A stretch of 64,000 bases of DNA, from contig NZ_CP025227.1 of assembly GCF_004010955.1 (NCBI RefSeq), positions 1,736,001 to 1,800,000 on the forward strand. The letters run 5' to 3'. The notes under the pieces are model-generated. The model did no database searches and was not told the origin of the DNA. It was given only the letters and a program-made list of their open reading frames with translations. This document shows positions 1 to 64,000 of the stretch, piece after piece. The DNA is from Actinomyces wuliandei. Its GTDB lineage: Bacteria; Actinomycetota; Actinomycetes; Actinomycetales; Actinomycetaceae. Position numbers and translations under genes: made by a program. Position 1 is the first letter of the stretch, and the number at the start of each line of letters is the position of its first letter.

Positions 1-417
1 CGCCAGGAAGGCACCCAGGACCAGCGCCACCGCCCACAGGGGGCGCAGGCTCGCACGACCCTGCTCCCCCACGCGGAAGAGGGCGAGCAGGACGAGGACG
101 TCTGCTGCCATGGCGAAGTCAAGGAGCGCCAGCTGGAGCGCTCCCGCCGCCAGGACCACGACACCGACCGCGTCAGCGTCCAGGCGCCGCCACCACAGGA
201 GGCCGCCGAGGACACACACCACAGCGACCGCCAGCCACTGTCCTGTCTCCCGCCAGGCGGAGGTGGCTGACAACAGCACCAGCACGAGCACCGCTGCGAT
301 CCACGGCAGCGTCCCTGCCCTGTGACGCCAACGGTGCAGGACACCACCGACAGTGCTCACAGCACTGGCAGTACCGGCAGTGCTGACTGGGGCACCAGGG
401 CCGGCCGCTCCAGCCAT
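1..417 (-). CDS. N-terminus of a multi-pass membrane protein (partial; possibly a sensor kinase)
   Basis: Reading the minus strand from an ATG at 417 gives 139 open codons that run off the left edge. After about 35 soluble residues there are five hydrophobic stretches (for example IAAVLVLVLLSATSAW, WLAVAVVCVLGGLLWW, AVGVVVLAAGALQLALL), so the visible part is a bundle of membrane helices. It starts 18 bp after the methylase stop and is probably co-transcribed. Several actinobacterial histidine kinases begin with such a bundle, and I recall a sensor kinase gene following rplT and the methylase in relatives; that assignment is inference because the kinase domain lies outside the window. Confidence 0.55.
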   Translation of the reverse strand, partial: MAGAAGPGAPVSTAGTASAVSTVGGVLHRWRHRAGTLPWIAAVLVLVLLSATSAWRETGQWLAVAVVCVLGGLLWWRRLDADAVGVVVLAAGALQLALLDFAMAADVLVLLALFRVGEQGRASLRPLWAVALVLGAFLA

Positions 418-435
418 CCCAGGACCGCGCCCGTC

Positions 436-1392
436 TCAGGACCTCAGCGCCTGGGCGCTGGCGTAGAGGCACACGGCAGCGGCAGCGGCGACGTTCAAAG
501 ACTCCGCCCTGCCGTAGACCGGGACCGACACGGAGGCGTCAGCCCGTTCCAGGACCTGCGGCCCCAGCCCCTGGGCCTCGTTGCCCAGCACCCAGGCCGC
601 AGGGGCGGACAGCAGGTCCGTGGCGTCAAACAGGTCCAGCTCCCCGCCCCGGTCGGCGGCCAGGACGGCCAGCCCCGCCCCGCGCAGGGCGCTGATGGTG
701 TCGTCAAGAGCCACCCCGGTCACCACGGGAAGGTGGAACAGGCTCCCGGCGGTGGAGCGCACCACCTTGGGCGAGGTCGCCTCGACGCAGCCACGCGCCA
801 GCACCACCGCGTCTGCCCCGGCGGCGTCGGCCACACGGATCATCGTGCCGACGTTGCCCGGGTCCTGGACCTCGACCAGCACCGCGACCAGGCGCGCCCC
901 CTCAACAGCCGAGGCCAGGGCCTCACTGCCCGTGGCCTCCTCCATGGCAGCCACTGCGAGGACGCCCTGGGTGTCCGGGCTCATCGCCTCCATGACCCGC
1001 TCACTGGTGAGGTGGCGGTACAGCCCGGCCTCCTCGGCTGCCACCCAGATCTCAGGGTGGCGCTCAAGCGCCCGCTCCGTCATGTAGAGGTCAAGGACCC
1101 GGTCCGGGGCGTGGGCAACAGCCTCCCGGACCCCCTGGGGACCCTCGACCAGGAACCTGTGGTGCCTGGCGCGGGCGGTGCGTCGCACCAGTCCGGCGAC
1201 GCGCGCCACCCTGGTCGAGCCGGGGTTGACAAGGACCTCGTGCCCGGCCGCGACCCCCTCTGTCATGGTACGTCGCCGCGGCCTGCGAACGGGAAGGTCC
1301 TGCGGGCCGCCCGCACCACCGGGGGCATCGTCATCCCCCAGCAGGAGGTCGTCGAGGTCGGCAGAGGTGCTCCTGGGGCTCATGGCGGTCAA
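436..1392 (-). CDS. TrmH/SpoU-family RNA 2'-O-methyltransferase
   Basis: A 318-residue protein with a substrate-binding N-terminal part (FLVEGPQGVREAV near residue 80) and a SPOUT methyltransferase domain (VEVQDPGNVGTMIRVADAAG, LGNEAQGL, and the closing motif with ESLNVAAAAAVCLYA). The family transfers methyl from S-adenosylmethionine to a ribose 2'-OH of rRNA or tRNA. The first 40 residues are a poorly conserved acidic/Gly-rich extension; an internal ATG at 1266 (MTEGVAAGHEVLV) would remove it and could be the true start. It lies downstream of rplT, a position I recall as conserved in actinobacteria. The exact target nucleotide cannot be told. Confidence 0.9.
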   Translation of the reverse strand: MTAMSPRSTSADLDDLLLGDDDAPGGAGGPQDLPVRRPRRRTMTEGVAAGHEVLVNPGSTRVARVAGLVRRTARARHHRFLVEGPQGVREAVAHAPDRVLDLYMTERALERHPEIWVAAEEAGLYRHLTSERVMEAMSPDTQGVLAVAAMEEATGSEALASAVEGARLVAVLVEVQDPGNVGTMIRVADAAGADAVVLARGCVEATSPKVVRSTAGSLFHLPVVTGVALDDTISALRGAGLAVLAADRGGELDLFDATDLLSAPAAWVLGNEAQGLGPQVLERADASVSVPVYGRAESLNVAAAAAVCLYASAQALRS

Positions 1393-1470
1393 GCCTACGG
1401 GAGGCTGGGCAGCTGGGGCTCTACGAGTCAGCGTCGGCGAGTGGCTCGCCAGCCACCACTCCGACAGATA

Positions 1471-1508
1471 ATGGTGCCGCCCCCTGCTGCTGCGGAGGAC
1501 GGCACCAT
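1471..1508 (-). terminator. Inverted repeat, second hairpin after rplT
   Basis: Perfect 9-bp arms (ATGGTGCCG / CGGCACCAT) with a 20-nt loop lie between rplT and the methylase gene. Together with the tighter hairpin at 1517-1539 it forms a tandem stem-loop block. It could back up termination or protect the mRNA end. No T-run follows. Confidence 0.5.
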
Positions 1509-1516
1509 CACGCTCC

Positions 1517-1539
1517 CGCAGGCCGCGTCTCGGCCTGCG
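1517..1539 (-). terminator. Intrinsic-type terminator hairpin after rplT
   Basis: Perfect 9-bp GC-rich stem (CGCAGGCCG / CGGCCTGCG) with a 5-nt loop, beginning 7 bp past the rplT stop codon. It has no U-tract, as is common for actinobacterial terminators. It would end or attenuate the infC-rpmI-rplT transcript before the methylase gene. Confidence 0.65.
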
Positions 1540-1545
1540 GCCGGG

Positions 1546-1926
1546 TCAGGCCCGGGGGGCGTTGACGTTGTTGGGGAGGGCGTCGCGCGCGGTACCCACC
1601 AGTGCCTTGAAGGCAGCGGGCTCGTTGACCGCCAGCTCGGCCAGCATCCGGCGGTCGACCTCGACACCAGCCAGGCCCAGCCCCTGGATGAACCGGTTGT
1701 AGGTCAGGCCCTCGGCGCGGGCAGCGGCGTTGATGCGCTGGATCCACAGGCGCCGGAAGTCACCCTTGCGGGCACGGCGGTCACGGAAGGCGTACACGCC
1801 GGAGTGGGTGACCTGCTCCTTGGCCTTGCGGTAGAGGCGGGAGCGCTGACCCCGGTACCCCGAGGCCTGCTCAAGAACAGTACGACGCTTCTTGTGGGCG
1901 TTGACCGCCCGCTTGACACGTGCCAT
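1546..1926 (-). CDS. rplT: 50S ribosomal protein L20
   Basis: 126 residues beginning [15 protein letters not shown], with the basic L20 helices ([20 protein letters not shown] and [20 protein letters not shown]) over the full family length. L20 is an early 23S rRNA binder needed for 50S assembly and can act as a translational repressor of its own operon in some bacteria. It follows rpmI by 28 bp in the classic infC-rpmI-rplT operon. A GGAGT Shine-Dalgarno sequence precedes the ATG. Confidence 0.98.
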
Positions 1927-1954
1927 GAGAAAAACTCCTTACGTGGTGGGGTGG

Positions 1955-2149
1955 TCAGCGACCGAGCAGCTTCTTGACCTGACGGACGTCAGCCGGGGCG
2001 ACCGGCTGGTCCTTGGACAGCTTGCGCTTGCGACGGGAGGACTTAACCTCCAGCAGGTGACGCTTGTTCGCCTGCTCGTGCATCAGCCTGCCGCTGCCGG
2101 TGACCCGGAAGCGCTTCTTGGCACCAGAGTGCGTCTTGTTCTTCGGCAT
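1955..2149 (-). CDS. rpmI: 50S ribosomal protein L35
   Basis: 64 residues starting MPKNKTHSGAKKRFRVTG, the invariant L35 beginning, and ending in a basic tail (RKRKLSKDQPVAPADVRQV). A longer frame opens at 2182, but the 11 extra residues lie outside the family and the ATG at 2149 has a purine-rich ribosome-binding site (GAGGAAAA), so the shorter start is used. Middle gene of the infC operon. Confidence 0.97.
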   Translation of the reverse strand: MPKNKTHSGAKKRFRVTGSGRLMHEQANKRHLLEVKSSRRKRKLSKDQPVAPADVRQVKKLLGR

Positions 2150-2351
2150 GGATGTTTTCCTCTTGTCTGCCCCTCCGGTCACAGGACCTGGGGACTGCGG
2201 ACCCTCTCACAGGATGTGAGGGGGCGGGTCTGAAATATGTACAGGGCACAGGATCCCCTGGCGTCGCCAGAGTCGCCCGGCGTACCGTGCGCCCAGGGTA
2301 GAGGCCTCTGCCGGGCACCACCGGGGCGCCTGCACTGGCTGGCAGCCGGTG

Positions 2352-2981
2352 TCACGAGTGCTGGGGGGCCTGCTCCGGGTGCGTTGCCTCGTTCCTGCCC
2401 GCGTGCTTCTCAGCGCGACGGGCAGCACGGGCCTCCTCGCGGCGACGCCGCTGGTCCGACTTGACGTCCGCCTTCTTCCTGGTCGGGGCCAGGACCATCA
2501 CCATGTTGCGACCGTCCTGACGGGGATGGGACTCAACGGTCCCCAGCTCGGCCATCTCCTCGGCCAGGCCCTGGAGGAGCCGGATCCCCAGCTCGGGGCG
2601 CGACTGCTCACGACCACGGAAGCGCACGATGCACTTGACCTTGTCCCCACCCTTGAGGAAGCGCTCGACGTGGCCCCTCTTGGTGGCGTAGTCGTGCTCG
2701 TCGATCTTGGGGCGGAACTGGATCTCCTTGAGCTGGGTGTTGGCCTGGTTGCGCCTGGCGTCACGCGCCTTCATGGCTGACTCGTACTTGTACTTGCCGT
2801 AGTCCATGAGCTTGCACACCGGCGGGCGCGCGTTGGGGGCGACCTCGACGAGGTCGAGATCGGCCTCCTCGGCAAGACGCAGGGCGTCCTCGACACGCAC
2901 GACACCTACCTGCTCGCCGCTGGGGCCGACCAGGCGCACTTCGGGAACACGAATCCGTTCGTTGACACGGGGCTCGCTGAT
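2352..2981 (-). CDS. infC: Translation initiation factor IF-3 with ATC start codon
   Basis: IF-3 binds the 30S subunit, prevents premature 50S joining and discriminates against non-AUG start codons. The N-domain ([19 protein letters not shown]), the lysine-rich linker ([11 protein letters not shown]) and the C-domain ([24 protein letters not shown]) are complete. The conserved N-terminus continues upstream of the first ordinary start codon, a GTG at 2939, to an ATC at 2981. An in-frame TGA lies at 2991-2993, and GAGTGAGG at 2989-2996 is a well-spaced ribosome-binding site for the ATC. So the start is almost certainly ATC, giving 209 residues. Rare AUU/AUC/AUA starts on infC are the known basis of IF-3 self-repression in other bacteria. 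The C-terminal tail of about 25 residues is Arg/Ala-rich. Confidence 0.95.
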
Positions 2982-2999
2982 GACGGTACCTCACTCTAG

Positions 3000-3787
3000 A
3001 GTCACGGACGACCTCGGGAACAGGAAAGGCCCCCGTTCCCTGTCACGCAGGTCGGAGGCCTCTACGAGAGCACGGTAGTCCGGACGGCCAAGGCCACCAG
3101 ACGACCACGAAGGGTACACCCTTGCACGAACCCGGTCCCCGACAGGGACCAAGGTGGGATCCTCTCCACTTGCGCGCCGGGGCTGGCCCCGGTCGGTCAG
3201 GCTGACATCGTAGCAGGAACAGCCACCGCCGCCAAGACGGCGAGGAGGCTCGTCTCGGGTGTCCGCGATAGGGGCTGGGTACCTCGCCGTACCTCACCTG
3301 GGACAGCCCGCAAAGGTCGTGGACCTCGGTGGGTACGGGGGTGCGGGCCGCCTGGCGGGGACCAGGGCAGGCAGGGACAAGGCCGGTTACAAGACGAGCT
3401 GCACATCTTCAACGGACCACCCGTAGCCCTCTGGAGGAGGAAGATGCCGGGCTGTCTGCGGCCGCCCGGAAATAGGACCGTCGCCGCACAGCCCGCGCAC
3501 CAGCACCGGCTCCATGATGTGCACCAGACGCCTTAGCGCACATCATGGAGGGGTGCAGCGAAGGCGCTAGGAGAGGCTGTTACTGCCCCACACACTGCTC
3601 CCCAACGCATCCCGCAGAAGCACGCGGGTCCCGGGGCCACTTTCACCCCCGGCAGGCGGGTCGGCCCTACCGCCCACAGCAACCGGGCGCCGAAAATGTG
3701 CAGCCCCGTCTCCCGCAGCGTCCCGTCCGACGTCCCCAGGGGCAACACAGCATCAAGAACGCGTCGGCCTGCGTCCGTCGTCCGCGC
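3000..3787. other. Long non-coding stretch upstream of infC
   Basis: About 790 bp without a convincing gene. It should hold the infC promoter and leader. A hairpin-forming GGGAAC/GTTCCC pair (3016-3021 with 3035-3040) sits just upstream of infC and could be part of a leader structure. A strong palindrome at 3510-3550 is listed separately. The 3' remnant of the decayed membrane gene ends at 3788. No tRNA, known riboswitch core or T-box is recognisable. Confidence 0.5.
3510..3550. repeat. 13-bp perfect inverted repeat
   Basis: CTCCATGATGTGC (3510-3522) is mirrored exactly by GCACATCATGGAG (3538-3550), with a 15-nt spacer. It lies about 240 bp beyond the end of the decayed membrane gene and about 510 bp before infC. 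It may be a terminator for the upstream transcript or a protein-binding site. There is no T-run on either side. Confidence 0.6.
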
Positions 3788-5049
3788 CTACCGTCGCAAG
3801 CCAGTGACCAGGCCCCACCACACCACCAGGGCGCTCGCTGCCGCCTGCGCCACCACGACCAGGTACGACGGCTGCCAGCCACTAGCAAGCAGGGCGGTCG
3901 GCAGGCCGACGACCACGACGGCGTCCCCGCCAGCGACCACCGCCTGGACCGCCCCGGCAGGGCTGGCGCCATAGCAGGAGCAGGTCCGCCTGTACCACGC
4001 ACGGCACGGGGCACAGCCTTGCAGGCAGCCGCCTGCCCCACCAGGCCGCCAGGGCCAGTCGGCTGGAGCGGCGCGGGGGCGCCACCGGGGGGCTCAGAAT
4101 CCGGCCCAGCGCCCTGGTGTCCAGGGACAGCAGCGAGACCTGGGCTCCAAGAGAGCGCGCCACCACGGCCAGGAGATCGGCGTCACGCAGGTCAGCGAGC
4201 CGGGGGCGCACCAGCGCCCTCCAGGTGGTCCAGGCCGCACCGGCTGCCACGGCCGCCACGCCGCCAGGGCCTAGCACACCAGCCGCTCCTCCCGGGAAGG
4301 GACGGAGCCCCCGGGGACACTGTAGGTGGTGTGTCCTCAGAAGCCGCTCCTCCCGGGAAGGGACGGAGCAGCCCGGTCGCCAGCGCCCCGGCCGCCGCAG
4401 CCACCAGTACCGCCCGTACCGGCCACGCCGGAGCAGCACGGCACTGGGCTAGTAACAGGCCGGTCATGACGGCCCAGCCTATGGCCGCAGCAAGCACGGC
4501 CCAGGCCAGCGCCGCCACCCAGCCGGAGCCGACGAGCACCGCGAGGACCAGCCCGCACACCGCTGCAAACCCTGCCGCACCGGCCATCTCGGCACGCGCC
4601 ACAGGAAGCAGGAGACCGTCACGACACCCTGGAAGACGAAGCCACCACACGGCCTCCCAGGGACGCAGGAACAGCGGGCCGACGCGGCTGAGGGGTCCGA
4701 CGGCGAGACCAGGCAGTGCCAGGAGGAAGGCAGCAACGACCCACTCCGGGTCCGGCCCGAGCCACAGCGGCACAGTCCCGACCGTCGCGACAGCGCTCCT
4801 GCGCGTCGGGACGGTCGGGGAGGCGAGGTGGGGCAGCAGGAGCACCGCCAGGACCGCGAGGTACAGCAGGCCCGAGTAGATCCTGCCCACCAGGGCGGGC
4901 CAGGACGTGCGGGCACGCCTGGACGACTGAGTCCGGTACCTGGTCCACCGGCGCACCTGCGCCAGGTCGGGGGGTCGGGAGGCCGGGCCACTAGAGGAGC
5001 CGCCCGTGGGACTGCCGACTAGGCCGCTGCCTGCCGGCCCGGTCACCAC
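3788..5049 (-). pseudogene. Decayed multi-TM membrane protein (ABC-permease partner, DUF6297-like)
   Basis: The gene starts at a GTG at 5049 overlapping the ABC-ATPase stop and encodes a soluble N-terminus then hydrophobic helices (IYSGLLYLAVLAVLLLPHLA; VLAVLVGSGWVAALAWAVL). Near codon 230 the frame breaks at a 61-bp insertion; the next part continues one frame away (AGVLGPGGVAAVAAGAAW, then LLSLDTRALGRIL). A second break lies near 3960: QADLLLLWR in one frame is followed in another by AGAVQAVVAGGDAVVVVGLP and a C-terminal helix ending LVTGLRR at a TAG (3788-3790). The distance between these parts seems too short for the family, suggesting an internal deletion. The pairing with an ATPase and the LDTRALGR block fit the actinobacterial DUF6297 membrane family, recalled rather than searched. 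As it stands no full protein can be made. Confidence 0.7.
4281..4369. repeat. 28-bp direct repeats flanking a 33-bp insert (candidate ectopic CRISPR spacer integration)
   Basis: The 28-bp sequence at 4281-4308 recurs without mismatch at 4342-4369; its core is CTCCTCCCGGGAAGGGACGG. Between them is 33 bp of unique DNA (4309-4341), which itself holds a small GGACAC/GTGTCC hairpin. The bases just outside the repeats differ, so the boundaries are exact. Each repeat folds as GCTCC-TCCC paired with GGGAcGGAGC around a GGGAA loop. The unit of 28+33=61 bp lies inside a coding region, and deleting 61 bp restores the frame, so this is an insertion with a 28-bp target duplication. Ordinary transposons make shorter duplications; a type I-E Cas1-Cas2 integration makes exactly this. 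Confidence 0.75.
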
Positions 5050-5834
5050 AGACCCTCCCTCATGGCGCTGACCCCCTCCTCCACGCTGAGCTCGCGCGTG
5101 TGCGCCCCGACAAGAAGCACCTGGGTAGCAGCAGCCGCCACAAGGGCAGGGTCGTGGGAGGCCAGCAGCACCGCCCTGCCCTCCCGGGCCTCCTGAGCCA
5201 AGCGCTGCGCCAGGAGGCGGCGCATGACGTGGTCCAGGCGCTGCTCAGGCTCGTCCAGGACAAGGAGACGACGGGGACGCGCCAGGGCCGAGGCCAGGGC
5301 CAGGCGTCGTCGCTGTCCCGAGGACAGCCGCTGGGGCAGGCTGTCCGCCTGCCCCAGCAGGTCAAGGTCCGTCAGCAGGGAGGTCACCACCGTGTCCGCG
5401 TCGAGGACCCCGTGCCCGGAGCAGACCAGCCCCAGGTGCTCAGCGACAGTCAACGAGGGGAAGAAGGAGTCCTCACCCAGGTCCCAGGCCACGGCTGCCC
5501 GCTGGGCTGCGGACTGCGGGTCCGGGGTCCCTCCCAGCAGCCGCACCTCCCCCTGCACAGGTGGCAGCAGGCCGCAGCAGGTACGCACCAGCGTAGACTT
5601 CCCCGCGCCGTTGACGCCCACGAGGGCGAGGACCTGGCCGGGCCTGAGGGTCAGGGACGCCGGGGCGCACACCGGGACGCCCCCATAGCCGACGCTGAGG
5701 TCACGGGCACTCACCAGGACCTGGTTGGCGACCCTGGCGGGCTCCCGTGGGCCAGCCTCGGTGCAGACAGGGTGCCAGGGCCCGTCCCCGTGCACGGCGC
5801 CTCCCCCGCCCGCAGGTCCGCGGCACCAGATCAT
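5043..5834 (-). CDS. ABC transporter ATP-binding protein
   Basis: 263 residues from the ATG at 5834. Walker A is GVNGAGKST (about residue 75), the signature is LSSGQRRRLALASALA, Walker B is LLVLDEPEQRL and the switch histidine is in LLASHDPALV. The signature replaces the usual LSGGQ by LSSGQ, which is tolerated in the superfamily. The frame stays open upstream into His/Gly repeats (GGHAGGHAGG) that look non-coding, so 5834 is preferred. It follows the sseB-like gene by 37 bp and overlaps the GTG of the broken membrane gene, its likely transport partner. With that partner broken, the exporter may be non-functional. Substrate unknown. Confidence 0.85.
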   Translation of the reverse strand: MIWCRGPAGGGGAVHGDGPWHPVCTEAGPREPARVANQVLVSARDLSVGYGGVPVCAPASLTLRPGQVLALVGVNGAGKSTLVRTCCGLLPPVQGEVRLLGGTPDPQSAAQRAAVAWDLGEDSFFPSLTVAEHLGLVCSGHGVLDADTVVTSLLTDLDLLGQADSLPQRLSSGQRRRLALASALARPRRLLVLDEPEQRLDHVMRRLLAQRLAQEAREGRAVLLASHDPALVAAAATQVLLVGAHTRELSVEEGVSAMREGLW

Positions 5835-5871
5835 GACCGCACCGCCAGCATGACCACCAGCATGACCTCCG

Positions 5872-6804
5872 TCATGCTGGAAGGGGGTACAGCTCGACAG
5901 TGTCGACAAGGTGCCCCCACTCAGGGCTGCCCAGGCATTGCTGGCAGTCCCTGACCACCCTCTTGACGCTCTCCTCGACGCCGCCCCTGGCACCACCCCT
6001 GCTGCTGTCCCTGGCTTCTCCTGCCCCGCCGCGGTGAACGCCACCAGCCTCGACGCTCACCAGGACCCGCAGCTCAGCACTCGCGCCCGGCTCGAAGAAG
6101 ACGCTGCGGACTCCCTTGACAGGCTCCAGCCGGGCACGTATCTGGGCCTGCACCGCCTCGTTGCGCCAGGCGGGCACCCACTCGCGGCCCTCGGAGATCG
6201 CGAGTACCGCTGGGCGGGGAAGACACAGGTCACGGGTCCCCGGGTCCAGCACCCACAGCATGTCGGCCACGGCCGCCGCCACCTGCGCCGCCTGGCGGGC
6301 AGCCACGGGAACTGGTCGCACGTCTTGCACGTCACTGCGCCAGGCACGCATCGCCCCGACAGAGGTGAACACCGGCAGCGCCCGGCGGCCGTCAGGTGCG
6401 TGTACCGCCAGGATGGTCGCGTCCTGGCAGGGGTCCGCCGCGTGGGCCTGCGCGCCGGGCACACCCTGGTGCCGACCGAGCGGGTGAGCGGGCGACTCGG
6501 TAGTGTCCCGGACGCCCGGGCCGCGCCCAGGGTCACCGGGGCGACCGTGGGCGCGGACCGGGACCAGGAGGCGGCTGCCAGCCAGTGCCGCCCACACGGT
6601 GTCCAGGTACCTGTGCCAGGGCAGGCCCGGTACCGCCAAGGCGGCGGCCACGTCGGGGTCCACGGAGCCGTCGTCGTCGGGGAACAGGGCCGGGGCGGCC
6701 AGGAGACGCTCCATCTTGGCGCGGGCTCCCGCCGCCAGCGCGAGATCCAGCCTGCGATGGGGCCCGGGCGCATACGACGAGGCGGAGGTACTCACAGGAA
6801 GCAC
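5872..6804 (-). CDS. SseB-family protein
   Basis: 310 residues from a GTG at 6804 (a second GTG at 6795 is equally possible). The central part, from about residue 130 (ATILAVHAPDGRRALPVFTS, then AMRAWRSDVQDVRPVPV and AAAVADMLWVLDPG), matches the SseB N-terminal domain, a small alpha/beta module of unknown biochemical role. The segment around residues 85-115 is low-complexity. An SseB protein between the his genes and infC is, as I recall, a conserved neighbourhood in actinobacteria. It heads the operon with the ABC ATPase. Confidence 0.75.
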   Translation of the reverse strand: MLPVSTSASSYAPGPHRRLDLALAAGARAKMERLLAAPALFPDDDGSVDPDVAAALAVPGLPWHRYLDTVWAALAGSRLLVPVRAHGRPGDPGRGPGVRDTTESPAHPLGRHQGVPGAQAHAADPCQDATILAVHAPDGRRALPVFTSVGAMRAWRSDVQDVRPVPVAARQAAQVAAAVADMLWVLDPGTRDLCLPRPAVLAISEGREWVPAWRNEAVQAQIRARLEPVKGVRSVFFEPGASAELRVLVSVEAGGVHRGGAGEARDSSRGGARGGVEESVKRVVRDCQQCLGSPEWGHLVDTVELYPLPA

Positions 6805-7379
6805 GATATCCGGAGAGACGGTACCGCGTCTGCCTCACCTACTACCGCACGACCGCTCTCACGAGGAGCCCACCGCGCTCCTCCGACGAGCCTCCGCCGC
6901 ACTCCATCGCAAGTGAGTGACGTCACAGAGCCTCCGAAGCACCTCCGTCACAACCGGTGTCTCCTTCCCGAGCGCGGCCTGACAGCAGCAACAGCGCCCC
7001 CTTGCAGGCATCGTCGGAAAACCTGGGAGGTGATGCAGGAAAGATTCTCACCGATCACACAGTTCCCCTACCGTTGCCACACCGTTATCCTGGAATGGTG
7101 CCCTCGCTCTACGCCCTAAAGCACCGGCGCACCTGGAAGCCGGACCTAGTGGTCAGCACCTCAGCGCGCCTTGGAATCTTCCCGGACACCTGGAGGGTGT
7201 TGGACGCCGCCGGTGCCAGGTCCCGGCCTCCCGGCTCCTCTCCCGGCTCCAAGGGCCTCCGGGGCGGGAAGAGATCTCCCCCGCTCCCGCCTGCGGCCAC
7301 TGTCCTCGGATAACCAGTCCCTCCTGCCCCACCACGACCACGGTGCCGACATCCCGGCCGACGCAGAAAGGCTCACCCT
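6805..7379. other. Divergent intergenic region
   Basis: 575 bp between the divergently transcribed sseB-like gene and the acyltransferase gene. The part near 7000-7100 is relatively AT-rich and includes TTATCCT at about 7084, a possible -10 element. I see no small ORF with a believable ribosome-binding site and no known RNA motif. Confidence 0.4.
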
Positions 7380-8660
7380 ATGGCCTCCCCTACCACGGTG
7401 CCCGCTCCCTGGCCGACGCCCACCCGGTCCCCAGGCACACCGCAGCCACGCTCGATCGTGCTCACCCCTCCCAAGGTGACATGGCGGGCCGTCGCCCGCC
7501 AGTGGCTGTGGTCGGCGGTCATCGCCCCCTTCGGCGGTGTCCACGTCGAGGGAGAGTTCGACGCCGACGGCCCCTGCGTCGTCGTGGCCAACCACGGCTC
7601 CCACGCGGACACGATCGCGATGATGAGCGCCTCCCCCACGCTCATGAGGGTGGTGACCGTGGCAGCCCATGACTACTGGTTCTCCACGTGGCTGCGCCGG
7701 TCCCTGGCCCGGGGCCTGCTCGGCGCCTACCCGGTGCGACGCACCGGGGAGGGTGCCTACGAGGAGCTGCGCGGGATACTGGCGCACCGGGTGGCCGAGT
7801 CCATGAGCGTCCTGGTCTTCCCTGAGGGCACCCGCAGCCGCGACGGGAGCGTCGGCCGGTTCCACTCCGGGGCCGCCCGCCTGGCCCGGGACTTCGGCAT
7901 CCCCGTCCTCCCGGTGGCGCTGGTGGGCTCACGGGAGATGATGCCGAAGAAGGGGTGCCTGCCCCGGTACTCCCCCGTGGAGGTGCGTATCGGGCGCCCA
8001 ATCATGCCACGCGACGACGTCGCCGCTGTCAGCCAGGAGGCCCGTGCCCAGGTTGTCGAGATGCTGAGACGTCCTCGCAGGCCAGCGCCGGTCTCTGACG
8101 TGTACACGGTGCTGCGGCAGGCGATGTCGGGCAGGCGGGGGGACCTCGTCGCGTTCACCTGGGGGTTGGCCGACGCGGTCCTCCTGCCTGTCCCCGCGGA
8201 GATGAGCCAGGCCTGGATCGGGCTGACGCGTCCCGAGCTGATGTGGCGCCGGGGGGTGCTGGTCGTGGCGGGCTCAGTCCTCGGCGTGGCCACGACCCAC
8301 CTCCTGGCGCGCGCCGGCCTGCGCCCGCCAGCCCTGTGGGTGACACCGTCGATGGAGGTGGCAGCCTCCCGGCTCCTGCGCCCCGGGCCACGCGGCTGCT
8401 GGAACCAGGTCCTGACAGGCTTGCCGGTCTCGCTGCGGGCTGCGGAGTCAGGACGGCGCGGCCTGCCCCTGGCACGGGTCCTGGTGCACGCCGCCGGAGA
8501 ACGCGCCGTACGCATGGCGGGCGTCACGGTAGCTCTCCTGGCCCTGGAGAAGCCGCTGGGGCCGATCACTCGCCAGCACTACGGCCGCTACCTGCTCACG
8601 AGCGCCGTCGCGCTCGGGGCGACGGCACGAGGGGCCGTCCGCCGGTGGGGCAGGCGGTGA
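7380..8660 (+). CDS. PlsC-type 1-acyl-glycerol-3-phosphate acyltransferase with extra C-terminal domain
   Basis: 426 residues. The acyltransferase block has the catalytic NHGSHADT (HX4D, about residue 71), the substrate-binding FPEGTRSRDGSVGRFHSGAA (about 147) and VLPVALVGSREMMP. The family acylates lysophosphatidic acid or a related acceptor at the membrane. After about residue 235 there is an additional 190-residue region with hydrophobic segments (LADAVLLPVPAEMSQAWIG, GVLVVAGSVLGVATTHLLAR) not part of plain PlsC; it may be a membrane-anchoring module. GAAAGG ahead of the ATG supports the start. It is monocistronic and converges on hisA. Confidence 0.88.
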   Translation: MASPTTVPAPWPTPTRSPGTPQPRSIVLTPPKVTWRAVARQWLWSAVIAPFGGVHVEGEFDADGPCVVVANHGSHADTIAMMSASPTLMRVVTVAAHDYWFSTWLRRSLARGLLGAYPVRRTGEGAYEELRGILAHRVAESMSVLVFPEGTRSRDGSVGRFHSGAARLARDFGIPVLPVALVGSREMMPKKGCLPRYSPVEVRIGRPIMPRDDVAAVSQEARAQVVEMLRRPRRPAPVSDVYTVLRQAMSGRRGDLVAFTWGLADAVLLPVPAEMSQAWIGLTRPELMWRRGVLVVAGSVLGVATTHLLARAGLRPPALWVTPSMEVAASRLLRPGPRGCWNQVLTGLPVSLRAAESGRRGLPLARVLVHAAGERAVRMAGVTVALLALEKPLGPITRQHYGRYLLTSAVALGATARGAVRRWGRR

Positions 8661-8710
8661 GGTCGGGAGAGGTCGGTGCGGTCGAGGACGTCAGGCTACC
8701 CCTGCTCCGT

Positions 8711-9454
8711 CTACGCCCCGGCAACCTCCAGGGCCTCCTGGAGGGTAAAGCTGCCGCTGTAGAGGGCCTTGCCGACGATGGCACCCTCGACCCCGTCAGG
8801 GACCAGCCGCCTGAGCGCACGCAGGTCGTCCAGGTCAGCGATGCCACCGGAGGCGACGACGGCGGCGCTGGTGCGGGCGCAGACCTCCCGCAGCAGCGTG
8901 GTGTTCGGGCCGGTGAGGGTCCCGTCACGGGTGACGTCGGTGACGACGTAGCGGGCGCAGCCTGCCTGGTCCAGCCGGGCGAGAGTCTCCCACAGGTCTC
9001 CTCCCTCCCGGGTCCAGCCCCGGGCGGCGAGGGTCGTGCCGCGCACGTCCAGACCCACGGCGATCCTGTCTGCGTGCTCGGCAATGACCTGCTGCGTCCA
9101 CTGGGGGTCCTCCAGGGCGGCCGTCCCCAGGTTCACCCGCGCGGCCCCGGCGTCCAGCGCCCGAGCGAGGGAGTCGTCGTCACGGATACCGCCGGAGAGC
9201 TCGACGCTGACCCCGACCTCCTTGACGATGCGTGCCAGGAGGTCCGCGTTCGAGCCGCGCCCGAAGGCCGCGTCCAGGTCCACCAGGTGGATCCACTGGG
9301 CACCAGCCCGCACCCAGTCCTGGGCCGCCTCCAGGGGGCTGCCGTAGTCGGTCTCCGAGCCGGCCTCGCCCCTGACGAGCCGGACGGCCTTGCCGTCAGC
9401 CACGTCAACAGCAGGAAGGAGGGTCAGCACAGCGTCCCCCGTGTTTTCCATCAT
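8711..9454 (-). CDS. hisA: HisA/PriA phosphoribosyl isomerase
   Basis: 247-residue TIM barrel. [20 protein letters not shown] carries the first catalytic aspartate, and [14 protein letters not shown] carries the second; the phosphate loops are LSGGIRDD and [11 protein letters not shown]. It converts ProFAR to PRFAR in histidine synthesis. In many actinobacteria this protein (PriA) also serves as the TrpF isomerase; which applies here depends on whether a separate trpF exists elsewhere. AGGAG and GGAGA elements precede a double ATG. It follows hisH by 92 bp. Confidence 0.95.
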
Positions 9455-9546
9455 TCTCCGTTCTCCTCGCAGGGCACAGCGCGTGCACGACGTCGATGTG
9501 TGTGTTGTTATCCTGCCACTCCTGCCAGGGCTGTCATGTCAGTGAC

Positions 9547-10185
9547 CTACAACGTGGTCAGCCAGTTGCGCAACAGCTGTGCCCCGGCGTCGCCGGACTT
9601 CTCCGGGTGGAACTGGGTGGCGCACAGGGCGCCGTTCTCCACCGCCGCCAGGAAGTCCTCGCCGTGGGTGGCCCAGGTAGCCTGGGGCGCACGAGCGGGA
9701 CCCTGCCCCATGAGGGAGGCGGGGTCGGTCTTGGCGGCGTAGGAGTGGACGAAGTAGAACCGCTCCTGGCCGAGGCCGTCGAACAGGACCGAGGAGCCCG
9801 GCGGGCGGACCTGGCTCCACCCCATGTGGGGCACGACCTCCGCCTGAAGGCGTGTCACGGAGCCCGGCCACTGACCCAGGCCCTCAGCCCGGGTCCCGTG
9901 CTCCTGGGAGGAGTCAAACATCACCTGCATCCCCACGCAGATCCCCAGGACCGCGCGCCCTCCAGCCAGGCGGCGGTCGATGACCCTCGGAGCACCCACC
10001 TGCCGCAGCTGGTCCATGACCGCCCCGAAGGCACCGACACCGGGGACGACCAGCCCGTCAGCCTCCCCAGCCTCCTGAGGGTCCCGCGTCAGGGACACGT
10101 CTGCCCCCACCCGCTCCAGCGCACGCACAGCGGAGCGGACATTACCGGACCCGTAGGCCAGGACGACGACGCAGGGAGCTCTCAT
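9547..10185 (-). CDS. hisH: Imidazole glycerol phosphate synthase, glutamine amidotransferase subunit
   Basis: 212 residues from the ATG at 10185 (MRAPCVVVLAYGSGN). The class-I amidotransferase nucleophile is in GICVGMQVMF, with the histidine/glutamate in TQFHPEKSGDAG. HisH supplies ammonia to HisF for IGP and AICAR formation. HisF is not in the window, so the pair is split. A frame extends 13 residues further upstream but adds only Arg/Cys-rich sequence. The gene is separated from the rest of the his genes by the inserted multi-TM gene. Confidence 0.95.
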   Translation of the reverse strand: MRAPCVVVLAYGSGNVRSAVRALERVGADVSLTRDPQEAGEADGLVVPGVGAFGAVMDQLRQVGAPRVIDRRLAGGRAVLGICVGMQVMFDSSQEHGTRAEGLGQWPGSVTRLQAEVVPHMGWSQVRPPGSSVLFDGLGQERFYFVHSYAAKTDPASLMGQGPARAPQATWATHGEDFLAAVENGALCATQFHPEKSGDAGAQLLRNWLTTL

Positions 10186-10248
10186 GGCGCGAACCCTACA
10201 GCCTGACGCCCCACATCGCGCCACCCCCAGATAGGCAACAATCGGCCG

Positions 10249-10835
10249 GTGAGCACCTGGCCTCCCTCCTCGCCACAGACACCGCCGCCCCGCTCGCAGC
10301 AGGGACCCGGGCAGTCAGGGCAGCCTGGGCAGTCCGGAGGAAGGAGCTCCCTACGGCCCAGCATCCCCGCCTCCCTAGCGGTACCGGGAGTCCGGCTCCT
10401 CAACGTCCTGTGTGCCCCGGTGGCGGAGGCCTGGCTGGGAGGGTCCCTGTGCCGTTCCCCAGCCAGCGGTGGTGGTGCCTGACCCCCAACGCCACGGGGG
10501 ACATGAGGCTGTGGGGGGAGGTCTCCGGACCCGCGCTGACCGTCACCCCGGTGATGGGGTGGCTCCGCCCCCACGCGGGCAAGGCCGCCAGGGTGTCGGA
10601 CCCGGTGATGCGTGAGCGCATGGGCGCCACCACCCTGGTCTCGGCGTCGGAGGACCTGGACGACGACGACACCGGGGTGCTGGTGGCCGACTGGGCCATA
10701 GACAACCTGGCGGCCCGCCAAGACAACCAGCCCCCACCCCACGCCAGAGCCCCACCAGAAAACACCGACGCAACCGAGGCCTCCAGAGATAACCCGCCAC
10801 CCACCACAACATACCCGTTACCTTTATGTTGTTAG
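10249..10835 (+). pseudogene. Unrecognised ORF, possibly frameshifted
   Basis: A GTG at 10249 opens a Pro/Ser/Gln-rich frame that ends near 10482 after RLLNVLCAPVAEAWLG. A second frame, open from 10410 to 10835, continues plausibly as RVPVPFPSQRWWCLTPNATG, then MRLWGEVSGPALTVTPVMGW and an acidic stretch (SASEDLDDDDTGVLVADWAI). Joined with a frame change near 10440 they would give about 195 residues. I do not recognise the family. It is divergent from hisH and converges with the multi-TM gene. It could be a broken gene, a real gene starting at 10410, or chance; the composition of the second half looks coding. Confidence 0.4.
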
Positions 10836-10900
10836 TGGTGCCTCACGTAAGAGGCAGGGTACGGCTGAAAAGCGGCGGAGTGACGTGGAGGCTCGTGCCC

Positions 10901-11992
10901 CTAGCGTGTGGGTGCGGGGTAGTAAGGGGCCAGGGCCAGGCGCAGCTCGTAGAGCTCGCGCAGGGAGGCGCTGACCTCGTCACGCGGCAGCACCACCCGC
11001 CCCAGGCCCACCAGCACCCGGTCCCACCACCCCAGCGGACGCGGCACCGCCTCACGCCCCACCAGGCCCACCACCAGCTCGGCCGTGCCCGCCGGGCCAG
11101 CAGGCTCGGCCACACCCGCCGCGCCCTCCCCGTAGCGCACCAGGTGCAGCACGTCGTTGGTCTCCACCACCTGACGCACCACCCGCTCACCAGCCGACAG
11201 CCCCTCCACCGACAACCGCACCCCCGGACGCACCCGGGTGACCTCCCGCCACAGCGGCTCCACCACCTGCTCACCCACGCGCTCCACCAGCACCGAGCGG
11301 CCCTCCTCCACGATCCGGCGCACACCGCCCACAGCCAGCGCCACCACGATCAGCACCAGCACCACCAGGAACAGCACGTGACGCACCTCCCGGCCCCCAG
11401 GCCCAGCCAGCCCCGCCAGCGAGGCCACACCCACGCCCGCGTAGACCACCGTCAGCCCCGCCGCCACCAGCAGCGACACCAGGGACACCCGTGCCGCCCC
11501 TGGCTGCCCCCTGCGCACCAGCACCGACACCGCCCCCACGCTGCACGCGATAGCTACTGCGGCCAGGGCCACCTCGTAGGTCCCGTAGTAGACCCCCACC
11601 CAGGCCGAGACCCCCGCCTGGTCGTAGGGGTAGAGCAGGCCGCCCTCACGCAGCGGCATCGCCACCGCAGCCACACACTCCACCACGCCCACCACGGCAC
11701 CGACCCCGGCCACCCGCCAGGCCGCACGCCGCGACAGCCCGCCACGCCGGAACGTCATCACCAGCACCATCACCGACACCAGCATGACCAGGAACACCAG
11801 GCGCTTGACCAGGTCCACCACCACCTGGTCCCCGTAAACCTCCTCAGCCTCCTGGGCGAGGGCCGCCAGGCACATGGACGCGGCAGCCAGCTGGAGCAGC
11901 CGCGTGCGCGGCCCGCTGCCCCGGTGCACCACAGCCACCACCACAACCAGCGCCACCAGGGCGACAAGGACTGAAACAACAACCGACAACAT
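10901..11992 (-). CDS. Multi-TM membrane protein with soluble C-terminal domain (MAB_1171c/DUF6545-like)
   Basis: 363 residues from the ATG at 11992 (MLSVVVSVLVALVALVVVVA). Seven hydrophobic segments fill the first 240 residues, then a soluble tail carries VVEPLWREVTRVRPGVRLSV and LRELYELRLALAPY. That layout resembles the actinobacterial MAB_1171c-type 'putative transporter' family with its DUF6545 tail, whose function is unknown; the match is from memory. A longer frame from a TTG at 12028 is possible. It sits between an unknown his-operon gene and hisH in the same direction, with 200-bp gaps, and looks like an insertion into the his cluster. Confidence 0.6.
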   Translation of the reverse strand: MLSVVVSVLVALVALVVVVAVVHRGSGPRTRLLQLAAASMCLAALAQEAEEVYGDQVVVDLVKRLVFLVMLVSVMVLVMTFRRGGLSRRAAWRVAGVGAVVGVVECVAAVAMPLREGGLLYPYDQAGVSAWVGVYYGTYEVALAAVAIACSVGAVSVLVRRGQPGAARVSLVSLLVAAGLTVVYAGVGVASLAGLAGPGGREVRHVLFLVVLVLIVVALAVGGVRRIVEEGRSVLVERVGEQVVEPLWREVTRVRPGVRLSVEGLSAGERVVRQVVETNDVLHLVRYGEGAAGVAEPAGPAGTAELVVGLVGREAVPRPLGWWDRVLVGLGRVVLPRDEVSASLRELYELRLALAPYYPAPTR

Positions 11993-12192
11993 GCGGACCC
12001 TACCCGTGCCTATTCCTAGAAGGAGCAATTTTCATCAGAACGATGATGGCACAGCAGCGGCAAAAAGTCTACCCCCACGCCACTTGTGTGAGAGGGAATC
12101 AAGCCGGAACCCGCTGTCCTCGTCGGTACCGGTTTCCAGGCCGCCCACCTACCTGGCAGCGCGAGGCAAGGCATACCATCAGGACCGCGGGA

Positions 12193-13047
12193 CTAGGACT
12201 GCGGTGGCCGACGCAGACCGCGCCCCAGCCAGCGCATGGCCCGCGACGGTCTGACCTCGGTGGAGCGCACGGCTCCCGGCACGTCCTGGGGCGCCGTCGC
12301 CCCCAGGAGCACGTCCTCCACGACCTGGTCCATGGAGGCCAGCAGCAGCCCGGCCGAGGCGTCCTCCCCCGCCGCCCCGTCCACGTAGCGACGGGCGGTG
12401 ACCGTACCGGACAGGCCGGACTCGATACCGACATCAGTAGCCAGGTCGGCCGTCATAAGGACGACTCCCGCCCGCGACACCCGGGAGAGGTTGGCGGCCA
12501 GCTCAGCCGCCTCAGCAGGCTCAGTGTCCGCACCGCCAACCAGCTCGGAGATGTCCCACTCCTCGTGGGCTGAGACCATCTGCCGCACCGCCAGGGCACC
12601 GCTGGAGGAGGGCACCACGACGCACTCCAGGTTGCCCACGGCGCACAGGGCCGCCAGGGCCTGGGCACTGGCCACCGGGGTGACCACGACCGCAACCTTG
12701 ACCGCCCTGGGCACCTGGGAGCCACCGACCTGGTCCGGCTGGTCCCGCAGGTCAGCCCGGTCCGACTGACCCGTGCCTGCCTGGTGCGTGTCCTCGCCTC
12801 CGTCACCTCCCCGGTCGGGGCCAGCCTCCTGGGCCAGGGCGCCAGAGTGCGGCCCAGCGGCTGCCAGGCCCTGGGTGAGAGCAGCGAACTCCGCGTCCAT
12901 GTCGCGCGGGGCACCATCGCGACCACCAGTCTGACCACCGGCCTGCCCAGTGGTATGGCTCCTGTCCCGGCCACCACCCTCATCGTTGCCCTGACCGTCC
13001 CCCGGCTTGCCGTCCCATGTACCGTCCTGGCTGTCCTGACTCATCAC
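12193..13047 (-). CDS. Uncharacterised protein of the his operon
   Basis: 284 residues starting at the GTGATG that overlaps the hisB stop. The first 110 residues are a Gly/Asp/Gln-rich, probably disordered tail. The remainder looks like an alpha/beta fold: [20 protein letters not shown], then [19 protein letters not shown] and [20 protein letters not shown]. No catalytic motif stands out. An uncharacterised gene between hisB and hisH is common in actinobacteria, as far as I recall. Translational coupling to hisB suggests a role linked to histidine synthesis, but that is inference. Confidence 0.75.
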
Positions 13048-13655
13048 AGGGCTCCTTTCGTCGAGGGGACCGCCTCCACACGGGGGTCGTCCTCGACCGC
13101 CACCCGCAGCGCCCGGGCCAGGGCCTTGAACTCCGCCTCAGCGACATGGTGCGGGTCACGGCCAGATATGACGCGCACGTGAAGGCAGACGCCAGCGTGG
13201 TAGGCGATCGCCTCCAGCACGTGACGGACCATCGAGCCAGTGAAGTGTCCGCCGATGAGATGGTGGACGAAGGCCTCGGACTCCCCCTCGTGCACCAGGT
13301 AGGGGCGTCCGGACAGGTCCACCACAGCCTGCGCCAGGGCCTCGTCCAAGGGCACCAGGGCGTCCCCGAAGCGACGGATGCCCCGTTTGTCCCCCAGGGC
13401 CACCCGCAGCGCCTGGCCGATACAGATCGCCGTGTCCTCCACGGTGTGGTGGACGTCGATGTGGGTGTCACCTGTGGCCTGGACCCTCAGGTCCATCAGC
13501 GAGTGCCTGCCCAGGGTCGTGAGCATGTGGTCGTAAAAGGGGACCGTGGTGGAGACGTCCGTGGTACCGGTGCCGTCAAGACTCAGCTCGACGACCACAC
13601 GGGACTCACTGGTGGCCCGCTCCACACGTGCGGTTCTCGGGGTCGGTGTGCTCAT
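13044..13655 (-). CDS. hisB: Imidazoleglycerol-phosphate dehydratase
   Basis: 203 residues, monofunctional form. The manganese-binding motifs are both present: [19 protein letters not shown] and [17 protein letters not shown], as is [17 protein letters not shown]. It dehydrates IGP to imidazole acetol phosphate. The start ATG overlaps the hisC stop in an ATGA arrangement, so translation is coupled. Confidence 0.97.
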
Positions 13656-14941
13656 GCTTCCTCCTTGAGGACAGTCGTGACGACGGTGGACGTCACCGCG
13701 TCAGGTCTTAGGGCCTCAGACGCCAGGGCAGCGGACAGGGACCGGCGGAAGAGTGCCGTCTCCTCAGGCGTGCCCACGCTGACACGCAGGTAGCCCTCCG
13801 GACCGACGACACGGACCAGGACGCCGTCGTCCAGGAGGTGCTGCCAGACCGCCTCACGGTCGGCGAAGGCGCCGAAGAGGACAAAGTTGGCGTCGGAGTC
13901 ACAGACGTCAAGGCCCCTGCTGCGCAACCACGACACCAGGGCGTCACGCTCAGCCCGCAGGGAGGCCACCTGCGCCATCAGCTCCTCGCTGTGAGCCAGT
14001 GCCGCCAGGGCGGCAGCCTGGGTGAGGGAGGACAGGTGGTAGGGCAGACGTACCACGCGCAGCCAGTCAACCAGGTCGGCGCTGGCCGCCAGGTAGCCCA
14101 GTCGCAGGCCTGCTGCGCCAAAGGCCTTGGACATGGTGCGGGTGACAGCCAGGTGGGGGTAGGTGTCCAGGAGCTCCAGGGCGCTGGGCACGCCCGGGCG
14201 CCGGAACTCGGCATAGGCCTCGTCCACGACGACGACGCAGTCAGCAGCCTGGGAGGAGCCAGGACGGCCTTGCCCTCCCCTTGGGGCACCTCCCGTCGCC
14301 CCCTGGGGCCCGCTCCCGCGAGCGGCCTCCAGGACGGCGCGCAGGTCCTGGGGCGGCAGGGCGGTCCCCGTAGGGTTGTTGGGGCTGGCCAGGACCATGA
14401 GCGCGGGGCGACGACGCCGTAGCAGGGCAGTCACTGCCTCCAGGTCCAGGGAGAAGTCCCTACGGCGTGGCACGGTCACGTACTCGGTGAGGGTGTCGCG
14501 GGCGTACTCGGGGTACATGGAGTAGGTCGGGGTGGCGGACAGGCAGACCCTCCCCGGCCCTCCGAAGGCCTGGAGGAGGTGGAGCATGACCTCGTTGGAG
14601 CCGTTGGCTGCCCAGATCCTCCCCGGTGCCAGGCGCACCCCGGACTCACGGGCCAGGTAGTCAGCCAGCGCCTCCCTCAGAGCCGGAAAGTCCCGGTCCG
14701 GGTAGCGGTTGAGCCCTGCGGCCGCACGGGCCACAGCCGCAGCGACGTCGGCGATGACCTGCTCCTGCGGGGAGTGCGGGTTCTCGTTGACGTTAAGGCG
14801 CACGGGCACGTCCAGCTCAGGGGCTCCGTAGGGCTGGCAGCCCTCCAGCCCCGGGCGCACGGGCAGCACGGGTGGTCGGGACCGCCCGGCGTCCGGGGCG
14901 GGAGGCGCAGCAGAAGACGCAGAAGGCTCGGTAGGGGTCAC
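13652..14941 (-). CDS. hisC: Histidinol-phosphate aminotransferase
   Basis: 429 residues from a GTG. A fold-type I PLP enzyme: [39 protein letters not shown], and the PLP lysine in [19 protein letters not shown]. It transfers an amino group from glutamate to imidazole acetol phosphate. Between the NPTG block and the VDEAY strand lies an inserted low-complexity run of about 25 residues rich in Gly, Ser, Gln and Pro (bases about 14245-14325), absent from typical HisC. It follows the MetE-like gene by 29 bp. Confidence 0.95.
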
Positions 14942-14970
14942 GGCAGGAGTCTAGAAGGTGACAGCAGGTC

Positions 14971-16176
14971 TCAGAACCTCTCGCCGGCCAGGCGGGCGCC
15001 CTCCACCAGGGACTCCAGCTTGGCCCAGGCGATCTGGGAGTGGACGCGCCCGCCCAGGCCGCAGTCGGTGGAGGCCACCACCCGGTCTGGACCGACGGCA
15101 CGGGCAAAGCGCTCGATGCGGTCGGCCACCAGCTCGGGGTGCTCCAGCACGTTGGTGGCGTGGGAGACCACGCCGGGGATCAGGTACCTGTCCTTGGGCA
15201 GCTCGTGGACCAGCCAGAGCTTCCACTCGTGCTCGTGCCGGACGTTGGCGGCCTCAAAGCTCAGGCCGTGGGCACTGACCATCGCCGCCAGCTCCAGGAT
15301 CGGCTCCAGGCCCAGGTCGGTGGAGTGGGGGCCGTGCCACGACCCCCAGCACACGTGGTAGCGCACTTGCGAGGGGTCGATCCCGCTCAGGGCGTGGTTG
15401 AGGGCCTCGATACGGACCCGGGAGAAGTCCTTGTAGGCTTCCATGTCGGGCTCTGTGACGAACTGGTCCCAGGACTCGGCGAGGTCAGGGGCGTCGATCT
15501 GGAGGGTCAGGCCCGCCTCGGTGATAGCCAGGTACTCCTCGCGCAGTGCCTGGGCCCAGGCCCAGACGGCGGCCTCGTCGTCCTCGTAGTAGTAGTTGCC
15601 GATCCGGGCCGCCGCCGCCGGGGAGATCGCGGTCATGAACCCGTCGCTGACAGGTCTGCCCACGGCGCGCAGGGCTGAGGTGAGAGCAGCGACGTCACGG
15701 GCCACCGCGTCCTGCCCGGTGTAGGACAGCTCGCCGGTGACAGCGGGGACCACGGGAGGCGGGGCGCTGGCCAGGTGGATGCCGCTGGTGGGGTCCTGGT
15801 AGGCCTCAGCGAAGGCGACCCAGTCACGCCGCTCGCTCATGGCGTCCAGCTCCAGCTTGCCTGCGGGCGTGGGGCGCCTGGACGCCGCCGCCTCCTCGGG
15901 GCTGAGGACGGACAGCCCGGAGAAGCGCTCGAAGGTGTAGAACCACCAGGCCCCGTAGTCAACCTTCTCGGTCATGACGTGGCCGTACTCGCCGTCGTTG
16001 ACGGCGCTCAGGCCGAGGTCGGTCTGCCGACGCACCACCTCGGCGGTCTCCGCCCGGACCACCTGGGACAGGCCAGCACTGTCCAGGCTACCTGCGGCAT
16101 GGTCGGCATTGGCCTTCAGGAGGGCGTCGCTACGAGGCAGGGAGCCCACGTGGGTGGTACGGATCGTCGTTGACAT
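14971..16176 (-). CDS. MetE-like cobalamin-independent methionine synthase family protein
   Basis: 401 residues from the ATG at 16176, preceded by AGGAAGG. The single TIM barrel has the family landmarks TTHVGSLPRSD near the start, VNDGEYGH, QIDAPDLAESWDQF, HVCWGSWHGPH (zinc ligand region) and ASTDCGLGGRVHS (second zinc cysteine). Such short MetE-II/epoxyalkane-CoM-transferase-like proteins move methyl or alkyl groups between thiols using zinc; the real substrate here is unknown, and full methionine synthase activity is not implied because the N-terminal half of MetE is missing. It sits between hisC and the glycoside hydrolase in the same direction. Confidence 0.85.
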   Translation of the reverse strand: MSTTIRTTHVGSLPRSDALLKANADHAAGSLDSAGLSQVVRAETAEVVRRQTDLGLSAVNDGEYGHVMTEKVDYGAWWFYTFERFSGLSVLSPEEAAASRRPTPAGKLELDAMSERRDWVAFAEAYQDPTSGIHLASAPPPVVPAVTGELSYTGQDAVARDVAALTSALRAVGRPVSDGFMTAISPAAAARIGNYYYEDDEAAVWAWAQALREEYLAITEAGLTLQIDAPDLAESWDQFVTEPDMEAYKDFSRVRIEALNHALSGIDPSQVRYHVCWGSWHGPHSTDLGLEPILELAAMVSAHGLSFEAANVRHEHEWKLWLVHELPKDRYLIPGVVSHATNVLEHPELVADRIERFARAVGPDRVVASTDCGLGGRVHSQIAWAKLESLVEGARLAGERF

Positions 16177-16376
16177 CAAGGGTCCTTCCTGGACAGGGCC
16201 GGGCGTCCGGGGCGCCGGCCGTGCGGCCTCAAGGCAGCCGACGCAGCAGGTCCGTGGTGCTGCCCTGAACGCGGCACCGGTCTTGGTGCCACCAGCAACG
16301 CTACCCTGTCCGTGACGTGATGGCGATCCCCGTCACGGCAGACCCCCGGTCGGCCCGCAGGCTCAGGGACGCGCGC

Positions 16377-17876
16377 TCAGGTGGTCGTCGCCCGGGCGAC
16401 CTCGGCGATCGCCTCGGCGACTCCCGTACCTGCCTCGTCCTCCAGGTAGTACCACCAGAACGGTGCCCCCCACGCCGCCTCACGGCTCATGGCGGCGCTG
16501 GTCACGTGGGCGATCACCGCGTCGCGGGCAGCAGCCATGCTACTGGGCGAGCCGAACCACCACGGCCCGTCGTCCAGGTCCGTGCCCCCGTAGCCGAGCT
16601 CGGTCAGCGCCACCTGGGCGGCGGGCCAGGCCTGCTCCAGGGTGGCCAGGATCCTGTCCGCCGCCGTCCCCAGGGGATGGAGCTGGGGATAGACCGACAG
16701 GCCGACGACGTCCACCAGGTCCCGCAGCCCCTCCCCCACCTGGTCGGCGAGATAGGTGAACAACGAGGCCTCCGGACTGCCCTGGCCCAGCTGGTAGTAC
16801 AGCGTGAGCAGCGTCTGGGCACCGGTCCTGTCACGAACCTGGCGTGCGGCATAGGTGGTGCGGGACACCGCACTGTCTCCCAGCCAGTCCCCACCGAGCT
16901 CGTTGCCCACCTCCCAGACGTCGGTACCCGGCAGTGCCTCCAGCAGGGCGTCCACCCGTTCCTTCCAGCCAGCCTCGTCCACGGACCTCATCAGCTGGGA
17001 GTCACAGACCTGTCCCACGGCGAGGGCGCCGTGACGGTGCAGCTCGGCGACTGCCTCCCTCCACCCCGCCATCTCCACAGGGTCGGAAGGGTCGAGCACC
17101 ACCATGCGCGCCGCCAGCCGCCGCGCCCCGCCCGCAGGCCCCTGGGGTCCCACCAGGGAAGCCAGCTCGACTCGCGAGGGAGGACGGGTCAGCGTCACGC
17201 CCACCACGGCGTCCTGCGGCCCCCAGGCGGCCAGCTCCTGGTCCAGGAGGAGCTGAGCCGAGCTGGCGGCCTCCAGGGCCATACGCGACCAGGTGCCTCG
17301 CTGGGTCCAGGAGACGGCGCTTCCGCAGGCATCCAGAGCCTCCTGTGCCCTGGCCCGACTGGCCAGGAGCCCGGCGCTGGCCTCGGAGCCCAGCGCCGCC
17401 ACGCCTGCCTCCTGCCTGCCGTGCAGCGAGGAGGCGGCCAGCTCCAGGAGGTCGTACTCGCCGGGACCGGGCAGGTCAGCCATGAGAGCGGAGTATCCAT
17501 GGCTGGTCGGCCAGGACAGGGCCAGGACGTAGGGTCCCCCAGCAGGAAGGTCCAGGCAGACCCCTGTTCCGGCGGCCTCCTGGAGGGGCCACGGGGAGAC
17601 CACGGTCAGCGTGCTCGCGTCCAGCAGGACGTCGTCGTAGCCGTCCTCGCCGACACCGTTGGACTGCACGGCACGCACACCCTCCAGGTCCAGGGCAGCC
17701 CCGGTCCCGTCCGTGACGTGAAGCACCACGCGGCCTCCTGTGGTGGGCCCAGGCCCTACGGCCGCCGCGCGGGAGGGCAGCAGGGCGGGCAGAGCACCCA
17801 GGCCAGCCAGTCCTAGCGCCGCCCGCCTGGTCATCGTCACGGCGCGGTGGCCGCGCCCGGCACAGCACCCTGTCAT
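16377..17876 (-). CDS. Tat-exported glycoside-hydrolase-like TIM-barrel protein (clan GH-A type)
   Basis: 499 residues from an ATG that overlaps the hisD stop (ATGA). A twin-arginine signal is visible ([20 protein letters not shown], then SRAAA); an alternative start at 17834 begins right at that MTRR. The C-terminal half reads like a retaining clan-A hydrolase: [14 protein letters not shown] supplies the acid/base glutamate and [12 protein letters not shown] the nucleophile, with [11 protein letters not shown] and PFWWYYLED lining the cleft. I cannot name the GH family or substrate. The position inside the his operon is unusual for a secreted hydrolase. The 200 bp downstream hold nothing recognisable. 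Confidence 0.75.
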
Positions 17877-19228
17877 GACGACACAGAGCAGCCCTGGCGC
17901 GCCCTGACAGCCTCCGCGTGGGCCGGGAGGTCCTCGCACCGGGCCAGGGCCTCCAGCGGGTCGGCCAGGCTCGCCAGCGCCGCTGCGTCGTAGTCGATGA
18001 CCTGGACAGGCCTGAGAAAGGCCATGACGCTGAGCCCCGGTGCGAAGCGGGCCGTCCCACCGGTGGGCAGCACGTGGTTGGAGCCTGCCAGGTAGTCGCC
18101 CAGCGGCACCGGGCTGTGGGGGCCGACGAACACCGCACCAGCGTTGCGCACCCGGCGGGCCACCTCGCGGGCGTGGGCGGTGTGGATCTCCAGGTGCTCG
18201 GCGGCGTAGGCGTCTACCACGGCCACCCCCTGGTCCAGGTCGCGCACCAGAAGGGTGCCGGACTGGGGGCCGCTGAGGGCCGTGGCAGCGCGCTCAGCGT
18301 GCCGGGTAGCGGCCAGACGGCGACGCAGCGCTGCGTCCACGGCATCAGCAAGCTCGACGGAGTCGGTGACCAGCACGCTGCCCGCGCTCGGGTCGTGCTC
18401 AGCCTGGGAGAGCAGGTCCGCAGCCACGTACTCCGGGTCCGCAGTCGCGTCGGCCAGCACGGCGACCTCGGTGGGGCCTGCCTCGGCGTCAGTGCCGACC
18501 ACACCGCGTACCGCCCGCTTGGCTGCTGCGACATAGATGTTTCCCGGACCCGTGACCACATCGACCGCCTCGCACAGGATCGGCCCGCCCCCGGCGCCAC
18601 GGTCGGTATCAGTATCAGCAGAGGCTCCGTAGGCGAACATCGCGACCGCCTGGGCGCCGCCGACGGCGTAGACCTCGGTCACGCCCAGGAGCGCACAGGC
18701 AGCCAGGACTGTCGGGTGCGGGAGACCGCCGTGCCCGGCCTGGGGGGGGCTGGCCAGGGCGACCTGCTCGACACCCGCGACCTGGGCGGCGACCGCGTTC
18801 ATCACCACCGAGCTGGGGTAGACGGCCAGGCCACCGGGAGCGTAGAGCCCTACCCGGCGCACCGGCACCCAGCGCTGGGTGACCGTCCCGCCGGTCACGA
18901 CCTCAGTGACGCGCTCTGTGGGCAGCTGGGCGGCATGAGCGGTACGGGTGTGGTCGACAGCCATCCGCAGCGCGTCACGCACCTGGGGGTCCAACTGCTC
19001 CAGCGCCCGGGCCAGGGCCTCAGCCGGGACCCGCAGGTGCTCGGGACGCACCCCGTCAAAGCGCTCGGCGGCGTCGCGCAGGGCAGCAGCCCCCCGGGCA
19101 CGGACGTCCTCCACGACCGGCCGGACGGCCTCCAGGGCGGCGGAGACGTCCAGGCGGGCACGAGGCAGCACCTCCGCCAGGTCACGGGTGTGACGGTCCA
19201 GGTCCCGAAGGTCGGTACGGCTGAGCAT
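17873..19228 (-). CDS. hisD: Histidinol dehydrogenase
   Basis: 451 residues from the ATG at 19228 ([17 protein letters not shown]). Characteristic blocks: [71 protein letters not shown] and AEHLEIHT, with the zinc and catalytic histidines. It carries out the last two NAD-dependent oxidations to histidine. First his gene of the cluster; its stop overlaps the hydrolase start. Confidence 0.97.
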
Positions 19229-19360
19229 GGGCACAGGATATCGTCGGTCGACCCCGCCGCCAGGGGAGCGCGTCCCTGCAGGCCAGCCCCTCCTCAACGG
19301 AAGGACTCGGCCGACGCCGACCCCACCGGGACCTCTCGCCCGCAGCGCCGTCGTCCCGGG

Positions 19361-21364
19361 TCAGGCACCCTGGTCGGAACCATCCTGCCAGGCGACGTTG
19401 ACCAGAACCCCCCGGTCAACTGCGGTGCCCGCCTGTGCCCCCAGGGCCTGGGCGACGTCGTCGGGAAGAGGGTGACCTGACCCGACAGCGGGACCGGCCG
19501 GGTGGAAGTCCGAGGTCTTCCACGCCGTCGGGTCCGCGGACTCACTGGCGAGCAGCGGGTTGTCCTGCCTGCTGCCGTGAAGGTCCAGGCCGTTCTGCTC
19601 CCGCGCGGACAGCGTCACGTGGGGGCTGCTGGTGAACTCAGCCAGGGTAGGCGCGTTGACAGTCTGGGACAACAGGTCCTCGCCCCAGTTCCACAGCAGC
19701 GTCGTGGACGGCAGGTCGGTGTCCTGCTCCCGGTAGTAGGCGTTGTAGTTGACCGTGGAGACCATCTCGTTGGCGTAGACGGCTCCCGAGCCGTCGTCGT
19801 TGGCACCACCCGTGACCTGGAGCATGGCGGCGTAGCGCCACGGGTCGTCGGGGAGCGGGGTCGTCTGCTCCGAGGACAGGATGTTGTTGACGATCTCGGT
19901 TCCCGTGGTGTCCCAGGACAGGCCGTGGCTGGCGCTCCAGCTCTGCACGGCGGTGCAGGTCCCGTCCTCGGAGCGGGCGTTGCAGCCGTCGGAGCGGGAA
20001 TCCTCCTGGACGAGGATGCTGGTCAGGGCGTGGGAGACGGTGTTGTTCCACACCTTGGTGGAGTCGGACCCTGAGATGCGGACCCCCACGCCAGCCCCCT
20101 CAATGAGGTTGGAGGCTACCAGGTTGCCGGAGGAGACCTCGTTGAAGACCGCTATGGGGACGTTGACGAAGTAGTTGCCCAGGACCTGGGAGCCGATCAC
20201 CCCCTCGTCGAACCAGACCCCGACCCTGTGGTCAGTCCTGAAGACGGTCGGGTCGGAGACGTCGGCCTCGGCTCCGGAGTAGTCAATGGTGTTGAAGGCG
20301 AATCGCACGGCGGTGGAGTGGGTGACCTTGGTGTCGCCGATGGTGCAGTACGCCCCACAGCCGGTCGTGATGAAGCCAGCGGTGTTGTTGGAGGTAAAGA
20401 CGTTGCCCTCAACGGTCACGTTGCTGGAGGAGTTGACGCCCAGCCCCACCCCGCCGTTACGCTCGAAGCGGTTGCCGGTCAGTGTCGAGCCCGAGCCGCT
20501 GGAGACCGCCAGGGCGGTACCAGCTGCGGAGTAGCGGAAGACGGAGTCCTCCACGACCACCCTGTCGGAGGTGGTCACCACCATGGCCCCGCCCGTGGCT
20601 GTGCCGATCTGCGGATCGGCGTAGTCCCAGCGCTGCACTGGGGAGTACTTCTCGACGGTCAGGCCGCTCAGGACGACGTCGTCAGCGTTGACCGACATGG
20701 CCCGGGAGTGCTGCGCCACCTCGACGTGGTGCTCCTGCGGGTTGACACCGATGACGTAGGAGACGCCGGTGTGCGGGCTGGCGTTGTACCCGGCGCGGTT
20801 GTTCCCGTTCTGCCTGAGCGTCACCGGGTCGGGGTCCTCCACGTAGAAGGTGGAGGGGGTGACCTCGGCACGGCTGGTCACCTGTGTCAGCGGCTGGCCG
20901 TCGACGAAGACCTGCTCCGGGTAGGCGGCCATCCCCTCCGCCGCAGGGTCGGCGTTCTCCGTGCACACCTGGCAGAACCGGACCATGTCCACGGAGGTGG
21001 TCCATCTCCCGTCCGCTTGGCTCCACGAGGAGGGCACGACCGCCCCTGACAGGACCGGGCTGGCACCTGCTGCGGCCCGAACCGTCACTGACGTGCTCAC
21101 GACCAGCTCCCCCTCCCGGTAGGTGCCGTCCGCGAGCTCAATGACGTCTCCCTGCGAGGCCGCCTGGAGCGCAGCGGACAGGGTCCGCAGCGGGCTGGCA
21201 GACGTCCCGTCCCCGGTGTCGTCGGACCCGCTGCGGGCAGAGACGTGGATCGTGGCTCCCCCGGGCTCAGCCGCAGCCGTGGAGGCGAGCAGGCAGGTGG
21301 CGGTCAGGGACGGAAGAGCCAGGACCAGGAGCAGGACCACGGTGCTGGCGGCAAGACGACGCAT
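19361..21364 (-). CDS. Secreted right-handed parallel beta-helix protein
   Basis: 667 residues with a Sec signal peptide (MRRLAASTVVLLLVLALPSL, cleavage after about residue 32). The start TIHVSARSGSDDTGDGTSAS followed by PLRTLSAALQAASQGDVIEL is the typical opening of DUF1565/pectate-lyase-like beta-helices. Many coils with Asn ladders follow (NRFERNGGVGLGVNSSSNVT, NTIDYSGAEADV). It is likely a polysaccharide lyase or hydrolase acting outside the cell, but I see no diagnostic catalytic site. GAGGAG precedes the ATG. It is 132 bp upstream of hisD, the hydrolase being one gene further on, so two secreted carbohydrate-active-looking proteins bracket hisD. Confidence 0.8.
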   Translation of the reverse strand: MRRLAASTVVLLLVLALPSLTATCLLASTAAAEPGGATIHVSARSGSDDTGDGTSASPLRTLSAALQAASQGDVIELADGTYREGELVVSTSVTVRAAAGASPVLSGAVVPSSWSQADGRWTTSVDMVRFCQVCTENADPAAEGMAAYPEQVFVDGQPLTQVTSRAEVTPSTFYVEDPDPVTLRQNGNNRAGYNASPHTGVSYVIGVNPQEHHVEVAQHSRAMSVNADDVVLSGLTVEKYSPVQRWDYADPQIGTATGGAMVVTTSDRVVVEDSVFRYSAAGTALAVSSGSGSTLTGNRFERNGGVGLGVNSSSNVTVEGNVFTSNNTAGFITTGCGAYCTIGDTKVTHSTAVRFAFNTIDYSGAEADVSDPTVFRTDHRVGVWFDEGVIGSQVLGNYFVNVPIAVFNEVSSGNLVASNLIEGAGVGVRISGSDSTKVWNNTVSHALTSILVQEDSRSDGCNARSEDGTCTAVQSWSASHGLSWDTTGTEIVNNILSSEQTTPLPDDPWRYAAMLQVTGGANDDGSGAVYANEMVSTVNYNAYYREQDTDLPSTTLLWNWGEDLLSQTVNAPTLAEFTSSPHVTLSAREQNGLDLHGSRQDNPLLASESADPTAWKTSDFHPAGPAVGSGHPLPDDVAQALGAQAGTAVDRGVLVNVAWQDGSDQGA

Positions 21365-21589
21365 ACCGATACTCCTCAGTATATTCTCAGCACGGCTGAC
21401 AGTGTCACCATATCGCAGTCTCCCCTCCCTGAACTGCCTGCTACCTGGTTCCCAGGATATTCCAGGGTGAGTGGGAGTCTGCTCTACGGTGCCGACGACT
21501 CGCCGACCAGCCCCTGCCCCGCCACCACCCCGCAGGGACAGGCGGACCGGTCTGCAGTGTGTCTGGGACGCGTCTGGAATGATGAGACC

Positions 21590-21916
21590 GTGACAGCACA
21601 GCCCTCATCACAGCCTTCACCACGGCCCTCACCGTCCCGCCCGCCTTCTCAGCCCCTGCTCCGGGTCCCGGTACAGGGTCGTATCCGCCTGGGGCAGTTC
21701 CTCAAGCTCGCCGACCTGGTCCGGGACGGGGCGCAGGCACGCGCGGCGGTCCAGGCGGGCGACGTCACCGTCAACGCCGCCACGGAGACGCGTCGCGGCC
21801 ACCACCTCGACGACGGCGACGTCGTGGTGGTCGACCTGCCCTCCGGCCCGGTAGCAGCCGTGGTGGAGGTCGTAGAGGTCAGCGACGCAGGCACCCCGGC
21901 CCCAACAGGGCCTTGA
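21590..21916 (+). CDS. Small S4-domain RNA-binding protein
   Basis: 108 residues from a GTG at 21590. After a Pro/Ser/Gln-rich lead of about 25 residues comes an S4 fold: RIRLGQFLKLADLVRDGAQA, RAAVQAGDVTVNAATETRRG and HHLDDGDVVVVDLP. This matches YbcJ/RluB-like stand-alone S4 proteins that bind structured RNA, probably rRNA or stalled ribosomes. Its last 38 bp overlap the end of dnaE on the other strand. Confidence 0.8.
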   Translation: MTAQPSSQPSPRPSPSRPPSQPLLRVPVQGRIRLGQFLKLADLVRDGAQARAAVQAGDVTVNAATETRRGHHLDDGDVVVVDLPSGPVAAVVEVVEVSDAGTPAPTGP

Positions 21917-24900
21917 TGTCGGAGTAGAAGGCCGGCGAGGCCTCCACCCGCAGGGAGGCGTCCAGCTGGGTGCGGACCTCCCGACCCGGGCTGGTCAAGG
22001 TCAGGCGCACGGTGGACATCCCCGGGTGACGCACCAGGACGTCCTTGAACTGCTCCACCAGGGGACCCGTGCACCGGTTGGTCGGCAGCGTGATGAGGAC
22101 GGCCTCGTGGGTGGCGCTGGAGACGTCGGGGATCGTCATCTCCTGGGCGTACAGCGCGGTCTGGCCGTCCCGGCGGTTGAGGCGTCCGCGCACCGTCACC
22201 ACAGTGTCCGGGGCCAGCATGGTGGAGACCGTCTGGTAGGTCTGGGGGAAGAACAGCACCTCCACGCTGCCCGCCAGGTCCTCCACCTGGGCGATCGCCC
22301 ACAGGTTGCCCTGCTTGGTGGTCTTGCGTGTCAGGGAGGTGATGAGCCCGGCGACGGTGACCACCGCGCCGTCAGGCAGGGCGTCGTCCTCGTGGAGCTC
22401 GGCGATCTCCCGGTCGGCCAGGCGGCCCAGCAGGCCCTCCAGGCCCATGAGCGGGTGGTCGGAGACGTAGAGGCCCAGCATCTCACGCTCGTAGGCCAGC
22501 TTGTCCTTCTTGTCCCACTCCGGCAGGCTGGGGACCTCCGAGGAGAAGACCGGTCCTGTCCCGAAGGCGGCTGCTGCAGATGCCGAGGAGGCCTCTGCGC
22601 CCGGGCCGCCGTCAGCACCGTCCGGGCTGTCAAGGAGCGAGGCGAACAGGTCGAACTGGCCGGCGGCCTCGTTGCGCTTGACCCCGATGACCTCGTCGAC
22701 AAGGTCCTCGTGGCAGGCCTGCAGGGAGCGACGCGTACGCCCCAGGGAGTCGAAGGCCCCCGCCTTGATGAGGGAGTCGATGGTGCGCTTGTTGCACACC
22801 ACGGCAGGCACCTTGTCCAGGAAGTCCTCGAAGCTGGTGAACTCGCCCTTGTCCCTGCGCGCCGCCACGATTGCCTCCACCACGTTGAGGCCCACGTTGC
22901 GCACTGCGGCCAGGCCGAAGCGCACGTCGTCCCCGTCAGCGGTGAACTGGGCGCGGGAGGCGTTGACGTCGGGGGGGAGCACTGTGATCCCCATGTGGCG
23001 GCACTCCCCCAGGTAGACGCCGAGCTTGTCCTTGTTGTCCTTCTGGGAGGTCAGCAGGGCGGCCATGTACTCGGTAGGATAGTGCGCCTTGAGGTAGGCC
23101 GTCCAGTAGGACACCACGCCGTAGGCGGCGGAGTGGGCCTTGTTGAAGGCGTACTTGGCGAAGGGCACCACCACGTCCCACAGCGCCTTGACAGCCTCCT
23201 TGGAGAAGCCGCGCTCCACCATGCCCGCCTCGAAGTCGACGAACATCGTCTCCAGGATGTCCATCTTCTTCTTGCCCATGGCCTTGCGCAGCGCGTCGGC
23301 CTTGCCCATGGTGAAGCCCGCCAGGTCGGTGGCGATCTTCATCACCTGCTCCTGGTAGACAATGAGGCCGTAGGTGGTCCCCAGGATCGGCTCCAGGGCC
23401 TCCTTGAGCTCGGGGTGGATGGGGACGATCTCCTGCAGCCCGTTCTTGCGCAGGGCGTAGTTGGTGTGAGACTCCGCCCCCATGGGGCCGGGCCGGTAGA
23501 GGGCGCCCACCGCGGAGATGTCCTCGAAGTTGTCCGGCTTCATCAGCCGCAGGAGGGTGCGCATACCCCCGCCGTCGAGCTGGAAGACCCCCAGGGTCTC
23601 GCCTCGGGAGAGCATCTCGTAGGTGGCCCGGTCGTCGAGCTCGACGTGGTCGATGTCCAGGGGCTCCTTGCCGTTGGCGACGACGTTGTCCAGGGCGTCG
23701 GAGATGACGGTGAGGTTGCGCAGCCCCAGGAAGTCCATCTTGAGGAGGCCCAGGTGCTCACAGGTGGGGTAGTCGAACTGGGTGATGAAGGCCCCGTCCT
23801 GGAGGCGCTGCATCATAGGGATGATGTCGGTCAGCGTCTGGGAGGACATGATGACGGCGCAGGCGTGGACCCCCCACTGGCGGGTCATGCCCTCCAGCCC
23901 CTTGGCCAGCTCGACGATGCGCTGGGCGTCGGTGTCCTCGGCGTGGAGCCTGCGGAACTCCTCAGCCTCCCCGTAGCGCTCGTCCCCGGGGTCGAACATG
24001 CCCTTGATGGAGATGTCCTTGCCCATGATGGTGGGCGGCATCGCCTTGGTCAGGCGGTCCCCCACCGCGTATGGGTAGCCCATGACGCGCGAGGAGTCCT
24101 TGAGCGACTGCTTGGCCTTGATGACGCCGTAGGTGACCACCTGGCTGACCCGGTCGTCCCCGTACTTCTCCTTGACGTACTCGATGACCTCGTCGCGCCT
24201 GCGCTCGTCGAAGTCCACGTCGATGTCGGGCATGGAGATGCGCTCGGGGTTGAGGAAGCGCTCGAAGATCAGCCCGTGCTTGAGGGGGTTGAGCTCGGTG
24301 ATGCCCATGGCGTAGGCGACCATGGACCCGGCCCCCGACCCGCGCCCCGGGCCCACGCGGATACCCTGGGCCTTGGCCCAGTTGATGTAGTCGGCCACCA
24401 CCAGGAAGTAGCCGGGGAAGCCCATCTGGACGATGACGTCGATCTCGTACTCGGCCTGCTTGCGGCAGTCCTCGGGGACGTCGCCGTGGAAGCGGGCGTC
24501 CATGCCGCGCCAGCACTCCTTGACGAACCAGGACTCCATGGTCTCCCCCTCCGGCACGGGGAAGACCGGCATGAAGGAGGCCCCCTCGTCCACGGTGGTG
24601 AAGGAGACGTCGCACTGCTCAGCAACAAGGAGGGTGTTGTCGCAGGCCTGGGGCATCTCAGCAAAGAGCTCGCGCATCTCCCGGCCCGGGCGCAGGTAGT
24701 AGGTGTCTCCGTCGAACCTGAAGCGGTCCGGGTCGGTGAGCACCGACCCGGAGTTGATGCACAGCATGGCGTCCTGGATCTCGCGGTGCTCGGGGCGCAC
24801 GTAGTGGGAGTCGTTGGTGGCCAGGAGCGGGGCACCCAGCTCCTTGGCCAGGCGCAGCAGGTCCTTGGTGACGCGCCGCTCGATCTCCAGGCCGTGGTCC

Positions 24901-25541
24901 ATGAGCTCGACGTAGAAGTAGTCGCGCCCGAAGATGTCCTGGAGCTCGGCAGCACAGCGGCGGGCCTCCTCCCACTGCCCCAGGCGCAGGCGGGTCTGGA
25001 CCTCCCCGGAGGGGCAGCCGGTGGAGCCGATGAGTCCAGCGCAATAACGGCTCAGCAGCTCGCGGTCGATACGGGGCGCCTTGCCCCACTGCCCTTCCAG
25101 GGAGCCGTAGGAGTCCATGCGCATGAGGTTGCTCAGGCCCTCGTTGCTGCGGGCCAGCAGGGTCATGTGGGTGTAGGAGCCACGGGCGGAGACGTCGTCA
25201 CCACGCTGGGACTCCTCCCCCCAGAACACGCGGGTCCGGTCGAAGCGGGAGGTGCCCGGGGTCATGTAGGCCTCGACCCCGATGATGGGCTTGATACCGG
25301 CCTTCCTGGCGGCAGCGTAGAACTCGTAGGCGCCGAACATGTAGCCGTGGTCGGTGATGGCCAGGGCAGGCTGGCCCAGGCGCCTGGCCTCGGCCACGTA
25401 GTCCTGGATCTTGCCCGCGCCGTCGAGCATGGAGTAGTCGGTGTGGACGTGGAGGTGGACGAAGTCATCACCGGCTCCGGCCTTTGTGCTGCCCACGTCG
25501 GTCCCTGACCCGCTGCTGCTTGATCCCGTCGTGCTGCCCAT
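21879..25541 (-). CDS. dnaE: DNA polymerase III alpha subunit
   Basis: 1220 residues, full DnaE1 length. The PHP domain starts DFVHLHVHTDYSMLDGAGK with ITDHGYMFG. The polymerase active site has the aspartates of MPDIDVDFDERRR (about residue 437) and the third in KMDFLGLRNLTVISD (about 600). A helix-hairpin-helix and OB-fold follow (VTVAGLITSLTRKTTKQGN). It is the replicative DNA polymerase. The insert AGADGGPGAEASSASAAAAF-like linker near residue 970 is low-complexity. Its 3' end overlaps the S4 gene. Confidence 0.98.
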   Translation of the reverse strand: MGSTTGSSSSGSGTDVGSTKAGAGDDFVHLHVHTDYSMLDGAGKIQDYVAEARRLGQPALAITDHGYMFGAYEFYAAARKAGIKPIIGVEAYMTPGTSRFDRTRVFWGEESQRGDDVSARGSYTHMTLLARSNEGLSNLMRMDSYGSLEGQWGKAPRIDRELLSRYCAGLIGSTGCPSGEVQTRLRLGQWEEARRCAAELQDIFGRDYFYVELMDHGLEIERRVTKDLLRLAKELGAPLLATNDSHYVRPEHREIQDAMLCINSGSVLTDPDRFRFDGDTYYLRPGREMRELFAEMPQACDNTLLVAEQCDVSFTTVDEGASFMPVFPVPEGETMESWFVKECWRGMDARFHGDVPEDCRKQAEYEIDVIVQMGFPGYFLVVADYINWAKAQGIRVGPGRGSGAGSMVAYAMGITELNPLKHGLIFERFLNPERISMPDIDVDFDERRRDEVIEYVKEKYGDDRVSQVVTYGVIKAKQSLKDSSRVMGYPYAVGDRLTKAMPPTIMGKDISIKGMFDPGDERYGEAEEFRRLHAEDTDAQRIVELAKGLEGMTRQWGVHACAVIMSSQTLTDIIPMMQRLQDGAFITQFDYPTCEHLGLLKMDFLGLRNLTVISDALDNVVANGKEPLDIDHVELDDRATYEMLSRGETLGVFQLDGGGMRTLLRLMKPDNFEDISAVGALYRPGPMGAESHTNYALRKNGLQEIVPIHPELKEALEPILGTTYGLIVYQEQVMKIATDLAGFTMGKADALRKAMGKKKMDILETMFVDFEAGMVERGFSKEAVKALWDVVVPFAKYAFNKAHSAAYGVVSYWTAYLKAHYPTEYMAALLTSQKDNKDKLGVYLGECRHMGITVLPPDVNASRAQFTADGDDVRFGLAAVRNVGLNVVEAIVAARRDKGEFTSFEDFLDKVPAVVCNKRTIDSLIKAGAFDSLGRTRRSLQACHEDLVDEVIGVKRNEAAGQFDLFASLLDSPDGADGGPGAEASSASAAAAFGTGPVFSSEVPSLPEWDKKDKLAYEREMLGLYVSDHPLMGLEGLLGRLADREIAELHEDDALPDGAVVTVAGLITSLTRKTTKQGNLWAIAQVEDLAGSVEVLFFPQTYQTVSTMLAPDTVVTVRGRLNRRDGQTALYAQEMTIPDVSSATHEAVLITLPTNRCTGPLVEQFKDVLVRHPGMSTVRLTLTSPGREVRTQLDASLRVEASPAFYSDIKALLGPGCLRR

Positions 25542-25593
25542 ACGGTCATCCTAGGGGAGGCAGGCACCCGGTCCCGGCAACCAGCAGCCGACA

Positions 25594-25684
25594 GTCATCA
25601 CCCCACCCGCCAGCGGCCCCTCCTTGACTGGGCCGGTGCCCTGGCTGGGTGGGGGTCATCACCCCGCCCGCCAGCGGCCCCTCC
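25594..25684. repeat. 30-bp direct repeat pair with 61-bp period upstream of dnaE
   Basis: A 30-bp sequence at 25594-25623 recurs at 25655-25684 with one mismatch (A/G at position 12). It begins GTCATCACCCC and ends CGCCAGCGGCCCCTCC. The 31-bp sequence between is unique. The period of 61 bp equals that of the 4281-4369 pair although the sequences are unrelated. The CCGC...GCGG core can form a short stem, and ATCACCCC resembles the end of some type I-E CRISPR repeats. Located between dnaE and the CPBP remnant, non-coding. Confidence 0.6.
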
Positions 25685-25729
25685 ATCCGTGGCACTGGTG
25701 CGCCGGTGCGCTGCCGCACCAACGGATGG
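25683..25729 (-). terminator. Extended hairpin after the CPBP remnant
   Basis: CCATCCGT (25683-25690) pairs with ACGGATGG (25722-25729), and inside it GGTGCG pairs with CGCACC, giving a long interrupted stem. It starts 14 bp past the CPBP stop codon on the minus strand and so is a likely terminator. Confidence 0.5.
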
Positions 25730-25742
25730 CACCACGGAGCAC

Positions 25743-26343
25743 TCAGCCGTAGGGACCACGGGCGGCGACCTCAGCCCATCGCTCCGGCGTGACCCGGCCC
25801 GCCAACGCCAGCCCCACCACCAGGTGGACCGCCCCGAGGACGACCCACATGACCGGGGAGCCCATGACGCCGTCGGGCACGCCCATGAGGCCCGTCACCC
25901 ACGTGCCCACGTGGAAGCCACCGTGCACGCCCACCGCCGCCCACACGCTACGAAGCAGGATCGCCAAGAATGCCGCCGAGACTGCAAACCCGAATGGGGC
26001 GGCCAGGTAGGTCAGGTGCTCCACCCATCCCTGCTGACCGCCCTCAGACATCAGATGAGGAACGGTGAAGACCGCCGCACTGACCCACACCGACAGCCGG
26101 GGCCGCGCGGACAGCGTCTGAAGCAGGTAGCCGCGCATGACCACCTCCTCTCCGATGCCCTGGTGTGCCCTGGTGGACAAAGGCCCGCACCAGCATCACC
26201 AGAACCTCTAGGACCAGGACGGTTGCGGCTGGCACCCCCAGCTCACGTGCTGCCCGGCTCAGCTCGACTGACAGAGAGGTCGCCTGAGGATCCTGCCCGC
26301 CCAAGGCGCGGGCTCCCAGGCCGACCAGCACAGCCAGAGCCAC
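25743..26343 (-). pseudogene. CPBP-family intramembrane protease, frameshifted and N-terminally truncated
   Basis: The C-terminal 145 codons hold the ABI/CPBP signature: GIGEEVVMRGYLLQTL (EExxxR), AAVFTVPHL (second histidine) and VGVHGGFHVGTWV. The N-terminal part (ALAVLVGLGARALG, then AATVLVLEVLVMLVRAFVHQ) is in a different frame. The break is an exact 10-bp tandem duplication, TGCCCTGGTG at 26156-26165 and again at 26166-26175; dropping one copy reads VHQGIGEEVVMR without interruption. The upstream helices expected for the family are missing where the gene runs into the divergent response-regulator remnant. Family members process membrane substrates or bacteriocins. As written it is inactive. 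Confidence 0.8.
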
Positions 26344-26375
26344 GGCCAGGAGGAGCAGGGGGCCAGGAGAAGGGG

Positions 26376-26739
26376 GTGCGTGTCGTCGTTGTCGACGACC
26401 AGCAGCTGCTCAGGCGTGGCCTGACGCTGCTCCTGGACACAGCTGAGGGGGTCCGGGTGGTGGGTCAGGCGGCTGACGGCACCGAGGCCCTGGCCGTCCT
26501 GGTCCAAACCGGCGTCGACGTGGTCCTGGCTGACGCCCGCATGCCGGGCATGAGCGGCGTGGAGCTAGCGGGAGGTCGCCGCCTTGGTGGCCCAGGGGCT
26601 GACCAACCGGGAGATCACGGCCAGGCTGGTCCTGGCCGAGGGGACGGTGAAGAACTATGTCTCAGCACTGCTGCGCAAGATAGGCTCAGGCAACCGTACG
26701 GCACTGGCGCTGGACCGCCTACTTCGCGCCCAGCCGTGA
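26376..26739 (+). pseudogene. NarL/LuxR-type response regulator, internally deleted
   Basis: A GTG at 26376, preceded by AGGAGA, starts a receiver domain: VRVVVVDDQQLLRRGLTLLL with the acidic pair, then the phospho-acceptor in VVLADARMPGMSGVEL. Immediately afterwards the frame is lost, and a LuxR helix-turn-helix follows in another frame (REVAALVAQGLTNREITARL, VLAEGTVKNYVSALLRKIGS) to a TGA at 26737-26739. About 80 residues including the conserved threonine and lysine of the receiver are missing, so this is a deletion remnant. No partner kinase is nearby. Its 5' end abuts the truncated 5' end of the CPBP gene. Confidence 0.8.
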
Positions 26740-26752
26740 GCCAGGCGCAGGA

Positions 26753-27418
26753 TCAGGCAGTCACCGTGCGCGCCATGTCCTGGTGGGGGATCCCGGCATC
26801 CAGGTAACGCCGCCCGCTCACAGCCTGGTAGCCGCAGCGCTGGTAGAAGCCCATGGCCTGCTCCTGGGCGGACAGGACCACCCTCACGCCAGGCGTGCCC
26901 GGCACCACCCCGGCGTTGGTGGCTGCGCTGCCCTCCAGGGGCACAGCGGCCCGCTCCAGGGCAGCGGCCTCGACAGCAGCGACCAGCCGCGCCCCCAGCC
27001 CGGTGCCCCGGGCGACCCGGCGCACCGCGAGCCGTCCCAGGTGCACCTGGCCAGGGTGGCCGGGCTCGAGAAGAAGCCGCCCCGCCCCCAGGGGCACGCC
27101 GTCAGCCCCCGAAGCCAGAACGTGGAGGGTCGTGGCCTCATCGTCCCGGGCGTCGCCCTCCATGCTGAAGGGCACCCCCTGCTCCCCCACGAAGACCTCC
27201 AGACGCACGTCCATGACCCCGCCACGCACCACCTCGGCACCAGGCCCGTCCTCGCCACCCCGGACGGTGGTGAAAGTCACAGGCTCCACAGCAGAAGTCG
27301 CCGGGCGGATGTCCAGCACCGGAAAGCCGGGGAGACTGCCTGCTGGTCGGTCAGGGCATGTCACCAGGGCCTCCTCTGCTGCGACGGGCGTGGGCGCTCC
27401 CCAGGCTACAACCCTCAC
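26753..27418 (-). CDS. GNAT-family N-acetyltransferase
   Basis: 221 residues as drawn. The GNAT core begins near residue 65: MDVRLEVFVGEQGVPFSMEG, then HLGRLAVRRVARGTGLGARL (acetyl-CoA loop, RGTGLG) and QEQAMGFYQRCGYQAVSGRR near the end. The YjcF/ElaA-like pattern suggests acetylation of a small molecule or amino group. The first 45 residues do not look conserved and a GTG at about 27286 could be the start. An inserted loop rich in Gly, Pro and Val sits before the last strand. It lies 13 bp past the response-regulator remnant, convergent with it. Confidence 0.8.
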   Translation of the reverse strand: MRVVAWGAPTPVAAEEALVTCPDRPAGSLPGFPVLDIRPATSAVEPVTFTTVRGGEDGPGAEVVRGGVMDVRLEVFVGEQGVPFSMEGDARDDEATTLHVLASGADGVPLGAGRLLLEPGHPGQVHLGRLAVRRVARGTGLGARLVAAVEAAALERAAVPLEGSAATNAGVVPGTPGVRVVLSAQEQAMGFYQRCGYQAVSGRRYLDAGIPHQDMARTVTA

Positions 27419-27513
27419 TCCCGAGACGGCCTCAGCAGCCGGGCAGGCCGGGACTCGTCACAGGCGCTACGCCCTGCCCGCCCGCACCCCACCCCGGCCG
27501 GCCCCGCAAGCCC

Positions 27514-28434
27514 TCAGACCAGGCGCAGGACCTCCAGGGCGTGCACCAGGTCCTCGGGGTAGTCAGAGGTGAAGTCCATCCTCTCCCCGGTGACCGGGTG
27601 GGCCAGCCCCAGCCCCACCGCGTGAAGCCACTGCCGGGCCAGCCCGGCCCGGGCACCCAGGCGCGGGTCCGCCCCGTAGGTCTCGTCACCGACACAGGGG
27701 TGCCCCACCGCCGCCATGTGGACACGGATCTGGTGGGTGCGCCCCGTCTCAAGACGCACCTGCACCAGGCAGGCACCCGGCATGACCTCCACGACGTCAT
27801 AGTGCGTCACAGACTCCCTGCCACCGGGGACCACCGCCATCTTCCACTCCCGCCCCGGATGACGACCGATGGGCGCCTCAATCGTGCCCGAGGAGGGGTC
27901 CAGGTGCCCCTGCACCAGGGCGTGGTAGGTCTTGTCCACCCGGTGGTTCCTGAACGCCGCCTTGAGCACGCTGTAGGCACGCTCCCCCTTGGCCACGACC
28001 ATGACCCCCGAGGTGCCCACATCCAGGCGAGAGACGATACCCTGACGCTCAGGCGGCCCGGAGGTAGCCACCCGCACCCGCATCGCCCGCAGCGCCCCCA
28101 GGACGTCAGGCCCCTCCCACCCCACCGACGGGTGGGCGGCAACCCCCGCAGGCTTGTCCACCACGACAATGTCCTCATCCTCATAGATGACCCCCATACC
28201 CTCCACGGGAGTGGGTACCGGCCGAAGGGCTGGGGGCTCAGGCAGGTCGACCTCCAGCAGGTCACCCTCGTCCAGGCGCTGCGACTTAGCCAGTGCCACT
28301 CCCCCTCGACGCACCGCGCCCTGCTGGCACAGGTCGCCCACCCTGCTGCGCGACAGCCCGGTCATCCGGGCCAGGGCGGTATCCGTCCTCTCGCCGACCA
28401 GCCCCTCAGGCACCGGCATGACACGCAGGCTCAT
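27514..28434 (-). CDS. rluD: RluD-family rRNA pseudouridine synthase
   Basis: 306 residues: an N-terminal S4 domain ([20 protein letters not shown]) then the catalytic domain with [17 protein letters not shown], the aspartate motif [16 protein letters not shown] (about residue 140), and [20 protein letters not shown]. It isomerises uridines in 23S rRNA (helix 69 for true RluD). Its ATG overlaps the lspA stop (ATGA), so the two are translationally coupled; this lspA-rluD pairing is standard in many bacteria. Confidence 0.93.
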
Positions 28435-29015
28435 GCCTGACCCTCCCGGCCGCCCGCCGCACCAGCAGACCGCTGCCGGGTGCCGTCACGGTCCCGGCCG
28501 CCCAGGGTCAGCACCAGGAGCCCCACCGCTGCCACGACGATAGCGATATCAGCCACGTTACCCACAAAGTACCCGCCGTAGTCGATGAAGTCGACGACGT
28601 GCCCGCGCAGGGGGCCCGGGGGACGCACCAGCCGGTCCAGGAGGTTGCCAGCAGCCCCTCCCAGCACCAGCCCCAGCACGAGCGCCCACCAGGTGGAGGT
28701 CAGCCTCCGTGAGGCCCGCACGATCGCGACGATGACAGCGGCAGCCACCAGCGACAGCACCCACGTGTACCCAGCGGCCAGCGAGAAGGCTGCGCCCGAG
28801 TTGCGCACAAGCACCAGGCCAAGCACGTCACCCACGACCGGGAGGCGAGCCCCGTCATCCAGGGCAGACAGCGCCCAGGCCTTTGTGGCCTGGTCCGCCA
28901 CCACCACAGCGCCAGCAGTCACCCACAGCAGCACCGTCGCTGGGACGGCCCGTCTGCCGGCAGCAGGAGGCACCTGACTGTCCTCGTCAGCCTCTACGGC
29001 CTGGCCGTCACTCAT
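28431..29015 (-). CDS. lspA: Prolipoprotein signal peptidase (signal peptidase II)
   Basis: 194 residues with four membrane helices. The catalytic aspartates are in [11 protein letters not shown] and in [10 protein letters not shown], and NSGAAFS is the conserved loop. It cleaves lipoprotein signal peptides after lipidation. The first 25 residues are a hydrophilic extension. GGATCC-adjacent AAAGGAT serves as ribosome-binding site before the ATG. Confidence 0.95.
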
Positions 29016-29446
29016 GGGATCCTTTCAGCGTGGGGAGACTAGGCCGCACAGGGTGGCCAGCGCACCGCGCAATACTAGCTCGGAGCCACTCGGCGCCCAC
29101 CCGCGTACTCACGCACTGTTGACGCGATATCTATACGGCACCCAGGAGATGCTCACGCGATACTATGTCCCCGGCCCGGGAAGCGCTACTGACAGCCTGA
29201 CGGCAAGGGACGCCGCCGTGACTGCTCCAGTACGCAGCCACGGCGGCGGAACACAACACGCAGCAGCACCCGGTAGCCCCGACTGATCACGGGACGGACC
29301 AGGCGGCGGTCGTGACAGCAAGCCTCAGCCGGACTGCCGCACACCACCCTCTGGCCGTTGTCAGCGCCTCAGAGGCGCTGACAAAAGGCACCGCCTAGTC
29401 GGTCATGGTCCGTATGACGCCGCCTCAAGTATGCGAGGGCTCAGGC
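29016..29446. other. Intergenic region between divIVA and lspA
   Basis: 430 bp. It contains an AT-richer island at about 29109-29170 with two related words (ACGCGATATCTATA and ACGCGATACTATGT) that could hold the lspA promoter, for example TATAGAT on the minus strand. A perfect palindrome at 29360-29382 is listed separately. No small gene seen. Confidence 0.4.
29360..29382 (-). terminator. Perfect palindrome after divIVA
   Basis: GTCAGCGCCTC and GAGGCGCTGAC form 11-bp arms around a single central base, 65 bp past the divIVA stop. It is the best candidate for the transcription end of the division cluster. It lacks a U-tract in the minus-strand transcript. Confidence 0.6.
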
Positions 29447-30055
29447 CTACAGACCGGTGGTAGCACCGTCGCTACCGTCCTCCACGTTGGTGAGGAGGTT
29501 CTGCAGGTAGCTCTTGAGCCGGGTCCGGTAGTCGGACTCGAAGCGACGCAGCTCGTCGATCTTGTGCTCCAGGCCGGAGCGCTCCTTCTCCAGCTGGGCC
29601 AGAGTGCGGTTGCGCTGGTCCTCGGCCTCGCGGACGATCTGCTCACCGGTAGAGCGGGCCTCGGTGACGATACGCTCACCCTCCGCCTTGCCGTTGGCCA
29701 CGTGCTCGTCGTGAAGGCGCTGGGCCAGCTCGAGCATGCCTGAGGCAGCGGCCGGGCCCTGAGCGGAGTCGGCCCCGGGAACCACCGGCACGGAGCCAGA
29801 GACAGGGACGGAGGGCTCGGGCACAGCAGCGACAGGAGCCACAGGGGCCGCCACCGCCCCCTCCCCCAGCTCCGCGACACGCCGGTTGGCCGCCTCCAGC
29901 TTCGCCTTGAGGTCTGCGTTCTCAGCCTCCAGCTGACGCATGGCCTCGACCACCTCGTCGAGGAACTCATCGACCTCGTCCTGCTCGTAGCCCTCGCGGA
30001 ACTTGGTGGCCTGGAACTTCTTGTTGAGGACGTCGTCTGCCGTCAGCAGCGTCAT
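29447..30055 (-). CDS. divIVA: DivIVA/Wag31 polar-growth protein
   Basis: 202 residues from the ATG at 30055 (MTLLTADDVLNKKFQATKFR), preceded by GAGGTG. The conserved membrane-binding N-domain continues with GYEQDEVDEFLDEVVEAMRQ. Then come a coiled coil, a Pro/Val/Ala-rich linker of about 50 residues, and a second coiled coil (LEKERSGLEHKIDELRRFES). Wag31 marks negatively curved poles and septa and organises tip growth in actinobacteria. A longer frame from 30115 adds non-conserved residues. Confidence 0.95.
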   Translation of the reverse strand: MTLLTADDVLNKKFQATKFREGYEQDEVDEFLDEVVEAMRQLEAENADLKAKLEAANRRVAELGEGAVAAPVAPVAAVPEPSVPVSGSVPVVPGADSAQGPAAASGMLELAQRLHDEHVANGKAEGERIVTEARSTGEQIVREAEDQRNRTLAQLEKERSGLEHKIDELRRFESDYRTRLKSYLQNLLTNVEDGSDGATTGL

Positions 30056-30217
30056 AGTCGTCACCTCGGTGTCGTTACGGGAAAGGTCACGAGCACCGGG
30101 AAACCGGTCACTCATGCGGACAGAGTACCTGAACTCAGGGTCCAGGCCGTATCAAGCGCGCTGCCTGTCACGTTGGGATCATGACAGCAGCATATATCGT
30201 CTCGGTCTCACCCGTCC

Positions 30218-30514
30218 TCAGATCAGGAGGACAAGCAGACGCTGGACGACGATGATCCCAAGAAACAGGACCAGGAAGCTCAGGTCGATCCCGAGCCTGC
30301 CCATGCGAAGCATGGGCAGCACCCCACGGATCCAGCGCAGCGGCGGATCGGTCAGGGCGTAGACAAGGTTAGCCAGGACCAGGACGACGCCGGTCGGGCG
30401 CCACTGGCGGGCGAACATCTGGACCCAGTCCAGGACCACCCTGACCAGGAGGACCAGGGTGTACAGGCTCAGGAGGCTGGAGAGAATCCGGGCGGCCAGC
30501 GCGAGGGGACCCAT
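30218..30514 (-). CDS. YggT-family membrane protein
   Basis: 98 residues with two hydrophobic helices (ILSSLLSLYTLVLLVRVVLD and LSFLVLFLGIIVVQRLLVLL) and the family motif TDPPLRWIRGVLP between them. YggT proteins lie between sepF and divIVA in most Gram-positive dcw clusters and are thought to assist in membrane or division processes. It begins 9 bp after the sepF stop. Confidence 0.93.
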   Translation of the reverse strand: MGPLALAARILSSLLSLYTLVLLVRVVLDWVQMFARQWRPTGVVLVLANLVYALTDPPLRWIRGVLPMLRMGRLGIDLSFLVLFLGIIVVQRLLVLLI

Positions 30515-30523
30515 GTGCGCGGC

Positions 30524-30979
30524 TCAGCCCTGGTTGAAGAAGCGGTCCCGGCCCTCGACCGCCTCTCCGCCGTCGATCTCGACGCTGGCGGGAGTCAGCA
30601 GAAAGACGCGAGGCGTGACCCTCTCAATGGCCCCATGGAGGCCGAAGACCAGTCCTGCGGAGAAGTCGACCATCCGGCGGGCGTCGGACTCGCTCATCCC
30701 CGTGAGGTTGATGATCACCGGCACCCCGTCACGGAATGACTCGCCAATGACGCGAGCCTCGTTGTAGGTGGAGGGGTGGACCGTCACGATCCTGCGCAGG
30801 TCTGCCGGGACGACGGGCTCAGGGGCTGCGGCGGCGTAGTCCTGGAAGTCGCCGCCAGCGAGCTCCTCCTGCTCCTGCACGGCATAGTCGGGCTCCGTGG
30901 CCTCAAAGTCGTCCTCGTAGGCCTCTTCCGTCGGCTCGGAGTAGCCGAGGAAGTTGCTCATACTGCGCAGCGCGCCCAT
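30524..30979 (-). CDS. sepF: Cell division protein SepF
   Basis: 151 residues. An N-terminal amphipathic membrane-binding helix ([20 protein letters not shown]) is followed by an acidic linker and the SepF domain ([40 protein letters not shown]). SepF anchors FtsZ to the membrane where FtsA is absent. AAGGAG lies 7 bp before the ATG. Confidence 0.96.
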
Positions 30980-31107
30980 GGGTAGCTCCTTGATTCGTCC
31001 GGTCCCCTGCGTTCCGGATGTGGGCCGACGTTATCCGCCTGCCCACCACCACAGGGGGACGCCGTGTCGGCGTGTCACCAACCCCAGGTTCCAGAAAGAT
31101 TACGTCC

Positions 31108-31140
31108 AGGATACTCTCATCTTGTGTTTTTCTCACAAAC
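31108..31140 (-). promoter_or_regulatory. Possible promoter upstream of sepF
   Basis: In an AT-rich stretch of the 206-bp gap before sepF, the minus strand reads TTGTGA, about 17 bp, then AGTATC. The hexamers fit a sigma-70-type promoter loosely. The gap is where many actinobacteria keep yggS, which is absent here. Confidence 0.3.
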
Positions 31141-31185
31141 TCCTCAGCCCCTTCCGCAGCAGGAGATCCCTCGCCTCCCAACGGC

Positions 31186-31998
31186 TTAGACGCGACGTGG
31201 CACGACGACTCCGGCAAGACGACCGGTCCTGCCGTCGCGCCGGTAGGAGTAGAGGCCGGGGTCCTCGTAGGTGCACCAGGAACCGGTGCTGATCCGCTCG
31301 ATTCCGCACCGCTCCAGCTGCGCGACCACTCCGGCTGCCACGTCGAGACCGGGGGTGCCCCAACGGGTCACCGCAGCACAGGCGGGTTCGCGCTGCGCGG
31401 ATTCCGCATGCATGCGCTCACTCACCTCGTAGCAGCCCGAGCAGATGCTTGGTCCTGTGGCAGCCCACAGGTCGGCCACACGGGCCCCGGCCGCGACCAG
31501 GGCGTCCACGGTGGCTGGGACGACGCCGTCAAGCATCCCGCGACGACCCGCGTGCACCGCGGCCAGCAGGGCACCGTCCCCGGAGGCGAGCAGCAGGGGC
31601 ACGCAGTCGGCGACCAGGACACAGGCACCTGCCGGGGCCGCGTCCTGGCGCGTGTCGAGCACCAGCGCGTCTGCCGTGGGCACCTCGTACGCCGAGGCGG
31701 CAGCCACCACGGCGGAGTGGACCTGGTCCATCCAGGCCAGGCCCCCTGTGGTCCCGCTCCTGGCACCCCTGTTGCCCCACGTCACCCGCCGCTCCAGCTC
31801 GTCACGGTTCCTGCCGACCCGCTGAGGGTCGTCACCCACGTGCAGCGCCAGGTTCCAGCCCGCGTAGGGGTCCCCGCCGCCACCGGCACCACGCGCACGA
31901 GCCCCGGCGCCCCGGGTCGTGAAGAACCCGCAGGCACCGGGGCCCAGGTCGGCCTCCAGCAGGTCGCCGTACCCGTCAGCCAGCAGCGGGCCGCTCAA
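31186..31998 (-). CDS. pgeF: Peptidoglycan editing factor PgeF (YfiH, laccase-domain)
   Basis: 270 residues from a TTG overlapping the ftsZ stop (TTGA). The metal-binding motifs are present: [35 protein letters not shown] and [15 protein letters not shown]. The family shows purine-nucleoside phosphorylase/oxidase activity and prevents misincorporation at peptidoglycan position 2. Placement after ftsZ is conserved in actinobacteria. Confidence 0.93.
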
Positions 31999-33263
31999 CG
32001 CAGGAAGTCAGGCAGGTCGATACCGTCGTCCTCGGCATCGACCCCGAGGACCGCCGGGACCTCCAGCTCAGGAGCGGTCCGCCGACTGGCTGTCTCGTCC
32101 ACGTAGGCAGGCACCTCACTGGTCGTCACCTCGGACTCCGGCACAGGGAGCTCCACCAGGTGCGCGGCCGACGCCGGACGAGTCACGGGGTTACGGGCCG
32201 CGTGGGCGCCTCCCCGGCTGGGCAGGGCATCCTCAGCCGAGGGTGACGGTGCCGAGGCCGCTGCGGAGGCAGAGCGGGCGGCACGCGAGGTCACATCCAC
32301 CACCGCGACAGGCTCGGCATCGAAGCCGGCCGCGATGACGGTGACACGGACCTCGTCCCCCAGGGCACCGTCCACGACGTTGCCGACGATGATGTTAGCC
32401 TCAGGGTGGACCGCCTCGCGAACGAGGTTGGCAGCCTCGTTCATCTCGAACAGGCCCAGGTCCGAGCCGCCCTGGAAGAACAGCAGGACACCGTGCGCCC
32501 CGTCGATGGAGGTCTCCAGCAGCGGGGAGGCGATCGCCTCCTCGGTCGCGGTGACGGCACGCCCCTCACCGGTGGCCGAGCCGATCCCCATCAGGGCGCT
32601 GCCCGCTCCCTGCATGACCGACTTGACGTCGTTGAAATCGACGTTGATGAGACCGGGGGTGGTGATGAGCTCGGTGATGCCCTGGACGCCCTGCAGGAGG
32701 ACCTGGTCGGCCTGCTTGAAGGCGTCGACCACGGAGATGTTCTTGTCGGCGATCTGCAGGAGGCGGTCGTTGGGGATGACGATGAGGGTGTCGACCTCCT
32801 CGCGCAGCGCCTGGACGCCGTCCTCGGCCTGGGCCGAGCGTCGGCGCCCCTCGAAAGAGAAGGGTCGCGTGACCACGCCGATCGTGAGGGCACCGATGGC
32901 CTTGGCCAGGCGCGCGACAACAGGGGCGCCCCCGGTACCGGTACCGCCTCCCTCTCCTGCGGTGACAAAGACCATGTCAGAGCCGTCCAGGGCCTCGCGG
33001 ATCTCCGACTCGTGGTCCTCGGCCGCCTTGCGGCCGATCGCCGGGTCGGCCCCGGCCCCGAGCCCACGGGTGAGGTCGCGGCCGACGTCGAGCTTGACGT
33101 CGGCGTCAGACATGAGCAGGGCCTGGGCATCCGTGTTCACGGCAATGAACTCCACACCACGCAGGTCCGCCTCGATCATCCGGTTGACGGCATTGACACC
33201 GCCACCACCGACGCCGACGACCTTGATCTCGGCCTGGTAGTGCTGCGTGTCGTCCACAGCCAT
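31995..33263 (-). CDS. ftsZ: Cell division GTPase FtsZ
   Basis: 422 residues from the ATG at 33263 ([20 protein letters not shown]), preceded by GGAGAG; a further in-frame ATG at 33299 has a poorer site. The tubulin signature is [15 protein letters not shown], with [19 protein letters not shown] and the T7 synergy loop [11 protein letters not shown]. The C-terminal peptide that binds SepF ends [11 protein letters not shown]. FtsZ polymerises at midcell as the Z-ring. It is first in a block with pgeF. Confidence 0.98.
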
Positions 33264-33351
33264 GCTCTCCGCCACTGGCGTTCCCCTCACGGTCGTCATG
33301 AGTCCCGCGCGGGACTCCCCTGCGCCCTCAACCTGAAGTTAAGGTTTACAC

Positions 33352-33380
33352 TTATGTCATTCCTCGAACGACGTGCACAA
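33352..33380 (-). promoter_or_regulatory. Candidate ftsZ promoter
   Basis: On the minus strand TTGTGC (33375-33380), 17 bp, then ACATAA (33352-33357) stand in an AT-rich island about 90 bp upstream of the ftsZ start. The -35 hexamer lies within the inverted repeat at 33375-33404. Confidence 0.45.
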
Positions 33381-33404
33381 CGCTATAGAACCACATCGTT
33401 GTGC
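33375..33404. repeat. 8-bp inverted repeat overlapping the ftsZ promoter
   Basis: GCACAACG (33375-33382) and CGTTGTGC (33397-33404) are perfect inverted copies 14 bp apart, a centre-to-centre distance of about two helical turns. The geometry suits a dimeric repressor or activator. Confidence 0.5.
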
Positions 33405-33537
33405 TACGTATTGAGGCCCCGGCGTGTTCGTCCTCGGACCCGCCGCCCTGACCGGCTCCAGCCGTCGTGAGGAACCACGGCCCCAGGGCACCTGAGCACC
33501 TGCCGCTCCCGCCCGCTCTCCACCACCCCACCCGCTC

Positions 33538-34767
33538 TCACCGCTGGGCGCCGGAGTCCTCCGGGAGGCCTGACTGGGAGGTTGTCGGGTTGTGCGGGGA
33601 GGACACGTCGTAGACGACAGCCTCAGTCTGCATCAGCACCGACAGCACCTGCGCCTTGAGGTCGTTGTCCTCACCACCTCCCCACACCACCGTGGCACCG
33701 CCCTCCATCACCAAGGTCACCTGACCCTTGTCCGTCGAGGTTCCGCTGGACACCTGGGCCAGCACCTCCGGGTCCAGGGCGCCCACGGCCTGCGTCACTG
33801 CCGAGACCTGCTGAGCGCTGAGCGCCCCCGGGGAGCCGTCACCGGACTCAGCACCCTCCTGCGCCACGATACTGACCAGGCCCTCGGGAGCGGAGTCAGT
33901 CGTCTCAAGGACCACTGCCTCCTCGTCCAGGACCTGGTAACCGTCCTCACCTTGGTAGGAGGCCACCGGCACCCGCATCTCCAGGGACACCCGCACACCG
34001 TGGGGCCACGAGCGCGTCACCTCAGCGGCCCGGACCCGAACCAGGCTGTCCTCCACGGCGGCCGACATCTCGGCAGTGTCCAGGCGCAGCAGGGACTCCC
34101 CCTGGTAGTCGGCAAGCACCTCACGGACCTGCGTGTCCTCCACGCTCCCGTCAGAACCTGTCACCGTCACAGCCGAGCCGCGCAGGGCGAGAACGGGAGA
34201 GGCCAGGAGCGCCCAGGCCACCGCTGCAACGGCCGCCACGACTACGGCGACCACAGCTGCCTGCCGCAGCCGCAGGCGGGCCAGGGCGCGCCTGCGTTCC
34301 GCCAGCCGGTCAGCCAGGCCGGTGGAGACCACGGTGCGCTCGTGCCGTGGCTCAGAGGCCGGCCGACGGCTGAAGACGGCCAGCTCTGTCGAGCCCGACG
34401 CACCAGCCGAGTCCCGTGAGCCAGAGGGGCGCACCGCGTCCGCGGTACCGGCGGGGGAGGCTGGCGCAGCCGAGACCTTGGCCGGGCGAGAATCCGGGGA
34501 GGACCCCGAGGAGGACCCCGGGGAGGACGCGGTAGCACCACCACCTGCTGCACGTGAGCCTGCCCGCCCGGCGGCTGGTGTGCTGCTGTCGCCGCCACGA
34601 CGTCGCTGCCCGGAGGCTGACCCGGCCGGGCCAGGAGGACGGCGTCGGTCGGCAGAGGCTGGTCCACGACGGGAGGAGCCCCCGCGCACGGGCGGGACGG
34701 CAGGCGGAAGATCCTCCCGCTGGGTGGTTGGCGCCTCCGGGCGGGGGCGAGTGGGCTTGCGCATCAC
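33538..34767 (-). CDS. ftsQ: Cell division protein FtsQ
   Basis: 409 residues (GTG at 34767, or the next codon, ATG). About 150 N-terminal residues are Pro/Ser/Gly/Arg-rich and disordered, followed by one membrane helix (AAVVAVVVAAVAAVAWALLA), the POTRA domain (SVEDTQVREVLADYQGESLL, then ARSWPHGVRVSLEMRVPV-like) and the FtsQ beta domain (YQVLDEEAVVLETTDSAPEG). It links divisome enzymes in the periplasm-equivalent space. It begins 3 bp after the murC stop. Confidence 0.9.
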   Translation of the reverse strand: MMRKPTRPRPEAPTTQREDLPPAVPPVRGGSSRRGPASADRRRPPGPAGSASGQRRRGGDSSTPAAGRAGSRAAGGGATASSPGSSSGSSPDSRPAKVSAAPASPAGTADAVRPSGSRDSAGASGSTELAVFSRRPASEPRHERTVVSTGLADRLAERRRALARLRLRQAAVVAVVVAAVAAVAWALLASPVLALRGSAVTVTGSDGSVEDTQVREVLADYQGESLLRLDTAEMSAAVEDSLVRVRAAEVTRSWPHGVRVSLEMRVPVASYQGEDGYQVLDEEAVVLETTDSAPEGLVSIVAQEGAESGDGSPGALSAQQVSAVTQAVGALDPEVLAQVSSGTSTDKGQVTLVMEGGATVVWGGGEDNDLKAQVLSVLMQTEAVVYDVSSPHNPTTSQSGLPEDSGAQR

Positions 34768-34770
34768 GGG

Positions 34771-36456
34771 TCAGTCCCGCAGCCCGCCGGAGGAGGGGTC
34801 GTCACGTCCCTGCGGGGCGGCGGAGGCCTCCAGGTGCTCCAGGACCGTCGCGCCGAGCTCGGTGACGTCACCGGCCCCCACCGTCAGCAGCACGTCACCG
34901 GGACGCGCAGCCGACGCGAGGGTGCGCGCCGCCTCGCACCGGTCAGGCACGTAGCGGGCCGAGTGCCCCCTCCCACCGGGACCGCCAGGAGCAGCAGGAG
35001 CACCACCACCCTGGCCACGGGCCTGCACCACCTGGTCCACGACCATGGCGCCGGAGACCTCGGGGAAGTCGGCCTGTGTCTCGCGCGCCGGGTAGATACC
35101 CGTGACCACCACGGTGTCGGCCAGGGCGAGGGCCTCGCCAAAGCGCTGGGCGAAGGCCCTGGTGCGTGAGTACAGGTGGGGCTGGAACAGGACCAGGACC
35201 CGCCCGTGGCGGGAGCGGGCGACCTCGCGTGCGGTCCTCAGCAGCGCCTCCACCTCGGTGGGGTGGTGGGCGTAGTCGTCGATGACCCGCACGCCCGCAG
35301 CCTCGCCCCGGTCCTCGAACCGACGCCCAGTACCGGAGAAGGCTCCCAGTGCCTGTGCCATCGCCTCGGGGTCCACGCCCAGCTCCAGCCCGACCGCCCA
35401 CGCCCCCGCGGCGTCCAGCGCGACGTGGTCCCCCGGTACGGACAGCCGCAGAGGCACCGGCCCTGTGGTGGAGGGACCGCCGTGGCTGTCGCGCATGGTC
35501 AGGGTCACGGCAGCCCAGGTGGCGGCCTCCGTGCGCTCGTGCACCTCCAGGTGGACGTGGCCCTCCCCCAGCAGTGCCTCACCCGGCAGGCCCTCAACGC
35601 CCCGGGAGGAGTAGGTCACTACCCTCAGCCCCTCCTGGGCGGCACTGAGCGCCAGCCGCAGCGAGCCCTCGTCGTCAGCACAGGCCACCAGGAGCCCACC
35701 GGGGACCATACAGCGCGCGAAGTCGGCAAAGGCCTCCTCAAACGCCTCAGTGGTGCCGTAGCTGTCCAGGTGGTCCGGCTCCACGTTGGTGACCAGCTCG
35801 ACACGCGGCCTGTAGTTGAGGAAGGAGCGGTCGGACTCGTCAGCCTCCGCCACGAAGGCCCTCCCGCTGCCCAGGTGGGCTCCCGTCCCCAGTGCCCGTA
35901 CGACACCGCCGACGGCAAAGGACGGGTCGGCACCGACCAGGGTCAGGGCCTCAGCCAGCATGCCCGAGGTCGTCGTCTTGCCATGGGCGCCGGCCACAGC
36001 CACGAAGTCAGTGCCCTGTGCGGCCAGGGCCAGGGCCTCAGACCGGTGGATCACCTCCTGGCCCCGCTGGCGGGCCACCTGCAGCTCGGGGTTGGTCTGC
36101 CTGATCGCCGAGGACACCACCACGACAGCCTCAGTGGGTACCTGGGACGGCTGGTGCCCCACGCGCACGTCCAGCCCCAGCTCGGTCAGCTGTCGCAGGG
36201 CAGGGCTGTCCTGCGCGTCCGACCCGCTGACCCGGGCACCACCGGCTGCCAGGAGCCGGGCTACCACGCTCATCCCCGCGCCGCCGACACCAAGGAGGTG
36301 GAACACGCTGCCCTCCAGGACCGGCCCACCCCGGCCCGTCTCGCTGCGGGCAGCCTCACCTGCCCCCCCGGCCGCAGGCACCACCCCGGCCGCCCTGGCC
36401 GTCTCAGGCTCCGTACCAGCCTCGCTGCCGCTGCCACGACGCTCGCTCCTGCTCAT
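34771..36456 (-). CDS. murC: UDP-N-acetylmuramate-L-alanine ligase
   Basis: 561 residues, longer than usual through a 45-residue Gly/Ala-rich N-terminus. Core motifs: FHLLGVGGAGMSVVARLLAA (UDP binding), AGAHGKTTTSGMLAEAL (ATP loop), NVEPDHLDSYGT, and DDYAHHPTEVEALL. It adds L-Ala to UDP-MurNAc. A Gly/Pro-rich insert lies near residue 480. The gap to murG is 66 bp. Confidence 0.96.
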   Translation of the reverse strand: MSRSERRGSGSEAGTEPETARAAGVVPAAGGAGEAARSETGRGGPVLEGSVFHLLGVGGAGMSVVARLLAAGGARVSGSDAQDSPALRQLTELGLDVRVGHQPSQVPTEAVVVVSSAIRQTNPELQVARQRGQEVIHRSEALALAAQGTDFVAVAGAHGKTTTSGMLAEALTLVGADPSFAVGGVVRALGTGAHLGSGRAFVAEADESDRSFLNYRPRVELVTNVEPDHLDSYGTTEAFEEAFADFARCMVPGGLLVACADDEGSLRLALSAAQEGLRVVTYSSRGVEGLPGEALLGEGHVHLEVHERTEAATWAAVTLTMRDSHGGPSTTGPVPLRLSVPGDHVALDAAGAWAVGLELGVDPEAMAQALGAFSGTGRRFEDRGEAAGVRVIDDYAHHPTEVEALLRTAREVARSRHGRVLVLFQPHLYSRTRAFAQRFGEALALADTVVVTGIYPARETQADFPEVSGAMVVDQVVQARGQGGGAPAAPGGPGGRGHSARYVPDRCEAARTLASAARPGDVLLTVGAGDVTELGATVLEHLEASAAPQGRDDPSSGGLRD

Positions 36457-36522
36457 TAGTCCCTCTCCCTCAGGTCCCTCTGCTGCCTGGCTGTCCCGCG
36501 CTGGCTGTCCGCCGGCCCGCGC

Positions 36523-37791
36523 CTAGCGCGGCCCGTCCTCTTCCGGGGCCACGTCCGCCTCACCCGGCTGCCTGGCGCTGTCCTGCACCAGGGCCGTCAG
36601 TCGGGCAGCGGCGTCACGCACACCTGTGGAGGCCGCGGCCTGGGCCATGGCGCCGCGCCGTCGAGGATCAGTCACCACCGCCGTGAAGTCCAGGACGTCG
36701 TCCACCGTGAGCCGGGCGTCGAGGACCAGCCGACCGCCTCCGGCCGACACGACGTCGGCAGCGTTCAGGCGCTGCTCCCCGTTACCCACCGGCAGGGGGA
36801 CGTAGAGGGCCGGTAGCCCCAGGGCGGTCAGCTCAGCCACCGTGCCCGCGCCCGAGCGGCAGATCACGCCGTCCGCGCACGCGTAGGCCTGCTCCATGGT
36901 GGTCAGGTAGTCCAGGACGTGGTAGCGCTCCCCCAGGTCCCGTCCCCCCTCGGTGCGAGCCGCCTGGGCCAGGGCCTCACGCACCGGGGCGTCCTTGCCC
37001 CGGCCGGTGAGGTGGACAACCTGCAGGGAGGCGGGCAGACGTGGCGGGTCGGCAGCGACGGCCTCAGCGAGCACCTCGTTGAGCCGCTGCGCGCCCAGGG
37101 AGCCCCCGGTCACCAGCAGGACCGGGGCCGAGGGGTCCAGCCCCAGCGCCGTGGCAGCCTCCTGGCGGGCCTGCCAGGCCTTCTCCTCCGTGGCGCGCGC
37201 GGCAACCAGGTCAGCCACGGCGGGCCTCAGGGGCAGGCCTGTGACCTCGGTGCGTCCTCGCCGGGCTGACAGCCGTGTCGAGGCGAAGGTCAGGGCGACC
37301 GCTCTGGCCCAGGAGGCCCCCAGGCGGTTGGCCAGCCCGGGCCGGGCGTTCTGCTCGTGGATGACGACGGGCACTCCCGCCTTGCGGGCTGCCAGGTAGG
37401 CGGGAGTAGCGACATAGCCGCCGAAGCCGACGACCACGTCCGCGCCAACCGTCTCGACGGCCTCCGCAGCCGCGCCGACCGCCCGACCCATCTGTCGTGG
37501 AAGCCGCAGCAGGTCCCCGCTGGGGCGGCGTGGCAGGGGGACCCGGGGGACGTAGGCGAGGTCGAGGCCAGCCTCGGGTACCAGTCGGTCCTCCAGCCCC
37601 TCCCTGGTACCGAGGACCAGGACCCGGGTCCGGGGGTCCCCGCCGCAGCCGGGGTCCTGCAGTGCCGCAGCAGTGGCCAGCAGCGGGTTGACGTGTCCTG
37701 CGGTCCCGCCTCCCGCCAGAAGGACCCGCAGCGGCCGGGCAGCGGCCGCGCCAGGGCGGGAAGCGGCAGCGGTCTCAGCAGGCTCAGGCAC
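36523..37791 (-). CDS. murG: UDP-GlcNAc: lipid I GlcNAc transferase
   Basis: 422-residue GT-B fold enzyme from a GTG overlapping the ftsW stop. LRVLLAGGGTAGHVNPLLAT is the first G-loop, VIHEQNARPGLANRLGASWA the second, LLVTGGSLGAQRLNEVL the third, and CRSGAGTVAELTALGLPALYV the donor site. It converts lipid I to lipid II at the inner membrane face. Confidence 0.97.
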   Translation of the reverse strand: MPEPAETAAASRPGAAAARPLRVLLAGGGTAGHVNPLLATAAALQDPGCGGDPRTRVLVLGTREGLEDRLVPEAGLDLAYVPRVPLPRRPSGDLLRLPRQMGRAVGAAAEAVETVGADVVVGFGGYVATPAYLAARKAGVPVVIHEQNARPGLANRLGASWARAVALTFASTRLSARRGRTEVTGLPLRPAVADLVAARATEEKAWQARQEAATALGLDPSAPVLLVTGGSLGAQRLNEVLAEAVAADPPRLPASLQVVHLTGRGKDAPVREALAQAARTEGGRDLGERYHVLDYLTTMEQAYACADGVICRSGAGTVAELTALGLPALYVPLPVGNGEQRLNAADVVSAGGGRLVLDARLTVDDVLDFTAVVTDPRRRGAMAQAAASTGVRDAAARLTALVQDSARQPGEADVAPEEDGPR

Positions 37792-39172
37792 GGTTCCTCC
37801 TCGGGACGATCACCGACAGGGTACGGCGCAGGGCGCCGGGGCTTGATCTCAGGGCCTCCTGGGCGCCCGGCTCGTGACGGGCGAAGGCCAGCAGGACACC
37901 CATGGCCAGGAGCACGGAGACCAGGGCGGTCCCGCCCCGGCTGACCAGGGGCAGGGGCAGCCCCAGGACGGGAAGGATACCGGTCACGACCATCATGTTG
38001 ATGAGGGCCTGGCCCACCACCCAGGCACCGATAGCCGAGGCGGTGGCCACCACGCGCGGGTCCGTGTGCCGCCGCATGGTCCGCAGGCAGCAGCCCCCGA
38101 TGACCGCGAACAGGGCGATGACCGTCAGGGTGCCCAGCAGGCCGAACTCCTCCCCCAGCACCGCGAACACGTAGTCGGAGTCCGCCTGGGTGAGGTAGCC
38201 CCACTTCTGGCGCGAGGAGCCGGGGCCGACCCCGAACCAGCCTCCTGTGCCCAGCGCCCACTGGCCGTGGCGCGGCTGGTAGCCCACACCGGTGGGGTCG
38301 GCGCCGTCAGGACGCAGCCAGGCGAGGATCCGGGCGCGACGGCTCACCGACAGCAGGGAGGCGGTCATGAAGAGGAGCAGCCCCAGGCAGCCCAGGGCGG
38401 CAAACCACCTCCGGGCCAGGCCGCCCACCCACAGCGCCCCCGCGACGACAAGGACCAGGACGATCACCGTGCCCAGGTCCTGACCAGCCATGACGCTGAG
38501 GACGGCCAGAGCCACCATCACCCACCCAGCCGTAACCGCTCGCCCTCGGCGACCCTGGACGTACCAAGCCACCAGCGTCCCCAGGGCCAGGGCCAGGGCC
38601 AGCTTCATCAGCTCCGAGGGCTGGGCCGTGCCGATCCCAGGAACCTGGATCCAGTTGCGGTTGCCGGAGACGTTGACACCGATGGGAGAGAAGACCAGGA
38701 GCTGCATCCCCATCGTCAGCACCAGCGCCACCCAGGCCAGCCTCGGAAACCAGGACAGGGGCATCCGGGAGAGCGCGAGCATCCCCACGACGCCTACGAC
38801 GGCAAAGACCAGGTACTTGGCGAAGTCCGTGTACGGGTTGCCTCCCGTGGCGGCCACGGTCACCGACTGGACCGAGAAGACCATGACAAGCCCCAGGGTC
38901 AGCAGGACCAGGGTGGACAGCAGCAGCGCGTAGTAGGTCAGTGTCGCCTGCTCCCCCCTGCGGCCGCCCCTCCCGTCCGCGACACCGCGCTCCTGGTCCG
39001 GGCGTGACCGTCTCCGGGAGCCCCGCCACCGCGTCCACCGCCGGAGCCGGGACCGCAGGCCCTCGCTGCTGGACGGGTCCTGACCGACGTGACCCTGGGA
39101 CGACGTCGACGACGTGGAGGAGGCTGCGGGCCGCAGCGTCGGTGCTGAGACAGACGCACTCACTCCTGGCAC
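37784..39172 (-). CDS. ftsW: Septal peptidoglycan glycosyltransferase FtsW (SEDS)
   Basis: 462 residues with about ten membrane helices after a 75-residue basic/Ser-rich cytoplasmic start. SEDS hallmarks: NRNWIQVPGIGTAQPSELMK, GQDLGTVIVLVLVV, SDYVFAVLGEEFGLLG (catalytic aspartate/glutamate region) and GLPLPLVSRGGTALV. With FtsI it polymerises septal glycan. It starts inside the end of murD. Confidence 0.95.
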   Translation of the reverse strand: MPGVSASVSAPTLRPAASSTSSTSSQGHVGQDPSSSEGLRSRLRRWTRWRGSRRRSRPDQERGVADGRGGRRGEQATLTYYALLLSTLVLLTLGLVMVFSVQSVTVAATGGNPYTDFAKYLVFAVVGVVGMLALSRMPLSWFPRLAWVALVLTMGMQLLVFSPIGVNVSGNRNWIQVPGIGTAQPSELMKLALALALGTLVAWYVQGRRGRAVTAGWVMVALAVLSVMAGQDLGTVIVLVLVVAGALWVGGLARRWFAALGCLGLLLFMTASLLSVSRRARILAWLRPDGADPTGVGYQPRHGQWALGTGGWFGVGPGSSRQKWGYLTQADSDYVFAVLGEEFGLLGTLTVIALFAVIGGCCLRTMRRHTDPRVVATASAIGAWVVGQALINMMVVTGILPVLGLPLPLVSRGGTALVSVLLAMGVLLAFARHEPGAQEALRSSPGALRRTLSVIVPRRNRA

Positions 39173-40764
39173 CTCCTCTGCCTCCCGCTACGCCCCCCGG
39201 TCCCTGACGTGTCCGCGGCGTCGCTCGACTCCTTCCCCACCAGCGCCCTCACGGCGGAGGCGAAGAAGTCCCCGCGCTGGGCGTAGGAGGAGAACTGGTC
39301 CCAGGATGCGCAGGCGGGGGCCAGGACCACCGTGTCGCCGTCACGGGCCAGACGGGCGGCCTCACTCACCGCCGCTCGCATCAGGGCAGCGGGCGGGGCG
39401 TCAGGGACCTGCCGTACCGGCACCTCAGGAGCCTGTGCCGACAGTGCCGCCAGGACGTCGGTCTGGTCCCGCCCGATCACGACCGCGCCACGAAGGTGCG
39501 GTCTCACGGCAGCAACGAGGTCGAGGAACTGGGCACCCTTGGTGTCGCCCCCCACGATCCACACGGCGCTGCCAGCAGGCAGGCCGCTGAGCGCAGCCTG
39601 GGCCGCGTGGGGGTTGGTGGCCTTGGAGTCGTCCACCCAGGTCACCCCGTCCGCCTGGGCCACGGTGACGCTGCGGTGCGCCCCCGGGCTGTAGGCGCGC
39701 AGCCCCGCAGCGACTGCCTCCTCGTCGGCGCCGCCAGCGCGGGCCAGGCACGCTGCGGCCAGGGCATCGGCCACGATGTGCCCGGGCAGCCTGTCCACGG
39801 CCGCGCCCGGCGCGAGGTGGGCCAGGTCCAGGGTCGTCGCCAGCTCGACGGCGTGGGTGCGTCCACGAGGGTGGAAGGCGCGGTCCACGAGCAGGCCGTC
39901 CACCACACCAACCTGGCCCGGGGCAGGGGCAGCCAGGGTGAACCCGACCGCCCGGCACCCCTCCACGACGTCGGCATGCTGGACCATGTCGCGGGTGGCC
40001 CGGTCAGCCACGTTGTACACCGCTGCTGCCCTGGTCCGGGCGTAGACACGGGCCTTGTCCGCGGCGTAGGCCTCCAGGCCCCCGTGCCAGTCGAGGTGGT
40101 CAGGCGCCAGGTTGAGGCACGCTGAGGCCAGCGGGGAGATGCTCGTTGTCGTGTGCAGCTGGAAACTGGACAGCTCGACAGCCAGGACGTCGGCCCCGCC
40201 CTCCAGGACCGCCTCGGTCACGGGCCTGCCGATGTTGCCCACGGCAGGTGCTCTCAGGCCCGCGCAGCCCAGGATCTCCGAGAGCATCGAGACGGTGGTC
40301 GTCTTGCCGTCCGTGCCGGTCAGAGCCAGCCAGGCCACGTCCGGGCGGGTGGAGTCCTGCTGGAGCCTCCAGGCCAGCTCGACCTCGCTCCACGTCGTCG
40401 TGCCGGCACGGGCCAGCGCCCTGAGGACGGGGCCGGTGGCGGGAACTCCCGGGGAGACCACGACCAGTCGCAGGTCGCTGTCCTCCAGCGCCCGTGCCGT
40501 CACCTCCGCATCGCCCACGGTGGCACCCGTCACCGTGCTCCCCAGTGACTCGACCGAGGACTCCCGGGAGTCGAAGACGTGGACCTGCGCACCCAGGGTG
40601 GTCAGCGCCTCCACAGCAGCACGACCGCTGCGCCCCAGACCCACGACACCAGCGCGGGCACCCTCCAGGTCCTGACGCAGCGGCCTGCCGACCGGACCGC
40701 TGGTCCGAGTACGCCGCTCCGGGGGCAGGCTGCTGGTCGTTGCGGTGGTCACGGTGCTGTACAC
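39160..40764 (-). CDS. murD: UDP-MurNAc-L-Ala: D-glutamate ligase
   Basis: 534 residues from a GTG. GARAGVVGLGRSGRAAVEAL is the UDP domain, LTGTDGKTTTVSMLSEIL the ATP loop, VELSSFQLHTT and APDHLDWHGGLEAY the central domain, and VDDSKATNPHAAQAAL the linker to the C-domain. It adds D-Glu. The 156 bp to mraY contain short GCTGACCACAG-like repeats and no gene. Confidence 0.96.
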   Translation of the reverse strand: MYSTVTTATTSSLPPERRTRTSGPVGRPLRQDLEGARAGVVGLGRSGRAAVEALTTLGAQVHVFDSRESSVESLGSTVTGATVGDAEVTARALEDSDLRLVVVSPGVPATGPVLRALARAGTTTWSEVELAWRLQQDSTRPDVAWLALTGTDGKTTTVSMLSEILGCAGLRAPAVGNIGRPVTEAVLEGGADVLAVELSSFQLHTTTSISPLASACLNLAPDHLDWHGGLEAYAADKARVYARTRAAAVYNVADRATRDMVQHADVVEGCRAVGFTLAAPAPGQVGVVDGLLVDRAFHPRGRTHAVELATTLDLAHLAPGAAVDRLPGHIVADALAAACLARAGGADEEAVAAGLRAYSPGAHRSVTVAQADGVTWVDDSKATNPHAAQAALSGLPAGSAVWIVGGDTKGAQFLDLVAAVRPHLRGAVVIGRDQTDVLAALSAQAPEVPVRQVPDAPPAALMRAAVSEAARLARDGDTVVLAPACASWDQFSSYAQRGDFFASAVRALVGKESSDAADTSGTGGRSGRQRRCQE

Positions 40765-40920
40765 CCTTCTGCTTGGTGCTGGTCCTGGCTGTGGTCAGCG
40801 CCGTCAGCGCCGCCAATGCTGTCAACACTGTGGTCAGGCGCTGTGGTCGATGCGGTGGCGGTCGGCACGCCCCGCGGACCCGCCGACACGGGTGCCGTGG
40901 CACGGCCGCGCCCAGGGTAC

Positions 40921-42009
40921 TCAGGCTACGAGGAACTCCGCGTAGAACAGGCCGAGCCCCCCGATGACGCACAGGCCGGCGATGATCCAGAAGCGGATCA
41001 CGACGTTGACCTCGCTCCATCCTCCCAGCTCAAAGTGGTGGTGGAGGGGAGCCATGCGGAAGACACGCCTGCCAGTTGCCTTGAAGGAGGCGATCTGGAT
41101 GACGTCGCTCATGACCTCGGCCAGGAACAGCCCTCCCAGGACCACGGCAAGGAACTCCGTGCGGGTCAGGATCGACAGCCCGGCCACGGCTCCTCCCAGA
41201 GCGAGGGAGCCGGTGTCCCCCATGAAGATCTTGGCCGGGGAGGCGTTCCACCACAGGAAGCCGAAGCAGGCACCCATGAGGGCGGCGGAGACCATGGCCA
41301 GGTCCCTCGGGTCGCGCACCTGGTAGCAGGTCGTGGCCACCACGTCGGAGTGGCCGTAGAGGCAGGACTGGTTGGTCTGCCACACCCCGATGAGGGTGTA
41401 GGCAGCGAAGACCATGGCGGAGGCGCCCGCTGCCAGGCCGTCCAGGCCGTCGGTAAGGTTGACCGCATTGGACCAGGCGGTGATAAGGAAGTTCGCCCAC
41501 AGGATGAACAGCAGCAGGCCCACGAAGGCCCCGGCGAAGGCGAGGTCCAGGGAGGTGTCCCGGGCGAAGGAGACCCGGGTGGAGGCCGGGGCGACGCCCT
41601 CACGGTCGGTAAAGCGCAGGGCCATGACCGCGAAGCTGATGCCGATGAAGGCCTGGCCCGCGATCTTCTGCCAAGCCCGCAGGCCCAGGGAGCGCTGCTT
41701 GGAGATCTTCTCGAAGTCGTCCAGGAAGCCGATGAGCCCGAGCCCGACGACGAGGTACAGCAGCAGGACACCGGAGGCCCGGGGGGTGCGCAGCTCGGTG
41801 AGGTTGGCCAGGGCGTAGCCCGCCACCGTGGACAGGATGATGACGACACCACCCATGGTGGGGGTGCCACGCTTGGTGAAGTGCCCCTGCGGGCCGTCCT
41901 GACGGATGAACTGCCCGTACTCCTTGACCTGGAGGTAGCGGATCAGCAGCGGTGTCCCCAGGAGCGTGCCGACCAGGCCGACAAGGCCGGAGACGAGGAT
42001 GGCGGTCAT
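40921..42009 (-). CDS. mraY: Phospho-MurNAc-pentapeptide transferase
   Basis: 362 residues, ten helices. Catalytic motifs: KRGTPTMGGVVIILST, FLDDFEKISKQRSLGL (aspartate pair), NLTDGLDGLAAG (third aspartate) and PLHHHFELGGW (histidine loop). It makes lipid I on undecaprenyl phosphate. The ATG overlaps the murF stop (ATGA). Confidence 0.97.
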   Translation of the reverse strand: MTAILVSGLVGLVGTLLGTPLLIRYLQVKEYGQFIRQDGPQGHFTKRGTPTMGGVVIILSTVAGYALANLTELRTPRASGVLLLYLVVGLGLIGFLDDFEKISKQRSLGLRAWQKIAGQAFIGISFAVMALRFTDREGVAPASTRVSFARDTSLDLAFAGAFVGLLLFILWANFLITAWSNAVNLTDGLDGLAAGASAMVFAAYTLIGVWQTNQSCLYGHSDVVATTCYQVRDPRDLAMVSAALMGACFGFLWWNASPAKIFMGDTGSLALGGAVAGLSILTRTEFLAVVLGGLFLAEVMSDVIQIASFKATGRRVFRMAPLHHHFELGGWSEVNVVIRFWIIAGLCVIGGLGLFYAEFLVA

Positions 42010-43517
42010 CGGGGGCGAGCCTCCTTGAGGTGGTCGGCCAGGCGCCAGGCGCCGGAGCCATGGGATCCCTTGACTAGGACGGCGTCGCCGTCACGAAGCA
42101 GCGTGCTGGCCTGGGCCACGGCCTCCTGTGCATCAGCGAGGCCGACGGCCTCGACACCCTTGGCTCGGGCTGACTCCAGGGCCGGCTCTGCCCCCGCTCC
42201 GATGCCTACCAGCAGGTCGACCCCTGCCTGGGCCGCCAGCAGGCCCGTCCGGGCGTGGTCAGCCACCGAGGCCTCACCCAGCTCCAGCATCTCGGAGACG
42301 ACGACGACACGCCGCCGCTGTCCCGCCAGGGCGGGCAGGGCCGCCAGGGCTGCGGTCATGGAGTCAATGTTGGCGTTGTAGGAGTCGTCGATAAGCAGCA
42401 GGTCACCCCCGAGCACAGCCACGTCCATCCGGTGCGGGCTCTCGATCTCCACCTGCCCCAGCTGGTCGGCGACGACCTCAGCAGCGGCCCCGGCAGCCAG
42501 CGCGAGCCCGGCCGCAGCCAGCGCGTTGGAGACGTTGTGCGCCCCGGGAACAGCCAGGTGGACCCGTCGGGGCTCGGCGAGCCCGGGAAGGCTGAGAGTG
42601 AAGGACGCCCGGGCTCCCTGGCCCACGACGACGTCGCTGGCTCGCAGGTCAGCGCGGCCTCCGCTGGCTGAGAAGGTCAGGACCGGGCCGGGTGCGCTGC
42701 TAGCCATAGCAGCAGCTCGCTCGTCATCAGTGTTGAGCAGGGCCGTGCCCCCGGGCAGCAGGCCGGAGAGGATCTCCTCCTTGGCCTGGGCCACACCCTC
42801 AATGGACCCGAAGCCGCCCATGTGCGCATGGCCCACCATGAGGACAGCAGCCGCGTCCAGGGGGGCGATACCGGTGAGGTAGTCGATGTGGCCGGGGCCG
42901 GAGGCACCCATCTCCAGGACCAGGTAGCGCGTGGTCTCGTCGGCCTCCAGCACCGTCAGCGGCAGCCCGATCTCGTTGTTGAAGCTGGCCTGCGGCGCGA
43001 CGGTGGGACCGCAGGCGGCCAGGACCTGGCGCGTCAGGTCCTTGGTGGTGGTCTTGCCCACCGACCCGGTCATGGCAACCACGTCCAGGCGGCTGCCACG
43101 AGCGAGGGCCGTGCGGCGCAGGTCCGCCAGGTGGGCGCGAGCCAGGGCGCCTAGCGCCTCCACAGTGTCGGGAACCACCACGAGTCCCAAGGGCAGGTCG
43201 GCAGCCGTCTCCTGGCTGCCCCGGGTGGCCCCGGAACCCGGGAGCACCCGGGAGGCCTCCTGCACTGACTGCGGCGTTACTGCGGCCAGGCTCTCCCGGG
43301 CCGCCTGCAGGCTGGTCACCAGCGCGCCCACGGCCCCCCGCTCCAGGGCCGAGGCCAGGTGGGCGTGTCCGTCGGTGCGTTCCCCGCGCACCGCCACGAA
43401 GAGCGAGCCGGGTCGAACCTGCCGGGAGTCAGTGACCACCGGCCCGTCCACGACCGCGTCAGGTCCCAGGAGGCTCCCGCCGACGAGGGCAGCAGCCTGC
43501 GTCAGGGTGCGGCTCAT
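42006..43517 (-). CDS. murF: UDP-MurNAc-tripeptide: D-Ala-D-Ala ligase
   Basis: 503 residues from the ATG at 43517 that overlaps the murE stop (ATGA); the open frame continues upstream inside murE but is not conserved. Motifs: VVTDSRQVRPGSLFVAVRGE, MTGSVGKTTTKDLTRQVL (ATP loop), ASFNNEIGLPLTVLEAD, MGASGPGHIDYLT and DDSYNANIDSMTAALAAL. It completes the cytoplasmic pentapeptide. Confidence 0.96.
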   Translation of the reverse strand: MSRTLTQAAALVGGSLLGPDAVVDGPVVTDSRQVRPGSLFVAVRGERTDGHAHLASALERGAVGALVTSLQAARESLAAVTPQSVQEASRVLPGSGATRGSQETAADLPLGLVVVPDTVEALGALARAHLADLRRTALARGSRLDVVAMTGSVGKTTTKDLTRQVLAACGPTVAPQASFNNEIGLPLTVLEADETTRYLVLEMGASGPGHIDYLTGIAPLDAAAVLMVGHAHMGGFGSIEGVAQAKEEILSGLLPGGTALLNTDDERAAAMASSAPGPVLTFSASGGRADLRASDVVVGQGARASFTLSLPGLAEPRRVHLAVPGAHNVSNALAAAGLALAAGAAAEVVADQLGQVEIESPHRMDVAVLGGDLLLIDDSYNANIDSMTAALAALPALAGQRRRVVVVSEMLELGEASVADHARTGLLAAQAGVDLLVGIGAGAEPALESARAKGVEAVGLADAQEAVAQASTLLRDGDAVLVKGSHGSGAWRLADHLKEARPR

Positions 43518-45100
43518 GCCTGGGGCCACTTCTGGGCGACGGCCTGGGCCATGACCGGGGCGTCGTTGTAGCGGATGAACTCGCCCCCGGCCTCCAGGAA
43601 GGGCTCGTGACCCTTGCCCGTGACGATGACGGTGTCCTGCGGTCCGCACAGCTCCACGCCCCGGCGCACGGCGTCGCCACGCCAGGTCGTGACCTCCTCG
43701 ACGTCGTGCAGGTCCGGGCGCACCGAGCGCACCCCCTCCAGGACGGCGTCACGGATGGACTGGGGGTCCTCGCTACGGGGATTCTCGTCAGTGACGACGA
43801 GGACGTCCGCGAGCCTGGCGGCCACCGCGCCGAGCATGGGGCGCTTGCCCTGGTCACGGTCGCCGTCGGAGCCGAAGACCACGATGAGACGCCCCGGGGT
43901 GATGGGCCGCACAGCCTGCAGCGCCAGCTCCAGGGCGTCCGGCGTGTGCGCGAAGTCCACGATGCACAGCCCCCGGGTCCCGTCACGCTGGCTGATGCGC
44001 TGCATCCGCCCGGGGACGGCGTGGGCGGATGCCAGCGCCTCCACCGCAGTCTGCGCCGGGACCCCGGCGCGCAGGGCCATGACCAGCGCCAGGGCGGCGT
44101 TCTGCACGTTGACGGCACCGGGCAGCGGGCAGGAGGCGGGGAGCTCCTGCCCGTCGGGGCCGTGGAGGACAAAGGTGGTCGCAGCCTGCGTCAGGGAGAC
44201 GACGGCGTCACTCACCCACCACTCCGCCTGCGCGTCACCAGGGTAGGTCCGGAGCCGTTCCACCGGCACGGCAGCCGAGGCGGCCAGCTGTCGACCCCAC
44301 TCGTCATCGACGCACACCACCCCGTGGTGCGCGTGCTCCGGGGTGAACAGCCGGGACTTGGCCTCCAGGTAGCCCTCCATGGTGCCATGGAAGTCCAAGT
44401 GGTCACGCTGGAGGTTGGTGAAGCCGACGACGTCCAGGACCGTCCCCTCCAGCCGGTGCAGGACGACAGCGTGGCTGGAGGCCTCCAGGCAGGCCGCACC
44501 CACCCCCTGCTCCGCCGCCAGGGCGAGCATCCTCTGAAGCACCGGGGCCTCGACGGTGGTACGCGGAGACTCCACGCGGGAGCCGCCCACACGCAGCTCG
44601 ACGGTGCCAGCCAGCATGGTGGACCCCAGGTGCGCCGTGAGGACCGCGTCCAGGAAGTAGGTCGTGGTGGTCTTCCCGTTGGTCCCGGTCACGGCTGTGG
44701 TCACCAGCTGCCGGGCGGGGTGGTGGTAGATCCCGGCAGCCAGTGGCCCGGCAAGCGCCCGCGGGTCGGGGCAGGTCAGGACCGGGGTGCCGTGAGCCGT
44801 CTGGCGGGCCAGGGACACCCCGTCAGGGTCGGTCAGGACGGCGACGGCACCGCTGTCCACGGCCTGCCCGCAGAACCGGGCACCATGGGCGGTGAACCCG
44901 GGCACCGCGACAAAGACCTCTCCAGGCGCCACGTCCGCAGAGTCCACAGAGGCTCCGGACACCTCCAGCCCAGCCAGGGCGGCTGCATCCTGGTCAGCCG
45001 CAGGGGTGGCACCCAGCCGCTGGGCGAGCACCTCCAGCGAGGTGGGCGCGTTGTGCTGTGGCCGCAGTGAGGCTGCCGACTCGTAGGCGTGGTTGGTCAT
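43514..45100 (-). CDS. murE: UDP-MurNAc-L-Ala-D-Glu: diamino acid ligase
   Basis: 528 residues. TAVTGTNGKTTTTYFLDAVL is the ATP loop (about residue 138), EASSHAVVLHRLEGT and NLQRDHLDFHGTMEGYLEAK the central domain, and VDFAHTPDALELAL the hinge. The selectivity loop reads TDENPRSEDP (about residue 437), close to the DNPR motif of diaminopimelate-adding enzymes but with DEN in place of DN. Actinomyces walls usually carry lysine and ornithine, so the added residue is uncertain. It is head of murE-murF-mraY, coupled by ATGA overlaps. Confidence 0.96.
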   Translation of the reverse strand: MTNHAYESAASLRPQHNAPTSLEVLAQRLGATPAADQDAAALAGLEVSGASVDSADVAPGEVFVAVPGFTAHGARFCGQAVDSGAVAVLTDPDGVSLARQTAHGTPVLTCPDPRALAGPLAAGIYHHPARQLVTTAVTGTNGKTTTTYFLDAVLTAHLGSTMLAGTVELRVGGSRVESPRTTVEAPVLQRMLALAAEQGVGAACLEASSHAVVLHRLEGTVLDVVGFTNLQRDHLDFHGTMEGYLEAKSRLFTPEHAHHGVVCVDDEWGRQLAASAAVPVERLRTYPGDAQAEWWVSDAVVSLTQAATTFVLHGPDGQELPASCPLPGAVNVQNAALALVMALRAGVPAQTAVEALASAHAVPGRMQRISQRDGTRGLCIVDFAHTPDALELALQAVRPITPGRLIVVFGSDGDRDQGKRPMLGAVAARLADVLVVTDENPRSEDPQSIRDAVLEGVRSVRPDLHDVEEVTTWRGDAVRRGVELCGPQDTVIVTGKGHEPFLEAGGEFIRYNDAPVMAQAVAQKWPQA

Positions 45101-45230
45101 GGTTCCTCAATCTATCGCGAGCCCGGATGTAGATCCCCCACAGAGGAGTATCAGTGACGCATCTCGGAGGTGCTAGCTGTCACGTCTGCCGTCCCTGCCT
45201 CTGCCGTCCCGTCCCGGCGCCGTGACCCGG

Positions 45231-47030
45231 TCACCGCGCGTCCACACCGTCAACCTGCTCCCCGTCCTCCTGCGCCGCAGCCCCGGCGACGACTGCGGGG
45301 TCGGGGGCGATCCCCAGGGACTGCATGGCTGCCAGGGCCACCTCACGAAACACGGGTGCCGCCACCGTGCCCCCGTACACCCCGTCGGGGCGGTAGACGA
45401 TGACGGCGATCGCCAGCGCAGGCTCCTTGGCTGGCAGGAAGCCGACGAAGGAGGCCACCGTCCCGTCCTCGGTGAGGATCTCGGTGGTACCAGTCTTGCC
45501 CGCTACCAGGTAGCCGTCAATGGAGGCCGCCTCGGCGGTCCCGCCCTCCTGGGTGACACCGATGAGCATATCCGTGAGCGTGGCAGCCGTCTCCTCGCTG
45601 ATGACGCGCACCCCCTCGGGCGCTGTCTGCGTAGTCTCCTCGCCGTCTGCGGTGATCCAGGCCTCAATGACCCGTGGCGCGATCCGGACACCACCGTTGG
45701 CGATGGTTGCCAGCACCTGGACGGCCTGGAGGCTCGTGCAGGCGATCCCCTGCCCGAACATGGTGGTGTAGCGGGTGCGGTCGTCCCACTCCTGCGGGGA
45801 CGTGAGCAGCCCGGCGGACTCGGCGGGCATCTCGATCCCGGTGGGCGCCCCCCACCCGAACCTCTCCATGCAGGAGTAGCGGGCCTCGTCCGAGACCCGC
45901 TCGCCGACCTGGACCGTACCAACGTTGGAGGACTCTGCCAGCACCTGAGCCGTCGTGAGGACCTGGTGGTCGTGAGGGTGGGAGTCCCGGAAGGACTGGC
46001 CGTTGGAGGCGGCCCAGGTGTAGGGCACGTTCCACGTCTCCTCGGCAGTGACGGCCCCCTCCTCCAGGGCGGTCGCGAAGGTCACCACCTTGCCGACGCT
46101 TCCGGGCTCGAAGACGGCCTCCACGCTGCGCGCACCACGGTCCTCCTGCGCGGCTGCCGCCGGGTCGGAGGGGTCCACGGAGCCGGAGTCCGCCAGGAGG
46201 AGCACCTTGCCGGTGGAGGGCTCCACAGCCACGACGACGCCCCACAGCGCCGACTCCTGGGCAACCACCTTGTCGATCGCTGCCTGGGCTATCGACTGCA
46301 GGTCGGGGTCCAGGGTGGTGCGCACGGTGGTGCCGGGCACCGCCTCGTCGTCCTGCTGGTCCCCGGTGGGGATGATGGCCCCGGTACGGCCGATCTCCTC
46401 ACTGCCACGCCCGTCGGTGCCGGTCAGGAGGTCGTTCTGGGTCAGCTCGAGGCCGGCGGAGCCGATCAGCTGGCGGCTGTCGCCCTCGTAGGTGTAGCCC
46501 AGGACGTTGCCGGCGACGTTACCCGCCGGGTAGGTGCGCCGGGTCCGCTGGTCGGGCTCCACACCGGGTATCCCCAGCGCCTTGATCCGGCGCCAGGTGT
46601 CGGGATCGACCTCCTGGGCGATGATCGAGTAGGTCGACTTTCCCACCAGCGCGGCCCCCAGCTCCAGGGGGTCCTGGTCCAGGACGGGAGCCAGCTGGGC
46701 CGCAGCGGCCGCGGCCCCGTAGCCCACCACGACCTCCCGCGTGCCCCCGGTGGCCTCGTCGGCCTGCTCCTCAACCTGCTCGTACTGGGACACCGCCTGC
46801 TGGTTGACTCCGACGTCGTAGGTGACGGCGCTGGAGGCCAGCACCGTCCCGTCCCGTCCCGTGATGTCCCCGCGACGAGCACGGTTGACCCAGCTCACGG
46901 TCCGCTCCGCCTTGGCCCGGGCTGCCAGCCGTGGTCCGGCGACTGCCTGGATGTAGGCAGTACGGCCCGCAAGAAGGCCAAACAGGCCGACTCCTGCCAA
47001 CCGCAGCGCCTGACGACGAGAAGGGTTCAC
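45231..47030 (-). CDS. ftsI: Penicillin-binding protein 3/FtsI transpeptidase
   Basis: 599 residues: one N-terminal membrane anchor, a PBP dimerisation domain starting RRGDITGRDGTVLASS, and a transpeptidase domain with EPGSVGKV (SxxK, about residue 310), the SSN triad in LAESSNVGTVQV, and VAGKTGTTE (KTG, about 510). It cross-links septal peptidoglycan with FtsW. It follows ftsL by 6 bp. The 130 bp to murE hold no gene. Confidence 0.96.
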   Translation of the reverse strand: MNPSRRQALRLAGVGLFGLLAGRTAYIQAVAGPRLAARAKAERTVSWVNRARRGDITGRDGTVLASSAVTYDVGVNQQAVSQYEQVEEQADEATGGTREVVVGYGAAAAAAQLAPVLDQDPLELGAALVGKSTYSIIAQEVDPDTWRRIKALGIPGVEPDQRTRRTYPAGNVAGNVLGYTYEGDSRQLIGSAGLELTQNDLLTGTDGRGSEEIGRTGAIIPTGDQQDDEAVPGTTVRTTLDPDLQSIAQAAIDKVVAQESALWGVVVAVEPSTGKVLLLADSGSVDPSDPAAAAQEDRGARSVEAVFEPGSVGKVVTFATALEEGAVTAEETWNVPYTWAASNGQSFRDSHPHDHQVLTTAQVLAESSNVGTVQVGERVSDEARYSCMERFGWGAPTGIEMPAESAGLLTSPQEWDDRTRYTTMFGQGIACTSLQAVQVLATIANGGVRIAPRVIEAWITADGEETTQTAPEGVRVISEETAATLTDMLIGVTQEGGTAEAASIDGYLVAGKTGTTEILTEDGTVASFVGFLPAKEPALAIAVIVYRPDGVYGGTVAAPVFREVALAAMQSLGIAPDPAVVAGAAAQEDGEQVDGVDAR

Positions 47031-47036
47031 CGGAGG

Positions 47037-47522
47037 CTACCCCGCCTGGTCCGCGTCGTCGCCGGCAGAGGCGCCCTCCGTCAGCGTGGAGCGCTCCAGG
47101 TCCACCACTCCGGGAGCCCCCGCCGGGACCATGCCCCGTTCTGAGGCACGAGTCGCCAGGGAGTCCGGGGCGGAGGCCTCCTGGACGTCGGTGCGCAGAG
47201 TCTCCACGTGGTCGTTGAGGACGTTGAGCTCGACCTGCGCCTCCTTCATCCGGTAGGCGGTGTCGGCCATGCGGGCGTTGAGCAGCATGGAGGCGACCAG
47301 CGCCCCTGCCAGGACGAGGATGATGAGTGCCAGGAAGGGCAAGGTGGTGCGTGCGGGGGCGGCTCCTGTGACCACACGCAACCGAGGACGGCTGGTACCC
47401 GCCTCGTCGTGCTGGAGCCCACGGGCGTCCCTCTCGCCTGCTGCCGGGGAGCCGCCCCAGGACACTGCGGAACGACGTGTCGCAGCGGGACGGGTCGCCC
47501 GCGCTGTCGCGACTGCGCTCAT
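47037..47522 (-). CDS. ftsL: FtsL-like divisome membrane protein
   Basis: 161 residues from the ATG at 47522, which overlaps the rsmH stop (ATGA). A basic cytoplasmic tail is followed by one membrane helix (TLPFLALIILVLAGALVASM) and a short coiled coil (YRMKEAQVELNVLNDHVETL). Sequence is weakly conserved in the family; the assignment rests on topology and the rsmH-ftsL-ftsI order. It would pair with FtsB-like protein to activate FtsW/FtsI. Confidence 0.85.
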   Translation of the reverse strand: MSAVATARATRPAATRRSAVSWGGSPAAGERDARGLQHDEAGTSRPRLRVVTGAAPARTTLPFLALIILVLAGALVASMLLNARMADTAYRMKEAQVELNVLNDHVETLRTDVQEASAPDSLATRASERGMVPAGAPGVVDLERSTLTEGASAGDDADQAG

Positions 47523-48661
47523 CTCTTGCTGGCCTTTCCTCGTCGGTTGCTGGTGTCTGTACGGTGCGCACACGGGCCGCCGCGCGGCTCGGGTGCTGGT
47601 GCCTCCTGCACGCTCCTGGTGCGCGCTGCTGCCCGCAGCCTCACGGACGCCGCGCGCGGGTTGAGCGCGACCTCGTCGGGCCCAGCCCTGACGACGCCGT
47701 GGGTGAGCAGCTCGAGGTAGGGAAGGTCGGAGTCCGGGACGGCGGGAAGACCGTGGGGCGCCCTGGTGGTCGCGCCTGACACCAGTGCCCGCTTGACGAT
47801 CCTGTCCTCCAGGGACTGGTAGGACTCCACCACCACACGCCCACCGACCCGCAGGCAGTTCAGGACCTGCGGTAGCGCGGTCTCCAGGATCTCCAGCTCG
47901 GAGTTGACGGCGACGCGCAGCGCCTGGAAGGTGCGCTTGGCGGGGTGGCCCCCGCTGCGGCGCGACGCCGCCGGGACCACCCGGCGGACCAGGTCAGCCA
48001 GGTCCTCGCTGGTGGTTACCGGGTCCCCCGCCTCACGGCGACGCACCACCGCCCGGACGATCTGGGAGGCGAAGCGCTCCTCCCCGTACACCCGCAGGAT
48101 CCTGGTGAGGCTGGCTGCGTCCTCAGCTGCCAGGAGGTCACGGGCCGTGGGACCGGTGGTCTGGTCCATGCGCATGTCCAGGGGCGCAGGTCTGGAGTAG
48201 GCGAAGCCGCGGGCGGCCTCGTCCAGCTGGAGGGAGGACACGCCCAGGTCCATGAGGACGGCGTCAACGGTACCGTCCGCTGCGCCTCCAAGGAGGGGCG
48301 CGTGCTCCCGCACGATCTCCCCCACCTGGTCGTAGGTACCGTGGACGGCGAGGAAACGTCCCCCGTAGCGGGCCAGCCGCGCCTGGGCCAGGCGGAGAGC
48401 CTCCGGGTCGCGGTCGATACCGATGACACGCAGACCCTGGAAACGGTCCAGGGCTGCCTGGGTGTGCCCGCCCATGCCCAGGGTGCAGTCGACCAGGAGC
48501 GGTGCGCTCCGCCCCGCCCCCCCGGCGCCGGAGCCCGCAGCAGCCAGGGCAGGTTCCAGGAGCCCCAGGCAGCGCTCCAGGAGGACAGGCACGTGCCGAC
48601 GGGCGACGTCCTCCGCCTGCAGCGGCTGTGATGGTACGGGTGTCGTACCAGCAGCGGTCAC
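47519..48661 (-). CDS. rsmH: 16S rRNA (cytosine-1402-N4)-methyltransferase
   Basis: 380 residues from a GTG at 48661 with a strong GGAGGA site 7 bp before. RHVPVLLERCLGLLEP opens the protein; DCTLGMGGHTQAALDRF binds SAM, AVLMDLGVSSLQLDEAARGF and RPAPLDMRMDQTTGPTARDL follow, and KRTFQALRVAVNSELEIL and VESYQSLEDRIVKRAL close it. The frame is open further upstream but without similarity. Classic second gene of the dcw cluster. Confidence 0.96.
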   Translation of the reverse strand: MTAAGTTPVPSQPLQAEDVARRHVPVLLERCLGLLEPALAAAGSGAGGAGRSAPLLVDCTLGMGGHTQAALDRFQGLRVIGIDRDPEALRLAQARLARYGGRFLAVHGTYDQVGEIVREHAPLLGGAADGTVDAVLMDLGVSSLQLDEAARGFAYSRPAPLDMRMDQTTGPTARDLLAAEDAASLTRILRVYGEERFASQIVRAVVRRREAGDPVTTSEDLADLVRRVVPAASRRSGGHPAKRTFQALRVAVNSELEILETALPQVLNCLRVGGRVVVESYQSLEDRIVKRALVSGATTRAPHGLPAVPDSDLPYLELLTHGVVRAGPDEVALNPRAASVRLRAAARTRSVQEAPAPEPRGGPCAHRTDTSNRRGKASKR

Positions 48662-48840
48662 GGCATGTCCTCCTTCCGGTTGTCTTTCTGCTACGTCGGC
48701 CTGTCCTGCCGGGGCTACCGCCCCCTGCCCCCCGGTGAGCCGCCTGGCCAGGACTCCTCCCGTGGTTCCGGCACCGGGGAAGAGGTGCCGGACTCGGCAT
48801 CGGGCGGAGACCTCGCGAGGCGGGTCACCGTCGGGGCGGC

Positions 48841-49272
48841 TCAGAAGAACCCGGGGATGATCTCCTCGGCAGTGTCGGCAAAGACCTGCTCCTGAGCGGC
48901 CAGGTAGTCGCTCCAGGCAGTGGCGTCCCATATCTCCACCCGGGCTCCCGCCCCGATGACGGCCAGGTCCCGTCTCAGCCCGGCATAGCTGCGAAGCTGA
49001 GCGGGCAGGGTGATCCGCCCCTGCTTGTCCGGGACCTGGGAGTCCGCTCCTGAGAGCATGACTCGGATGTAGTCGCGTGCCTGCTTCTGGGCCAGAGGCG
49101 CCTCACGGAGCTGTGCGTACATGCGTTCGAACTCTGCGGAGGTGAACGCGTACAGGCAGTGCTCCTGACCTCGGGTGATCACCACGCCACCAGCCAGCTC
49201 CTCACGAAACTTGGCCGGCAGGATGAGACGGCCCTTCTCATCCAGCTTTGGGGCGTGGGTGCCCAGGAACAA
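48841..49272 (-). CDS. mraZ: Transcriptional regulator MraZ
   Basis: 143 residues from a TTG at 49272, with AAGGAGG in front. Two tandem AbrB-like SpoVT modules: [20 protein letters not shown] and [20 protein letters not shown]. MraZ binds repeats upstream of its own gene and modulates dcw transcription. The four-fold repeat directly upstream (49303-49342) is its likely operator. The 179 bp to rsmH hold no gene. Confidence 0.96.
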
Positions 49273-49302
49273 CGGGACACCTCCTTCCCCTCGGCTTTCC
49301 CC

Positions 49303-49342
49303 TGGCCCCCACCTTACTCCACTTTCCTCCCCTCACTCCCAC
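49303..49342 (-). promoter_or_regulatory. Four-fold 10-bp-phased MraZ operator
   Basis: Read on the minus strand, four decamers stand in register: GTGGGAGTGA, GGGGAGGAAA, GTGGAGTAAG, GTGGGGGCCA. Each begins with a GTGG/GGGG core and the period is exactly one helical turn, 31-70 bp upstream of the mraZ start. MraZ operators in other bacteria are three or four short GTGG/TGGG-type repeats with about 10-bp spacing. Confidence 0.75.
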
Positions 49343-49959
49343 GCCGTGCGGGGAGACCGTCGCGTCACGACGTCGTCTTCCGCCACATCAAGCGGATCTG
49401 TCGTGGTGGAGGGAAGTGGAGGAGGAACGCGACACGCCAGTCACGGCCGACCCGCCGGGGCGCAGGACGTCCGCAGTCGTGGTGTCCAGGGAGGTCCAGG
49501 GAGGTGGTGCCGGGCGGCAGGCACAGGCGGGCGCAGGAGCCCCGGGACGAGCACGGCAGGACGGGATAGAAAGAGGCAGGGTGGGGGCCGCAAGAACACA
49601 GGCTGTAGGGACGCGGGACACGCAGGGTTGGCGTGGAGGGTGCAGGCGGGGTTTGTGTGGAGGACACGGGAGAGACCGCGCCACCACTACGGTACGCGAG
49701 TCCCTGGGACGTCGGCCGTCAGGACATCGGTCCGCCCAGCCAAGGCTGAGGCCGAGGGCGCCCGGGGCCGTCACGCCCGGCCCACCGGCGGGAACAACCG
49801 GGTGGAAGGCAGTGGAGGGACACGACTGCGACACCCAGCGAACGCAGGGACAACCGGCACGCCCGCTCGGCGCGCGTCACACGGACCTGGCTGAGGAGGC
49901 GCGCGGCCCCGGGGCACCTCCCTCAGGGGCACACACACCTCACCTTCGTCAGGCGTGGC
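49343..49959. other. Purine-rich intergenic region upstream of mraZ
   Basis: About 620 bp between the mraZ operator and DUF3040. The plus strand is strikingly G-rich, with short direct repeats such as GTCCAGGGAG twice in tandem (49484-49503). It must include the mraZ promoter. I looked for RNase P RNA and other structured RNA cores and found none. Confidence 0.4.
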
Positions 49960-50346
49960 TCAGCCCTGGGAGCCGCGCCGCCGGTCCCACCGCTGCGACT
50001 GGCGGTCCATGAAGGTGGAGCGCCGTGAGGGACGACGGGACGACGGCTCAGGACCGCCACCGGTCTCCACACGCGTCAGGGCGAGACTGACGCCCCAGAC
50101 AGCCACACCGAAGCCGACGACACCCAGCAGGATGGAGACCACGCTGTTGCGCACGACCACACCGCTGACGACCAGGCTCATCCCCACCAGCACCAGGGCG
50201 ACTCCTGCCCCGATGTGCCTGGGGGACAGGCGCAGGGGACCAGTCGGCTGCCTGCTGTCCATCGTGTCGGCCAGTCCTGGGTCCTCCTGGTGGAGCTGCG
50301 ACTCCAGATCACGCAGGACCTGCTGCTCTCGCTCTGACAGTGCCAT
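49960..50346 (-). CDS. DUF3040 membrane protein
   Basis: 128 residues from the ATG at 50346. ALSEREQQVLRDLESQLHQE is the DUF3040 opening; two membrane helices follow (GVALVLVGMSLVVSGVVV and SVVSILLGVVGFGVAVWGV) and a basic tail. A DUF3040 gene near mraZ is typical for actinobacteria. Role unknown, presumably envelope-related. A longer frame from 50406 is unlikely. Confidence 0.88.
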   Translation of the reverse strand: MALSEREQQVLRDLESQLHQEDPGLADTMDSRQPTGPLRLSPRHIGAGVALVLVGMSLVVSGVVVRNSVVSILLGVVGFGVAVWGVSLALTRVETGGGPEPSSRRPSRRSTFMDRQSQRWDRRRGSQG

Positions 50347-50485
50347 CGTGCGCCTCGTTTCTGAGCCAGGGGGTGGAGTCGTGTGCGTCGTAGCGGGACG
50401 GTCCACACGGTCGGCTGGGGCCGCTGTTCCGCCACAGCCAGGATAGGCCTTGTTCGGCCCCGGGAAAACCTGGACGCCAGATTGG

Positions 50486-51721
50486 TCACCCCTCGGGACG
50501 CGGCGAGGCCGGTGAGGGCAGCAGGCTGGCTGGTCTCAGGGCCTGCCCGCCCCAGCGTCTGCGCACGGCGTCAGCGGCTCTCTCCGGTGCACCGTAGCGG
50601 GGGTCCTCGTCCAGGAGGAGCTGGACACCCTCCTGGACGCGAGACAGCCCCTCGACCCGTACGCCCAGCAGGCGGAAGCCTCCGGGGGGCGTGGGAAGCG
50701 TGTCGAGGAGGCCGCCCAGCGCCTGCCAGACGTCACGGGCGAGGTCCGTCGGCACGGGCAGGGTCCGCGAGCGGGTCACCGTGGTGAAGTCCGCTCCCCG
50801 GGCCTTGAGCACCACGACGCGGCAGCGAAGGGATCCTGCGCGCAGCCTGGCGGCGCAGTGGTGGGTCTGGTCCAGCAGGACCCGGCGAACGTGCTCACGG
50901 TCAGTAATGGTGGAGTAGAAGGTCGCCTCGGTACCGACGGACTTCTCCTCGCGGACCGGGTTGACGGGTCTGGGGTCGATACCGCGGGAGAGGTCGTGAA
51001 GATGGCGCCCGGCAGCGGTACCAAGGATCTTCTCCAGACGGCGCACGTCCGTGGCGGCCAGCGTGCGCACGTCCTTGATGCCCCAGCGATGGAGCACCTG
51101 CGCGCTCCTGGCACCCACCCCCCACAGCGCCTCCACAGGCAGCAGGTCCAGGAAGTCCTTGGTGGCCGCAGCCGGGACCAGGAGCAGGCCGTCAGGCTTG
51201 GCGTGGGCCGAGGCGAGCTTGGCGACGAACTTGGTGGAGGCCACCCCGACCGAGGCGGGCACACCCACACGGTCACGCACCTGCTCACGGATCCAGGTGG
51301 CGACCTGGACGGGGCCGCCCATGCGGCGCCTGGCGCCCGAGACGTCCAGGAATGCCTCGTCCACACTGACTCTCTCCAGGACGGGGGTCACCTCCGCCAG
51401 CACAGCCATGACCCTGGCTGACACCTGGCTGTAGAGGTCGTGGCGCACGGGCAGCACCACGGCCTGGGGGCAGCGCCGCAGCGCCTCCGCCATGGACATG
51501 GCTGAGGACACGCCGTAGGCACGGGCCTCGTAGGAGGCGGCAGAGACCACGCCACGTCCGTGGGAGCCACCGACGACAACCGGCCGCCCCTCCAGCTCGG
51601 GATGCTCCATGACCTCCACGGAGGCGAAGAAGGCGTCCATGTCCACGTGCAGGATCGGGGTCCCGGAGTCGTCCTCGCCCCAGGAGCGGCGGGCAGCCTG
51701 CGCCCGCGGAGCCCTGCTCAT
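50486..51721 (-). CDS. dinB: DNA polymerase IV (Y-family)
   Basis: 411 residues. Catalytic motifs: ILHVDMDAFFASVEVMEHPE and RVSVDEAFLDVSGARR; fingers VVSAASYEARAYGVSSAMSM; HhH EALWGVGARSAQVLHRWGIK; little finger with REEKSVGTEATFY. It copies damaged templates with low fidelity. The C-terminus lacks an obvious QLxLF clamp motif, though VQLLLDED is near. It is one gene upstream of DUF3040. Confidence 0.95.
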   Translation of the reverse strand: MSRAPRAQAARRSWGEDDSGTPILHVDMDAFFASVEVMEHPELEGRPVVVGGSHGRGVVSAASYEARAYGVSSAMSMAEALRRCPQAVVLPVRHDLYSQVSARVMAVLAEVTPVLERVSVDEAFLDVSGARRRMGGPVQVATWIREQVRDRVGVPASVGVASTKFVAKLASAHAKPDGLLLVPAAATKDFLDLLPVEALWGVGARSAQVLHRWGIKDVRTLAATDVRRLEKILGTAAGRHLHDLSRGIDPRPVNPVREEKSVGTEATFYSTITDREHVRRVLLDQTHHCAARLRAGSLRCRVVVLKARGADFTTVTRSRTLPVPTDLARDVWQALGGLLDTLPTPPGGFRLLGVRVEGLSRVQEGVQLLLDEDPRYGAPERAADAVRRRWGGQALRPASLLPSPASPRPEG

Positions 51722-51866
51722 GACCTCTCACCTCTCTTTCTCAGCCGCCTGCCGCGGCTGTACACCGACAGCACTCCTGCCCCGAGCTCCTGCCAGCCGC
51801 TGCGACGGTACCTACCCCGCAGTGCGCTCCGGCACAGCACCCCGCACGCAGTACCTTCATCCAGGC

Positions 51867-51872
51867 TAGCCT
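51867..51872 (+). promoter_or_regulatory. Leaderless -10 element
   Basis: TAGCCT ends 6 bp before the GTG at 51879, the spacing expected when transcription starts at the first base of the start codon. No Shine-Dalgarno sequence is visible. Confidence 0.45.
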
Positions 51873-51878
51873 GTACCC

Positions 51879-52709
51879 GTGACACGTAAGCCCGGCATCA
51901 GGAGGCTCGTGTCCCGTCGGTCTCACCAACCCGACGCCGTGCAGACGCTGCCCTCGGGACCTGTCACCACCTCCTGCTCCACCGCCGAGCTGGTTGTCAG
52001 GGACACTGGGGTGCTGCTTCTCCTGGACGGTACGGAGTCCTCCTACCTTGACCTGCGCGACCCTGCCCACCTGGACTTTGAGTACCACCAGCAGATGGAC
52101 GCGGTGCTGGCGGTTCTGCGCGGCCCGGACACACCGGTGCGGGCCGTGCACCTGGGCGGGGCGGGGTGCTCACTCGCCCGGGCCTGGGACGCGGCTCGGC
52201 CCGGGTCACGGCAGCTGGCGGTCGAGGTCGACGAGATGCTGGCCCGCCTGGTCCGCCAGTGGTTCGATCTGCCACGCTCACCACGCCTACGGATCAGGGT
52301 CGGTGACGCGGCCGAGGTCGTGGAAGCCCTGGGGGCCAGGAGCTGGGACGTCGTGGTGCGTGACGTGTTTGCGGCCGCACAGGTCCCGGGCTCCTGCCGC
52401 ACCGAGCAGTTCCTCACCTCCTGCTCCTCCGCCCTGGCACCGGGGGGAGTGCTGCTGACCAACTCCCTGTCGGCCCCACGCGCCCCGCTGCACGAGGAGC
52501 TGTCCGTCCTCACCAGGATCTTCGGAGGTGTCCTCGTGGTGGCTGACGCCGCTGCGGTCAGGGGCAGGCGGCAGGGAAACGTCGTGACCGTCGCGCGGCA
52601 CACCCCGTACAGCGCCCGCGAGCGCGACGAGATCGACCGTGCGGTACGACGCCTGCTCCTACCCGTACGCACCTGGGAGCCCGAAGACCTCCCGCTGCCC
52701 CGCCGGTGA
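51879..52709 (+). CDS. Spermidine-synthase-like methyltransferase-fold protein
   Basis: 276 residues from a GTG. A Rossmann fold: VRAVHLGGAGCSLARAWDAA (nucleotide loop), RQLAVEVDEMLARLVRQWF, RIRVGDAAEVVEALGARSWD and VVRDVFAAAQVPGSCRTEQF, similar to SpeE-like proteins. LDGTESSYLDLRDPAHLDFE corresponds to the N-terminal beta region. Many actinobacterial members do not make polyamines and their substrate is unknown. Probably leaderless. Confidence 0.82.
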   Translation: MTRKPGIRRLVSRRSHQPDAVQTLPSGPVTTSCSTAELVVRDTGVLLLLDGTESSYLDLRDPAHLDFEYHQQMDAVLAVLRGPDTPVRAVHLGGAGCSLARAWDAARPGSRQLAVEVDEMLARLVRQWFDLPRSPRLRIRVGDAAEVVEALGARSWDVVVRDVFAAAQVPGSCRTEQFLTSCSSALAPGGVLLTNSLSAPRAPLHEELSVLTRIFGGVLVVADAAAVRGRRQGNVVTVARHTPYSARERDEIDRAVRRLLLPVRTWEPEDLPLPRR

Positions 52710-52757
52710 GGGACCGCTGGGACCGCTGAGCGAGCCCACTAGTAGCCGGACAGGGCC

Positions 52758-53696
52758 TCAGCCCTCCGGGCTGGAGCTCCAGCCCTGCTGCCCCAGGTCG
52801 CCGGACTCGTTGGCCTCCAGGAAGGCCTCCAGCCGGGCGCCGATCTCGTCCGCGCTGGGCAGGTCGAGCACCGGGGCCGCACCGGAGGCGTCAACCGACG
52901 AGATCCGCGGGGCCAGCGCGTCGTACTGGGCCTCCAGGGCAGACACGACGGCAGAGACCTCCGGCTGCTGGGCGGCCTCGGCGTCGATCTCGGCACGGTT
53001 GGTGCTGGCGGCGGCCTCCAGGTCTCCCACGGGCAGGGCCAGCCCCGTGGACTGCACGACGGCTGTCAGCAGGGCCGAGGCCCCCTGCGGGAACTCGTCC
53101 CGGGCCACGTAGTGGGGGATAGCAGCCGAGACACCCCGGGAGTCCAGCCCCAGCTCGCCCAGGCGCATCTCCAGGTATGCCGCCAGGGAGCCAGGGAGCT
53201 CGACGTGGCCGAAGATCTCTGCCTGGGTGGGCAGGAGGTCCGGCTGGCTGCCGTGGAAGTGGACGTAGGTCGGGCGCGTGTGGGGCACGGCCATGGGGAT
53301 ACCCCCGATACCCACCGCCTGGCTCACGCCCATGGACACCACCAGGTGCGCGACGGCGCCGACGAACTCGTCCCACCGGTAGTCGGGCTCGGTGCCGTGC
53401 AGAAGCAGGAGGTCCTCCCCGTTGTCGTCGTGGAGAAGGTCCAGGACCAGCTCAGGCATGGTCACCGAGCTGTAGGTGTTGTGGGTGAAGGTCATGACCG
53501 GCCGCCGGGCGCGGTAGTCCACCAGCGAGTCGACGTCGAAGGTCGCCAACCGCTCGTTGGGAAGCGTCATGAGGAGCTGCTCGACAGCAAGCGACCCGGC
53601 GTTGCCGGCGTCCATGGCTCCCTCGAAGTAGTGGATAAGGACGCGCGGGGAGACCGGCTGGTCCGCTGGGTGCTGCACGCTGAACAGTGGTCTCAC
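52758..53696 (-). CDS. PAC2-family protein
   Basis: 312 residues from a GTG with GGAGGC upstream. The PAC2 fold is visible in VLIHYFEGAMDAGNAGSLAV, DLLLLHGTEPDYRWDEFVGA, GIGGIPMAVPHTRPTYVHFH and YLEMRLGELGLDSRGVSAAI. Such proteins resemble archaeal/eukaryotic proteasome assembly chaperones and in actinobacteria may act with the proteasome or other complexes. The acidic C-terminal tail is unconserved. Confidence 0.88.
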   Translation of the reverse strand: MRPLFSVQHPADQPVSPRVLIHYFEGAMDAGNAGSLAVEQLLMTLPNERLATFDVDSLVDYRARRPVMTFTHNTYSSVTMPELVLDLLHDDNGEDLLLLHGTEPDYRWDEFVGAVAHLVVSMGVSQAVGIGGIPMAVPHTRPTYVHFHGSQPDLLPTQAEIFGHVELPGSLAAYLEMRLGELGLDSRGVSAAIPHYVARDEFPQGASALLTAVVQSTGLALPVGDLEAAASTNRAEIDAEAAQQPEVSAVVSALEAQYDALAPRISSVDASGAAPVLDLPSADEIGARLEAFLEANESGDLGQQGWSSSPEG

Positions 53697-54082
53697 AGAT
53701 CTGCCTCCTTCCTCGTGTCTCCTCGTGTGCTGCCTGGCCGGACCGCCGCAGGCGACCCGTACTGCTCGAAGCCTAGACGAGCAGAGCCGTCTGCACAGCA
53801 GGCAGTGCCCGGCAACACCGGCAGTAGTGAGTGCCTCGCGCCTCCAGGTCCGTCAACAGGCAGAACAAGCCGGGACACCAACGTGTTCCCGGCACGCCGG
53901 GCGGCAACGGCCGCTGTTCGCCATTGGCTTTCCCGCCGCCACATCAGCAGGAGAATAATAGAGCCTCCCTGTGCCGTGGGAGGCTACGGCACCGTGCACC
54001 GTGTACACCGTGCGGACGACGGGTCGCTCTGCCGCCACCAGCCAGACCACGCCTCGTCCGCCCTGACCCTCAGTGAGGCCAC
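53697..54082. other. Divergent intergenic region PAC2/helD
   Basis: 386 bp. It has a hairpin with perfect 8-bp arms AGCCTCCC (53962-53969) and GGGAGGCT (53978-53985), just after AATAAT (53955), a possible -10 for helD. Short ACCGTG repeats follow to 54012. I see no inverted repeat that I could call a rifamycin-associated element. Confidence 0.4.
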
Positions 54083-56596
54083 GTGAGTCACACACCACCC
54101 CCCTCGGGCGACCAGTCGGCATCCCAGCGACCAGCGTCTGCTGAGTCGGCCGAGGCCGCCCGTCGCCGCGAGCTCGACACCGAGCAGCAGGTGGTTGACC
54201 TCGCCTACGCCGAGCTGGACCGCCAGCTGGACCGGGCACGCCGCTGCCTGGCCGAGACCGAGGCGCAGGAGGTCACCGGAACCCACCAGTCACGCGGTGA
54301 GCGCGACGCCTACGCCGTGCACTACTCCAGCCTGGTCTCCTCCCTGGAGGGAGTGGAGTCCAGGCTGGTCTTCGGGCGGATGGACATGACGGCCCAGGCA
54401 GCCCAGGCAGCGGGAGGCTCCTCCCCCGTCACACGTCGCGGCGCACGCCACTACGTGGGCCGCACCGGGCTGCAGGACTCCGCACACCGCGAGGTGGTCC
54501 TGGACTGGCGCGCGCCCCTGGCCCGAGCCTTCTACCAAGCCACCGCACGCGACCCGATGGGGCTGGTGCGCCGCCGCCACATCGACACCCGCGACCGCAC
54601 TGTGGTGGGCGTGGAGGACGAGCTGATCGACGTCACCGCCCTGGACGGGACGGGCGGGCACCAGGACGGTCACCAGGGCAGTGGGGACAGCAGGGGGCGC
54701 GCCCGCAGCCTCCAGGAGGAGCTCCAGGGGGAGGGTGCGCTCATCGCGGCCATGTCCGCGGCACGCGACGGCCGCATGGGCGACATCGTGGCCACGATCC
54801 AGGCGGAGCAGGACCGGGTCGTCACCTCCGGCGGCAGGGGCGTCCTCGTCGTCCAGGGCGGTCCTGGCACAGGCAAGACCGCGGTGGCGCTGCACCGGGT
54901 GGCCTACCTGTTCTACTCCGAGCGCGAGCGCCTGGAGCGCTCTGGGGTGCTGCTGGTCGGTCCCTCCTCGACGTTCCTGCGGTACGTGGAGCAGGTCCTG
55001 CCCTCACTGGGAGAGACAGGGGTGGTCTCCACCACCATGTCCGACCTCCTGCCCGGGGTGCGGGCGCGCGGTACCGAGCCCGCGCGGGCGGCAGAGGTCA
55101 AGGGGCGCTCCGTGTGGGTGGAGGTCCTGCGCCGCGCGGTGCGCAGCCTGCAGCGGGTTCCTGACGGGCCGCGCACCATCAGGGTCCAGGGCACCAGCCT
55201 GACCCTGGAGCCCTCGCAGGTGCGCGAGGCGGCCACACGAGCCCGGCGCTCCGGCAAGCCCCACAACCAGGCCAGGGAGCCGTTCGTCCTGTGGCTCCTG
55301 GAGCGGCTGACCGACCAGTACGCGGCCACCACGGGACAGGACGCCTCTGACCCTGACACACGCGCCTGGATCCGCGAGGACATCCGCACGGCACGTGACG
55401 CGCGCCGGGAGATCAACCTGTGCTGGATGCCGACCACGCCCACGGGGCTCCTGGAGCGGCTGTGGGCGCGCCCCGACCTCCTGGAGAGGCTGGCCCCCGA
55501 GCTCACCGGGGCTGAGCGCGATCTCCTGCACCGCCCTGCTGGCTCCGCCCTGACCGCCGCCGACGTGCCCCTCCTGGACGAGCTGGCCGAGCTGCTGGGT
55601 CCCAGCGAGGACGCCCAGGCCCACCAGGCCCGCCTGGAGGCTCAGCGCCACGAGCAGCTGGTGGCCTACGCCGCCCAGGCTATCGAGTCCCAGGAGCTGG
55701 GGGACGGCATGGTCAGCGCGCAGATGCTGGCCCAGCGGGTCCAGGAGACCGGCCCGTCCCTGACCCTGGCCGAGCGCGCCCGTGCGGACAGGAGCTGGAC
55801 CTACGGGCACGTGGTCGTCGACGAGGCCCAGGAGCTGGGCGCCATGGCCTGGCGCGCCCTGGCGCGCCGCTGCCCGGTCCGCTCCTTCACGGTGGTCGGT
55901 GACCTGGCCCAGTACTCCGGCCCCCACGCGCCCGCCAGCTGGCCAGAGGCGCTGGCTGGGCTGGGAGCGTCGGCGAGCGGGGGACGCCAGCGAGGACCTC
56001 GCGGCCACGGTGGCGGGAGACCGCCGGGGTCGACGCCCCTGCGCCAGGAGGTGCTCAGCGTGTGCTACCGCACCCCTGCCACGATCATGGCGGCGGCCGA
56101 GGCCGTGGTTGGCGGACTCGGGCACCCCGCCCCCTACCCGGTGCGCTCTGTGCGCGACCTGCCTGACTGCCTGCACGTGGACGACCTCTCCGGCACCCAG
56201 TCGGCGCAGGACGACCAGGCCTGGGGACAGGTTCTGCGTGACGTGGTCAGCGAGGAGCGCGACCTCCTGGACTCCTGGGCCGGTCCCGGTGGCGGGCGCC
56301 TTGCGGTCATCACCGCAGAGGCTGACCAGGTAGCTGGCCAGGTGGCCCGGGCGCTGGGCCAGGACCCGGTGCTGGCCCAGGCCATGGAGGCACCCGGCGG
56401 TGACGTGCTGCGCGCCCGTGTGGCGGTGATGGCGGCGGTGGCGGCCAAGGGCCTGGAGTTCGACGTCGTCGTCCTGCTGGACCCCGGCCGCCTGGCCGCC
56501 ACCAGCCCGGGGGACCTGTACGTGGCCATGACCCGGCCCACGCGGCGCCTGCGTGTCCTGTGCCGTTCCACCCCGCCCCAGGGCCTAAGCGGGTGA
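54083..56596 (+). CDS. HelD-type RNA-polymerase-associated superfamily-1 helicase/ATPase
   Basis: 837 residues. An N-terminal coiled coil (EQQVVDLAYAELDRQLDRAR) reaches into RNAP channels in known HelD proteins. Then VVLDWRAPLARAFYQATARD (Q-motif region), Walker A QGGPGTGKTAVALHRVAYLF (about residue 260), Walker B VVVDEAQELGAMAWRAL, VVGDLAQYSG and the C-terminal motifs VMAAVAAKGLEFDVVVLLDP and LYVAMTRPTRRLRVL. HelD frees stalled or antibiotic-bound RNAP; some actinobacterial versions (HelR) give rifampicin tolerance. Gly/His/Arg-rich inserts occur near residues 195 and 640. Confidence 0.9.
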   Translation: MSHTPPPSGDQSASQRPASAESAEAARRRELDTEQQVVDLAYAELDRQLDRARRCLAETEAQEVTGTHQSRGERDAYAVHYSSLVSSLEGVESRLVFGRMDMTAQAAQAAGGSSPVTRRGARHYVGRTGLQDSAHREVVLDWRAPLARAFYQATARDPMGLVRRRHIDTRDRTVVGVEDELIDVTALDGTGGHQDGHQGSGDSRGRARSLQEELQGEGALIAAMSAARDGRMGDIVATIQAEQDRVVTSGGRGVLVVQGGPGTGKTAVALHRVAYLFYSERERLERSGVLLVGPSSTFLRYVEQVLPSLGETGVVSTTMSDLLPGVRARGTEPARAAEVKGRSVWVEVLRRAVRSLQRVPDGPRTIRVQGTSLTLEPSQVREAATRARRSGKPHNQAREPFVLWLLERLTDQYAATTGQDASDPDTRAWIREDIRTARDARREINLCWMPTTPTGLLERLWARPDLLERLAPELTGAERDLLHRPAGSALTAADVPLLDELAELLGPSEDAQAHQARLEAQRHEQLVAYAAQAIESQELGDGMVSAQMLAQRVQETGPSLTLAERARADRSWTYGHVVVDEAQELGAMAWRALARRCPVRSFTVVGDLAQYSGPHAPASWPEALAGLGASASGGRQRGPRGHGGGRPPGSTPLRQEVLSVCYRTPATIMAAAEAVVGGLGHPAPYPVRSVRDLPDCLHVDDLSGTQSAQDDQAWGQVLRDVVSEERDLLDSWAGPGGGRLAVITAEADQVAGQVARALGQDPVLAQAMEAPGGDVLRARVAVMAAVAAKGLEFDVVVLLDPGRLAATSPGDLYVAMTRPTRRLRVLCRSTPPQGLSG

Positions 56597-56678
56597 CGCC
56601 CTCTGCCGGGAGCCGTGGGCTGGTCTCCCGAGAGCCTGAAGGGAGGTTGCGGTGACACCACCCCTGCCGGGAGCCGCG
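56592..56678. repeat. Degenerate direct repeat pair after helD
   Basis: GGTGAC..CTGCCGGGAGCCG occurs at 56592-56617 and 56651-56678. The shared 13-bp core CTGCCGGGAGCCG recurs with a 61-bp period; the flanks differ by substitutions and a 2-bp indel, and 33 bp separate the units. It overlaps the last codons of helD. Confidence 0.45.
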
Positions 56679-56704
56679 ACACCACCGATGAGCGTGATGA
56701 CACA

Positions 56705-56791
56705 CTGTCCGCCTCCCGCGACAGGAGACGAGGTGAGCAGGGACTCTGTAGTCAAACTGCCGCTGTCCGCCTCCCGCGACGGGACGCGAGG
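56705..56791. repeat. 29-bp imperfect direct repeats upstream of the acyl-CoA ligases
   Basis: Copies at 56705-56733 and 56763-56791 match at 26 of 29 positions; both start CTGTCCGCCTCCCGCGAC. The period is 58 bp. They lie in the 304-bp gap before the first ligase, so they could be paired operator sites or a small interspersed repeat. No other gene or RNA is seen in this gap. Confidence 0.55.
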
Positions 56792-56900
56792 CTACGCACC
56801 CGTAGGTTAGCGTTGCACCCAACACAGTACCTGCCCCTGCAGCAGCCGTCCTGGAGGGTGGCCGCCAGCACCGCCCACGTCTTTGAGCGAAGGAGAGACC

Positions 56901-58826
56901 GTGAGCACCCAGAGCACGCCCGTGCCCCCTGAGTCCTGCGGCGACGGCACGTCCGTCCCCCGCTCCCCGCACTACGCCCCGGGGGTCCCCGCCACCGTCC
57001 CCCCGGTGACCGAGCCCCTGTCCTGCATGCTGCGCGACGCCGCGAGGCAGTTCCCCGACCAGATCGCCCTGGACTTCATGGGCGCCACCACCACCTACAG
57101 CCAGCTGGCCCAGCAGGTGTCCCAGGCCGCCCAGGCCCTGCGAGGGCTGGGCGTGCAGGCTGGCGACGTTGTGGCAGTGGTGCTGCCCAACTGCCCCCAG
57201 CACGTGGTCCTGGCCTACGCGGTGTGGCGCGTCGGTGCCGTGCTCGCCGAGCACAACCCCCTGGCTCCAGCCTCCCAGCTGCGCGAGCAGGTACGCATCC
57301 ACCAGGGGCACGTGGTCATCGTCTGGGAGAAGACCCTCGAGCGCCTGGTCCAGGCCACCGGCTCCCTGCAGGAGGTCGGCCTGGCGAACCTGGAGGTGTG
57401 CTCCGTGGACCTGTCACGGGGCCTGCCCCTGCGCAGCCGCCTGGCACTGCGGCTGCCGTTCGCCGCCGCCCGGGAGCGCCGTCGCGAGCTGCGGGGCCGG
57501 GTCCCTGCCGGGGTCCGCTCCTGGGACGACATGGTCGCCTCCGCTCCGGCCCTGGCCAGCATCCACCCGCTGCCCGGCGCGGGGGACCCGGCGGCCCTGC
57601 TGTACACCGGTGGCACCACCGGCACGCCGAAGGCCGTCTGCCTCACCCACGTCAACCTGCGCTCCGACGCGGAGATGAGCCTGGCCTGGGCCTCGCGGAC
57701 CACTGTGGCGGGGCAGGAGACCTTCTACGCGGTCCTGCCGTTCTTCCACGCCTTCGGGCTGTCCCTGTCGCTGCTGTGCGCCGTGGGCCTGGCCGCCACC
57801 CAGGTGGTGCTGCCCAAGTTCGGCACCGATATGGTCCTGGCGGCCTGGAGGCGCAGGCCTGCCACCTTCTTCCCTGGAGTCCCCGTCATGTTCGACCGGC
57901 TGGCGGCCCGAGCGGCAGCCACGGGCGCGGACCTGTCCTCCTGCAAGGTCGCCGTCTGCGGGGCCGCTCCCAACCCCGTGGCCGTGGCCCAAGCCTGGGA
58001 GGAGGCCACCGGGGGTGTCATCATTGAGGGCTACGGGATGACCGAGTCCTCCCCCATCGTCCTGGGCAACCCGATCTCGCCCGAGCGCAGGCCCGGGACG
58101 CTGGGCGTGCCCTACCCCTCCACCGAGGCGAGGCTGGTGGACCCTGACGCCCCTGGCCGTGAGGTGGCCCCCGGTGAGGTCGGCGAGCTGCTGGTCCGTG
58201 GTCCTCAGGTGTTCTCAGGCTACTGGCAGGACCCACAGGAGACGGCGAAGGTGCTGACCGAGGACGGGTGGCTGCGTACCGGTGACCTGGTGCGCGAGGA
58301 GGACGGCTTCTACGTCATCGCCGACCGCCGCAAGGAGCTCATCATCTCCGGGGGCTTCAACGTCTACCCCTCCGAGGTGGAGGAGGCGGTGCGCTCCATG
58401 CCCCAGGTGGAGGACGTCGCCGTCGTCGGCCTGCCCGGCGAGGCGGGTGGGGAGTCCGTGGTCGCGGCCATCCTTCCCAAGGAGGGGCAGAACGTGACCC
58501 TGGAGCAGGTCCGCGAGTGGGCCGCCCGGACGCTGTCGCACTACGCCCTGCCGCGTCAGGTCGCCATCCTCTCCGAGATGCCTCGGTCCCAGATCGGCAA
58601 GATCCTGCGCCGGGCGGTACGTGAGGAGCTGCTGGCCGCGCGCGAGGCCGCCTCGGAGGCAGCCAGCGCGGCCGTGACCTCCGTCAAGGAGCACCTGGCT
58701 GGGGGCGGCAGCCAGGTCGGGGACGCTCCAGCCCGCCAGGGCGGTACCGAGACCGGCCGCAGGGACGACCAGGGCACCGGCAGGGACACCCGCAGCACCG
58801 GTCGCGACGGTAGCGACCATGGCTGA
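56901..58826 (+). CDS. Long-chain acyl-CoA ligase (AMP-binding), copy 1
   Basis: 641 residues from a GTG at 56901, preceded by AAGGAGA. ANL-superfamily motifs: LLYTGGTTGTPKAVCLTH (P-loop, about residue 233), FFHAFGLSLSLLCAVGLA, GAAPNPVAVAQAWEE, IEGYGMTESSPIVLG, GWLRTGDLVREEDGFY, DRRKELIISGGFNVYPSEVE and the catalytic lysine in PRSQIGKILRRAVREE. It activates a fatty acid to acyl-AMP then acyl-CoA. A hydrophilic, Thr/Gly/Asp-rich tail of about 60 residues follows. It overlaps copy 2 by 8 bp. Confidence 0.93.
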   Translation: MSTQSTPVPPESCGDGTSVPRSPHYAPGVPATVPPVTEPLSCMLRDAARQFPDQIALDFMGATTTYSQLAQQVSQAAQALRGLGVQAGDVVAVVLPNCPQHVVLAYAVWRVGAVLAEHNPLAPASQLREQVRIHQGHVVIVWEKTLERLVQATGSLQEVGLANLEVCSVDLSRGLPLRSRLALRLPFAAARERRRELRGRVPAGVRSWDDMVASAPALASIHPLPGAGDPAALLYTGGTTGTPKAVCLTHVNLRSDAEMSLAWASRTTVAGQETFYAVLPFFHAFGLSLSLLCAVGLAATQVVLPKFGTDMVLAAWRRRPATFFPGVPVMFDRLAARAAATGADLSSCKVAVCGAAPNPVAVAQAWEEATGGVIIEGYGMTESSPIVLGNPISPERRPGTLGVPYPSTEARLVDPDAPGREVAPGEVGELLVRGPQVFSGYWQDPQETAKVLTEDGWLRTGDLVREEDGFYVIADRRKELIISGGFNVYPSEVEEAVRSMPQVEDVAVVGLPGEAGGESVVAAILPKEGQNVTLEQVREWAARTLSHYALPRQVAILSEMPRSQIGKILRRAVREELLAAREAASEAASAAVTSVKEHLAGGGSQVGDAPARQGGTETGRRDDQGTGRDTRSTGRDGSDHG

Positions 58827-60696
58827 CGCACGACTGGGACGCATGGATGGGCACGTGACTGGCAAGGCTGACATGACCGAGACCGCCACGCCACAGCCCG
58901 CTCAGCCACCTGGCCCGTCGGCACCGCCGACGCAGCGTGCCGGGGACTCGGGCCTGTACCACCGGCCCCACTACCAGCCAGGCATCCCTGCGATCATCAA
59001 GGTACCTGACTCCGGCGTGAGCAGCCTGCTGGAGACGGCTGCAAACTTCTACCCCCAGCGGGTCGCCCTGGACTTCATGGGTGCCACCCTCACCTACGCC
59101 GAGCTCCTTGAGGCCTCCGAACGTGCCGCCTGGCTGCTGCACCATGCCGGCGTGCGCCACGGCGACCGTGTGGCCCTGCTGCTGCCAAACTGTCCCCAGC
59201 ACGTCGTCGCCATCTACGCGGCCCTGCGGCTGGGGGCGATCGTCTCCGAGCACAACCCCCTGGCCCCGGCCGCGGAGGTCCGCTCCCAGCTGGCCAGCAA
59301 CGGCGCGCGGGTGCTGGTGGCCTGGGAGAAGGGTGTGGAGCGCCTCCTGGGCCGCCAGAGCTCTCCTGGTGCTGATCCTGTGCCTGGTCACGCGCCCGGC
59401 CGCGTGCCTGGCCGCACGGACTCCCTGCCGACGGACCTGACAGTCTTCAGCGTGGACCTGTCGGCAGCCATGCCCCGTCGGGTGCGGGCGGCCCTGCACC
59501 TGCCCGTGCCCCGCGCCCGCCAGGCACGCGCCTCCATGAGGGCTGACCACCTCCCGACGCGAGTCCGGTCCTGGGACCGTGAGGTGGCCCGTTGCCAGCG
59601 CCTGCCCGCCACCCACCCCTACCCTGCGGTCCACGACGTCGCGGTCCTGCTCTACACCGGTGGCACCACGGGCACACCCAAGGCGGCGATGCTGACCCAC
59701 GCCAACCTGCGGGCCAACGTGAACCAGGCGATCGCCTGGGTGCCGATGCTGCACGAGGGGGCGGAGACCTTCCTGGCGCTCCTGCCATTCTTCCACGCCT
59801 TCGGGCTGACCTTCAACGTGCTCAGCGCCGTGCACAAGGCGGCGACCCAGGTGCTGCTCCCCCGGTTCGACGTGGACCAGGTGCTGGCCGCCCACAGGCG
59901 TCGGCCCTTCACGTTCTTCGTCGGGGTGCCGGTCATGTTCTCCCGCATCCTGGAGGGCGCCCAGGCCCGCGGGGTGTCCCTGCGGACCCTGCGCTACGGC
60001 GTGTGCGGTGCGGCACCTATGCCGCGTGAGGTCGGCCAGCGCTGGGAGGAGGCGACCGGGGGCTACTTCGTGGAGGGCTACGGGATGACCGAGACCAGCC
60101 CCATCGTCTCGGGCACGCCGATGGGACCGGGACGTCGGCTGGGCTCTCTGGGGCTGCCCTTCGCCTCCACCGACGTGCGTGTGGTGGACCCCGACGACCC
60201 CTCCCGGGAGGTGCCCGACGGCGAGCCAGGCGAGCTCCTGGTGCGCGGCCCCCAGGTCTTCGCCGGGTACTGGGAGGACCCCGAGGCCACCGCAGCCGCC
60301 CTGCTGGAGGGCGGGTGGCTGCGCACCGGTGACATGGTGCGTCGGGAGGACTCCTTCCTGTGGATGGCCGACCGCAGGCGCGAGCTCATCCTCACCGGGG
60401 GCTTCAACGTCTACCCCTCCCAGGTGGAGGCGGCGGTGCGCTCCCTGGAAGCCGTGGCCGACGTGGCCGTGGTGGGCCTGCCGGACGGGGCCGGCGGGGA
60501 GGTGGTGGCGGCCGTGGTGGTCCTGGAGCCGGGCAGGCAGGTGACGCTGGCGGAGGTGCGCGCCCACGCGGAGGCGACCCTGCCCCGCTACGCCCTGCCT
60601 CGCTGCCTCGAGGTGGTCGAGGAGCTACCGCGCTCAATGATCGGCAAGGTGCTGCGCCGGGAGGTCAGGCTCAGGCTGCTGGAGGGCGGCTCATGA
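58819..60696 (+). CDS. Long-chain acyl-CoA ligase (AMP-binding), copy 2
   Basis: 625 residues from the ATG at 58819 inside the end of copy 1; an ATG at 58873 (MTETATPQPAQPPGPSAP) preceded by CAAGG is an alternative. LLYTGGTTGTPKAAMLTHAN, FFHAFGLTFNVLSAVHKA, VEGYGMTETSPIVSG, DRRRELILTGGFNVYPSQVE and RSMIGKVLRREVRLRLLEGG match copy 1 block by block, so the two are tandem paralogs. A Pro/Gly-rich insert sits near residue 185. Translation is coupled to copy 1. Confidence 0.93.
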   Translation: MADARLGRMDGHVTGKADMTETATPQPAQPPGPSAPPTQRAGDSGLYHRPHYQPGIPAIIKVPDSGVSSLLETAANFYPQRVALDFMGATLTYAELLEASERAAWLLHHAGVRHGDRVALLLPNCPQHVVAIYAALRLGAIVSEHNPLAPAAEVRSQLASNGARVLVAWEKGVERLLGRQSSPGADPVPGHAPGRVPGRTDSLPTDLTVFSVDLSAAMPRRVRAALHLPVPRARQARASMRADHLPTRVRSWDREVARCQRLPATHPYPAVHDVAVLLYTGGTTGTPKAAMLTHANLRANVNQAIAWVPMLHEGAETFLALLPFFHAFGLTFNVLSAVHKAATQVLLPRFDVDQVLAAHRRRPFTFFVGVPVMFSRILEGAQARGVSLRTLRYGVCGAAPMPREVGQRWEEATGGYFVEGYGMTETSPIVSGTPMGPGRRLGSLGLPFASTDVRVVDPDDPSREVPDGEPGELLVRGPQVFAGYWEDPEATAAALLEGGWLRTGDMVRREDSFLWMADRRRELILTGGFNVYPSQVEAAVRSLEAVADVAVVGLPDGAGGEVVAAVVVLEPGRQVTLAEVRAHAEATLPRYALPRCLEVVEELPRSMIGKVLRREVRLRLLEGGS

Positions 60697-60857
60697 CAGG
60701 TGGTGACCACGGCTGCCGCTAGCCCACCACATGGCGGCCAGGCAGGGCGGGACGGGACGCGGCAGGCGCGCCACCCGGCGTCACCTAGCGTCTCGGCGCC
60801 TGTGCCGCCTACCTCCCACGCCGGGACGGTCGCCAACGGCCCCGCCCCGTCTACTCG

Positions 60858-61058
60858 TCACCTGTCCCGCCCGTCTGCCCACCACCTGCCGGTGGCGTCC
60901 TCCTTGAGCGAGGCGCTCAGGGCGGCCGTGGCGGCAAGCAGGATGAGGATGGCCAGGGCCTGCAGCCCCGGCTGGTTGAGCGCGGCGGCCAGAGGGACCA
61001 TCATGGACCCCAGGACCATGAGGACCCACCCGGCGAGGCGGCTAAGAGACAGAAGCAC
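60858..61058 (-). CDS. Small two-helix membrane protein
   Basis: 66 residues from a GTG at 61058 with AGGAAAGG about 8 bp upstream. Two hydrophobic helices: LLSLSRLAGWVLMVLGSMM and LQALAILILLAATAALSAS. The C-terminus is polar (KEDATGRWWADGRDR). Family not recognised. It lies downstream of dapA in the same direction and converges with the ligases. Confidence 0.65.
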   Translation of the reverse strand: MLLSLSRLAGWVLMVLGSMMVPLAAALNQPGLQALAILILLAATAALSASLKEDATGRWWADGRDR

Positions 61059-61081
61059 GGTACGGTCCTTTCCTGATCAGG

Positions 61082-61109
61082 CCCCGGCCGGGCACCCCCG
61101 GGGCCGGGG
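61082..61109 (-). terminator. GC-rich stem-loop between dapA and the small membrane gene
   Basis: CCCCGGCC (61082-61089) pairs with GGCCGGGG (61102-61109) across a 12-nt loop. It lies about 280 bp beyond dapA and just upstream of the small membrane-protein gene, so it could end the dapA transcript. The rest of 61110-61390 shows no gene. Confidence 0.45.
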
Positions 61110-61390
61110 GACCTGCAAGGGCCACAAGAGACACGGACGGCCGACGAGCTGCCGACCTGACAGGTCCTATTCCACAGGAGGCGCCGCGACCGCGAATCAC
61201 CCCCGGGAAGGAAAACACGAACCAGATCTCCCCCAGAAGGAGGAGACCACCCTCACAGCACCGGGCAGGACCTCGGGACCGCCCGGGCTGACGCAGAGCT
61301 CACCGTGCCGCCCCGGGGGGCGCACCAGGACTGGGCGCCAGCAGCGGCCTGCCGCAACCGGACCAGCGCAGGTCCTGCGGCAGGTGGCAG

Positions 61391-62299
61391 TCAGACTTCC
61401 TGCGCCAGCAGCCCACAGGCCTCCAGGGTGGTGCGCAGCGCCTCGACCTCTTCCGCCTGCGCGCGTACCAGGGGCAGGCGCAGGGCGGCGTGGGGCAGGC
61501 GCCCCTGGAGCACCAGGGCCTCCTTGGCCATGACCGCCCCCTGGCCACCCCCCATCATGGCCCGCACCAGGGGCCTCATGCGCTGGGCGACGGCCCGGGC
61601 ACCTGCCAGGTCCCCGGAGTCGACCTCGGCGATCATCTCTCGCCAGGAGTGGGCGTCGGCGTGAGCCACCACGGATACGACGCCGGAGGCACCATGGGTC
61701 AGCCAGGCGAAGTTGAGGCCGTCGTCGCCGGAGTAGTACTCCAGCCCTGTGGCCTCCATGCGCTCAAAGCCCTGCTCGACGTCACCGGTGGCGTCCTTGA
61801 CCGCCTTGACGCGGGGGTGCTCGGCCAGGCGGGCCAGGGTCTGGTCACTGATCCGTACCCCGGTGCGGCCGGGGATGTCGTAGATCATGACCGGCAGGTC
61901 GGTGGCCTCTACCACGGCCATGATGTGGCGGTAGACGCCCTCCTGACTGGGACGGTTGTAGTAGGGGGCGTTGACCAGGAGCCCCTGCGCCCCCGCCTCC
62001 TGGGAGCCTACGCCGATACGTACCGCGTGGGCGGTGTCGTTGGAGCCTGCCCCGGCGATGACCATGGCGCGCTCCCCCAGGGCCGCCTTGACCTCCCTGA
62101 TGAGCAGCTGCTTCTCCGGAAGGTGGGTGGTGGGGGCCTCCCCGGTGGTGCCCGACAGCAGGACCGTGTCCACACCGTCGTCCACGAGGCTGACGGCCAG
62201 GGCACAGGCGGCGTCCACGTCCACCTCGCCACCAGGGGTGAAGGGCGTGACCATGGCGACACCGACGGAGCCGAAGGTGCGGGAGGCAGCGATGCTCAT
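61391..62299 (-). CDS. dapA: 4-hydroxy-tetrahydrodipicolinate synthase
   Basis: 302-residue TIM barrel. VAMVTPFTPGGEVDVDAACA and LLSGTTGEAPTTHLPEKQLL (threonine pair), YYNRPSQEGVYRHIMAV (tyrosine), VMIYDIPGRTGVRI, and the Schiff-base lysine in VKAVKDATGD. It condenses pyruvate with aspartate semialdehyde toward diaminopimelate and lysine, feeding both protein and, via MurE, the cell wall. Confidence 0.96.
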   Translation of the reverse strand: MSIAASRTFGSVGVAMVTPFTPGGEVDVDAACALAVSLVDDGVDTVLLSGTTGEAPTTHLPEKQLLIREVKAALGERAMVIAGAGSNDTAHAVRIGVGSQEAGAQGLLVNAPYYNRPSQEGVYRHIMAVVEATDLPVMIYDIPGRTGVRISDQTLARLAEHPRVKAVKDATGDVEQGFERMEATGLEYYSGDDGLNFAWLTHGASGVVSVVAHADAHSWREMIAEVDSGDLAGARAVAQRMRPLVRAMMGGGQGAVMAKEALVLQGRLPHAALRLPLVRAQAEEVEALRTTLEACGLLAQEV

Positions 62300-62427
62300 G
62301 GGACAAGCCTACCGGTAGCGCTCAGCACAGCCTATCGCTTTGGTCATGTGTTCTTCGCCAGCCCGTCGGTCCCCTCCCCGGACCGCCCGGATGGCTGGGT
62401 GGCGCCCGGGCAGGATAGGCTCCGGGC

Positions 62428-63255
62428 ATGACGGCTCCTAGCACGCCTGACACGCCTGAGGGCGACGGCCCTGACGACGTCGCACCGGGCCCAGTGCCAG
62501 GCCCGTCGCACGCGGACGCCGGTGCCCGGGACGCGGACACCACAGGCGCCACAGGTGCCAACGGGTTCGTGCGAGAGGCCCGCCCCGAGGACCTTGCCGC
62601 CATCGGCTCCGTCCACGCCGCCTCCATGCTGGCCTCCCTGGAGGCCGGTCACCGCGGCGCCCACGGCACGGGCCTGCCTGAAGGGGTGCGCGCCATGATC
62701 TCCGCCCCTGTCATCGCCACCGGCTGGCAGGAAGCCGTGACCTCGCCCCCCTCCCGGGAGCACCACGTGCTCGTTGCGACGCAGGCAGGGTCAGTGGTCG
62801 GCCTGCTGGGGCTCGCGCCAACCCAGTCACTCAGTACGGCCAGGGCAGCCAGTGACCGGGACGCGGACCCCGGCAGCCCCGAGGACGGCGCGAGTGAGCA
62901 CCCCGCTGCTGGCGCAGGCGCCCTGGCACCCACGGGAGCTGGCGGAGCGCAGGGTCCTCTGCTCCTCAATGACGCTCAGGCGCCCGAGGACCGGGAGCCC
63001 CTGCCCGCGGCCGAGGTGACGGCCCTGGGCGTGGACCCGGCCCACCAGCGACGCGGCCACGGCTCCCGCCTGCTGGCCGCCGCCGCCGACACCGCCCGGG
63101 GCCACGGAGCCCGGGCGCTCGTGGTATGGGCGGTGCGGGGGGACGAGTCGCTGTCCTGGTTCCTGCGCTCAGCCGGTCTGGAGCCCACCGGGGCACAGCG
63201 CCAGCTCGGCGTGGGTCAGGGAGTCACCGAGGACTGCTGGGTGGCCGGGCTGTAG
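62428..63255 (+). CDS. GNAT-family N-acetyltransferase with long inserts
   Basis: 275 residues. A disordered N-terminus of 45 residues precedes FVREARPEDLAAIGSVHAAS. The acetyl-CoA core is [20 protein letters not shown] with the loop RRGHGS, then HGARALVVWAVRGDESLSWF and LRSAGLEPTGAQRQLG. A 55-residue Ala/Gly/Asp/Pro-rich insert separates strands beta3 and beta4. Substrate unknown. Divergent from dapA. Confidence 0.85.
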   Translation: MTAPSTPDTPEGDGPDDVAPGPVPGPSHADAGARDADTTGATGANGFVREARPEDLAAIGSVHAASMLASLEAGHRGAHGTGLPEGVRAMISAPVIATGWQEAVTSPPSREHHVLVATQAGSVVGLLGLAPTQSLSTARAASDRDADPGSPEDGASEHPAAGAGALAPTGAGGAQGPLLLNDAQAPEDREPLPAAEVTALGVDPAHQRRGHGSRLLAAAADTARGHGARALVVWAVRGDESLSWFLRSAGLEPTGAQRQLGVGQGVTEDCWVAGL

Positions 63256-63318
63256 GGGCGCACTGAGCAGGCCTACCAGCCCCGCGTCAGGCCGCCGTGT
63301 CCTCCCGGCTCTTCGCAG

Positions 63319-63378
63319 ATCTACCGACTCCTCGCCACATACCACCGTACGCGTAGCTTCCGAGGAGTCGGTAGGTCT
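63319..63378. repeat. 17-bp inverted repeat between GNAT and higA
   Basis: Arms GATCTACCGACTCCTCG (63319-63335) and CGAGGAGTCGGTAGGTC (63362-63378) pair over 17 positions with one G:T-type mismatch, around a 26-nt loop. It lies between two convergent genes, so a bidirectional terminator is the plainest reading; the long arms and loop also fit a tiny non-autonomous element. Confidence 0.6.
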
Positions 63379-63411
63379 CGACAGCTGGCCCCGCAAATCC
63401 AGCACCTTCCC

Positions 63412-63717
63412 TCAGGCGACGTGGCCCAGCGGCCTGATCCGCGCCAGCGCCTCACCGTGGGAGTCCTCTACCAGATCGAGGTCGTACCTGGCCTGGAGGT
63501 TCAGCCAGAACTCCGCCGTCGTGCCCAGGTATCGGGCCAGCCGGGCTGCCGTGTCGGCGGTCACCGCTCGCTTGCCCAGCACGATCTCGTTGATGCGGCG
63601 CGGCGGGACCCCGACCGCCACCGCGACCTTGTTCTGGGTGATCCCCAACTCCTTGATGAAGTCCTCCATGAGTACCTCTCCCGGATGGACCGGGGCGATG
63701 CGGTCAGTGGTAGTCAA
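63412..63717 (-). CDS. higA: HigA-type antitoxin (XRE family)
   Basis: 101 residues from a TTG at 63717 (TTTDRIAPVHPGEVLMEDFI), with AGGAGG about 9 bp ahead, inside the toxin gene. The helix-turn-helix is ITQNKVAVAVGVPPRRINEI and VLGKRAVTADTAARLARYLG. HigA neutralises HigB and represses the operon. An upstream TTG at 63726 sits directly on the Shine-Dalgarno sequence and is unlikely. Confidence 0.92.
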   Translation of the reverse strand: MTTTDRIAPVHPGEVLMEDFIKELGITQNKVAVAVGVPPRRINEIVLGKRAVTADTAARLARYLGTTAEFWLNLQARYDLDLVEDSHGEALARIRPLGHVA

Positions 63718-63985
63718 CGATCTCAACCTCCTCAGGGCCAGCAGCAGTCCACACGAAGCAGAGCCGCCACTGGGCGTTTATCCTGATACTGTGCTGACCA
63801 GACCGGTCGCCCCTCAGACGCTCGAGGTGGTTTCCCGGTGGCGCCCGTAGGTCTTCAAGAGACGCGGCAGCACCGAGCTGGCGAAGCTTGCGCAGGGCAA
63901 CCCGTTCGACGCGCGCGTCAAGTGAGGCAACGTGCTCGCGACGCCACAGCCTTTCTGTTGCCTTGTCCGCGAACGACCTGATCAC
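63704..63985 (-). CDS. higB: HigB-type RelE-family mRNA interferase toxin
   Basis: 93 residues from a GTG. MIRSFADKATERLW is the typical HigB start, followed by ARVERVALRKLRQLGAA, LRAPPGNHLERLRGDRSGQH and SIRINAQWRLCFVWTAAGPE. The fold cleaves mRNA at the ribosome. It overlaps higA by 14 bp, toxin first, the standard higBA order. Complete, at the right edge. Confidence 0.92.
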   Translation of the reverse strand: MIRSFADKATERLWRREHVASLDARVERVALRKLRQLGAAASLEDLRAPPGNHLERLRGDRSGQHSIRINAQWRLCFVWTAAGPEEVEIVDYH

Positions 63986-63991
63986 GGCCCA

Positions 63992-63997
63992 AGCATA
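63992..63997 (-). promoter_or_regulatory. Leaderless -10 element of higBA
   Basis: On the minus strand TATGCT is followed by 6 bp and then the higB GTG, fitting a leaderless transcript. No Shine-Dalgarno sequence precedes higB. Confidence 0.5.
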
Positions 63998-64000
63998 TAA

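Follow-up and report, generated by a model that had tools for sequence, protein, structure and literature searches.

Non-canonical, or off-target, spacer integration by type I-E Cas1-Cas2 was reportedly described by Nivala et al. 2018, mainly upon overexpression of Cas1-Cas2 in E. coli, and that work is said to include a few putative natural cases from Yersinia pestis and Sulfolobus islandicus. The off-target integration of Nivala et al. 2018 is cited in passages of three papers (PMC11788318, PMC9456107, PMC11394691), one of which states in such a passage that the phenomenon is known mainly from overexpression (PMC11788318). Ectopic spacer acquisition also occurs inside the type II-A arrays of Streptococcus thermophilus, according to an excerpt of PMC7999890.

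The locus described here lies in a window of 64,000 nucleotides (the whole stretch of DNA that was analysed) from an Actinomyces genome. Like the events of Nivala et al. 2018, it consists of spacer-sized DNA outside of arrays, flanked by a target duplication of repeat length, in a type I-E setting. Unlike those events, which stem mainly from overexpression in E. coli, it is natural, it occurs in Actinomyces, and it is recurrent in one genome. A duplication of 28 bp around an insert of 33 bp is likewise what canonical type I-E adaptation yields at the leader end of an array, but here the target is ordinary chromosomal DNA that neither belongs to an array nor resembles a leader. With the S. thermophilus acquisitions, as excerpted in PMC7999890, the locus shares integration away from the usual leader-end position; it differs from them in lying elsewhere in the chromosome, rather than within a type II-A array.

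Judged from sequence, the structure at 4281-4369 is very probably a natural off-target integration, carried out by the type I-E Cas1-Cas2 of the same genome and of a kind that recurs in some lineages. The kind of event is already known, and what is new is its recurrence in wild genomes together with one insert whose self origin can be traced. The literature matches listed include no account of such scars recurring naturally in Actinomyces, which is weak evidence of absence as most subscription journals lie outside the coverage.

The duplication, its host gene and the empty site

The exact 28-bp repeat, its sharp bounds and its 33-bp middle were confirmed at the coordinates originally claimed (Table 1), with zero mismatches between the copies and 33 unrelated bp separating them. 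The 28-mer is confined to these two places in its own 3.11-Mb genome, and the insert occurs once, at its own locus, among 49 genomes of the genus and 213 of the family (≤3 mismatches in both searches). A single occurrence in 213 family genomes is not what membership of an interspersed repeat family would give. From ~200 bp upstream to 300 bp downstream, no third copy of the 28-mer is present, the best match being 15/28. Rfam models gave no match over 3000-6500 at an E value of 0.1, and plasmid records gave none against 3501-5100. Within the insert, GGACAC and GTGTCC form an inverted repeat that is not terminal, and the two ends of the insert show no inverted-repeat relationship.

Table 1. Features of the two duplications in the window and of the genes around the first.
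Feature	Position	Strand	Remarks
Target-site duplication copy 1, 28 bp	4281..4308	.	Exact repeat; single copy in G018
Insert, 33 bp, spacer-sized	4309..4341	.	Length equals that of native spacers; one place in 49 genus genomes
Target-site duplication copy 2, 28 bp	4342..4369	.	Exact repeat
Open frame with downstream part of interrupted gene	3882..4439	-	~405 bp missing relative to G018
Upstream part, interrupted membrane-protein-like gene	4192..5049	-	DUF6297 weak, 28.8 bits (curated cut-off 29.8); orthologue open in G018
ABC transporter ATPase gene, adjoins interrupted gene	5043..6044	-	PF00005, 7.9e-27
Second event, duplication copy 1, 30 bp, one mismatch	25594..25623	.	Single copy in G018, left side aligns poorly
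Second event, middle, 31 bp between 30-bp copies (33 bp in 28-bp register)	25624..25654	.	
Second event, duplication copy 2	25655..25684	.	Window scan at spacing 61

The relative G018 is by far the best match to the locus among 59 relatives searched, and the one aligned at the site. It is ~80 per cent identical to the region and both flanks align; the 28-mer is present once, with substitutions, and the gaps there add up to 61 bp. Such an empty site agrees with the original reading of the locus as an insertion of 33 bp with duplication of a 28-bp target, and speaks against both copies being shared by all relatives. The corresponding gene is open throughout in G018 and reads through as one protein, whereas the frame in the window shifts at the insertion, as expected from the earlier claim that removal of 61 bp would rejoin two shifted frames. 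NCBIfam gave no match for the interrupted gene.

The further suggestion that the insertion inactivated the gene is not supported. The window gene is also ~405 bp shorter than its G018 counterpart, this second lesion lying further downstream of the insertion, and loss of function cannot be pinned on the insertion. Either lesion may have come first, and the insertion is therefore not established as the inactivating one.

Resident type I-E loci and the spacing of isolated duplications

The prediction had ascribed the event to type I-E Cas1-Cas2, and the genome does encode two loci of this type, designated L027 (locus 1) and L028 (locus 2). Each comprises cas3, cas8e, cas11, cas7, cas5, cas6 and cas1 as well as a Cas2 of family PF09707, and matches to Cas1 or I-E Cas2 occur at these two places only. 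Repeats of 28 bp recur with a period of 61 bp in both associated arrays, 39 times in the first and at least 126 times in the second, which runs to the end of the stretch read. Spacers of 33 nt make up 36 of 38 in array 1 and 122 of 125 in array 2 (together 158 of 163). The geometry of the duplication is thus the native one, with 28 bp duplicated as in a repeat and 33 bp inserted as in a spacer. Both leaders end in CAGGTCA(G/A)GAAGT; the repeats of the two loci differ, while the leader ends are nearly identical within the one genome.

Isolated duplications were counted by spacing in a scan for 28-nt direct repeats with ≤4 mismatches at every spacing from 40 to 110. A pair was kept if no further such match lay within 250 bp and the matching stretch was <45 nt. 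The I-E sample comprised seven segments (2.064 Mb) of six same-genus genomes with I-E Cas2, namely the window's own genome, G018, G021, G070, G032 and G009, and the comparison sample comprised 0.8 Mb of G027 and G031, which show no Cas1 match. In the I-E sample, 29 of 82 raw pairs were kept. Spacing 61 accounts for 11 of these, with one more at 60 and two at 62; the remaining 15 are spread over the other 68 spacings, where no single spacing held more than two. The Cas1-free sample yielded seven pairs from 15 raw, none at 60-62 and all seven at other spacings. Seven rows at 60-62 were removed by the filter: tandem repeats (own genome and G027), a clustered match (G021), two rows from a relic array in G031, and two from a mini-array in the own genome.

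The excess at 61 is robust to the choice of parameters. Over eight combinations of length and mismatch, the I-E sample gave 7 to 12 pairs at 61, more than at any other spacing each time; the Cas1-free sample gave none there, and a single pair at 60 in one setting. Against the background rate, the Poisson probability of 11 pairs at 61 is ~1e-15, or 6e-14 without the finding itself, and nine pairs are left when both window events are set aside. The contrast between the I-E and Cas1-free samples is moderately significant (P 0.027). Given the excess at 61, chance does not account for an isolated 28-bp match at that spacing. The spacing is also not a multiple of three, unlike that of coding tandem repeats. 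A further direct repeat in the window, 29 nt long and 90 per cent identical (56705-56733 and 56763-56791), has a spacing of 58 and was excluded from the spacing-61 count.

The distribution among genomes is uneven. The own genome holds six pairs at 61 and one at 60 or 62 in 1.064 Mb, G021 four and two in 0.3 Mb, and G018 one and none in 0.4 Mb, while G070, G032 and G009 hold none at these spacings in 0.1 Mb each. In 29 named Actinomyces loci (639 kb, unsorted by I-E status), 3.6 pairs at 61 would be expected at the rate of the own genome and none was observed (P 0.027), and it seems on this account that scar load differs between lineages. The other 44 named loci (941 kb) contain none at 60-62. 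One Actinomyces pair at spacing 60 in this 73-locus survey (L242) looks like a tandem repeat and was set aside. Extrapolation of the own rate gives 18 to 20 events per genome. Agreement between copies ranges from 24 to 28 of 28 positions across events, the weakest being that at 2162703 of the own genome (24/28), and this spread suggests that the events differ in age.

Empty counterparts exist for more than one of these events. The second window event, located just upstream of a gene at 21879-25541 on the minus strand that we take to be dnaE, corresponds to a single copy in G018 (Table 1). The event at G000:1917470, also in the window's genome, is single copy both in G018 and in a paralogue of the same genome, with a small indel. 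Apart from these two and 4281, the sites of further events in this genome lie outside every alignment in the sample. The product of the gene at 21879-25541 has its best matches in named Actinomyces records, mostly at 82 to 90 per cent, which points to this genus. A protein of a record titled Vibrio cholerae strain 35D (L223) is 62 per cent identical to it, comparable to the Arthrobacter matches, and that record is probably mislabelled.

Inserts, targets and array-like relatives

The origin of one sibling insert can be traced. In the event at 1151321 of G018, the insert is identical at 33 of 33 positions to 2365492-2365524 of the same chromosome, and this sequence is present in 11 of 49 genus genomes (≤3 mismatches). 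The window's genome holds a counterpart (32/33) within a reading frame, which we take to encode a glycosyltransferase, and AA, as read in that genome, directly precedes this counterpart. In this the event resembles canonical type I-E adaptation. Matches outside the arrays were found for 5 of the 163 native spacers (≤5 mismatches, 3.06 Mb searched), and four of the five sources have AA in front of them in that register; the one left, a match with five mismatches, has GG. Native spacers of the window's genome match G018 DNA with 0 to 4 mismatches at L076 15010, L077 3650, L077 9528 and L089 1893, each of these places being preceded by AA; three of the G018 sources fall within ~15 kb and are perhaps part of a prophage.

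The insert at 4309-4341 has no such source in the 213 family genomes (≤3 mismatches) or in plasmids. The comparison with phages and plasmids that the original prediction proposed did not yield one either: phage matches were limited to 17 bases at chance level (E 4), and exact 20- to 24-mers of the insert found no source in viral and genome contigs. Likewise, phage sequences offered no source for the inserts of the second window event and G000:1917470, and the search of 49 genus genomes located the inserts of G000:1917470 and G021:1088918 at their own places only. Two G021 inserts have distant matches only (5/34 and 7/33 mismatches), with no AA in the register used. Native spacer 8 of array 1 resembles the 4309-4341 insert to a degree that is suggestive only, as a score of that level against the 163 spacers was reached by 2 of 300 shuffles, 2 of 300 window 33-mers, and 6 of 163 native spacers compared with one another. 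Two patterns for a shared source of the insert and spacer 8 gave no match in viral contigs.

Target choice was scored over 36 positions, made up of the final eight bases of the leader and the repeat, both from the own genome. The 4281 target matches the native leader-repeat at 14/36 against a random mean of 13.9, and hence shows no resemblance to it. The 14 sites at spacings 60-62 average 16.0/36 against 13.9 for random sites (P 5e-5, 20,000 resamples), an elevation carried by six G021 sites that score 16 to 21 against the leader and repeat of the window's genome, not those of G021. The G018 site scores 17/36, and the seven own sites, averaging 13.9, show no group resemblance.

Folding of the target had been noted in the prediction, and the stem that it described does form in the 28-mer, whose rank among random genomic 28-mers is within the top 0.5 per cent. 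That said, an equally good or better fold was obtained for 19 of 200 dinucleotide shuffles, and hairpin formation did not hold up as a general property of targets. As a general rule it was rejected, since the mean folding energy of 15 targets (the 14 events plus the mini-array) matches that of random sites (P 0.27). A position-specific palindrome test on the 14 targets gave no clear signal.

Two array-like structures also came to light. At G000:744938-745087 (L098 4938-5087), far from both cas loci, two 33-bp spacers are enclosed by three 28-bp copies, of which the third carries two mismatches. A copy agrees with native repeat 1 at 20/28 positions in reverse complement, and the repeat is absent from the other 48 genus genomes (≤3 mismatches). 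This mini-array may have grown from a scar by acquiring another spacer, or it may be an orphan array of some age. The second is a three-repeat relic array of I-E type at G031:1212029 (L181 12029), in a genome without a Cas1 match. Because this relic remains, the G031 lineage probably once had a I-E system.

Competing explanations and significance

Several routes other than adaptation can be envisaged for a structure of this kind. Replication slippage or template switching, by which 28 bp were copied and 33 bp inserted by chance, is known to yield short duplications around filler DNA, and pairs do occur at other spacings (15 over 68 spacings in the I-E sample and seven in the Cas1-free sample). 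However, such a process predicts no peak at the native CRISPR period, where 11 pairs lie at 61 against at most two per spacing outside 60-62, and we regard it as very unlikely. Insertion of a small transposon or MITE would bring the target duplication typical of transposons, and the internal GGACAC/GTGTCC repeat might be cited in its favour, although that repeat is not terminal. The insert is not multicopy, being found once in 213 genomes, and the inserts differ between events while length and spacing stay constant. One sibling insert, moreover, comes from within a chromosomal reading frame, its sequence occurring in 11 of 49 genus genomes, and we hold a transposon to be even less probable than slippage.

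Equally improbable is descent from a degraded or orphan CRISPR array with drifted repeats. The 61-bp unit would fit, and the three-copy mini-array with its native-like repeat demonstrates that orphan arrays exist in the genome. The 28-mer at 4281 is, however, gene sequence that is single copy in G018; it is unlike the native leader-repeat and has no third copy in the stretch examined (best 15/28). With one insert, no third copy nearby and a repeat unlike the native one, the prediction's term "neo-CRISPR" is not supported in the sense of a working array. Off-target integration is preferred because it accounts for the anatomy and the period as well as for the empty site and the sibling insert of self origin, whereas the rivals leave the period unexplained. 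The core of the original prediction, a natural off-target spacer integration, is thereby supported, with the excess at 61 and the self-derived G018 insert adding strong support.

Under off-target integration, type I-E Cas1-Cas2 would insert a 33-bp prespacer into a 28-bp chromosomal target outside of arrays. This would take place through a staggered double strand-transfer, as at the leader end of its arrays, and subsequent gap filling would duplicate the 28-bp target. The scar at 4281 would then be one of several in the genome, of different ages. We infer Cas1-Cas2 as the agent, the strand-transfer steps, and the passive nature of the scars.

On a broader view, we consider it reasonably likely that in some Actinomyces lineages I-E Cas1-Cas2 chronically mutates the chromosome that encodes it by insertion. 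It would leave ~20 recognizable 61-bp scars of varied ages per genome, made with self or foreign 33-bp pieces at ordinary sites, with an occasional scar acquiring a second spacer to become an orphan mini-array. If true, a scar that gains a second spacer would constitute a route to the birth of new arrays. A wild genome with scars of several ages, an empty site, a self-derived sibling insert and a mini-array would make the natural misfire rate measurable, and such scars could reveal which targets are preferred, whether adaptation mutates genes, and whether arrays are born from scars.
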